A stretch of DNA of 33,657 nucleotides from a virus, in the IMG/VR virus record IMGVR_UViG_3300028595_000041, positions 1 to 33,657 of that record; one strand, 5' to 3'. The position numbers and the translations under genes were made by a program. The notes beneath the pieces were generated by a model. The model ran no database searches, had not been told where the DNA came from, and worked only from the letters and a program-made list of their open reading frames with translations. Position 1 is the stretch's first letter; every line of letters starts with the position of its first letter. Positions 1 through 33,657 of the stretch are shown one piece after another.

Positions 1-163
1 GGCCTACGCCTACATCTACATCTACACCACCGGCAATCCGCCCGCTGCGCCGGAGATCCCCGGCAACGTGCGCGATATCATTCTTGGCGTCTTCTTCGCA
101 TTCGTCGGTGGCAACGTGGCCGGCAAGTTCGCGAAGGCCAAGGGCGGGGATGAGCCGTCGTGA
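1..163 (+). CDS. Small membrane protein, 5'-truncated left copy
   Basis: The reading frame begins off the left edge (first full codon at base 2) and stops at 161-163. It encodes the C-terminal 53 or so residues of the same protein that is complete at 33088-33303. Compared with that copy it has Ile-Leu, Ile-Leu, Tyr-Phe and Ala-Thr replacements near the start, all conservative. A hydrophobic segment is followed by a Gly/Lys-rich tail. The stop overlaps the GTG start of the inner-spanin-like gene (GTGA). The position just before spanins suggests a holin or other lysis-related membrane protein, but this is inferred from context only. Confidence 0.75.
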   Translation, partial: AYAYIYIYTTGNPPAAPEIPGNVRDIILGVFFAFVGGNVAGKFAKAKGGDEPS

Positions 164-441
164 AACTGCCTTGGTGGCTGTACGCGATCCTGGCCGTGGC
201 CGGTGTCCTGCTGGGGATCAAGTTCCGCCATGAGCGCGAACTCGAGCAGGCCCGCAAGCGGGCGGAAGAATGGAGGCGGCGAGCCTATGAGAATCGCAAC
301 GCTCAGGCGGTGGCCGAGTCCGAGGCGGCGATTGCTCGCATTGACCGCGATCTGGCTGACGCTCGCGGCCGCAACATTCTCGACCGTGTACGCGCAGCCG
401 TCGAGGACGCACGGAGACGCCGCGAGAGCGGCGCAAGCTGA
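160..441 (+). CDS. Inner-membrane spanin-like protein (Rz-type)
   Basis: This 93-residue protein has one N-terminal transmembrane segment (about residues 4-20) followed by a charged, Arg/Glu/Ala-rich helix to the C-terminus. That is the topology of an i-spanin, which sits in the inner membrane and spans the periplasm as a coiled coil to fuse membranes at lysis. The start is GTG in a GTGA overlap with the upstream gene. The six differences from the right copy (192, 243, 303, 318, 327, 390) are all third-position synonymous changes, so this frame appears to be under purifying selection. A second gene starts inside it in another frame at 287, as in classic Rz/Rz1 pairs. Confidence 0.7.
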   Translation: MKLPWWLYAILAVAGVLLGIKFRHERELEQARKRAEEWRRRAYENRNAQAVAESEAAIARIDRDLADARGRNILDRVRAAVEDARRRRESGAS

Positions 442-712
442 CGCCCTGGCCACCCTACCAGCGGACACCCTCGCGCGCTGGTGCGTCGATCTGACGTGGC
501 TTGTCGAAGACCTGAAGGCCGACGCCGCGAGGGCGGCTGTCTTGCATACGCTCGAGGTCGACACGTTGCAGCGTCGTGTCGATTTTATGGCACTATCTCT
601 ACAGATGGCGAAAGACCGCCAACCCGGCTGGCTGGCGCGGACGTGGGCCGAGTTCCGCGTTGGTTTGGCGTTCCTGCTAGGCGCGGCGGCCGGGGTCTGG
701 GCGGCCCAATAA
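287..712 (+). CDS. Outer-spanin-like exported protein overlapping the i-spanin gene
   Basis: This 141-residue product is read in the +1 frame relative to the gene at 160 and begins inside it. I choose the ATG at 287 because it places a basic stretch and a hydrophobic core (residues 16-34) at the N-terminus as a signal peptide. The open frame extends further upstream to 203 without a better start. The body is Ala/Asp/Leu-rich and the C-terminus (about residues 120-141) is a second hydrophobic segment ending at a TAA. An embedded second gene with an export signal fits an o-spanin, while N-terminal signal plus C-terminal membrane segment also recalls single-gene u-spanins. No canonical lipobox is present. 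Residue 35, right after the core, is Tyr here but Cys in the right copy. Four substitutions in the overlap are all non-synonymous in this frame. Confidence 0.55.
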   Translation: MRIATLRRWPSPRRRLLALTAIWLTLAAATFSTVYAQPSRTHGDAARAAQADALATLPADTLARWCVDLTWLVEDLKADAARAAVLHTLEVDTLQRRVDFMALSLQMAKDRQPGWLARTWAEFRVGLAFLLGAAAGVWAAQ

Positions 713-740
713 AATAACCCACAATCGCCGAAAATAATCC

Positions 741-769
741 TTGACCGCCCAGGGTATCACTGATATCGT
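741..769 (+). promoter_or_regulatory. Predicted sigma70-type extended -10 promoter
   Basis: TTGACC (741-746) is followed by a 17-bp spacer and TATCGT (764-769), with TG one base upstream of the -10 hexamer (761-762). It lies in the gap between the spanin genes and the first early gene (793). A near-dyad CAC-T-GATATC-GTG overlaps the -10 region and could be an operator. It probably drives the early operon that starts with the HTH gene. Confidence 0.55.
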
Positions 770-792
770 GGGCTAAAAGGAGTTCAACAGCG

Positions 793-1014
793 ATGAATGA
801 ATTTCTCACGACAATGGAATTGGCCCTCAAGTTGAACGTCAAGCCGTCGACCATTAAGGCATGGCGGCGGCAAGGGCGCGGGCCGGTTTACCACCGCTTC
901 GGTCGGTCGATCCGGTATCGGGTGGTGGACGTTGACAGGTGGGCCGCGCATCAGGCGGCCAAGAGTGGCGCCGGCAGTTCGGCCGGTGACAAGCCGGGAG
1001 GCCCCGGGCGATAG
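793..1014 (+). CDS. Small helix-turn-helix DNA-binding protein (excisionase/HTH_17-like)
   Basis: This 73-residue protein has residues 5-50 with the pattern of the MerR/excisionase-type winged helix: a helix with LALKLNV, PSTIKAWRRQG as recognition helix, and a wing around YHRFGRSIRYR. Residues 51-73 are a Gly/Ser-rich tail. A strong AAAAGGAG ribosome site ends about 10 bases before the ATG. Proteins of this type bind DNA directly and act as excisionases or transcription regulators. With no integrase in the window, an early transcription regulator, possibly autoregulating the promoter at 741, is the likelier role. Its stop lies inside a hairpin. Confidence 0.7.
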   Translation: MNEFLTTMELALKLNVKPSTIKAWRRQGRGPVYHRFGRSIRYRVVDVDRWAAHQAAKSGAGSSAGDKPGGPGR

Positions 1015-1064
1015 CCTCCCGGTGGCGCGGGGCGGCGGTCATGGTATCCAGCCAGCCGCCGCCC
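994..1064 (+). terminator. Tandem GC-rich hairpins after the HTH gene
   Basis: Two perfect 9-bp stems lie back to back. CCGGGAGGC (994-1002) pairs with GCCTCCCGG (1014-1022) across an 11-base loop, and GGGCGGCGG (1030-1038) pairs with CCGCCGCCC (1056-1064) across 17 bases. The stop codon of the HTH gene is in the first hairpin. Neither is followed by a T-run, so they may be weak terminators, RNA-processing or stability elements, or protein-binding sites that tune expression of the ERF operon. Confidence 0.45.
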
Positions 1065-1083
1065 GACAAAACGGAGGTAACAC

Positions 1084-1803
1084 ATGGCTGCGACTACCAA
1101 AGGATCGACGGCGCACGCAAAACTCGCCGAGATCCAGCAAGAGGTCAAAGTCCCCAAGAATCTCAAAAACGACTTCGGCGGGTACAAGTACCGCAACGCT
1201 GAGACGATTCTCGAGGCCGTCAAGCCGCTGCTCGGCGCCGCTTCGCTCGTCCTGTCCGACGACATCGCCGAGGTCGGCGGGCGGATCTACGTCAAGGCCA
1301 CGGCCACGTTGGTGGTCGACGGCGACAGCGTGAGCGTGTCCGCGTTCGCGCGTGAGCCCCTGACCCGAAAGGGCATGGACGATTCGCAGATCACGGGCAG
1401 CAGTTCCAGCTACGCCCGTAAGCGGTGCCTTGAAGGCTTCTTCCTTCTCGACAACTCTGAGCACGACCCTGACGCGAGCAACACGCGCGAGGGCAACGCC
1501 GCGGCTATGGAGCACGCGCTGCGCGCCGTCCGCGACTGCGACGACATCGACCAACTCAAGACGGTCTGCGCGACCTATAAAGCGGAGGCTCGGTCGCACG
1601 GCTGGACCGACGACCTGACCGCCATGTTCAAGGCGCGCCAGGCCGAGATCCTCGCGGCGGGCGATGCTGGTGCTGGTTCTCCCACCTCCGGCCAGCAGCA
1701 GGACGGAACCTCGCCCGCCGCTCCCCCCACCTGCGCGATCTGCGGCCGGCCCATCGACCCGATGGTGGGCTGCGATGTCTGCAACGCTAAGGGGGTGCGG
1801 TAA
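1084..1803 (+). CDS. erf: ERF-family single-strand annealing recombinase
   Basis: This 239-residue protein has the ERF superfamily core at about residues 10-145: the KNDFGGYKYR block, the AETILEAVKPLL helix, a beta region and the SSSSYARKRCLEGFFLL helix. Phage ERF proteins anneal single-stranded DNA during recombination and genome circularisation. The C-terminus adds a compact zinc-binding-like knuckle, C217-x2-C220-x9-C230-x2-C233, after a Gly/Ser/Pro-rich linker, a tail that often differs between ERF homologues. GGAGG (1073-1077) precedes the ATG. The gene is second in the early operon and its stop overlaps the next start (TAATG). Confidence 0.88.
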   Translation: MAATTKGSTAHAKLAEIQQEVKVPKNLKNDFGGYKYRNAETILEAVKPLLGAASLVLSDDIAEVGGRIYVKATATLVVDGDSVSVSAFAREPLTRKGMDDSQITGSSSSYARKRCLEGFFLLDNSEHDPDASNTREGNAAAMEHALRAVRDCDDIDQLKTVCATYKAEARSHGWTDDLTAMFKARQAEILAAGDAGAGSPTSGQQQDGTSPAAPPTCAICGRPIDPMVGCDVCNAKGVR

Positions 1804-1976
1804 TGGGGACCATCAAGCAACTCATCATCATGCACCGCGACCTCAACGGACCCGACGAGCCGCTGCCGCCGCTGGACGAACTGCGCCGAGAGCACGCGCG
1901 CTATCTCAAGATGGTTGGCAACCGGGTCGGCCTGACTGACGAGCAGATGGCGGAGGTGCGCGATGATAAGGACTAG
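1803..1976 (+). CDS. Hypothetical 57-residue protein
   Basis: A short open frame starts in the TAATG overlap with the ERF stop and ends at TAG 1974-1976, overlapping the next gene by 14 bases. The product is charged and Pro-rich in the middle, with a helical Leu/Arg/Glu stretch, no Cys and no membrane segment. I do not recognise the family. Tight coupling on both sides supports it being translated. Confidence 0.55.
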   Translation: MGTIKQLIIMHRDLNGPDEPLPPLDELRREHARYLKMVGNRVGLTDEQMAEVRDDKD

Positions 1977-2451
1977 TTTCTACGGCGTCGGCCGCAACCT
2001 CGCCGAGCGCGCCGCCGGCTGCTCGCTAGAGACGGAGGCGTCGGCTAACCTCGCGCTCGCGCTGCTGAGCAAGGCGTTTTACGTCGCGTTCGATGAGCAG
2101 TTGGGCGACTCGCCGGCCATGCACGCAGACCTCGACGCGGTGGTGAAACTGCACCAGGAGAACGTGCGGCAGATCGAGATGCTGTGGCCGCGCGCCCACG
2201 GGCTCCGGCTGTATCGGTCGCCGTTCCGCGAGGGCCGGCGGTGCTACGGGTTCGGGTTGCCGAAGCCTGCGGCGCACTACGCGGCCAAGCACCAGTACAA
2301 GCGGATGACTCGGAGGGAGCGGCGGGCACTCGCCGTCAGAGCCGACCTCCGAGCTGAGGCCAAGTTCGAGCGCGACCGCATCAATCGGCGCTTCGGGCTG
2401 GGCGAGTACTTCGATGACCGCCGCCGGCACGAAGTCGGGCGGGACTGGTAA
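1963..2451 (+). CDS. Hypothetical basic protein
   Basis: This 162-residue protein has GGAGG at 1952-1956 before ATG 1963. The first 70 residues look helical, with a run of Ala/Leu and an Asp/His-rich segment. The C-terminal third is strongly basic (KRMTRRERRALAVRADLR and following), which suggests nucleic-acid contact. No motif I know is present. It lies in the recombination part of the early operon, and its stop overlaps an ATG at 2451 (TAATG). Confidence 0.6.
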   Translation: MIRTSFYGVGRNLAERAAGCSLETEASANLALALLSKAFYVAFDEQLGDSPAMHADLDAVVKLHQENVRQIEMLWPRAHGLRLYRSPFREGRRCYGFGLPKPAAHYAAKHQYKRMTRRERRALAVRADLRAEAKFERDRINRRFGLGEYFDDRRRHEVGRDW

Positions 2452-2615
2452 TGGGCTCGGCGCCGGCAGGCAATCGGTACGGGGTCGGCAATGCCGCCCA
2501 CGGTCGGGAGAGCAGGGCCGTGATGGTGAGAAGCAATCTCCACCGGCAGCGCGAAGACGGGTCGCGCAACCTATCCGATCGAAAGCCGGCGCCGCTAATC
2601 ATTCGGAGGGAACAC

Positions 2616-2768
2616 ATGGATACGAAACCGGGGGTTTTCCGCAACGTCAGCGAGGCCATCGCTGTCGCGGCCACCTGGCTGGTCGCTTCGGCGTTCTGCG
2701 TAGCGTTCTGGGTCATGGTCGCCAAGCTGCTGCTGGCGGCGTTCGGTGGAGGTAAGGCTGAATGGTGA
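2616..2768 (+). CDS. Small single-pass membrane protein
   Basis: This 50-residue protein has GGAGGG (2605-2610) five bases before the ATG. A hydrophobic helix spans about residues 15-42. The open frame continues upstream to an ATG at 2451, but that 55-residue extension is Arg/Ser/Gly-rich, looks non-native and lacks its own ribosome site, so I take the 2616 start. The region 2452-2615 then holds no gene I can support. The function is unknown. Confidence 0.55.
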   Translation: MDTKPGVFRNVSEAIAVAATWLVASAFCVAFWVMVAKLLLAAFGGGKAEW

Positions 2769-2899
2769 CGCAATGGGCTGGCGGCGACACGCTGCTGTTC
2801 TGGGGCGGGTTCGTCGCTGCGTTGGTCGCGGCGCTGTACCTGCTGAACTGGATGATGCGGCTGGTATGCCGCCTGGTCGGCTGGTGGTTGAGTCGATGA
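2762..2899 (+). CDS. Small membrane protein, 45 residues
   Basis: ATG 2762 overlaps the preceding stop, and the frame ends at TGA 2897-2899, overlapping the next ATG. About residues 10-30 form one transmembrane helix (LLFWGGFVAALVAALYLL), followed by a short Met/Trp/Arg-rich tail. GGAGG lies at 2748-2752. Together with the gene before it, this makes a pair of coupled micro-membrane proteins in the early operon. The function is unknown. Confidence 0.5.
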   Translation: MVTQWAGGDTLLFWGGFVAALVAALYLLNWMMRLVCRLVGWWLSR

Positions 2900-3189
2900 A
2901 CCAGTGCGAAGCCGTCCTAGCCTACATCCGCCGACACGGCTCAATCACCCCGCTCGAGGCGCTGCGCGAGCTCGGCGTCAACCGCCTGGCCGCCAGGATA
3001 AACGACCTGCGGGAGAGTGGACACGATATCGCGAGCGACCTGGTCGACGTGCAGACGCGCGCCGGGCAGACCCGGGTTGCTCGGTACACCCTGAGGGCTG
3101 GCCTGGACCGTTCGCCTACGGTAGCGGCGGAACCGGACCGGCCCGACGGGCTGCTGTTTGGCCTACAAGGATTCATTCGGAAGCCATAG
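2896..3189 (+). CDS. Winged helix-turn-helix protein (HTH_39-like)
   Basis: This 97-residue protein contains, in residues 1-60, the pattern of a phage HTH family: a first helix ending in IRRHGSITPLEALRELG, then NRLAARINDLRESGHDI and a beta wing (QTRVARYTL). It is predicted to bind DNA. The start is ATG 2896 in an ATGA overlap. An in-frame GTG at 2746 would add 50 residues that run through the gene at 2762 in another frame and look non-native. The C-terminal 30 residues are Pro/Asp-rich. Confidence 0.68.
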   Translation: MNQCEAVLAYIRRHGSITPLEALRELGVNRLAARINDLRESGHDIASDLVDVQTRAGQTRVARYTLRAGLDRSPTVAAEPDRPDGLLFGLQGFIRKP

Positions 3190-3244
3190 GCCAGCAGCAA
3201 ACTGGATGCCGCATCAGCGGTGTCCATAAACAGAAAGGTCAATC

Positions 3245-3841
3245 ATGGCAGCAGGAACTATCACGCTCAAGCCGATCAAGGTTGAGAGAATCGGCGTTAC
3301 GATCGAGGGAATCAGCCCGCTCATTCAGCATTGCTGGGATGAGAAGTCCCGGAGGCAAATGCGCGAGAAGAAGGCCGGCAGGAAAACCAAGAATATCGAG
3401 GCGTGCGACCCGCAGGCCGAAGCCGAAGCCGCCACGTATTACACCGCAGACGGAAAGAATGGAGTCCCCGTGTCCGCCCTGGCCAAGTGCATCGTCGGCG
3501 CCGCCCACAAGGACATCGGCGTTGAGAAGACCCTCGTCCGCAAGTCTATGTTTATCGAGTGCAACGACTCGCGCGGCGTCGTGGAGATGACTTGCAGCGA
3601 ACCGCAGATCAGGGAAGACCCGGTCCGCGTCGGGGCTGGGTCCGCCGACCTACGCTATCGCCCGCAGTTCGATACGTGGTCGGTCGACATCACCATCGAA
3701 TACAACCCGGATATGATAACGCCAGACGTTATCGTCAACCTCATCAACCTAGCCGGCTTCGGTGTCGGCATCGGCGAGTGGCGCCCGGAGAAGGGCGGCG
3801 ACTTCGGGCGCTTCCGAGTGAAGGGACGTGATGATGCCTAG
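3245..3841 (+). CDS. Conserved-type phage protein with RAMP/Cas7-like features
   Basis: This 198-residue protein starts at ATG 3245 with AAAGG at 3234-3238. After a beta strand it has EGISPLIQHCW (21-31), a basic helix (34-49), GVPVSALAKCIVGAA (73-87), a beta-rich middle, and a C-terminal Gly-rich loop GFGVGIGEWRP..GGDFGRF (171-190). The order of strand, helix insertion after a Pro-Xaa-Ser-Ala-Leu turn, and a terminal Gly-rich loop resembles RAMP-fold proteins of CRISPR complexes, but this is my pattern inference only. I recall similar proteins beside phage recombination genes without an assigned function. It is coupled to the next gene by overlap, and both may act on single-stranded DNA with ERF. 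Confidence 0.6.
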   Translation: MAAGTITLKPIKVERIGVTIEGISPLIQHCWDEKSRRQMREKKAGRKTKNIEACDPQAEAEAATYYTADGKNGVPVSALAKCIVGAAHKDIGVEKTLVRKSMFIECNDSRGVVEMTCSEPQIREDPVRVGAGSADLRYRPQFDTWSVDITIEYNPDMITPDVIVNLINLAGFGVGIGEWRPEKGGDFGRFRVKGRDDA

Positions 3842-4325
3842 TCCTGTGTTCTACAAGTGGGAAACCGGGTTTCGAGCCCGCGTCAAGGCCGACGTCGCCG
3901 GGGCCGAGCTCGAGCGGATACGAGACGCACGCGGGTCGCTGACCGCGGACATCGTGCGCGACGAGGCCCGCGACAAGGCAAACCCGCTGCACCCTCAGAT
4001 CTTTGACCTGTCGGTGAAGAAAGCGGCCGAGGCTCATTATCTGCGGAACGCACAGCAGACGATCCGGGCTATCCAGGTCGTCTTTGAGGACGTCCCAGAC
4101 GCGCCGGTCCGACGTTTCGATTACGTCACCGTGGCCGATGCTAAGGGCGGGGTCGGCGCGTTCGCCCAGTATGATCGCGTCGAAGATATCCTGTCCGACC
4201 CCGAGAAGCGGGCGGTTCTATTGGCTCGCGCGTTGAGAGAAGCCGAGCAATGGCGGCGTCGTTACAGCGAGTTGCACGAGTTATCGAGTGTTTTCGCGGC
4301 GCTCGAGAAGGTTGCGGTCGCCTAG
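3831..4325 (+). CDS. Hypothetical protein coupled to the RAMP-like gene
   Basis: The product is 164 residues from ATG 3831. GTG 3828 and ATG 3834 are alternatives, and AAGGGA at 3821-3826 fits 3834 best by spacing. It overlaps the upstream gene by 11 bases. The N-terminal half carries a KWETGFRARVKA segment. The C-terminal half is helical and charged, with ALREAEQWRRRYSELHELSSVFAALE as a probable coiled coil. No catalytic motif is visible. Overlap with the preceding gene suggests the two proteins work together. The gene ends just before the GGCNN tract. Confidence 0.6.
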   Translation: MMPSPVFYKWETGFRARVKADVAGAELERIRDARGSLTADIVRDEARDKANPLHPQIFDLSVKKAAEAHYLRNAQQTIRAIQVVFEDVPDAPVRRFDYVTVADAKGGVGAFAQYDRVEDILSDPEKRAVLLARALREAEQWRRRYSELHELSSVFAALEKVAVA

Positions 4326-4338
4326 ATGTTGGTTTCGT

Positions 4339-4709
4339 GGCGAGGCAAGGCAAGGCGGGGCACGGCTTGGCAAGGCGGGGCACGGCACGGCAGGCACGGC
4401 AAGGCACGGCCAGGCACGGCGAGGCCTGGCGCGGCACGTCCCGGCACGGCAAGGCAGGCACGGCAAGGCGCGGCTCGGCTTGGCTGGGCGGGGCAAGGCA
4501 GGCCTGGCACGGCGAGGCGGGGCGGGGCGAGGTCTGGCACGGCGAGGCTTGGCAAGGCAGGCAAGGCGGGGCACGGCCAGGCACGGCTTGGCAGGGCATG
4601 GCCAGGCAAGGCAGGCACGGCTGGACACGGCTTGGCCTGGCTGGGCATGTCAGGGTGCGGCAGGGCAGGCTGGGCTTGCACAAGGCTGGGCAAGGCAGGC
4701 GCGGCAAGG
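4339..4709 (+). repeat. GGCNN pentanucleotide repeat tract
   Basis: For about 370 bases the + strand is an almost unbroken series of GGC triplets spaced five bases apart (GGCAA, GGCAC, GGCGG, GGCTT, GGCCA, GGCTG), with occasional four-base slips (GGCA). Because the units hold almost no TA or TGA, all six frames are open across the tract. That makes the 5-residue-periodic Arg/Gly/Ala or Pro/Cys/Leu translations artefacts rather than evidence of coding. The tract is strongly G-over-C skewed and sits between the recombination genes and a promoter plus RNA structure. The role is unknown. A replication, partition, recombination or packaging signal is possible. Confidence 0.85.
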
Positions 4710-4745
4710 TAAAAGATTTTGCCTTGTCCATTCGGCAGAAAACAC

Positions 4746-4774
4746 TTGATGGCAGACGCCTTGAATGGTAGAGT
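4746..4774 (+). promoter_or_regulatory. Predicted extended -10 promoter
   Basis: TTGATG (4746-4751), a 17-bp spacer and TAGAGT (4769-4774) with TG at 4766-4767 have the same architecture as the promoter at 741. The expected start site, about seven bases after the -10 box, coincides with the first base of a long RNA helix (4781). This is the only promoter-like signal I can support between 770 and the ParB-MTase gene. Confidence 0.5.
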
Positions 4775-4780
4775 GCTCAA

Positions 4781-4886
4781 CGGCAGGTCGGGCAACATGG
4801 AGTTTTTCTATGATAACTAACAGCGGCGCAACTGGTTTCGGGCTCCATGCGGTCCCGATCTGCCGACCAGGGGCGCCGCTGTTTTT
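4781..4886 (+). ncRNA. Predicted structured RNA or 5' leader with alternative folds
   Basis: CGGCAGGTCGGG (4781-4792) pairs with CCCGATCTGCCG (4854-4865), 12 bp with one G-U, and CATGGAG (4796-4802) pairs with CTCCATG (4843-4849), so one helix of 19 bp with a small internal loop starts at the predicted transcription start. A competing fold is AACAGCGGCGC (4819-4829) with GCGCCGCTGTT (4873-4883) plus CTGGT/ACCAG and TCGGG/CCCGA inside, followed by five Ts. The two folds share the 4854-4858 segment and interleave, so they are probably mutually exclusive, as in an attenuator, or form a pseudoknot. It may be a stand-alone small RNA or the leader of the ParB-MTase mRNA. A 7-codon frame (ATG 4797 to TAA 4818-4820, MEFFYDN) lies within it, with only a weak ribosome site. 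Confidence 0.55.
4819..4886 (+). terminator. Intrinsic terminator-like hairpin before the ParB-MTase gene
   Basis: A perfect 11-bp stem (4819-4829 with 4873-4883), extended by a 5-bp inner stem (4832-4836 with 4866-4870), ends in a T-run at 4882-4886. Its position only 19 bases before the TTG start of the next gene means termination here would switch that gene off, so it could be regulatory rather than a simple gene end. The long loop is unusual for an intrinsic terminator. Confidence 0.5.
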
Positions 4887-4904
4887 GCTGTGAAGGAGCG
4901 AGCG

Positions 4905-6074
4905 TTGGAAAAGGACGTCCGCGTCAACCTGGTCCGGGTATCGGGACGACACAGGAAAGACTACGGCGATATCTTGGCGCTGGCCGAGAGTATCCAAAGG
5001 TTGGGGCTGCTACAGCCTATCGGCGTAGACAGCGAATTGAACCTCATCTTCGGAGAACGTCGCCTGATTGCCCACCGGCGCCTGGGTCGCGAGACTATCC
5101 CGGCCCGAGTTATCGACCTCGACGACCCGCTACAGGCCGAGTTCGATGAGAACGAGACGCACAAGCCCTGGCTGCCGAGCGAGCGGGTGGCCATCAAAAA
5201 GGCGCTGACGGCGCGCGAGGGCAGGCCGAACAAAAACGGTGCACATGTGCACCGTTTAGACAAACACGAAGCGGCTAAAAAGGCAGGATTCGATAGCTAC
5301 CGAACCGCCGCACTGGCCGAAGGCGTCGTAGATAAAGGCGCGCCAGAGCTGGTAGACGCAATGGATAGCGGCAGGGCCAGCATTCGCGCGGCCGCCGACC
5401 TCGCCTCACTGCCGAAGGACGAACAGGCCGAGGTCGTCGCTCGAGGCGAAAGCGAGATACTACGGCGGGCCAAGGAAATTCGGGCGGCCAAGCAAGAAAA
5501 GCGCCGCGAGGAGAGGACGGCCAAGGTGGTCGAACTCGCCAAGCGTGAGCATCCGCTGGCTTTCGCACAACGATTCCCGGTCGTTTACGCAGACCCACCC
5601 TGGAAATACGACTACACAGAAACCGAGTCGCGCGCGATCGAAAACCAATACCCAACAATGGACATCGACGACATATGTGCGTTACCGGTTGGGGATATCG
5701 CGGCGCAGGATGCAATCCTTTTTCTATGGGCGACCAGCCCAAAATTAGAGGAATCGCTGAGGGTGCTCGCCGCGTGGGGATTCAACTACCGAACTTGCGC
5801 GGTATGGGATAAAGAAATCATCGGGATGGGCTACTACTTCCGCCAGCAACACGAACTTCTGCTGGTCGGGACCAGGGGCGATATCCCAGCCCCGCCTGCG
5901 CCAGCCCGCCCGCCGTCAATCATCCGACACAGGCGCGAGAAACACAGCACGAAGCCGGACGCTGTCCGCGATGCGATCGCCGCCATGTACCCAGATTTCG
6001 CAAAGATCGAGCTGTTCTGCCGCGACCCTCGGGACGGCTGGGAGGCTTGGGGCAACGAGGCTGGCTCGCTATGA
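4905..6074 (+). CDS. ParB-domain / MT-A70 adenine methyltransferase fusion
   Basis: This protein has 389 residues from TTG 4905, chosen because AAGGAG (4893-4898) is six bases upstream. GTG 4890 is in frame but lies at the end of the hairpin without a ribosome site. Residues 1-75 form a ParB/Srx-type domain (IQRLGLLQPIGV, FGERRLIAHRRLG). Residues about 115-190 are a helical HTH/linker region with a charged coiled coil. From about 215 comes an MT-A70 methyltransferase with the catalytic DPPW at 230-233 and ILFLWATSPKLEESLRVLAAWGF. MT-A70 enzymes transfer methyl groups from S-adenosylmethionine to adenine N6. In a phage this could protect DNA from restriction or mark replication sites. The ParB part would direct DNA binding. 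Confidence 0.85.
   Translation: MEKDVRVNLVRVSGRHRKDYGDILALAESIQRLGLLQPIGVDSELNLIFGERRLIAHRRLGRETIPARVIDLDDPLQAEFDENETHKPWLPSERVAIKKALTAREGRPNKNGAHVHRLDKHEAAKKAGFDSYRTAALAEGVVDKGAPELVDAMDSGRASIRAAADLASLPKDEQAEVVARGESEILRRAKEIRAAKQEKRREERTAKVVELAKREHPLAFAQRFPVVYADPPWKYDYTETESRAIENQYPTMDIDDICALPVGDIAAQDAILFLWATSPKLEESLRVLAAWGFNYRTCAVWDKEIIGMGYYFRQQHELLLVGTRGDIPAPPAPARPPSIIRHRREKHSTKPDAVRDAIAAMYPDFAKIELFCRDPRDGWEAWGNEAGSL
5234..5257. promoter_or_regulatory. 24-bp perfect palindrome inside the ParB-MTase gene
   Basis: Half-site AAACGGTGCACA (5234-5245) is followed immediately by its exact reverse complement TGTGCACCGTTT (5246-5257). It encodes about residues 110-118, between the ParB and methyltransferase domains. 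A spacer-less 24-bp palindrome is unlikely by chance in a 33-kb genome. It could be a parS-like binding site for the encoded ParB domain or an autoregulatory operator. Confidence 0.6.
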
Positions 6075-6586
6075 CCGTGGTGCATGATTTCAAGCAATGC
6101 CTCGAGTACTCACACAGCCAGTCCGACCAAAACTGGTGGGGCGAAGTCTATAAAAAGGCTTTTCCCTCCCTTATCGCATTCCACGACATGAGACACGACG
6201 GTTGGTGGCAGCGGGGCGGGATTGACCGTCTGCTGATTTTGCCGGGCCGGACCGTTGCCGTGGACGAAAAGGTAAGGACGCGCGACTACGGAGACATTCT
6301 CCTTGAGTATTGGAGCGTCTACGAACAGAAAAAGCCTGGATGGGCCGTTAAGGACCAGGCTTGTGATTTTATAGCCTACGCCATACAGCCGACCAAGCGC
6401 TGTTACCTGCTACCGTTCCACACGATGCGGCTCGCCGTGACGAAATACGGGCGCCGGTGGCTCGACGAGTACGGCTGGACCACCGCGCAAAATCATGGAT
6501 ACACAACGAAAAGCGTGGCTGTGCCGACTGACGTTCTGATGTCGGCCCTCGGCGATGTCATGCTTGTAGGGTGGGGGGCTGCGTGA
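6071..6586 (+). CDS. Putative PD-(D/E)XK-type nuclease
   Basis: The product is 171 residues from ATG 6071, in an ATGA overlap with the methyltransferase stop. An in-frame start at 6047 lacks support. The core around GGIDRLLILPGRTVAVDEKVR (49-69) has the spacing of a PD-(D/E)XK site, with D52 after a hydrophobic turn and D65-E66-K67 as the (D/E)XK triad on the next strand. Upstream His/Asp residues (R41-H42-D43) could add to the site. Members of this fold include phage exonucleases, resolvases and repair nucleases. The context, between a methyltransferase and the replication genes, fits DNA processing. The fold call is by motif only. Confidence 0.5.
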   Translation: MTVVHDFKQCLEYSHSQSDQNWWGEVYKKAFPSLIAFHDMRHDGWWQRGGIDRLLILPGRTVAVDEKVRTRDYGDILLEYWSVYEQKKPGWAVKDQACDFIAYAIQPTKRCYLLPFHTMRLAVTKYGRRWLDEYGWTTAQNHGYTTKSVAVPTDVLMSALGDVMLVGWGAA

Positions 6587-7380
6587 TGGCACGTAGGCGA
6601 GCAGCAATCAGGACGCGCAACATCAAGCCAGGGTTCTGGGACAACGAAGACCTCGCCGATCTGCCAGCCACCCACCGTCTGCTGTTCGCCGGGCTCTGGT
6701 GCGTGGCCGACAGGTCTGGCCGACTCGAGGACCGCCCGAAGTGGATCAAGCGCAAGCTGAACCTGGACGACCTCGCCGACCCCGAGGCCGCGATTCAGCA
6801 GCTCGCCGAACTTGGGTTTATTACACGATACTCCGCGGATAATTATAAGCTTATACAAATCAACAAGTTCGCAGACCACCAGAGCGTCCACCCTCGCGAG
6901 CCTGACAGTGAATTGCCTGGATTCTCCACGGATAATCCGGGATTGTCCGCGGATAATCGCGAATCTCCGCCCAATCCCGCGCTGGGACCTTCTGGGCCTT
7001 CTGGGCCTTCTGGTGTAAGAGATGTTGATGACGCGCGCGCGAGCGTTGTGCCATTTGACTCAGCCGTACCGAGAACCGGACTAGAGGTTGGGCTCCCACC
7101 CGAAGCCGCCAACGTCCCCTGCGTAGCCGACGCCACCCAGAAGCAACTCGAAGAAATCGCCCGCCTCGCCGAGGTCACCGAAATCCCAGCCGTCGACATG
7201 CTCGCCCAGACGATTCACAAGACCTGGACCAAGCGGTCCGCGTCGGTCGTCATCGAGCGGTACGCCGACGTCCTATACGAAAGACGGACGCCAAAGACCT
7301 TCTTGGAGCAGAAACTGGACAAGGCCGACGAGGCATATGCCCGCGTCATGGAAAGGAATCGCCGTGCAGGCAACGAATGA
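6586..7380 (+). CDS. Putative replication initiator / replisome organiser
   Basis: The product is 264 residues from ATG 6586 (TGATG overlap). Residues 10-95 match the N-terminal winged-helix type found in phage replication proteins: KPGFWDNEDLADLPATHRLLFAGLW, ADRSGRLEDRPKWIKRKL and QQLAELGFITRY. A low-complexity linker follows, with 7-residue repeats (FSTDNPG, LSADNRE) and GPSGPSGPSG. The C-terminal 90 residues are helical, with TPKTFLEQKLDKADEAYARV, and could bind a helicase or loader. As in lambda O, iteron-like DNA repeats fall in the linker-coding part. It is expected to open the origin and recruit the host helicase. Confidence 0.65.
   Translation: MARRRAAIRTRNIKPGFWDNEDLADLPATHRLLFAGLWCVADRSGRLEDRPKWIKRKLNLDDLADPEAAIQQLAELGFITRYSADNYKLIQINKFADHQSVHPREPDSELPGFSTDNPGLSADNRESPPNPALGPSGPSGPSGVRDVDDARASVVPFDSAVPRTGLEVGLPPEAANVPCVADATQKQLEEIARLAEVTEIPAVDMLAQTIHKTWTKRSASVVIERYADVLYERRTPKTFLEQKLDKADEAYARVMERNRRAGNE
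6811..6961. other. Probable replication origin: iterons plus AT-rich palindrome
   Basis: TCC(A/G)CGGATAAT occurs three times in the same orientation (6832-6843, 6925-6936, 6946-6957). The last two sit in consecutive 21-bp units (6920-6940 and 6941-6961), two helical turns apart. TCCGCGGA within two of the copies is itself palindromic. The first copy abuts an AT-rich patch with a 12-bp perfect palindrome TATAAGCTTATA (6844-6855), a plausible unwinding element. The arrangement inside the initiator gene parallels the lambdoid origin within gene O. Confidence 0.5.
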
Positions 7381-7873
7381 CGACCTGATTCTGATGGCCA
7401 TCCGCAAGGCCCAGCGGGCGCGGATGCTCACACTGACCGAAGAGGCCATCGACCAGTACCTCCGTGCGTTCACCGGCACCGACGCCGAGAAGGTCGACCG
7501 CGCGTTCACTGCGCTGTTCATCCGCGAGGACGCGCGTGCCATGCCGTCGCCGCGGGCAGTACTGGATGAGGTCAACAAACAGGCTGCCGCGGCCCGAACT
7601 GCGTTACCAGAGCCGAAACTTTCGGACGCGGACATCAAGTTCGGCGCGCTATACCCACCGATCGCAGAGGCGTACATGTCAGGCAAGATCACGCAAGGCG
7701 AGTATGCATCGGCAACGGTCAGGCTAGCCGAAAACTGCGGGTGTACCCCAAAACAGGTCGCAGCGATAAGGGGCGAGCTGGCCGGCGAAACATATAAAAG
7801 ACCGGATGGCGAGTTGATGGAGCCGATAGCCGGGGATTGGTTCGGTTCCAAAACTAGGGCGGTGACCAGGTGA
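7364..7873 (+). CDS. Putative helicase-loader-like or replication accessory protein
   Basis: The product is 169 residues from GTG 7364, chosen for AAAGGA at 7352-7357. The open frame extends to 7337 without a ribosome site. The first 75 residues are helical, with a pattern (DQYLRAFTGTDAEKVDRAFTALF, AMPSPRAVLDEV) reminiscent of the small helical domains of phage helicase loaders, and a second helical part carries YPPIAEAYMSGKITQGEY. No Walker motif is present, so it is not an AAA loader. The call rests mainly on its position right after the initiator. Confidence 0.4.
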   Translation: MQATNDDLILMAIRKAQRARMLTLTEEAIDQYLRAFTGTDAEKVDRAFTALFIREDARAMPSPRAVLDEVNKQAAAARTALPEPKLSDADIKFGALYPPIAEAYMSGKITQGEYASATVRLAENCGCTPKQVAAIRGELAGETYKRPDGELMEPIAGDWFGSKTRAVTR

Positions 7874-8157
7874 GACGCGCCCCGCGAATCGACGCCAACC
7901 AGCCAGAGATTGTCGAAGCCATGCGCGCCATCGGCGCAACCGTCCAGACTCTCGCCGCGGTCGGCGACGGGTGCCCAGACCTGCTCGTCGGCTGGATGGG
8001 GCGCAACCTGCTGCTCGAGGTGAAGGACGGCAGCAAGCCGCCGAGCCAACAGCGACTAAACGATCGTCAACTGCGCTGGCACCGCGAATGGCGCGGCCGA
8101 GTTACGACTGTCGCTAGCGTCGAGGAGGCGCTTGAAGTGCTGGGGGTGATGGTATGA
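7870..8157 (+). CDS. VRR-NUC domain nuclease
   Basis: This 95-residue protein is a minimal VRR-NUC domain of the PD-(D/E)XK superfamily. VGDGCPDLLVG (31-41) supplies D37, and LLLEVKDG (47-54) supplies E50 and K52. A C-terminal TVASVEEALEVLG helix is typical of the family. Stand-alone phage members are structure-specific nucleases, often proposed as Holliday-junction or flap endonucleases. GTG starts in a GTGA overlap with the upstream gene. It follows the initiator module, consistent with processing of replication intermediates. Confidence 0.85.
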   Translation: MRRAPRIDANQPEIVEAMRAIGATVQTLAAVGDGCPDLLVGWMGRNLLLEVKDGSKPPSQQRLNDRQLRWHREWRGRVTTVASVEEALEVLGVMV

Positions 8158-8324
8158 CCTACGACGGCCGAATCGCTACCCGCGCCGAGCTCGAGCGCGA
8201 CCTGGACGAAGCCCACCGCACAATCCGCGCCCAACAGGAGTACATCAACCGGCTCGAGGGGTCGATGGACAGCGAAGACCTGCCGGAGGTGCCGTGTCTG
8301 AAACGATGGAGGGACGAAGGATGA
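8154..8324 (+). CDS. Hypothetical coiled-coil small protein
   Basis: This 56-residue product starts at an ATGA overlap with the VRR-NUC stop and ends in an ATGA overlap with the next gene. About residues 10-38 form an amphipathic, Glu/Arg-rich helix likely to be a coiled coil. The tail contains a single Cys and basic residues. I do not recognise the family. Coupling on both sides supports expression. Confidence 0.5.
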   Translation: MTYDGRIATRAELERDLDEAHRTIRAQQEYINRLEGSMDSEDLPEVPCLKRWRDEG

Positions 8325-8791
8325 TAGCTCTCAACTGCAAGATGTGCGGCATGTTTTTTATCACCTTCCACCACAGCACGAAGTATTGCAGCGAGAAGTG
8401 CCGCAAGCTGGCCAAGGCACTGGCCGACGCGGACGCACTGAACCCGCGAGACGACGAGCGGTATTTCCACCTCGACCGGCCCGGCTACCGCTGGGCGCTC
8501 GAGGAGTACGGCACGCGCGAGTGCGCTATCGCCTACGCTGACGCACTGGATGAGGGGCGGGTCGACCCCGACCTGTGCCCGACGTTCGGCGTCGACCAAG
8601 GGCGGCACTTGTGCCCAGTCTGCGGTATGCGCTGGAAGACGCGTAACTGCGCTGTCGCCTGTTGCGAGGGCGCGCAGCCGTGTGTGCCGATGCACGACAC
8701 GCTGCCGTCGTCACACTGGACCGGGCCGAACGGACTGCGTGAGACGGAGGGCGTGCCAGACCCTTACGACATGTTGGGAGGTTGGGGATGA
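8321..8791 (+). CDS. Zinc-ribbon protein of unknown function
   Basis: The product is 156 residues from ATG 8321, with GGAGGG at 8308-8313. Residues 6-27 hold C6-x2-C9 ... C23-x3-C27 (CKMCG, YCSEKCRK), a zinc finger typical of nucleic-acid-associated proteins. A second Cys-rich part (LCPVCGMRW and CAVACC) lies after residue 100. The middle is acidic and aromatic. The function is unknown, but the arrangement of two metal-binding knuckles suggests a DNA- or RNA-binding or scaffold role in the replication module. Confidence 0.55.
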   Translation: MIALNCKMCGMFFITFHHSTKYCSEKCRKLAKALADADALNPRDDERYFHLDRPGYRWALEEYGTRECAIAYADALDEGRVDPDLCPTFGVDQGRHLCPVCGMRWKTRNCAVACCEGAQPCVPMHDTLPSSHWTGPNGLRETEGVPDPYDMLGGWG

Positions 8792-8994
8792 AGCGAGTAC
8801 TCGGCGCGTGGCTGGTCATAGTCTTTTTGGTATTGGGCATTGCGATAGCCCAGGACGTAGAGAACCAGCGCGAGCGTAACGCATGGGTCGGCTACTACTA
8901 CGCACGGGCGTCGGCCGACAGTGACACGGTGCAGATACAGGTGGAAGAGGCTGTTTTCTGGTGGCCCGACCTGTTCTGGTGGCTGAGAAAGTAG
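8788..8994 (+). CDS. Small exported or membrane-anchored protein
   Basis: This 68-residue protein has GGGAGG at 8776-8781 and an ATGA overlap with the previous stop. Residues 1-23 are a basic start plus hydrophobic core ending AIAQ, which could be a cleavable signal peptide or an anchor. The remainder is polar, with an aromatic C-terminus (FWWPDLFWWLRK) that could associate with a membrane. It opens a run of very small membrane proteins. The function is unknown. Confidence 0.5.
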   Translation: MKRVLGAWLVIVFLVLGIAIAQDVENQRERNAWVGYYYARASADSDTVQIQVEEAVFWWPDLFWWLRK

Positions 8995-9001
8995 GTGAGT
9001 G

Positions 9002-9169
9002 ATGGACTGCGTGAACCGAACCAAAGAGCAGATCAGGCACGACAAGCAGGTAGCGAGGTTGATCGTCAGGGTCGCCAAGCTGCGTCACGCCCTCGCCGAA
9101 GCCCTGGGCGACCTGGGCTACCGTGGCACCGTGGACGACTGGCTGGCGGAGGTCGGGTGCGATGATTGA
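9002..9169 (+). CDS. Hypothetical helical protein, 55 residues
   Basis: ATG 9002 follows AGGTGA at 8993-8998. The frame ends at TGA 9167-9169, overlapping the next start. The product is mostly one basic then acidic helix (KQVARLIVRVAKLRHALAEALGDLG) with no membrane segment. The family is unknown. Confidence 0.45.
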   Translation: MDCVNRTKEQIRHDKQVARLIVRVAKLRHALAEALGDLGYRGTVDDWLAEVGCDD

Positions 9170-9332
9170 AGCGCTCATCCTCGCAGCGTGCCTGCTGGTG
9201 CCGGCCGGCGCCGTCGTCGGGCTCATCCTCGCCGCCATCGTAGCCCACGGCATGTCGCACGAGGACGAGATACGCAAGCGGCACCGAGCGACCGAGATGC
9301 GCTTACGCCGAGAAGCGGCTGACCGTGGGTGA
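9162..9332 (+). CDS. Small membrane protein, 56 residues
   Basis: ATG 9162 is preceded by GGAGG (9148-9152). Residues 3-29 are a long hydrophobic helix (ALILAACLLVPAGAVVGLILAAIVA), followed by a charged cytoplasmic-type tail rich in Arg, Glu and His. It is a single-pass protein of unknown function in the micro-membrane-protein cluster. Confidence 0.5.
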   Translation: MIEALILAACLLVPAGAVVGLILAAIVAHGMSHEDEIRKRHRATEMRLRREAADRG

Positions 9333-9435
9333 GCTTATCGCCCGCATCTGCGCCGGGCTGATGCTGGCCTGCGCCTTCGGGCTGCTGTGGCGGCTCGGTA
9401 TCTACGACCCGGACGGGGAAAACAAGGATGATTAA
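9325..9435 (+). CDS. Micro membrane protein, 36 residues
   Basis: The frame starts at GTG 9325 and overlaps both neighbours by eight bases. It encodes one hydrophobic helix (residues 3-24, with two Cys) and an acidic tail. Evidence is limited to position, tight overlaps and hydrophobicity. The start is uncertain. Confidence 0.35.
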   Translation: MGELIARICAGLMLACAFGLLWRLGIYDPDGENKDD

Positions 9436-9733
9436 TTTCCTGTTCCTGGTTTGCTTTCTGCTCGTCGCCGCTGGCCTGTACATCTTTTTCTGGGGCCTTG
9501 CCGCATGGAGGATGTCGGACGATGAACTACGCAAGAGCGTGTATCGCGACACTGGCGTTCCTATGCAACGCGAACCCGAAGCGGATAGCGGTGCTGGCAA
9601 CTCACAAAGAATACGACCACCTGCTGCAACCAATAGGTCGGAACGAGTATATCGCGGCAGCGATTCTCCGAACTCTGGCGCCGAGGCTGACGATGGACGC
9701 GACCAAGGCGGCCAGGTGGGGCGCGAAATATGA
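9428..9733 (+). CDS. Membrane protein with disordered tail
   Basis: The frame gives 101 residues from ATG 9428. Residues 3-27 form a strongly hydrophobic helix (FLFLVCFLLVAAGLYIFFWGLAA). The tail from about residue 45 is Gly/Ser/Arg/Glu-rich and looks like out-of-frame translation of the gene at 9522, which overlaps it in another frame for 212 bases. The N-terminal 40 residues are credible. The rest may be a by-product, or a real dual-coded tail. Confidence 0.45.
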   Translation: MINFLFLVCFLLVAAGLYIFFWGLAAWRMSDDELRKSVYRDTGVPMQREPEADSGAGNSQRIRPPAATNRSERVYRGSDSPNSGAEADDGRDQGGQVGREI

Positions 9734-9743
9734 GCGGCGCTGA
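9522..9743 (+). CDS. Hypothetical protein overlapping in another frame
   Basis: The product is 73 residues from ATG 9522, with GGAGGA at 9507-9512. Codons have GC-rich third positions typical of the genome and the product is balanced in composition, with a hydrophobic N-terminal helix (ACIATLAFLC) and a helical remainder. It seems the better-supported frame in 9522-9733. The family is unknown. Confidence 0.45.
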   Translation: MNYARACIATLAFLCNANPKRIAVLATHKEYDHLLQPIGRNEYIAAAILRTLAPRLTMDATKAARWGAKYERR

Positions 9744-9831
9744 CGGCTATATGGCAGCGTATTCTTGGGCGTTTTTGGCGGTCCTCTTTCTGGCCGTTGT
9801 GGCCTACCGACGAAACGGGGGCGACGAATGA
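9730..9831 (+). CDS. Micro membrane protein, 33 residues
   Basis: ATG 9730 overlaps the stop of the 9428 frame (ATGA), and the frame ends at TGA 9829-9831, overlapping the next ATG. One hydrophobic helix at residues 8-26 is followed by RRNGGDE. Coupled starts and stops on both sides are the main support. Confidence 0.4.
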   Translation: MSGADGYMAAYSWAFLAVLFLAVVAYRRNGGDE

Positions 9832-9932
9832 GTGTTCAGGCTTCGGATATTGAGGCGCCGATGATGTTGCTGATAGCCTTGATCTTGCTGCTCTGCGTCG
9901 TGGTCGAGCTTATCCGGGGGATACGCCGATGA
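9828..9932 (+). CDS. Micro membrane protein, 34 residues
   Basis: ATG 9828 lies in an ATGA overlap. The product has a polar N-terminus and one hydrophobic helix (MMLLIALILLLCVVVELI) with a basic end. The next gene starts in its stop (ATGA). The function is unknown. Confidence 0.4.
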   Translation: MSVQASDIEAPMMLLIALILLLCVVVELIRGIRR

Positions 9933-10045
9933 CCATCGCGCTCTACATGTGCGGTTTCCTGCTACTCGTAGCCGTCGTCATAGGCGGCGGGGTCTGGTAC
10001 GACGAAAGGGGGAGGCGTGCCGACACTACCCATCGAAGACGTTGA
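9929..10045 (+). CDS. Micro membrane protein, 38 residues
   Basis: ATG 9929 overlaps the previous stop. A hydrophobic helix (residues 3-23) is followed by a very basic tail. It overlaps the following HTH gene by 29 bases. The function is unknown. Confidence 0.4.
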   Translation: MTIALYMCGFLLLVAVVIGGGVWYDERGRRADTTHRRR

Positions 10046-10247
10046 CGAGGTGCACCGGCGGTTCATGGTCTATTACCAGCGGTCCGGCCTGACGTACACC
10101 GAACTCGCCTCGCGCTGCGGCCTGCGCCGCCACCAGGTCAGGGACTTCGCTAGACGGTCCAGGATCAACGTCACCGTGGTGCGCGCCATCGTCACCCGCC
10201 TACCACTTGGCCTCGCCTGGCAACCGTGCAGAGTGCTCCCGCAATAA
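10017..10247 (+). CDS. Small HTH regulator
   Basis: This 76-residue protein starts at GTG 10017 after AAAGGGGG (10005-10012). ATG 10065 is an in-frame alternative. Residues 22-52 match a Cro/CI-like helix-turn-helix: LTYTELASRCGLRRHQVRDFARR. It is predicted to bind DNA. Lying between the early genes and the packaging operon, it could control the early-to-late switch, with the dyad at 10248 as a candidate target. Confidence 0.6.
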   Translation: MPTLPIEDVDEVHRRFMVYYQRSGLTYTELASRCGLRRHQVRDFARRSRINVTVVRAIVTRLPLGLAWQPCRVLPQ

Positions 10248-10370
10248 TGTAGCACAAATGCTACACCGCATGTGCGTACATTGCCCACGGGCGGCGGTAG
10301 TCGCAGTCATGGTGCCACGGATCGGCACACACGCCTATCACGGATGAAGCCGTCGCCCCGCTAGGCGGCA
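10248..10370. promoter_or_regulatory. Intergenic region before the terminase genes, with dyad
   Basis: These 123 bases hold no gene. TGTAGC-ACAAAT-GCTACA (10248-10265), a 6-bp dyad with a 6-base spacer, starts right after the HTH gene stop and looks like an operator or a small hairpin without a T-run. No convincing -35/-10 pair is visible. A cos or pac recognition site often lies just upstream of the small terminase gene and could be here, but I see no direct evidence of one. Confidence 0.4.
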
Positions 10371-10754
10371 ATGGCGGACACTCTGACACTAAAACAAGAG
10401 GCATTCTGCCGCGAGTACGTCGTTGATCTCAACGCGACGGCCGCGGCTATTCGCGCGGGATACGCCGAATCAGGCGCCCAGGTGCAGGGTTCCAGGCTAC
10501 TATCCAATGTTATTGTGCAGCGCAAGGTCAACGAATTGACCCGCGAGAAGTTCGCCGCAACCGGCATAAACGCCGAGATGGTGCTGGCCCGCCTGCGCGA
10601 TATCGCCTATGACGACAGCGCCCGCCAGTCCGACCAGATCCGCGCCCTCGAACTCCTTGGCAAGCATCTCCAACTATTCATCGAGCGCCACGAGATCGAC
10701 ATGCACGCGTCGGTCATCGAGATCGACTGGTCGGCGAGCGGGGATGGGTCATGA
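10371..10754 (+). CDS. terS: Terminase small subunit
   Basis: This 127-residue protein has the terminase_2-type N-terminal HTH: LKQEAFCREYVVDLNATAAAIRAGYAESGAQVQGSRLLSN (residues 6-46), then VQRKVNELTREKFA and a helical oligomerisation part. It recognises phage DNA and delivers it to the large subunit. It overlaps the large-subunit gene by four bases (ATGA), the normal order. Confidence 0.88.
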   Translation: MADTLTLKQEAFCREYVVDLNATAAAIRAGYAESGAQVQGSRLLSNVIVQRKVNELTREKFAATGINAEMVLARLRDIAYDDSARQSDQIRALELLGKHLQLFIERHEIDMHASVIEIDWSASGDGS

Positions 10755-11986
10755 AGTTGCGGATGCCCTACCTCCATCCCAAGCAGAACGAAATCCGCCA
10801 GCATCCGGCCAGATTCAAGGTGGTGTCCTGCGGCCGCCGGTTCGGGAAGACCCTGCTCGCCGTTGCCATGATCTTCGCGTGCGCCGCCGAGGGTGGAGCC
10901 GCCTGGTGGGTCGGCCCGACCTCGCGAGAAGCCAAGATCGGCTGGAAGCAACTGCGCCAGATGGCCAAGGCGGTGCCGGGTGCGACCGTCCGCGAGGCCG
11001 ACAAGGAAATCGTGTTCCAGAACGGAGGTTGGCTCGCCGTCCTGTCGGCCGAGTCGGCCACGCTCCGCGGTGAAGGGCTCGACCTCGTCGTCATTGACGA
11101 GGCCGCTTTTTTGTCGAACCTGCGCCGGGTCTGGGAGTACGACCTGCGCGCCGCCCTGTCCGACCGCAAGGGCAAGGCGTTGTTCATCTCGAGCCCTGAC
11201 GGCCGCACCTACTTCTACGAGCTCTATCGCCTAGGGCAAGACCCAGAGCACGGCGAGTGGATGTCCTGGACCGCCACCAGCTACGAGAACCCGTATCTCG
11301 ATGCCGAGGAGATCGACGCCGCGAAAGACCTGCTGCCAGAGTGGGCGTTCCGCCAGGAGTATCTGGCCGAGTTCGTAACGTTCGCCGGCAAGGTGTACAA
11401 AGACTTCACGCCGGAATCAGAACATGTGTTCCACGGGGAGCCCGATTACAGCCTGTACCGCGAGTATTGGGGCGGCATCGACTTCGGGTTCACGAACCCG
11501 ACGTGCGTTGCCATCGGCGGCGTAGACCGTGACGATCGGCTAGACATCATCGACGGTCTATATCAGCCGAACCTAACCACGCCGCTGCTGGTCGAGCAGG
11601 TCAAGGCGTACCAGGAACGCTATGGCATTCGCCGCTGGTTCTGCGACCCGGCCGACCCGGATGCCATCGCACAGTTAAACGCTGCGCGCATCGACGCCGT
11701 TCCTGCGCCCCGCAACCGTATATCGCTCGAGCGGTCGAGCATCAAAGACGGAATCATTAAGGTTGAGTCGTTGCTGCGACAGAAGCGGCTGCGAATCAAC
11801 GCTTCCACGACGCCGCCGGATTTCATCGATTCTATGGACCAATACCGTTACCCTGACGAGCGGGAAGGCCGGGAGATCAAAGAGCAGCCGCTCAAGGTCT
11901 ACGACCACTTCCCTGATGCTCTGCGGTACATGGTGATGGGCCTGGCGATGTACGGCAGGGCGCCGCGCGTGAGGGTCGCGACATGA
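10751..11986 (+). CDS. terL: Terminase large subunit
   Basis: This 411-residue protein contains the packaging ATPase and nuclease. Walker A GRRFGKT is at 28-34, Walker B LVVIDEAAF has the acidic pair at 116-117, and a SSPDGRT coupling-type motif follows. The RNase H-like nuclease starts with GIDFGF (first catalytic Asp at 244), continues with CDPADPD and ends near DHFPDALRYM. It pumps DNA into the prohead and cuts it. The length is at the short end of the family but all core motifs are present. Its stop overlaps the portal start. Confidence 0.95.
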   Translation: MKLRMPYLHPKQNEIRQHPARFKVVSCGRRFGKTLLAVAMIFACAAEGGAAWWVGPTSREAKIGWKQLRQMAKAVPGATVREADKEIVFQNGGWLAVLSAESATLRGEGLDLVVIDEAAFLSNLRRVWEYDLRAALSDRKGKALFISSPDGRTYFYELYRLGQDPEHGEWMSWTATSYENPYLDAEEIDAAKDLLPEWAFRQEYLAEFVTFAGKVYKDFTPESEHVFHGEPDYSLYREYWGGIDFGFTNPTCVAIGGVDRDDRLDIIDGLYQPNLTTPLLVEQVKAYQERYGIRRWFCDPADPDAIAQLNAARIDAVPAPRNRISLERSSIKDGIIKVESLLRQKRLRINASTTPPDFIDSMDQYRYPDEREGREIKEQPLKVYDHFPDALRYMVMGLAMYGRAPRVRVAT

Positions 11987-14082
11987 GCTTCGTTAAGCGG
12001 ATCAAGCTGGCGGGCCAGGCGTTGGTCGGGAAGTCGACCGGGACGCTTAACGCGGACTGGCTGAACGGCCGCTACACGGGGGACGTCCGCGCCCATCGAG
12101 GCATGGGCAACGTTCTCGATTCGGCCTACTCGGCCAGCGCGATCGCCTACGCCTGCATCGACCGCATCGCCAAGGACGCCGCGGGCGTGCCGTTGGTGTA
12201 CGTGTCGGACCCCGAGGACATGGAGACCGAGGTCGGGCCGGACGACAAGGTGCGTCGCCTGTTCGAAAAGCCGGCCCAGGGCTTCACCACCCGCCGGCTG
12301 ATCGGCTGGACGACGATGATGAGGCAGCTACGGGGCGAGTGCTTCTGGCTGCTCGACTACCGTGGCGGCCGGCAGGCGCGCGGGTTCGTGCCATGGATCG
12401 ACCCGAAGAACTGGCGCGAGAAGGTCAGCGCGGCCGAGGGACTGTACGCTTGGGAGTTCCGGCACGGTAGCGACGGCGCAGGCACCGCGCCGGCCAGCGA
12501 CGTGCTGTGGATCGGCCAGGACAACCCATCAAACCCGTTCAGAGGCGTGTCCCCGCTGCAAGCCGCATCGGCTGCGGTCGGCATCGACGCGATGGGCGAC
12601 ACGCTGCAAGAGGACATGATATCCCGCGGCGGCGAGCGCGGCCTAGTGGCGGAGTACGAACACCCGCTAACTGACGAGCAGTACGACCAACTGATTAAGC
12701 ATCTAGCCGCCCGCCGCCCGGGCAAGGGGCAAGCGTCCCGAGACTTCGTCCTTGAGGGCGGGCTCAAGCTCGGCAACCCGGACTTCACCAAAGAGGACAT
12801 CGACATCCTCGCATGGCAGGGCGCGGCCAAGGACAAGATCTGTCACGTCTACGGGATGGCGCCGGTGCTGATCGGTGACGACGACGCGGCGCAGTTCAAG
12901 AGCGCGCCCGAGGCCATTAAGCTCTACTGGCAGCAGACGCTCGTTCCGCTGCTGCGATCCTATGAGGACGCTTGGGACCGATTCTTTGTCGAGGGTCTGA
13001 ACATCGAGACGTATGTCCGGTTCGACCTGTCGAAGGTCGCCGCGCTGCAAGAGGACCAGCAGGAGATGGTCGGCATTGCGCGCCAGGTCTGGGACATGGG
13101 CATGTCATTCGCCGCTGTCAACGCCCGCTACGGGCTTGGCTTCGATGACGAGATGGCCGCCGAAGCGGATATGATGCCGCGGCTGACATTCCAGCCGGCC
13201 GAGGACGACGAGGACGGGCCAGAGCCGGAGAAGCGATTCAAGGGTTTGACGAACGCCGATATCCGCAAGCGGGCTTCCGACTCGCGCTTCGTGATTCAGC
13301 GACAGCGGATGTTGGCCCGCCTCGAGCGAGGGACGATCGGGACGCTTCGGTCTGCGGCTAAGGAGTTCCAGACCAAGACCCTCGAGATCGTCAAGGATGC
13401 GATTGACGAACACGGGCTGACCGGGCTTGCCGCCATGACCGCGGCCAACGGGCTGAAGGAGATCGCCCAGCAGTTCGGCGATGCGGTCGAGGGCGCGTGC
13501 GCGCCGGCCCACCGCGAGGCTGCCGAGGTCGGCGTGGCCAGCATCCAGGAGCTCGTAGATGGCAAGGCTCTAGCGTGGCACGACCGGCGCAAGGCGCTGA
13601 CGTTCGCCCCGGAGACTGAGGAAACGATGCTCGCCCGCCAGCGGTGGCTCCGCGACTACACTGGGCCGGGCTGGATCGAGGGCGTAGCGGACAAGGTGGT
13701 CGAGGCGGTCAAGACGGCGGGCGAACAGGGCGAGTCTCAAGCGTTCGTGACCGCGGCTATACGCCAAGAATGGTCGCGCTGGTCCAAGTCCCAGGCCGAG
13801 GTCATCGCCCGCACCGAGATCGGCACGCTGTACAACGCTTCGCGGTTCAACGAGATGGGCCGGCAGGAGTTCAAGAAGCATGAGTGGGTGACCTCGATAG
13901 ACGAGTCGACGCGGACCAGCCATTACAACACCGACACTCAAGTGCGGAGGGTTGGCGAGCCGTTCGAACTGGTTGACGAAAACGGCTCAACGACCCGCAT
14001 GATGCACCCGCAGGCAAGCGGCGCCCCGGCAGGCGAGGTTATCAACTGCCGGTGCGAGACTATCCCGGTAGTGGAGGACTGA
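11983..14082 (+). CDS. Portal protein fused to MuF-type minor head domain
   Basis: At 699 residues this is far longer than a usual HK97-type portal of roughly 400-500 residues. Residues 1-430 are portal: an ACIDRIAKDAAGVPL opening, WLLDYRGG, LWIGQDNPSNPFRGVSPL and YGMAPVLIGDDDAAQFKSAPEAIKLYWQQTLVPLL. After an acidic, Pro-rich linker (about 405-420) comes a helical region, and residues about 590-699 form a Mu F-like domain (AEVIARTEIGTLYNASRFN, then GEVINCRCETIPV). The portal forms the DNA entry ring at one capsid vertex. MuF proteins are head-completion proteins packaged with the portal. Fusion makes their stoichiometry fixed. Confidence 0.88.
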   Translation: MSFVKRIKLAGQALVGKSTGTLNADWLNGRYTGDVRAHRGMGNVLDSAYSASAIAYACIDRIAKDAAGVPLVYVSDPEDMETEVGPDDKVRRLFEKPAQGFTTRRLIGWTTMMRQLRGECFWLLDYRGGRQARGFVPWIDPKNWREKVSAAEGLYAWEFRHGSDGAGTAPASDVLWIGQDNPSNPFRGVSPLQAASAAVGIDAMGDTLQEDMISRGGERGLVAEYEHPLTDEQYDQLIKHLAARRPGKGQASRDFVLEGGLKLGNPDFTKEDIDILAWQGAAKDKICHVYGMAPVLIGDDDAAQFKSAPEAIKLYWQQTLVPLLRSYEDAWDRFFVEGLNIETYVRFDLSKVAALQEDQQEMVGIARQVWDMGMSFAAVNARYGLGFDDEMAAEADMMPRLTFQPAEDDEDGPEPEKRFKGLTNADIRKRASDSRFVIQRQRMLARLERGTIGTLRSAAKEFQTKTLEIVKDAIDEHGLTGLAAMTAANGLKEIAQQFGDAVEGACAPAHREAAEVGVASIQELVDGKALAWHDRRKALTFAPETEETMLARQRWLRDYTGPGWIEGVADKVVEAVKTAGEQGESQAFVTAAIRQEWSRWSKSQAEVIARTEIGTLYNASRFNEMGRQEFKKHEWVTSIDESTRTSHYNTDTQVRRVGEPFELVDENGSTTRMMHPQASGAPAGEVINCRCETIPVVED

Positions 14083-14083
14083 C

Positions 14084-14728
14084 ATGGAAACGCGGCGCAA
14101 GCTATTCACCGGCAAGGTTATTGACGCACCCGCGGGTAAGCCGATCGTGGCCGTCGTCTCGACCAGCGACCCCGACCTGATCGGCGACGTGATCCACCAG
14201 GGCCCGAACGACCGCGGCAAGGGCTGGCTGCTGGACGACTTCAACGCCCGCGGCCGGGTCTACTGGATGCACGACCCGTTCCGCCCGAACCTCGCCAAGG
14301 CATCGGCCAAGGTCGATGGGACGCGTCTGCTGCTGTCGGTGCAGTTCGACCAGGGCGACGATTTCGCCCGTGAACTGGACCGCAAGTACCGCGAGGGCTA
14401 CCTGACCGAGTGGTCGGTGGGATTCCGGCCGGTCGAGTACGACGAGAACAACGAGCACGGCGGCTGGACGATCTACGAGGCTGCGCTGGATGAGGTATCC
14501 GCGGTGAACCAGGGGATGCACCCCGGGACGGGCGTTATCAGCAAGGCATACAACGACTACGCCGATATGGCCGCCGAGGTCACCACCGCGCTGGACAGCT
14601 ACGACAAGCGTCTGCGCGAGATCGAGGCTGCCGTGATGCGGATGGAGAACAAGCACGACGAAATCAGGGCTGCCGCCCAACTCCGGGCGATGGTCGAACA
14701 GTTGCGCCGGGGCCGCGCCCGCGCCTAG
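14084..14728 (+). CDS. Prohead protease (HK97-type, S78)
   Basis: This 214-residue protein matches the HK97 prohead protease family. STSDPDLIGDVI leads the core, WMHDPF holds the likely catalytic His63, EWSVGF holds the likely nucleophile Ser111, and LDEVSAVNQGMHPGT is the usual closing block. It cleaves the N-terminal scaffold part of the capsid protein and itself during maturation. The C-terminal 60 residues are a charged coiled coil that probably targets it into the prohead. It lies between portal and capsid genes, the canonical order. Confidence 0.92.
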   Translation: METRRKLFTGKVIDAPAGKPIVAVVSTSDPDLIGDVIHQGPNDRGKGWLLDDFNARGRVYWMHDPFRPNLAKASAKVDGTRLLLSVQFDQGDDFARELDRKYREGYLTEWSVGFRPVEYDENNEHGGWTIYEAALDEVSAVNQGMHPGTGVISKAYNDYADMAAEVTTALDSYDKRLREIEAAVMRMENKHDEIRAAAQLRAMVEQLRRGRARA

Positions 14729-14789
14729 CGGGTAAGGGTTCTAGCATCGTAGAAGACGGACGACAACAGACCAAGGATGGGACGATACC

Positions 14790-16040
14790 ATGAGTGATGA
14801 ACTGAACAAGAGCATCGAAGACCTCGGCGCTGAGTTCAAGTCCATCCAGGAGCGGCTCGAGAAGGTGACCGTCGATCACGACGACATCAAGGCCGCCAAG
14901 GATGAGCTCGAGCAGATCAAGACCGCTCGGGTGGAGGACGAGAAGAAGCGTGACGCGATGGTCGAGCAGTTGGCCGAAGTGAAGGCCATCCTGCGGGACA
15001 ACCACGGCAAGTCGGGCGCCAACGACTGGCGCAACGAGTTCCAGAACTTCATCAAGGCCGCGTACCACGACAAGCACGGCCTCCGCAAGCCGGAGTGGCT
15101 GACCAAGGCGACCGGCGATCTGGTCACCGACGTTGACGCTTCCGGTGGATACCTGGTCCCGCGCGGTGTCGCCGACTCCGTCGTGGACCTCACCCTGGTC
15201 AGTGGCAACATCTGGCCGATCCTCGACAAGTTCGTCATGCCGGCCGGTATGAGCATTCGCTCGCCCTGGCCGTCCACCCAGGCCAGTGTCGGCTGGCGGC
15301 GCGGTGCTACCGGCCTGCCCGGACAGGGCACGGTCGCCGGCCAGATGGACCCGGTTCCCGTGTTCGGTGCGGATACGATCTTCCCGGACTGGATTCGCGG
15401 CTGGCAGCCGATCGCCAACGAGGCGTTTACCGCCCCGGGTATCTCGCTGCCGGACACCATCGCGATGCAGCTCACCGAGCAGATCGTCCGCCGGATCGAA
15501 AGAGCGGTTATCCGTGGCTACGACGGCACGGCGACCCAGAACACCGATGCGACCGACCCGAAGGACGGCATCCTGTATGCCGCCAACGTCAACACCCAGA
15601 CCCCGATGGCTACCGTGACCTATGCGCTCGTCAAGACGTTCATTGGTGAGTGTCTTGCCGCCCATGAGGGCGCGGCCGATGTCAACGGTAACTACATCGT
15701 CACCACCCCGGCTGTGGCTCATGTGCTCAAGGGCAACATGACGCAGACGGGCATCACCTGGGGCGATCCTGGTACGGGCTACGGTGAGCGACTGCACGGG
15801 TATCGCTTCCTGACCCACCCCTACGTCAACCGCGTCCGCACCACGGATGAGCGCGATTACATCGTTCTCAGCCCGTTGCAGAAGATCCGCGTCGGCTGGT
15901 CGGGTCAGTTCTTCGTGAACTTCAACGATTCGGTTGAGTTCACCAGCAACAACACGCTGCTGCTGGTCAGCACTCACGCCGATTACGGCCTGGGCAACCC
16001 GGACATGCATCACTGCGGTTCGTTCACCGCCCTCGCCTAG
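14790..16040 (+). CDS. Major capsid protein (HK97 fold)
   Basis: This is a 416-residue protein. Residues 1-75 are a charged coiled coil (the delta-domain scaffold normally removed by the protease). The mature HK97-type body begins around residue 110 and is recognisable by DVDASGGYLVPRGVADSVVDL, IWPILDKFVMPAGMSIRSPW, the PANEAF-like WQPIANEAFTAPG segment and the C-terminal RVGWSGQFFVNFNDSVEF. It starts 61 bases after the protease gene, with AAGGA at 14773-14777 as a rather distant ribosome site. A strong hairpin follows the gene. Confidence 0.93.
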   Translation: MSDELNKSIEDLGAEFKSIQERLEKVTVDHDDIKAAKDELEQIKTARVEDEKKRDAMVEQLAEVKAILRDNHGKSGANDWRNEFQNFIKAAYHDKHGLRKPEWLTKATGDLVTDVDASGGYLVPRGVADSVVDLTLVSGNIWPILDKFVMPAGMSIRSPWPSTQASVGWRRGATGLPGQGTVAGQMDPVPVFGADTIFPDWIRGWQPIANEAFTAPGISLPDTIAMQLTEQIVRRIERAVIRGYDGTATQNTDATDPKDGILYAANVNTQTPMATVTYALVKTFIGECLAAHEGAADVNGNYIVTTPAVAHVLKGNMTQTGITWGDPGTGYGERLHGYRFLTHPYVNRVRTTDERDYIVLSPLQKIRVGWSGQFFVNFNDSVEFTSNNTLLLVSTHADYGLGNPDMHHCGSFTALA

Positions 16041-16055
16041 CGCGGGCAACAACCA

Positions 16056-16077
16056 AGGGGGGACTCCGGTCCCCCCT
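16056..16077 (+). terminator. Strong hairpin after the capsid gene
   Basis: AGGGGGGAC (16056-16064) and GTCCCCCCT (16069-16077) form a perfect 9-bp stem closed by a C(TCCG)G loop, a UNCG tetraloop that makes very stable RNA hairpins. There is no T-run, and the next gene's GAGGA ribosome site starts four bases later. It probably protects or partially terminates the capsid mRNA so that capsid exceeds downstream proteins. Confidence 0.65.
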
Positions 16078-16088
16078 GCCGAGGAACG

Positions 16089-16655
16089 ATGAAGATTTCG
16101 CCGGTACACGCTGAGTATCGCCTGGCCCACCTCGAGAAGGTGAAAGAGGAGATGCTTGTCCTGGGTCCGCCGAAGATCCGCGCGGTCTGGTGCGAGGACC
16201 GCGGAGTCTGGGCGGCGCTCGAGGGGTGCCACCGGCTGCACGCTGCGCTTGAGCTCGGCCTCGAGCCGATCATCGTCCCGGTCGACTACGAACCGGGCAT
16301 GACATGGTCCGATGTCGGGATGGGCCACGACTACATCGCCGGGGCTATCAGTCTCGACAAGGTTATCGAAAACGCCGGGACGTTCTACGTGATCGGGTTC
16401 GGCGAAGACAGGTTGCCGGCGCCTAATGAGGTGCGGCGGCCAGGACCAGGGGAAGTCATGAAATACAGAATCGTTCTCCCCATCAATTTCGACTTCAACG
16501 GCAAGATCGTCGGGGGCGTAGGGACTGAGTTTACCAGCGAGGAAGCGACCATCGACGTATCGGACTACGTGACGATGGGCTACCTCGAGATCATCAGCGA
16601 CCCGCCGAAGACGACCAAGGAGCGGCGCCGGTCGCCGATTCGAAAGGCCAAGTGA
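16089..16655 (+). CDS. ParB-like-domain protein in the head module
   Basis: This is a 188-residue protein. Residues about 15-70 have the ParB/Srx-like pattern (IRAVWCEDRGVWAALEGCHRLHAALELGLEPIIVPVD), seen in other proteins as a DNA- or nucleotide-binding module. From Met124 a different, beta-rich part begins (KYRIVLPINFDFNGKIVGGVG) with a basic tail. AGGGGAA lies just before ATG 16458, so the second part could also be made separately from an internal start, as a small head protein. Function in the head is unclear. Confidence 0.6.
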   Translation: MKISPVHAEYRLAHLEKVKEEMLVLGPPKIRAVWCEDRGVWAALEGCHRLHAALELGLEPIIVPVDYEPGMTWSDVGMGHDYIAGAISLDKVIENAGTFYVIGFGEDRLPAPNEVRRPGPGEVMKYRIVLPINFDFNGKIVGGVGTEFTSEEATIDVSDYVTMGYLEIISDPPKTTKERRRSPIRKAK

Positions 16656-16804
16656 TGAACACCGCGCACGTCGCGACGACCGACGACGACCTCATGGAGA
16701 TGTTTGACGTGATGGCCGACGTGATGTGTTTCGAGGCCGACGTCGTTGTCTTCCCAGGTGGCTACCGATTGGAGGTACGTCATGGCGATCAGCGTAACGA
16801 CTGA
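16655..16804 (+). CDS. Hypothetical acidic protein, 49 residues
   Basis: ATG 16655 overlaps the previous stop, and the frame ends at TGA 16802-16804, overlapping the next gene by 23 bases. The product is rich in Asp and Met with a short beta-like segment (VVVFPGGYRLEV). Support is position and coupling only. Confidence 0.4.
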   Translation: MNTAHVATTDDDLMEMFDVMADVMCFEADVVVFPGGYRLEVRHGDQRND

Positions 16805-17363
16805 CCCGATCGTGACCGCGGCCTATGTGACCGACGCGACCGGTCTGGACGCAGAAGACGAGATCGATCACCTGATTAACTTCGCTTCGGCGGCGTTCCT
16901 GCGGTTCACCAATCGGGCTCGGATCACGTCGGGCGCTGTGACCGAGACGGTCAACCGTCCGCCTCGCGATGTGCCGGTTATCTGGTTGAAGGCGGCGCCG
17001 GTCGACACCGACGAGACGTTCACGATCCTTTCGCTGTTCGAGGGCGAAACGAACGAGACGCTTTCCGAGAGTGACTACTCGCTGACCGCTGCGAGCGGCC
17101 GGCTGTACCTGCGGAATCACACGTCCCTGGGTGGCGCTTGGGGCTACCAGTTGCAGATCGACTACACGGGCGGCTGGACGACGGTGCCGAATGACGTGAT
17201 GGGCGGGGCGATCGAGTTGATTCGCGTTATGCGCCAGCGGTCGGTCGAGGGCCAGGCCGGCGTTCGATATAGCGGGTTCGGCGGGACTAACCAGGGACTA
17301 GAGACTGCCATGATAACCGAGTCGGTAGCGGACGCCTGGTGGCCGTACAGGATTTTGCCGTGA
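16782..17363 (+). CDS. Head-tail connector (gp6-like adaptor)
   Basis: The product is 193 residues from ATG 16782, with GGAGG at 16771-16775. The N-terminal helices (TAAYVTDATGLDAEDEIDHLINFASAAFLRFTNR) followed by a beta part (TETVNRPPRDVPVIWLKAAPV, GRLYLRN, YQLQIDYTGGWTTVP) and a closing helix match the phage gp6-like connector family that forms a ring below the portal. The order after the capsid gene agrees. Confidence 0.75.
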   Translation: MAISVTTDPIVTAAYVTDATGLDAEDEIDHLINFASAAFLRFTNRARITSGAVTETVNRPPRDVPVIWLKAAPVDTDETFTILSLFEGETNETLSESDYSLTAASGRLYLRNHTSLGGAWGYQLQIDYTGGWTTVPNDVMGGAIELIRVMRQRSVEGQAGVRYSGFGGTNQGLETAMITESVADAWWPYRILP

Positions 17364-17872
17364 GCGCATCGTTTGAAATGAGCGCGGTGATGAAAGCCAA
17401 CGCTGTCCGCAATATCGCGGGAGGCAAAGGCAACGCGAAGACGAAGGCTGGCACGAAGGCTGGTTTGAGCAAAGCCATTGCCCACCTCGTGCGCGAGCAC
17501 AAGCGGAGTAACAAGTATCTGTTGCCGGGCGGCGGTGCGAAGGCGTGGAGGGCGGCACACAACCTCATTATCCGAACTCGTTCGGGCCGACTCAAAAAGT
17601 CGTACAAGCCCGCGTTCTCCAAGGATGGCATGATTGCCAGCTACGGCTCCGATCTGAAATACGCTCAATACCTCGAGGAAGGCACGCGCGCCCACGGTCC
17701 GGTATCAGCCAAGGCGCTGCGGTTCAAGATCGGCGGCCGGTGGGTCTACGCCAAATGGGTCAAGGGCATCAGGGCGCGCAAGCACATGGAGAAGCTAGAG
17801 CGCCGCGAGGGCAAGGCGATTGAAAAGATCATAGCCGACGCGATCGCGAAGGAGTTCGCCAGTGGCAAATAG
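17360..17872 (+). CDS. Tail completion / HK97 gp10-like protein
   Basis: The product is 170 residues from GTG 17360 (GTGA overlap). GTG 17339 and ATG 17378 are in-frame alternatives. It is basic, with GRLKKSYKP and the family-typical YAQYLEEGTRAHGPVSAKALRFKIGG block (residues about 100-128), which characterises HK97 gp10-like minor head/neck proteins. It probably connects the neck to the tail. The gene order connector, gp10-like, tail terminator, tail tube is conventional. Confidence 0.78.
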   Translation: MSASFEMSAVMKANAVRNIAGGKGNAKTKAGTKAGLSKAIAHLVREHKRSNKYLLPGGGAKAWRAAHNLIIRTRSGRLKKSYKPAFSKDGMIASYGSDLKYAQYLEEGTRAHGPVSAKALRFKIGGRWVYAKWVKGIRARKHMEKLERREGKAIEKIIADAIAKEFASGK

Positions 17873-18341
17873 CGCGCGGCAGAAGGTCTACACGAACGTC
17901 AGGACGCTTATCGACGCCCTGGCGGCCGGCGGGTCCATCGGCGACTACACCGTCGAGACTACGCCCAAGGTCGTGGACAACCAGGCGCAGGCGTTCGGCG
18001 ATAACGCCGAGGTTGTCGTCTGGGTCGAGATGGGGACCGAGGAGATGGAGCCGGACGGGACGCACATCGGCGACAAGTCGCACCGCGTTGCCCTGACTGT
18101 AGAGGTCAACATCCTGGTCCGCAAGAAAGCCAGCGCGACGCTGGTCACCGAGGCCAATAACGCCCTGCAAGACATCCGCAACGTGATCCATGCATCGCGG
18201 ACGACTTGGCGCAACGTGGCCGGGGCCGATTGGGTCGGGTTCGGGGACTGCTCGACCGACGAGGGAATGCTTAGTTACGACAACAAGATCCTGTTTTCAC
18301 AAGCCCTGGTGTTTAGCTACGCCGGCGGCCCAACTTGGTAG
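17862..18341 (+). CDS. Tail terminator-like protein
   Basis: This 159-residue protein starts at GTG 17862, overlapping the previous gene by 11 bases. N-terminal helix KVYTNVRTLIDALAA, then a mixed beta region (EVVVWVEMGTEE, HRVALTVEVNILVRK) and a helix TEANNALQDIRNVI resemble gp11/gpU-like tail terminators, which cap the tail tube and join it to the head. No single diagnostic motif exists, so the call depends on size, pattern and place before the tail tube gene. Confidence 0.65.
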   Translation: MANSARQKVYTNVRTLIDALAAGGSIGDYTVETTPKVVDNQAQAFGDNAEVVVWVEMGTEEMEPDGTHIGDKSHRVALTVEVNILVRKKASATLVTEANNALQDIRNVIHASRTTWRNVAGADWVGFGDCSTDEGMLSYDNKILFSQALVFSYAGGPTW

Positions 18342-18349
18342 GTTAGGAA

Positions 18350-19249
18350 ATGGCGCAGTATGACAGATCTCTAGGCTGGGTGGCCTTCGACACCGAAACC
18401 TCGTATGGCACGGCGGAGTCGTCGCCCGTCTACCAGCACGGGATCAGAGTGTCGCCGACCTACAACGAGTCAAGGCCGATTCCGCCGGTGCTCGGCAGCA
18501 ACGCCGCGCACGTCGGACGGCGCATCAACACCCACTGGTCCGGGTCGGTGACCCTAGGGCATTCGGACGAGGCGGACGACCTCGAAATCCTGTATGCCCA
18601 CTTCGGCACCGACGCCAGCGTGGCGCATACCTGGGTTATTGGTAGCACGATCGAGAACGACAGCCTGACGCTGATGTACGACCTGAACGGCATCGTCTTC
18701 ACCGTGAACGGCTGTATCGGGTCGGGCATTACATGGAACCTCGCGAACAACGACTATTCGGCTTGCGCGGTGGACCTGATCGGGCGCGCGCCTACGCGCG
18801 GGAACAGCGCGGGCAGCCCGACCCTACCGCCGGCGTCTGAACTCGTCATCCCGGGCGATCTCGGGACGTTCACGGTGGGCGGGACGGCGATCGCTGGGAT
18901 CACCGGCGCGTCGATCTCCTACACCAGGCAGATCACCGGCATGGACCGGCAGCGGCTCGGCTCTGCGGTGCTGCCGCAGCCGATCATCTACGGTCGGCCG
19001 ACGATCACCGCGACGTTCAACCTCGAGCTAGACGACGACACCGGCAACGACACGGTGGCCGAGATTGACGAGATGCTGGCGAACAACGCGGTTGGCGAGG
19101 CGCAGGCTGGGACCGCAGGCACGATCGTGCTGGACAACTTCACCCTGACCGGCTGCCAGATGATGGGCGACCTGCCGGAGTTGGCGCGGGGCTTGGCTCC
19201 GTTCACCTTCCGGGTCGCCGCGACTGGCCTGTCCGTGACGGTAGCGTAG
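18350..19249 (+). CDS. Major tail tube protein
   Basis: This 299-residue protein is beta-rich: residues 1-150 and 165-299 look like two repeated barrel halves (WSGSVTLGHS, GITWNLANNDYSACAVDLIGRAP, then FTVGGTAIAGITGASISYTRQI and RPTITATFNLELDDD). Such two-part tubes line the tail lumen. The position between the terminator-like gene and the two tail chaperone frames is standard. I recognise it by context and composition rather than a motif. Confidence 0.75.
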   Translation: MAQYDRSLGWVAFDTETSYGTAESSPVYQHGIRVSPTYNESRPIPPVLGSNAAHVGRRINTHWSGSVTLGHSDEADDLEILYAHFGTDASVAHTWVIGSTIENDSLTLMYDLNGIVFTVNGCIGSGITWNLANNDYSACAVDLIGRAPTRGNSAGSPTLPPASELVIPGDLGTFTVGGTAIAGITGASISYTRQITGMDRQRLGSAVLPQPIIYGRPTITATFNLELDDDTGNDTVAEIDEMLANNAVGEAQAGTAGTIVLDNFTLTGCQMMGDLPELARGLAPFTFRVAATGLSVTVA

Positions 19250-19261
19250 AAAGGAACCGCG

Positions 19262-19636
19262 TTGAGTAGCGTGACGCAGATCCTAGACCGGAACAACGTC
19301 GTCCACACGGTCGACGAGATCGACTTTCTCTGCCGCCGGTGGGGCATGTCGATGGCGCTTCAAGCGTTCGGCCCCGGGGCGTTCGCGATCGTGGACGACG
19401 GCAAGGTCGAGTTCCAGGCCGAGAGCCTGGGCAACCGCGCGGAGACGTGCGAGAAAGTACTGCGGGCGGTCATGATCTCGCCAGCCCTCGGCGACCAGAC
19501 GGACGAGGAGAACGATGTCGTGTCGTTCCAGGATCTCGGCGATCTGGCGTTTGCGCTGTTCGCCGAGGTAACCGGGGAGGTCCAGGCCGACGCCGCGGGT
19601 TTTCCCGAATCCTCCGCGGAGAAAACGGAGGACTAA
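19262..19636 (+). CDS. Tail assembly chaperone (gpG-like)
   Basis: The product is 124 residues from TTG 19262, supported by AAGGA at 19251-19255. GTG 19271 is an alternative. It is acidic and helical, with the conserved-type layout of gpG chaperones that hold the tape measure during tail assembly. The stop comes nine bases after the frameshift site, and a -1 frame continues into a 49-residue extension. Confidence 0.75.
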   Translation: MSSVTQILDRNNVVHTVDEIDFLCRRWGMSMALQAFGPGAFAIVDDGKVEFQAESLGNRAETCEKVLRAVMISPALGDQTDEENDVVSFQDLGDLAFALFAEVTGEVQADAAGFPESSAEKTED

Positions 19637-19785
19637 CCGCCAAGATCCTCGACGGACTTGGCCAGACGTATGGGTGCCGGCCTAGTGAGATCGTAGCCGG
19701 CGGGATGGCAGAAGCGAGTTTCGATCTGCGGGTCAGGATGATGGCCCAGGAAGAGCAAGACCGTGGCAACACGCAGACTCGTTGA
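19262..19785 (+). CDS. Tail assembly chaperone gpGT, -1 frameshift product
   Basis: The gpG frame reaches GAG AAA ACG (19619-19627). Slipping back one base on the A-run gives a frame that stays open to TGA 19783-19785, adding a GLTAKILDGLGQTYGCRPSEIVAGGM-type extension typical of gpT domains. CCTCCG (19611-19616) can pair with CGGAGG (19626-19631) around the slippery A4, a possible stimulator. The extension ends inside the tape measure gene. Frameshifted G/GT pairs are the rule at this place in siphovirus genomes. Confidence 0.75.
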
Positions 19786-21190
19786 GATTGTCCTCCAGGG
19801 CAAGGACCAGACCAAGGGCGCATTTGATTCGCTCGCCAACAGTCTGGGCGTGACCGACGCGCGCGTGTTGAAGTTCGCCGCGTCGGCTGCCGCTGTGACC
19901 GCTGCTGTCGCCGCCGCTACGACCGCCGTCTACAAGTTCACGTCGGCGCAGGCCGAGGCCGGCGATGCCGCGGCCAAGATGTCCTATCGCCTGGGGCTGA
20001 CGGTCGAGGGGCTGTCCGAACTGTCGTATGTCGCCGAGCGTGGCGGGGTCCAGGTCAACACGATGACGATGGCCTTGCAGCGTATGACCCGGCGGGTTGC
20101 GGAGGCCGCCAAGGGGACCGGCGAGGCTAAGGACGCGATCAAGGAACTTGGGATTGACGCGGCTGCGCTGACGCAGTTGTCGCCCGACCAGCAGTTCTAC
20201 CAGATCGCCGAGGCGTTGCAAGAGGTCGAGGGGCAGAGCAACCGTGTCCGGCTGGCGTTCAAACTGTTCGACAGCGAGGGCGTCTCTGTCATCCAGACGC
20301 TCAAAGGCGAGTTGTCCGAAACACGCAAGGAATTCGAGCGGTATGGCGGCGCCATGTCCGCCTCATTCGCGGCGCAGTCGGAGGAGTTTGCCAACTCGCA
20401 ATCGAACCTTTCCAACGCGACCAAGCGGCTAAAAGAGGCGTTGGCCGAGCCGTTCCTCGCCCCGTTCACAGCCGCAATTAATTCGCTCGCGTGGTCGATC
20501 GCGCAGCTTCAAAGGATGAAGTGGGCATTCGGCGAGGGGACCAACATCTTCGCCTCGGCGCGCGGCGGCAGTCGGCACCGTATGGGTCAGGGCGACGAAG
20601 ACACGCCATTCGTTGACTTCCTCGACGAGTATGGAACGGGCCAGACTGTGGTGTTGCCGAACGGCCAGGTCCGCGAAATCGGAAAGACGATCGAGCCGCC
20701 CGATACATCCTGGTTTACCGGCAACCCAGCCAACCCGTACCGCGGATATCTCGGCATGGCCGATGCGGGTATCCCCATGAACATCTCGCCGGACGAGCTC
20801 GGCCTGGTGGGCGGGCTGGACACCGACTTTACCCGCGGCATGGACGACCTCATCGCGAAGACCGAGAAGTTCTCGTCTACCGCGGTCCAGGTCGCCGGCA
20901 CGTTCCAAAACGCGATGGCCAGCGCATTCGCCACGGCGATCACCGACGCAGACCACGCGGCCGAGGCTATCGCCAACATCTTCGTCTCGACGTTCGCGCA
21001 ACTTGCCGGCGGCTGGTTGTCCTCCGCACTGTTCGGGGCGCTAGGCTTGCCGTCGTTCAGCCCGTTCGGCGGTGGCGGCAATAAGTCCGTCAACGACGCG
21101 GCCAAGGCCATGCCCGGGTCAACCGTGCTCGATAAGGCCGGCGCGTACATCGACATGGCCAACGGGGCCTACGGAAAGGCGTTCATATGA
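19763..21190 (+). CDS. Tail tape measure protein
   Basis: The product is 475 residues from GTG 19763, overlapping the chaperone extension. Residues 1-110 begin with a helical Ala-rich segment (FAASAAAVTAAVAAATTAVYKFTSAQAEAGD), the MSYRLGLTVEGLSELSYVAERGGV block is typical of phage tape measures, and a central coiled coil (KEFERYGGAMSASFAAQSEEFANSQSNLSNATKRLKE) follows. Hydrophobic segments near 375-425 could form a pore. At roughly 0.15 nm per residue it predicts a short tail near 70 nm. It sets tail length and is ejected before DNA. Confidence 0.88.
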   Translation: MATRRLVEIVLQGKDQTKGAFDSLANSLGVTDARVLKFAASAAAVTAAVAAATTAVYKFTSAQAEAGDAAAKMSYRLGLTVEGLSELSYVAERGGVQVNTMTMALQRMTRRVAEAAKGTGEAKDAIKELGIDAAALTQLSPDQQFYQIAEALQEVEGQSNRVRLAFKLFDSEGVSVIQTLKGELSETRKEFERYGGAMSASFAAQSEEFANSQSNLSNATKRLKEALAEPFLAPFTAAINSLAWSIAQLQRMKWAFGEGTNIFASARGGSRHRMGQGDEDTPFVDFLDEYGTGQTVVLPNGQVREIGKTIEPPDTSWFTGNPANPYRGYLGMADAGIPMNISPDELGLVGGLDTDFTRGMDDLIAKTEKFSSTAVQVAGTFQNAMASAFATAITDADHAAEAIANIFVSTFAQLAGGWLSSALFGALGLPSFSPFGGGGNKSVNDAAKAMPGSTVLDKAGAYIDMANGAYGKAFI

Positions 21191-23001
21191 GCGACGGAGC
21201 GCGCCTAAACCTGGTCCGGTCCGACACCCTCGAGTCTTCCGAGGGCTTGTCTGTGACCAACTCGACCGCCCTCGACCGATACGACGAGGTAGAACTTGTC
21301 GCGCCTGACGGCGAACCGGCGGCCATGCTCGCGCCGCCTCAGTGGATCTCGCAGGACGTGGTCTACCAGTACATCACTGGCGGGATGGGCCGATCCCCGC
21401 GGCGCGCGCGGCACCAGATCACGCTGGCGGTCGACTACCTGGACGACGCGACCAGGGGGAAGCTCGAGCGGTGGCAGCGCGACCGCGCCCTGGTGTGGTT
21501 TAACCCTGGGTTCGGCAGGTTCTCTGAGGTCGCTTATCGTGCGCTTCCCGGAGCCGGGACAGATTTCCAGGACGGGTCGACCACGTTTACCGACCTGACG
21601 GGACGCTACAACCTGTCGACCCAGGGCGACAACGCGGAGAACTACGTCTGGGACCACGAACTCCAACTGATGCGCGGCCTGTGGACGACCGCCAACTCCC
21701 GTCGGGTTGTGCCGACGCCGGCGGGCGCGGCCCAGGTGTTCGAGCGCGCGAAGACGAACATTCATTACCCGGCATATCCTCACACGTCGGCCGCCGGTCA
21801 CGGCGCGACCGACACCGGCTGGCAGAAATCAGGCGCTAACTCTGCTGATATCACGTTCGGCAGCGTCAGCAGCGGCGCATTCGCTTTCGGACACGACGAC
21901 TGCGAGGATTCGTTAAAAGTCGAAACGACCCACGCGGCCAGCCGGACGCGGTCCCTTTACGCCGATGGACAGTGGGACAGCGGGGACGGCGAATATATCT
22001 CTAACCCGATGGCGTCTGGCGCCGGCACGGTGGCGATGTCAGTCTGGCTCAAGGGCCGATTCTCTGACGCAGCGAACTTGTCGCTTTATCAGGAGAATGG
22101 GGACAGCGATTCGATCGCGCTGGATGCCTACGACTTCTCGGAGTGGCGCAAGGTTTCGCTGCATGTCTACTCAGCCGACTGGTCGACCGGTCTTTGCCGG
22201 ATCAGGATGAACCTTTCGACCGCCGGCACGGCCGATTCTGACAGCTTCTACATCGGGCCGATGATTGTCACGTTCGCCGAGAACGCATCGCACCCAGAAT
22301 GGTCAGAGTCTACGCTTGACGGCACCGACTACGACACAACCACGACCGCGGACCACGTTTCGGCCGCGTCGTTTACGTTCCCGCAGGCCGGATCGGCCAT
22401 CGCGGCATTCTATATCCCGGAGACAGTGCAGCCGTTCGAGATGGCGCCGACCTCGGCGTTTTACCCGATCAACCACAGCGAGACGGCCGGCAGGCTCGGG
22501 ATCTACGCGGACTCCTCCGGCGATATCGGGGCGTATTGGCTTCGGACCTCCGGGGCCTCGCTATCGGGTGCGGTCACGCCGATCGCCGGACAGGTCAATA
22601 CGATCTGCGCGGTCTGGGACTCGGCCTGGGATTATCGGCTCTACTTCAACGGTGAGATTGTAGACACGGCGACTACGTCGGAGCGGCAGACGGAAATTGC
22701 CGACTCGAGCGGCACGCTGTATTTCGCGAGCTCGTCGTCCGGCCCTGCCTGGTTCCTCTCCGCGCGCATCGATCACCGGACCTGGACCGCGGCGCAAGTC
22801 GAGCAGATGCATTATTCCCTGGCCGATCCGGTGGCCGCTCTGGTGTCGGCGCAGGCGCGGGGGCGCAAGTACGCGATCCAGGCTTTGCCCTCGACGCCCA
22901 GAAACGCCCCAGGCGGGACGCAATGGACGGGCAACCTGGTGCTCGAGGAGTACGAATACGACGCGAACCTGGCCGATCTGACGACCGAGGAGACGTACTA
23001 G
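21187..23001 (+). CDS. Distal tail-like protein with carbohydrate-binding insertions
   Basis: This is a 604-residue protein. The first 120 residues look like a tail-tip or distal tail domain (QWISQDVVYQYITGGMG, ARHQITLAVDYL). Residues about 240-370 have a jelly-roll carbohydrate-binding pattern (VAMSVWLKGRFSD, WRKVSLHVYSADWSTG, SFYIGPMIVTF). Residues about 395-545 look like a LamG/concanavalin domain (AIAAFYIPE, YRLYFNGEIVDTATTSE, ARIDHRTWTAAQVEQMHYS). The C-terminus (about 550-604) returns to a tail-like beta segment. It probably links the tube to the tip and binds host surface sugars. Confidence 0.68.
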   Translation: MSDGARLNLVRSDTLESSEGLSVTNSTALDRYDEVELVAPDGEPAAMLAPPQWISQDVVYQYITGGMGRSPRRARHQITLAVDYLDDATRGKLERWQRDRALVWFNPGFGRFSEVAYRALPGAGTDFQDGSTTFTDLTGRYNLSTQGDNAENYVWDHELQLMRGLWTTANSRRVVPTPAGAAQVFERAKTNIHYPAYPHTSAAGHGATDTGWQKSGANSADITFGSVSSGAFAFGHDDCEDSLKVETTHAASRTRSLYADGQWDSGDGEYISNPMASGAGTVAMSVWLKGRFSDAANLSLYQENGDSDSIALDAYDFSEWRKVSLHVYSADWSTGLCRIRMNLSTAGTADSDSFYIGPMIVTFAENASHPEWSESTLDGTDYDTTTTADHVSAASFTFPQAGSAIAAFYIPETVQPFEMAPTSAFYPINHSETAGRLGIYADSSGDIGAYWLRTSGASLSGAVTPIAGQVNTICAVWDSAWDYRLYFNGEIVDTATTSERQTEIADSSGTLYFASSSSGPAWFLSARIDHRTWTAAQVEQMHYSLADPVAALVSAQARGRKYAIQALPSTPRNAPGGTQWTGNLVLEEYEYDANLADLTTEETY

Positions 23002-23544
23002 ATGGCCACGCGGCTCACACAGGCGCAACTCGATGCTATCGAGGCGGGACAACCGACGCGGCAGGCGTGGGATATTCAGACGCCGGCCTCATCCGGTAGC
23101 GGGTCATTCACCGCCACGTCGATCCACGACGATGACGGCGGCCCGTTTCTGGTGGTCGACGCGGGCAAGTACGAGGTCGAGGGCTGGAACGTGTCGTTCG
23201 CCTCGCCAGGCAAGATGCCGACCGGTCTGTACCGGTTCACCGTCGACAACGGAGACAGCAAGTTCTCGCCGGAGACGACCGGCAATTACTGGTACGACAC
23301 CGGCGGCACCTATCAGGCCATGCCGATCGAATGCCGCACCGCCCATTCCGTCAAGATCAAGCTACTAGACGGCACCTGGTCCGAGATCCTGTACTACGTT
23401 GGCGAAGTTCTGGATGTCCAGTATGACGACGCGAAAAAGACCGCGACGATCGAGGCCCGCGCGATGGCTGCCGGGTTCCTGGAATACAAGTTCACCGCAG
23501 ACGACGGCACCGAGGAAGACACCGGCGCCAACGAGGTGATCTGA
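23002..23544 (+). CDS. Tail tip / baseplate protein, N-terminal hub part
   Basis: This 180-residue protein starts at ATG 23002, directly after the previous stop. It is beta-rich (FLVVDAGKYEVEGWNVSF, GLYRFTVDNGDSKFSP, KIKLLDGTWSEILYYVGEVLDVQYDD, ATIEARAMAAGFLEYKF). The pattern resembles the first domain of larger tail-hub proteins, whose remaining part seems to be the next gene. The TGATG overlap suggests a split hub. Assignment is by context. Confidence 0.6.
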   Translation: MATRLTQAQLDAIEAGQPTRQAWDIQTPASSGSGSFTATSIHDDDGGPFLVVDAGKYEVEGWNVSFASPGKMPTGLYRFTVDNGDSKFSPETTGNYWYDTGGTYQAMPIECRTAHSVKIKLLDGTWSEILYYVGEVLDVQYDDAKKTATIEARAMAAGFLEYKFTADDGTEEDTGANEVI

Positions 23545-24848
23545 TGGCCCTGTCCTCAAACTGGTTCGCTGGCGTCGGCTCGCCGAGCTATACCGATATC
23601 CGCTGCGATTTCGATAGCTCCGGCGCGTCGTATTCGTCCACGACCGTGGGCAGCGACAGGCGCGGAGAATACGGGCCTTGCGGCTGGCTGATATTCCTGC
23701 CGAACAAGCCGGACAGCAACACGGGGCTCAACCTGAAAGACCCCGAGTATGGGTACGTCTACGCAACCAAGGACAGCGATACGTCTGAGGTCGGGCTGCG
23801 CCACGTCTATCACAACCTGCGGTCTGCCCCCGCTACGTCGCGCGCCAGCGGCGAGTACATGCGCCGGCCGTTTGCCGACCCCGGCCTTGGGTCTGGCGCC
23901 TTCCTGTACTGGATCGTCACCACGGGCGGGTCTGACACCTGCTCCATCCAGATCTTCCAGCCTTACGCCTGGTATGGGCGGACCTGCCAGGTCATCGCGT
24001 CCATGCTCATCGGCATGGGTCTTTCCACGTCGTACATCGACCAGACCGCGTTTTCCGAGACGGACGACGCGCAGGCGGCGATGGGCGCCACGCCTTCGGA
24101 CGACGAGGAGCCGTTCGCGTTCTACCGGCGACAGATCGGGATGACGATCGGCGAGGCGATCAAGGAGATCGCAAGGACCTGCTGGGACATCCTGACCATC
24201 AACCTCGAGGGCGAAATTGCGCTGATGCCGCGGACCGATGTTCCAGCTGGCTTCACCGTGGCGAGCATCGACCAAGAAGACGGCGTTGTTTCGGTGCACT
24301 GGCGATATGCGTTCGAGCACCTGGCCAACTTCACGGTGGCCAGCGAGGGCCGGTACTACGATTGCACGTTCGACGCCTATGGCGGCGGCATCGGCAACGC
24401 GGTCGCGACGTGTAACGAGGTGGCATTCCCGCAGGCTATCAGCACAAAGCGCGCCTTGCCGTTCCAGGAGTTCGAGGACTCTACCTCGCAAACGAAGTAC
24501 GGCACGCGCGCGCTCGGCCGCGAGGTCGAGTTGCAAGAGGGCGCCGAGGTCAAGACGATCCGGTCGTACCACCTGCCCTATCTTTGCAACATCGAGGGCG
24601 CCAGCGGTGGCGACCCGATGGATGCGCTTGAGACGGTCATGGCGCGCCTGACCGATGTCGACGCGGAGTTGCGCCGCGAGGTCGCCATCGTCCAGGACTT
24701 GCGCGGCCTGGACTACGATGTCGGCTACAAGGTCACCAGCCTCGGCGTCACCAACGACGGCGACACTTTCACAGCGTTCTGCACAAAGAAAACAATCGAC
24801 TTTAACGACCTGTCCGTCACTTCAACGTTTCTCGAGGAGCCCAGCTAA
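23544..24848 (+). CDS. Tail hub-like protein
   Basis: This 434-residue protein overlaps its neighbours at both ends (TGATG, TAATG). GMTIGEAIKEIARTCWDILTINLEGEIALMPR (about 193-225) is the segment typical of phage tail-hub proteins that assemble into a ring at the tube end, and the C-terminus (LRREVAIVQDLRGLDYDVGYKVTSLGVTNDGDTFTAFCTKK) continues it. It probably forms the platform for receptor-binding proteins encoded downstream. No catalytic motif is seen. Confidence 0.65.
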   Translation: MALSSNWFAGVGSPSYTDIRCDFDSSGASYSSTTVGSDRRGEYGPCGWLIFLPNKPDSNTGLNLKDPEYGYVYATKDSDTSEVGLRHVYHNLRSAPATSRASGEYMRRPFADPGLGSGAFLYWIVTTGGSDTCSIQIFQPYAWYGRTCQVIASMLIGMGLSTSYIDQTAFSETDDAQAAMGATPSDDEEPFAFYRRQIGMTIGEAIKEIARTCWDILTINLEGEIALMPRTDVPAGFTVASIDQEDGVVSVHWRYAFEHLANFTVASEGRYYDCTFDAYGGGIGNAVATCNEVAFPQAISTKRALPFQEFEDSTSQTKYGTRALGREVELQEGAEVKTIRSYHLPYLCNIEGASGGDPMDALETVMARLTDVDAELRREVAIVQDLRGLDYDVGYKVTSLGVTNDGDTFTAFCTKKTIDFNDLSVTSTFLEEPS

Positions 24849-25162
24849 TGCGAAAGCTAGTCCTGATTTCCATCCTCGTCCTGGCGGTGGCCGCGCTGGC
24901 CATTACCAGCGACTACAAGGTCACGTCCAGCACCGAGGTTTCGGTGATCGGGTACACCGGAGCTGACGTCATTGCAGACGGCGGCTCGGCCACAGTGATC
25001 TTTACCACCTGGGTCGGCGACACCGTGCGCGATACCGTGCGGACGCACTACCTGCTGGACAACGTGCCGCGGACGTTCACCTGGCAGCCGAATTATGACG
25101 GGGTGGATACCATGATCGTCGTCCCGGCCGGTGCCGATACGATCATCTACACGCTGCGCTAA
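24848..25162 (+). CDS. Small exported beta-rich protein
   Basis: This is a 104-residue protein with a clear Sec signal-type start: basic MRK, hydrophobic VLISILVLAVAALAI (residues 4-19), then a polar body. The body is Thr/Val/Asp-rich and likely beta (KVTSSTEVSVIGYTGADVI, TVIFTTWVGDTVRDTV, DTMIVVPAGADTIIYTLR), resembling a small Ig- or jelly-roll-type domain. Signal peptides are unusual for virion tail proteins. It is the first of three consecutive genes with them. The role is unknown, possibly a secreted accessory or surface protein. Confidence 0.6.
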   Translation: MRKLVLISILVLAVAALAITSDYKVTSSTEVSVIGYTGADVIADGGSATVIFTTWVGDTVRDTVRTHYLLDNVPRTFTWQPNYDGVDTMIVVPAGADTIIYTLR

Positions 25163-25183
25163 CTGAGCCAAGGAAGGTCGCCC

Positions 25184-28100
25184 ATGCGACGGATCGCACT
25201 GATTCCCATCATTCTGGCGCTCGCTGCGCTAGTGGTCGGCTTCGCCGACACTTACAAGCCGACGACCTACGGCGAGAACGATGGGACGTATGACGCTGAC
25301 GGTTACCCCGGAAACGTCATGAACAACACCTATGTGCGGTCGTCCGTCGCTGTCGCCGTGGTCGGCGACGACCCGGTTGTGACGGTCAAGACGAAACAGG
25401 ACACCAACCATACGCTGCGGATCGATTGTGCGTACATCGAGGGCTCGGGCTCCGGCTCTGCGGTTGCGCGCACCATCGTCCACGGCGACACGGCGTCTGC
25501 GGATCACGACCGCTACAGCGTGTCGGTGGACCTGGACTCGATCACGGGCGACTGGTCGGCGTATGACGGCGACACGCTCGAGGTCTGGGTGTTGTTTGCG
25601 TCCGGCCTGGTGCTGAACGAGAAACACGCCTTTGCGGATATCCCGGACACGACCAACCCGACGATTGCCGACACCTCGTCGTTCCTGATTGCGATTGACG
25701 AGAACGGCGGAGCCGGAACCTTCACGGTGTCTGCCACGGCCGACGAAGACGCCATCTGGACTATGCAGGCGATCGTTGGCAGCAACTACCCGGACTGGGG
25801 CGACACCGCCACCGCTCACTGGCAATGGAAGTCGCGGGCGCAGGGTGTCCACGCCGAGGTCAGCAAGGGCTATAACGACTCGTTGATCGCGCACGAGGTC
25901 GCCATCGACGACGGCCTTTACCGCCTTGACGACCTGGTGGTCAGGCTCAAGGCGACTGACCAGTTCGGCAACGATTCGGACTGGTATACGCTGTATGACG
26001 GGACGATGGAATCGCTGATCGACGTGGGCGCCGGCAGCGTCCCGGCCGGCGATGAATACCAGTTCTCCGTGTACCTACAGGACGGCCAGCTAGTCCCGGA
26101 CGACGCCTCGATTGCCGAGTGGTCGGAAGTCCCGCTGATGTTGTGCCAGACCGACCATATCCTTGGCACCGAGGCCGCGGCGAACGCCGGTTATGAGCAC
26201 TGGATCGCCGACGCGAGGGCAGAGTCCGGCGCCAAAGAACTGGTCGTCGTCGCCCACGGCGGAGAGCATTGCCAGTTCAACACGACCAGCCCGTTCGCCA
26301 AACGTAAGTGGTATTGGGCGGAGTTCGCGTATGACTCGCTGATGACGGCGGACGACACGACGAACGCTTTTATCCACCGCTACGATGGCGAGTTGGCGCA
26401 CTACCGGAACTCCTCGACGTTCTACCGCGGCCCGATCGTGAACTTCGCCGACGAGGACGGGCGGCGCCTGTTTGCCAGGTTCACGGCGCAGGAGTTGGCG
26501 TATGCCGACAACCTGGTTGACTACATCGGCCTGTTCTATGACGTCTGGGACCCGTCGCGCGGGTATGCGATCTACGACACCGACAGCACGAGCGCGCTTA
26601 ACGCGACCCTCGGCTATGACTGCGACCGTGACGGTACGCCGGTCGGTACGGACGCCGACGAGCAGGAACTTAGGTGGAACGGGTTTAACGCCTGGTTCAA
26701 CGTGTTGCGCGAGGAGCTGGCATACGCCGGGCTGGACACCGACAAGGTGATTCTCGGCGCGAACAGCGACGTAATGGTGAGTCACGAGGCGCACCTCGGG
26801 AACGTCGATTTCCTGTACGTCGAGGACTACGGGTGCCCGTCCGTATCAACGACGCCCTGGCGGTCCGCTCCGTACCACCACTCGGTCGACGCCAACTACT
26901 ACCAGCCGAGCGCCATCGACGGATACGACCTGCTCTACGGGTCGGACTACCCGGACCCGGAGACGTACATCGCCACCTGGTTCGATTTCACGACGGACAT
27001 GCGGACCGACATCGGCCCGTTCGTCGTAACCGAGCGGCGGTCGTCCTACTATTGGGCCGAGCATCCCGTCCAGCTCGAGGTATGGGGCCTGATGTTTGAC
27101 GACGTATATCCTGAGTGGACCGACTGGACGACTGGAAGCCAATATCGCTCTTACAACACGCCCCACGATTCCGGGTTCGATGACCTGTCGCAGTTGGGCG
27201 CGGCCAGCGGCGCGGCGTCGGTCGACTCCACGACGTACTCCGGCTTTGTCGAGATCACGCGCAGCTTTGCCAGCGGCGAGGCGCGGATCATGATCCCAGA
27301 GCGTGTGGTGTGGGACTGCGAGACGGACTCGCTCGAGTACCTGGTTTATCTGACCGGCAGCGACACGCTGCGGCAGTCGACCGGGTTTGATATCACCCCG
27401 CCTTCGATCACCAGTTACAGCATCGCAGCATGGGACAGCGGCGGCGCGGAGACGACCTTGCGCGCGAGCGTATCGGTCGAGCTCGGCGAGTCGTCCTTGC
27501 TGCGGGCCAGGAGCGCGACCTCGTCGGGCGGCCTGACCTCCGCTGATTGGGAGACGCTGTCGACCGAATGGACCAGTCAGAGCGACTGGCATAACACGGG
27601 GATCAACCCGTATACCGGCACCTTGTATGTGCAGATCTCCGCGCTGGACGGCTGGGGCAATGAGGCGACTGACACCGACAACGTCGCCGTGTCGCGCCCG
27701 GTGCCCGCCGACGAGACTCCGCCGACGATTGACGATTTCGTGTATTCGGATGTGGATACGTCCGGTTCCGACATCTTGTTCAACTACGACCTAGACATCC
27801 TGGATGTCGGCGATGTCGGCGGCCAGTTGGCGTTCGGGTGGTCGCTATTCGGAGATGACGGCAATCCGCCGAGCTACAACTACTCTGCGGCCAACACGCT
27901 GTCCATCACGAGCACGTCTGATACGTACACGCTGACTTCGACCAAGAAGGTCGCGACCATTGGCTCGGTGTTGCCCGATACGATCCGCACTAGGGTCACA
28001 GTAAGCGACAGCCTTGGCAACTGGTCTGCTCCGTCGTACCTGCGAACATACGTTGAACGCGCCGTGCCGGACGACGAGACGGCGCCGACGATCACGCCTA

Positions 28101-29902
28101 GCGACAGCACTTTCTTGGTGGCCACGGACCAAGCGTATGCAGCCGCCGTGGCCGACGAGGCATGGTATCAGTGGTTCCAGACGAGGGAGGGCGTAGGCGG
28201 CGCGTGGGCCGAGCTTGACTCGTCGTGGTCTGATACGACGATCGCGTCCGGCGACACCGCCAAATTCTACTACGACGCCAGCGGGACCAGCGACGGCGAC
28301 ACGATCTGGTTTGCCGTTGGCGGCCGGGATGCGGCCTACAACGTCTCGACGCCAGAGTACTTCACGGTGATCGCGCCCGACCGGACGGCGCCTGATACGT
28401 CGAGTTACACGCCGGCCGTTTTCGATACGACCGACACCGACGACGTACAGTTGGACCTGGCCCTCGAGGCGGACGAGAACTCGCTGGCGTCCTGGCAATG
28501 GCGGTCGGCCTACGACGGCACCTGGACGCCTACGGCAGACGAGTGGGTGGCGACCGACGACCATAGCGACACCACGTTTGCGACGAGCCTGTCCGACACG
28601 ATCAACACGACGTTTGCGACCAGCGAACTCGATAGCGCATGGGTCCGGTTCCGCTTGAAGGACGACGACCAGAACGTTTCTAGCTGGTTCGGCCCGTTCG
28701 CGTATGACTTCACGCGCGACGACCCTGGGGACATTACCGCGCCGGATACGACAAGTTATACCGTGGTCGCGTTCGACACGACCGACACTGACGACGTGCT
28801 GCTGGACCTCGCGGCGGTGGCCGATGAGGCCGCGTTGGCATGGTGGCAATGGCGCGAGACTTACGACGGTACGTGGCAGCCTGCAACCGCCGAGTGGTAT
28901 GCGACGGACAACCACGCCGACACGACGTTTGCGACCAATCTGTCCGACACGCTGGCGACTGGCCAGAGCACGGCGGACCTCGACTCGGCGTGGGTGCGGT
29001 TCAAGCTGAAGGACGACGACCAGAACATCAGCGATTGGTTCTCGCCGGACTATGCGGTGGCGTTTGAGCGCCGGGTGCCGAGCCCGCCTGAATTTAGCTA
29101 TTTCGCCGATGTCGTGTTCGACACGACCGACGTGGTGGCCGATACGGTCAGCGCGATCGTGGAGGCCACGGTTAACGAAAATGCGAAGGCATGGTATCAG
29201 TGGCGGGCAGCTTATGACGACCCGTGGCTGTACTGGAACGAGGCGTATAGCACGGAGACGCCGAGCACATCGCCTTCGGATACGCTGAACACCCACCTGG
29301 CAACGAGTGCGCTGGATTCGTTCTACCTGCGCGCCAGGTTTGTGGATTCCGTGGGCGATACGTCGGCATGGACGGCGTCGCTCGATACGATGTTCACACG
29401 GGATGAGCCCGCTGGAGGCGGCGACCCATACGACGTTACAAGCGCGTATGTTTATGTGCAATCGAATACTTCGGCCAGTAACATGAAGGTTTGCATCTAC
29501 ACGGTTGACCCGAATACGTTGATTGCCACATCGGATGCTACCGCGATCGGAACAACTCCTGGGTATACCGAATGTAGCTTCAGCTCGCCGCCGAGCTTGA
29601 CCGCTGGGGTGGACTACCACATTGGAGTCATCCTCGATGGGTCGGCAAACATCGGCCAGACCGGGGCCGCGTGGAGTGGCTGTTGGACGACTGGCGGAAG
29701 CTACTCAAGCCCGCCAACATCTGTCGCGTGGGACTCCGGCAATGCTGCCCTTTTGACCCCATGTGTGTACGCGGTTAACTCGGACGATGATACGCTGATC
29801 GGGAATGACGCCGTGCCAAGCGGGGATCGCACGCTTTCTGCCGACGCACTCCTTCTCAAAGACGCAGACGGGGATGGATACACATGCGTTACGCTGCCCT
29901 AG
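25184..29902 (+). CDS. Giant exported protein: glycoside-hydrolase-like region plus Ig-like repeats
   Basis: This 1572-residue protein has AAGGAAGG just before ATG 25184. Residues 1-20 form a Sec-type signal (RRIALIPIILALAALVVG). Residues about 30-290 are beta-rich domains. Residues about 300-720 resemble putative TIM-barrel glycoside hydrolases: DYIGLFYDVWDPSRG, a Ca-loop-like DCDRDGTPVGTDAD near 475, NVLREELAYAGLDTDKVILGAN, VDFLYVEDYG and a beta tail SGFVEITRSFASGEARIMIP. About 735-1410 are six Ig/Fn3-like repeats, each opened by a Pro-rich linker. Residues 1412-1572 are a Cys-containing beta domain ending in DADGDGYT. It may be a tail-associated or secreted adhesin/depolymerase. Catalytic residues cannot be assigned with confidence. 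Confidence 0.65.
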   Translation: MRRIALIPIILALAALVVGFADTYKPTTYGENDGTYDADGYPGNVMNNTYVRSSVAVAVVGDDPVVTVKTKQDTNHTLRIDCAYIEGSGSGSAVARTIVHGDTASADHDRYSVSVDLDSITGDWSAYDGDTLEVWVLFASGLVLNEKHAFADIPDTTNPTIADTSSFLIAIDENGGAGTFTVSATADEDAIWTMQAIVGSNYPDWGDTATAHWQWKSRAQGVHAEVSKGYNDSLIAHEVAIDDGLYRLDDLVVRLKATDQFGNDSDWYTLYDGTMESLIDVGAGSVPAGDEYQFSVYLQDGQLVPDDASIAEWSEVPLMLCQTDHILGTEAAANAGYEHWIADARAESGAKELVVVAHGGEHCQFNTTSPFAKRKWYWAEFAYDSLMTADDTTNAFIHRYDGELAHYRNSSTFYRGPIVNFADEDGRRLFARFTAQELAYADNLVDYIGLFYDVWDPSRGYAIYDTDSTSALNATLGYDCDRDGTPVGTDADEQELRWNGFNAWFNVLREELAYAGLDTDKVILGANSDVMVSHEAHLGNVDFLYVEDYGCPSVSTTPWRSAPYHHSVDANYYQPSAIDGYDLLYGSDYPDPETYIATWFDFTTDMRTDIGPFVVTERRSSYYWAEHPVQLEVWGLMFDDVYPEWTDWTTGSQYRSYNTPHDSGFDDLSQLGAASGAASVDSTTYSGFVEITRSFASGEARIMIPERVVWDCETDSLEYLVYLTGSDTLRQSTGFDITPPSITSYSIAAWDSGGAETTLRASVSVELGESSLLRARSATSSGGLTSADWETLSTEWTSQSDWHNTGINPYTGTLYVQISALDGWGNEATDTDNVAVSRPVPADETPPTIDDFVYSDVDTSGSDILFNYDLDILDVGDVGGQLAFGWSLFGDDGNPPSYNYSAANTLSITSTSDTYTLTSTKKVATIGSVLPDTIRTRVTVSDSLGNWSAPSYLRTYVERAVPDDETAPTITPSDSTFLVATDQAYAAAVADEAWYQWFQTREGVGGAWAELDSSWSDTTIASGDTAKFYYDASGTSDGDTIWFAVGGRDAAYNVSTPEYFTVIAPDRTAPDTSSYTPAVFDTTDTDDVQLDLALEADENSLASWQWRSAYDGTWTPTADEWVATDDHSDTTFATSLSDTINTTFATSELDSAWVRFRLKDDDQNVSSWFGPFAYDFTRDDPGDITAPDTTSYTVVAFDTTDTDDVLLDLAAVADEAALAWWQWRETYDGTWQPATAEWYATDNHADTTFATNLSDTLATGQSTADLDSAWVRFKLKDDDQNISDWFSPDYAVAFERRVPSPPEFSYFADVVFDTTDVVADTVSAIVEATVNENAKAWYQWRAAYDDPWLYWNEAYSTETPSTSPSDTLNTHLATSALDSFYLRARFVDSVGDTSAWTASLDTMFTRDEPAGGGDPYDVTSAYVYVQSNTSASNMKVCIYTVDPNTLIATSDATAIGTTPGYTECSFSSPPSLTAGVDYHIGVILDGSANIGQTGAAWSGCWTTGGSYSSPPTSVAWDSGNAALLTPCVYAVNSDDDTLIGNDAVPSGDRTLSADALLLKDADGDGYTCVTLP
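28379..29083 (+). repeat. Tandem 117-residue Ig-like repeats in the giant gene
   Basis: Two units start at 28379 and 28730, 351 bases apart, with matching DNA and protein: DRTAPDTSSYTPAVFDTTDTDD and DITAPDTTSYTVVAFDTTDTDD starts, ASWQWRSAYDGTWTP against AWWQWRETYDGTWQP, and DSAWVRFRLKDDDQNVSSWF against DSAWVRFKLKDDDQNISDWF. A third, more diverged unit begins near 29084 and earlier ones near 27391, 27710 and 28073. The closeness of the central pair indicates recent duplication. Confidence 0.8.
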
Positions 29903-31125
29903 TTCTGCTCCTTGTTCTCGTCGGGTCGGCATTTGCGGCCCCAAATGTCACTGGCTCTTCCGGGACGTTCGCAGATGGCGAGGCCGTCACATTTACCGGG
30001 TCTGGCTTTGGGGCCACCGGCCCGAACATCATCATGTTCGATGATTTTGAGGATGGATCTGACGGTGCCGATTTCACAAGTGGATCTGCCCCTGTCGGTA
30101 CGTGGAACGCGACTAGCGGCATTGTGAAATACTCGACGGACTATAGCGTTAGTGGAAGCACATCGTTTGAAGCGACGATGTATCCCCACTGGCTTAACTA
30201 TGCCGAAGTGCTCACGCCGGCCAACACGCGAGACGTATTCGTTTCTTACTGGATATATGTCCCTAGTGGTGGACTTTTCCCTGGTGAAGGTGCTGGCGGG
30301 ATCAACTGGAAGATCATTTGGACGCAAGGCGAAGATTCGACGGACGACGACCTGTGTATGCCGTCAATGTCAGCAGGTAGCCTTTGGATTTTCTTCTCGA
30401 ACTCTGGCCCGTTCAACTGGTATCCAGATAATGCACCGTCCATGTCGAAGGGATCATGGTATCACGTCAAGGCATGGTGCGATGGCGGCAGTAGCGGAGA
30501 TGGCGAGGCGAAATACTGGACAATGACCAGTGGTAGTCCTCATGAATTGTCGGACGAGAATACTGGCGTTACCACGATGTCCGGCGGCGGATACCGCGAG
30601 CGAGTGAGGATGAACGGCTACGGCGGCGAGGCGAGTGGGTGCATCGTCTATTTCGACGATTTCTACTGCGCGACAGGGGCGAGCGCCCAGGCCCGCGTTG
30701 AGATCGGAAACAACTCGTCATATTTCTCCTGCACAGAACTGGCGATCATGCCGGTTACTAGCTGGGCGGACGGCAGCGTGTCCGTGACATTCGCCGAGGG
30801 AACACTCGCCAACGACGAGACGGCATATGTGTTCATCACTACGGCTGGCGATACCACGTCGTCCGGGTACGAAATAATCATGGGTGGCGGTGGCAGCCCA
30901 TCCCTGGCTATCGACACAGCGGAGCGCAGCGGCAGCAACCTCGACCTTGAGTGGAACTCTACCACCGCTCCGTATCACGTTCAGATTGCCGATCCCGGCA
31001 CCGACATCCGACACATGGCGACGAGCGACACGGTGGCGACCATCCCGGTCGGGACTGACTCGCTTGAAGTGACGGTGACCGACAGCGATGGGGCGCACAG
31101 CAAGACAGGAGTTGGCGCGCAATAG
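29884..31125 (+). CDS. Exported IPT/jelly-roll protein, probable adhesin
   Basis: This is a 413-residue protein, read from an ATG inside the end of the giant gene (19-base overlap). Residues 1-18 form a signal peptide (MRYAALVLLLVLVGSAFA). Residues 20-45 begin an IPT/TIG-like domain (GSSGTFADGEAVTFTGSGFG). Residues about 50-265 look like a concanavalin/polysaccharide-lyase jelly roll (FVSYWIYVPSGG, GINWKIIWTQGED, GSWYHVKAWCDGG, IVYFDDFYCATGA). The C-terminal part is Ig-like. The gene looks less GC-rich than its neighbours in 29990-30720, hinting at separate origin. It is probably a receptor-binding or sugar-binding surface protein. Confidence 0.6.
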   Translation: MRYAALVLLLVLVGSAFAAPNVTGSSGTFADGEAVTFTGSGFGATGPNIIMFDDFEDGSDGADFTSGSAPVGTWNATSGIVKYSTDYSVSGSTSFEATMYPHWLNYAEVLTPANTRDVFVSYWIYVPSGGLFPGEGAGGINWKIIWTQGEDSTDDDLCMPSMSAGSLWIFFSNSGPFNWYPDNAPSMSKGSWYHVKAWCDGGSSGDGEAKYWTMTSGSPHELSDENTGVTTMSGGGYRERVRMNGYGGEASGCIVYFDDFYCATGASAQARVEIGNNSSYFSCTELAIMPVTSWADGSVSVTFAEGTLANDETAYVFITTAGDTTSSGYEIIMGGGGSPSLAIDTAERSGSNLDLEWNSTTAPYHVQIADPGTDIRHMATSDTVATIPVGTDSLEVTVTDSDGAHSKTGVGAQ

Positions 31126-31179
31126 GTAGCGTACTAACGCGACGAATGAGGGTTAAAGCGCCAGGGGAGGCGTACAACG

Positions 31180-31467
31180 ATGCCTGACAACCCAAGCAAC
31201 GGCACCAAGCGTTTCGAGGATTTAGCGCACCGTGTCGATACGATGGACGACAAGCTCGACCTCCACGGCGAGGCGTTGGCGCGCATTGAGGCGCGGCTCA
31301 ACACGCTACAGTGCGCGGTTCGCGGACCGCAAATCGACCAGTTACGGTTGCAGGTTGACCGGCTTGAATCTGGCGCGCAGATATCGGTTGCCAAGGTTGG
31401 CGCGCTTGCGGGGATTGTTGCCGCTGTTGTCGCATTCTTCGGCCAGTGGTTGTCGACATGGAAGTAA
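31180..31467 (+). CDS. Holin-like coiled-coil membrane protein (XhlA-type)
   Basis: This 95-residue protein follows GGGGAGG at about 31165-31171. Residues 10-65 form a heptad-like helix (FEDLAHRVDTMDDKLDLHGEALARIEARLNTL, IDQLRLQVDRLES), and residues about 73-90 are one transmembrane segment (VGALAGIVAAVVAFFGQWL). The layout equals hemolysin XhlA/holin-associated proteins. Overlap with the endolysin gene supports a lysis role. A second membrane protein at 33088 could be the actual holin or an antiholin. Confidence 0.65.
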   Translation: MPDNPSNGTKRFEDLAHRVDTMDDKLDLHGEALARIEARLNTLQCAVRGPQIDQLRLQVDRLESGAQISVAKVGALAGIVAAVVAFFGQWLSTWK

Positions 31468-31790
31468 AAGAAGGTGTCGACCCACGCTCGCTAGACTGGC
31501 ATATGTTCGTCGCCCTCCCGGTCATCGACCACATATTCACCACCCACGGCTTTGAATGCACGCTGACCAGCACGCGCGAGGGCGATCACGGCGAATGGTC
31601 CTGGCACAAGTGCGGCATGGCGGCGGACTTCAGGACTCACGGACTATCGCTGGGCGAGGTGACCGTCCTGGCCGAGGACATCCGGCAGGGTCTAGGCCGG
31701 CCGTACCAGGTGGTGATTGAACCAACGCACATCCATGTCGAGTGCGACCTGCGGGCCAACCCGGACTACGTCGGGAAGTGGCCGCTATGA
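31458..31790 (+). CDS. M15-type peptidase endolysin
   Basis: The product is 110 residues from ATG 31458. ATG 31446 is in frame but without support. The zinc-peptidase signature is complete: SWHKCGMAADFR gives His50 and Asp57, and EPTHIHVE gives the third zinc ligand His93, as in D-Ala-D-Ala carboxypeptidase and L-alanyl-D-glutamate peptidase folds. It cleaves peptidoglycan stem peptides at lysis. It has no signal peptide, so release depends on a holin. It is compact compared with most M15 endolysins, a catalytic domain only. Confidence 0.8.
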   Translation: MEVKEGVDPRSLDWHMFVALPVIDHIFTTHGFECTLTSTREGDHGEWSWHKCGMAADFRTHGLSLGEVTVLAEDIRQGLGRPYQVVIEPTHIHVECDLRANPDYVGKWPL

Positions 31791-32632
31791 GCGCGATACG
31801 CCAGGCCATCATATGCAGCGACTTACACGCCGGGTGCAAGTTTGGGCTCTGCCCCTCGAGCGGCGTCTTGCTGGACGGCGGCGCCAGGTACAAGCCTAGT
31901 AGATCGCAGGAGCGGCTTTACGAATACTGGGAGCACGCCTGGAAAGTATGGGTGCCTCACGTTACCAAGGGCGAGCCTTACGTCGTCGTCGTCAACGGCG
32001 ACATCCTCGATGGCGTCCACCACCGGTCCGTGACCCAGATCGACCACAACCTGACGACCCAGCGCGAGATCGCATACGAGTTGCTAGCACCTGTCCGCGA
32101 CCGGGCGGCCAAGCTCTACATGGTCCGCGGCACGGAGGCGCACGTCGGCCAGTCCGGGCAGGACGAGGAAGAAGTGGCCAAGCGGCTGGGCGCGGTCCGT
32201 GACGAGTCCGGGCGGTATAGCCGATATGAACTGTGGCTGTCGCTCGGCGGCGCCCTCGTCCATTGCGCGCACCATATTGGCACGACCGGGTCGATGGCCT
32301 ACGAGACTTCGGCCCTGATGCGCGAACTTGCGGAGTTGATGTCCGATTCTGCACGGTGGGGGCATGAGCCGCCGGACGTGGTCGTCCGGTCGCACCGCCA
32401 CCGACACGTCGAGGTCCGGGTGCCGACCCGCCACCGCTACGGGATTTGCTTCACGACGGCGGCCTGGCAGTTGCGGACGCCGTTCGCCTACAAGGTGCCA
32501 GGCGGCCGGGTGGCCACACCGCATATCGGCATGTCGCTGGTCCGGTACGGGGACGAGGAGATCTACACGCGGCATTTGGTCCAGACGATTCCGCGCAGCA
32601 AGACAGCTAGGCCGAAAGTCGAGACGGCATGA
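31787..32632 (+). CDS. Calcineurin-like metallophosphoesterase
   Basis: The product is 281 residues from ATG 31787 (ATGA overlap). Upstream in-frame starts would extend into the endolysin gene. Metal-binding motifs are in order: CSDLHAG (Asp12, His14), VNGDILDG (Asp72, Asp75), RGTEAH (114-119) in place of the usual GNHE/D, CAHHIG and a terminal SHRHRHVE. It would hydrolyse phosphomono- or diesters, either nucleic acid or nucleotides, using two metal ions. Its position between endolysin and spanins is odd for a DNA enzyme, and the true substrate cannot be told. Confidence 0.8.
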   Translation: MSAIRQAIICSDLHAGCKFGLCPSSGVLLDGGARYKPSRSQERLYEYWEHAWKVWVPHVTKGEPYVVVVNGDILDGVHHRSVTQIDHNLTTQREIAYELLAPVRDRAAKLYMVRGTEAHVGQSGQDEEEVAKRLGAVRDESGRYSRYELWLSLGGALVHCAHHIGTTGSMAYETSALMRELAELMSDSARWGHEPPDVVVRSHRHRHVEVRVPTRHRYGICFTTAAWQLRTPFAYKVPGGRVATPHIGMSLVRYGDEEIYTRHLVQTIPRSKTARPKVETA

Positions 32633-32883
32633 CCAAGAAAGAGCTCGGCATCACGCAAGCCGAGATCCTCGAGGAGCTCGACGCCTTGCGGCCGACGAAT
32701 AGCCCGTACCTCCGGCAGTTCACCGCCGAGCAGGACGCGGCGATCCTGGCCGCTCGAGGCGCCGGGCCGAAGCCGAAAGTCAGGTGGCGAGACTTTATCG
32801 AATGGTGGACTGGCCGGTACGGTCCGGTCAGCGAGGACACGCTGCGGGCGCGGCTCCGCAAGTTGGAGGGCACCGAATCCTAA
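32629..32883 (+). CDS. Hypothetical basic helical protein
   Basis: The product is 84 residues from ATG 32629 (ATGA overlap). It has charged helices (ITQAEILEELDALRPTNSPYLRQF, EDTLRARLRKLE) around a basic, aromatic centre (KPKVRWRDFIEWWTGRYG). It looks like a small DNA-binding protein, perhaps a regulator, though no standard HTH is obvious. It ends the late operon before the dyad-rich gap. Confidence 0.5.
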   Translation: MTKKELGITQAEILEELDALRPTNSPYLRQFTAEQDAAILAARGAGPKPKVRWRDFIEWWTGRYGPVSEDTLRARLRKLEGTES

Positions 32884-33087
32884 CCGTGAAAATCGAAAGT
32901 GGCGTTTTCGATTTTCATGGAATCCTGCAATTGGCGGGGTGAAACTTTGCAATCAGCCGGGTTCCCTGGATAAACACGCAACCACTTATGGATATCTGGT
33001 TGCACTTTGCCACGATCTGGACAAATCCGCAGTACAAATGCAGAAAGTACGGTTAATTGTCCCGTTCGGTAAACGAAAGGTCGAAAC
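32884..33087. promoter_or_regulatory. Dyad-rich intergenic region
   Basis: This gap of 204 bases has no gene and is less GC-rich than the rest. TGAAAATCGAAA (32887-32898) and TTTCGATTTTCA (32906-32917) make a 12-bp perfect stem with a 7-base loop. GCAACCA (32978-32984) and TGGTTGC (32997-33003) flank a spacer containing the palindrome GATATC (32991-32996), and GATATC also occurs in the promoter region near 763. The first stem may be a terminator or operator. I see no convincing -35/-10 pair. AAAGG at 33076-33080 serves the next gene. Confidence 0.5.
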
Positions 33088-33303
33088 ATGAGAGTCATCG
33101 GATGGCGCAAGCTAGGGCTTGGCATCGGCATTATCGCCGCGGCCTACGCCTATCTCTACCTGTTCACCACCGGCAATCCGCCCACCGCGCCGGAGATCCC
33201 CGGCAACGTGCGCGATATCATTCTTGGCGTCTTCTTCGCATTCGTCGGCGGCAACGTGGCCGGCAAGTTCGCGAAGGCCAAGGGCGGGGATGAGCCGTCG
33301 TGA
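33088..33303 (+). CDS. Small membrane protein, possible holin (complete copy)
   Basis: This is a 71-residue protein. Residues 8-26 (LGLGIGIIAAAYAYLYLFT) and 43-57 (IILGVFFAFVGGNVAG) are hydrophobic segments, and the tail is Lys/Gly-rich. AAAGG lies seven bases before ATG 33088. Two segments with a charged end fit a small holin, and the i-spanin-like gene starts in its stop (GTGA). The truncated allele at 1-163 shows only conservative changes. Confidence 0.6.
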   Translation: MRVIGWRKLGLGIGIIAAAYAYLYLFTTGNPPTAPEIPGNVRDIILGVFFAFVGGNVAGKFAKAKGGDEPS

Positions 33304-33581
33304 AACTGCCTTGGTGGCTGTACGCGATCCTAGCCGTGGCCGGTGTCCTGCTGGGGATCAAGTTCCGCCATGAGCGCGAACTAGAGCAGGCCCGCAAGCG
33401 GGCGGAAGAATGGAGGCGGCGAGCCTATGAGAATCGCAACGCCCAGGCGGTGGCCGAATCCGAGGCAGCGATTGCTCGCATTGACCGCGATCTGGCTGAC
33501 GCTCGCGGCCGCAACATTCTCGACCGTGTGCGCGCAGCCGTCGAGGACGCACGGAGACGCCGCGAGAGCGGCGCAAGCTGA
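33300..33581 (+). CDS. Inner spanin-like protein (right copy)
   Basis: This copy gives the same 93-residue amino-acid sequence as the gene at 160-441. All six base differences are synonymous. It has an N-terminal membrane anchor and a charged helical domain. On the closed circular map it is the same gene as the left copy. Confidence 0.7.
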   Translation: MKLPWWLYAILAVAGVLLGIKFRHERELEQARKRAEEWRRRAYENRNAQAVAESEAAIARIDRDLADARGRNILDRVRAAVEDARRRRESGAS

Positions 33582-33657
33582 CGCCCTGGCCACCCTACCA
33601 GCGGACACCCTCGCGCGCTGGTGCGTCGATCTGACGTGGCTTGTCGAAGACCTGAAG
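33427..33657 (+). CDS. Outer spanin-like protein, 3'-truncated right copy
   Basis: This is the first 77 codons of the gene seen complete at 287-712, cut by the window edge. Relative to the left copy it carries Leu6Pro, Ser11Asn, Arg14Gln and Tyr35Cys. The Cys lies directly after the hydrophobic core (STVC), where a lipoprotein modification site would be expected, though the -1 residue Val is not standard. Confidence 0.5.
   Translation, partial: MRIATPRRWPNPRQRLLALTAIWLTLAAATFSTVCAQPSRTHGDAARAAQADALATLPADTLARWCVDLTWLVEDLK

Follow-up and report, generated by a model that had tools for sequence, protein, structure and literature searches.

The gene for a ParB_N and MT-A70 DNA/RNA methyltransferase (ParB-MTase) in the window, that is, the whole 33,657-nucleotide stretch of virus record IMGVR_UViG_3300028595_000041 that was analysed, is preceded by a 5' leader in which two long helices of nearly equal computed energy exclude one another. 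One of these helices is a terminator placed directly before the Shine-Dalgarno sequence (SD) of the gene, and the same layout recurs in other phages. The leader can be read with reasonable confidence as a cis-acting two-state element (an attenuator) of the ParB-MT-A70 transcription unit, for which the predicted output here is transcription attenuation. It looks like a real phage gene-control device, and one that has apparently not been described before.

All features of the leader (4746-4905) lie on the plus strand. Helix A, the candidate antiterminator, pairs a 5' arm at 4781-4802 (CGGCAGGTCGGGCAACATGGAG) with a 3' arm at 4843-4865; the original prediction placed it at these coordinates with 19 pairs, and duplex folding retained the coordinates and raised the count to 20 pairs (-36.9 kcal/mol). 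Helix B, the terminator stem, pairs 4819-4836, located inside the loop of helix A, with 4866-4883 (16 pairs, -31.8 kcal/mol). The 11-bp stem that had been proposed for it (4819-4829 with 4873-4883) is correct as its outer part and too short, as an inner part (4832-4836 with 4866-4870) is joined to it across a 2x2 internal loop. The T-run that had been noted at the end of the stem was located at 4882-4886, so that the 3' arm and U-tract of the intrinsic terminator together span 4866-4886; this U-tract is short, with five T of which the first two fall within the pairing, and it limits the attenuator reading. The arms are ordered A5', B5', A3', B3', which places A3' inside the loop of helix B. 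Given that A3' and B3' directly abut at 4865/4866, helices A and B cannot both form completely, and a pseudoknot containing both in full would be sterically implausible. Two possible leader ORFs were found, the first (4797-4820, ATG to TAA, encoding MEFFYDN) with a weak ribosome site and not significant alone, and the second (4810-4893, 27 codons) preceded by GGAG at 4799-4802 and ending with a TGA at 4891-4893, just past the terminator.

A sigma70-like promoter was predicted at 4746-4774 (TTGATG at 4746-4751, a 17-nt spacer, and the extended -10 element TGG-TAGAGT, 4769-4774). It is predicted from a consensus match only, with 8 of 12 positions plus TGn and a score of 9.5; just six sites of this score occur on both strands of the 33.7-kb window. 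The predicted transcription start site (TSS) at about 4781 coincides with the first base of helix A (offset 0), in agreement with the earlier claim that the helix begins exactly at the predicted start of an extended -10 promoter. The methyltransferase gene (4905-6074; Pfam PF02195 and PF05063, PHROG 21315, and relatives) probably starts at TTG 4905 and not at GTG 4890, judging from the sequence context: GTG 4890 has no SD, TTG 4905 is preceded by AAGGAG at 4893-4898, and alignments with relatives begin in the region of TTG 4905. The SD lies outside both helices, 6 nt past the U-tract, and the gene start lies 19 nt past the terminator. Since a further promoter would not fit into these 6 nt, every ParB-MT-A70 mRNA has to cross the terminator, and the intrinsic terminator between predicted promoter and gene is the arrangement expected of a leader attenuator.

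Fusions of ParB with MT-A70 are already known, according to excerpts from PMC12704722, and excerpts from a paper on phage ParB with MT-A70 make no mention of a leader. Searches of IMG/VR and GTDB for close relatives of the ParB-MTase gave none over the full length; the best match had about 50% identity over nearly the whole protein, and higher identities in these databases were restricted to parts of it. A partner gene without Pfam or NCBIfam match follows at about 6074-6586 and carries the motif DEKxRxKDYGDILLE. In most relatives the partner gene is located directly 3' of the ParB-MT-A70 gene, and DEK.R..DYGDILLE is invariant in its protein; that this protein is nuclease-like is a guess.

Competition between the two folds was followed by computing energies for transcripts of increasing length. 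Fold A was the minimum for transcripts ending at 4865-4880 (-41.0 to -43.4 kcal/mol), fold B took over at 4883 (-46.4 vs -45.4 kcal/mol for fold A), and fold A was again the minimum for transcripts reaching 4910, 4950, and 4990. At 4888 the antiterminator (-45.6 kcal/mol) is of comparable stability to the terminator (-46.7 kcal/mol), with which it is mutually exclusive. The cross-over from A to B coincides with the last terminator base pairs and the U-tract, and in 6 of 6 elements tested fold A was favoured until the last few nucleotides of B3', with fold B favoured at the end. The earlier proposal that two competing folds form an attenuator was therefore strengthened by the near-equal exclusive energies, the position of the cross-over, the lack of promoter room, and the recurrence of the layout.

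In the mechanism that we propose, transcription would begin at about 4781 from the predicted promoter, and helix A would form first, with B5' enclosed in its loop. RNA polymerase would then tend to continue into the genes for the methyltransferase and its partner, and probably also into the replication gene that follows, such that read-through would be the default because helix A forms first. Were helix A blocked or displaced, helix B would form and transcription would stop at 4886, yielding an RNA of roughly 105 nt. We infer that something flips this switch, and the simplest candidate would be a ribosome on a leader ORF, with the SD GGAG (4799-4802) situated in the A5' arm; a ribosome on the ORF that begins at ATG 4810 would couple translation to read-through. 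An ATG ORF spanned the element in 7 of 13 cases, where 2.3 would be expected, a difference that is only suggestive.

The minimum free energy (MFE) of the region was better than that of 200 out of 200 dinucleotide shuffles (z -3.3), with z values of -3.2 to -4.5 across other transcript lengths, and crossing helices this strong were obtained in 0/60, 0/100, and 0/200 leader shuffles. The statement in the original prediction that complementarity of this length in both helices is unlikely by chance is thus upheld. No sequence homologues of the element were detected in phage records, in the window's own record, or in the fetched loci, and what supports a structured RNA is that the layout reappears where the sequence is unrelated. 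Rfam covariance models (riboswitch, T-box, and other) gave no match at gathering thresholds, with a weak and meaningless miRNA match at E 0.74, and a tRNA search of the element returned none. No antisense promoter with a score of at least 8 was found near the window element, and elsewhere the occurrence of such promoters was inconsistent among elements. Several candidate features were set aside. A function on the minus strand was rejected (weaker fold, z -1.6, 14 of 200 shuffles as good, no T-run), as was an integron attC site, for which the terminal AAC/GTT is present by eye and the flanking boxes misfit. A third pairing between A3' and the ORF start (4852-4871 with 4928-4947) was matched by 0/200 shuffles with the chosen segment, was not significant with a wider one, and had a counterpart in no other element except L187; hence it is not claimed.

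A terminator scan with filter returned helix B as the sole terminator-like structure in the window, and it ranked first in strength among 200 in 1.09 Mb of DNA from the window and related phages. Helix B might accordingly be an ordinary terminator of the upstream unit (gene 3828-4325 and an array of GGCNN repeats) that is crossed with a phage antitermination protein, leaving helix A incidental or a protein site. Terminators between early units are common in phages, and lambda Q passes a terminator near its promoter, and being the only such structure in the window would suit this role. We regard the explanation as improbable, however, given that helix A exceeds all shuffles, that the interleaving recurs in other phages, and that in the closely related locus L156 (portal 77% and terminase 69% identical) the array runs to the next gene with no terminator between. 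In L156, the contig of which starts inside the array, the ParB-MTase, the partner gene, and the leader are all absent, and the array is followed directly by an uncharacterised replication-initiator-like gene. The joint absence of methyltransferase and leader indicates that the leader goes with the gene, and it probably belongs to the methyltransferase cassette.

The upstream array itself covers window positions 4340-4710 and consists of GGC plus two variable bases, repeated over 55 pentamer steps; a tetramer step, GGCA, recurs within it, mostly 5n+4 bases apart (mode 54). Such arrays were present in 48 of the 80 IMG/VR loci with homologues of gene 3245-3841 and in 2 of 159 other loci; all 59 arrays lay on the coding strand, with none on the opposite one, and were positioned before and/or after genes 3245-3841 and 3828-4325. 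These genes form a two-gene module (3245-4325; PHROG 4652 and 15946, unknown function, no Pfam match) that travels with the arrays and in some loci lies near ERF/SSB-type recombination genes. The array looks like a conserved repeat system tied to this module, and is possibly undescribed.

The layout that recurs in other phages comprises a sigma70-type promoter, A5' at +1, B5', A3', B3', an SD, and a start codon, in sequences that are unrelated. It was found before relatives of the ParB-MT-A70 gene and before other early genes (HNH, RNA ligase, replication initiator, and D5-like primase), at loci L178, L187, L193, L196, L205, L225, L163, L236, L257, L077, and L141, with up to three copies in one phage. 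L178 has the promoter TTGACA-N17-TACAAT, a helix GTTGGAGATCTCAT / GTGAGATCTCCAAC from +1, and a crossing helix of 25 bp ending 2 nt 5' of AAGGAG. Loci L193 and L236 are one phage, in which the elements precede the ParB-MTase and an RNA ligase (Pfam PF09414) and both have TTTTTT. The three copies of L196 precede the ParB-MTase, an HNH gene, and a replication-initiator-like gene (by eye, no Pfam match). L257 (G006), which came from scanning further phage parts, has TTGACC-N17-TAGAGT, A5' starting at +1, and a DUF5906/D5-like gene after the element. The offset between predicted TSS and helix A was 0 in most promoter-anchored cases, and other strong promoters of these phages have plain short leaders. 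Helix B has no U-tract in L178, L187, L163, L257, and the third L196 copy, about one-third of the recurrent cases, which indicates that termination is not the output everywhere.

Separate observations were made on one of these phages and on one further locus. The L196 elements are located at 2890, 4664, and 6185, and L196 is the same phage as L233; two of its elements contain a third helix C (GTTAGTGAT/GTCACTAAC and AGTTTGTGAG/CTCACAAACT) in the same place, with a compensatory change from A-T to T-A. In the ParB-MTase leader of L109 (780-943), four complementary pairs follow one another as an overlapping ladder, and the SD region is covered by the last pair.

Enrichment was determined on 887 intergenic leaders from non-redundant loci, with interleaving called at p ≤ 0.01, and these tests are exploratory in that thresholds were set after the first examples were known. 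Significant interleaving was present in 8 of 50 leaders of MT-A70 genes vs 27 of 837 others (Fisher p = 4e-4), or 7 of 49 when the window was removed (p = 0.002). Most of the MT-A70 leaders, 42 of the 50, thus have no significant interleaving, which counts against the reading. A terminator-like hairpin at most 70 nt from the start was found in 12 of 50 vs 68 of 837 (p = 9e-4; p = 0.0025 without the window), and shuffles predict 4.2 of 50. In a promoter-anchored scan of 1.70 Mb of non-redundant loci, five cases with the weaker helix at -18 kcal/mol or below were observed vs 0.15 expected, or four after subtraction of the window (Poisson p about 2e-5); L257 is the only complete-layout match obtained under criteria already in use. 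In the annotated isolate phages examined, the MT-A70 gene lies in a tight operon with no leader, and as an independent set they speak neither for nor against the leader reading.

Without the promoter anchor the signal is nearly gone in the G+C-rich background, for which reason only promoter-anchored or leader-specific tests were used, and isolated crossing stems without such an anchor should not be over-read. That the helices are chance complementarity in G+C-rich DNA would agree with the genome-wide count of strong crossing stems without a promoter anchor, which is only slightly above shuffles (43 vs 28 at -22 kcal/mol). It is nonetheless a very improbable explanation of this leader, in view of the 0/200 shuffles, the promoter-anchored enrichment, and the multiple copies per phage with identical helix order in G001 and G005.

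Elements without a U-tract also bear on a different use of the same structure, namely a timer of mRNA stability, RNase III cleavage, or translation, in which helix A would be a fully paired protective 5' end and refolding to helix B would free that end and put a long duplex beside the SD. A stem that starts exactly at +1, as helix A does in most promoter-anchored cases, would fit 5'-end protection, such a timer could operate with or without a U-tract, and B duplexes of 16-25 bp (L178, L205, L216, L002, and the third L196 copy) fall in the size range of RNase III substrates. Against this, helix B carries a terminator-placed U-tract in the window and several other elements, and the SD is in neither helix, and we consider a timer unlikely as the explanation of the window element. 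Judging from the elements that have no U-tract, translation or mRNA decay may be what such leaders generally control.

The strong terminator, compact stable fold, and own predicted promoter would also suit a stand-alone or dual-function phage small RNA, with the terminated RNA of about 105 nt as the product. Through its A5' and B3' arms the short form is complementary to the A3' and B5' arms of the read-through mRNA, and excerpts from PMC4825925 provide a precedent in Gifsy-1 IsrK. The phage contains no further complementarity beyond 11 nt elsewhere, though, the gene start follows 19 nt past the terminator with no other promoter, and in other phages an SD and a start codon follow the layout in case after case, even where there is no terminator. 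A small RNA is thus less likely than a leader attenuator, and we would give it a low, though not negligible, probability.

The attenuator would be one member of a class in which a 5'-terminal hairpin competes with a hairpin just 5' of the SD, with termination as the putative output here and in roughly two-thirds of cases. Somewhat more tentatively, the recurrent elements could make up a class of phage leader RNA that is new and is defined by its layout, not its sequence (a hairpin from +1 with, in its loop, the 5' arm of another hairpin ending just before the SD), reused in up to three copies per phage for the timing or level of early DNA- and RNA-metabolism genes, with termination only one of its outputs. 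Attenuators are usually found through sequence conservation or Rfam models, and a type defined by geometry only would escape detection. If confirmed, the class would represent a compact, protein-free gating of early genes by phages, would explain why some MT-A70 methyltransferase genes have their own transcription units, and would provide natural bistable RNA switches of 90-150 nt.

Among known systems, the trp and pheA leaders are ribosome-controlled attenuators with exclusive antiterminator and terminator. The window element shares with them the leader position, this exclusivity, and a possible leader ORF, and differs in having no clear regulatory codon run, a leader ORF that is only suggestive, and the arm order A-B-A'-B' with B5' inside the A loop. 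The lambda pR'-tR' 6S leader is subject to Q antitermination and has no interleaved antiterminator; promoter, terminator about 100-200 nt on, and then gene are common to both, and the interleaved antiterminator is present only here. According to excerpts from PMC4825925, the short terminated form of Gifsy-1 IsrK targets in trans the read-through mRNA that comes from the same promoter. Both systems would combine a prophage promoter with a short terminated RNA and a read-through mRNA from one start, whereas the window element is predicted to act in cis and matches no Rfam family. The P4 CI (seqA-seqC) immunity RNA is described in the same excerpts (PMC4825925) as an alternative pairing that leads to premature termination before replication genes. 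It likewise involves a leader transcript with alternative pairing and short and long transcripts from one start, but in P4 the antisense RNA is processed and there are several complementary boxes, compared with two boxes and no known processing here. In the copy-number attenuators of pT181 and pIP501, as excerpted from PMC4878617, an antiterminator hairpin holds the 5' arm of the terminator, or an intrinsic terminator precedes the replication gene. In these plasmid leaders the switch is an antisense RNA made from the opposite strand, whereas the window element has no antisense promoter with a score of at least 8 nearby; the plasmid leaders share with it the same two-way folding of a 5' leader, in which structure is kept and sequence is not.
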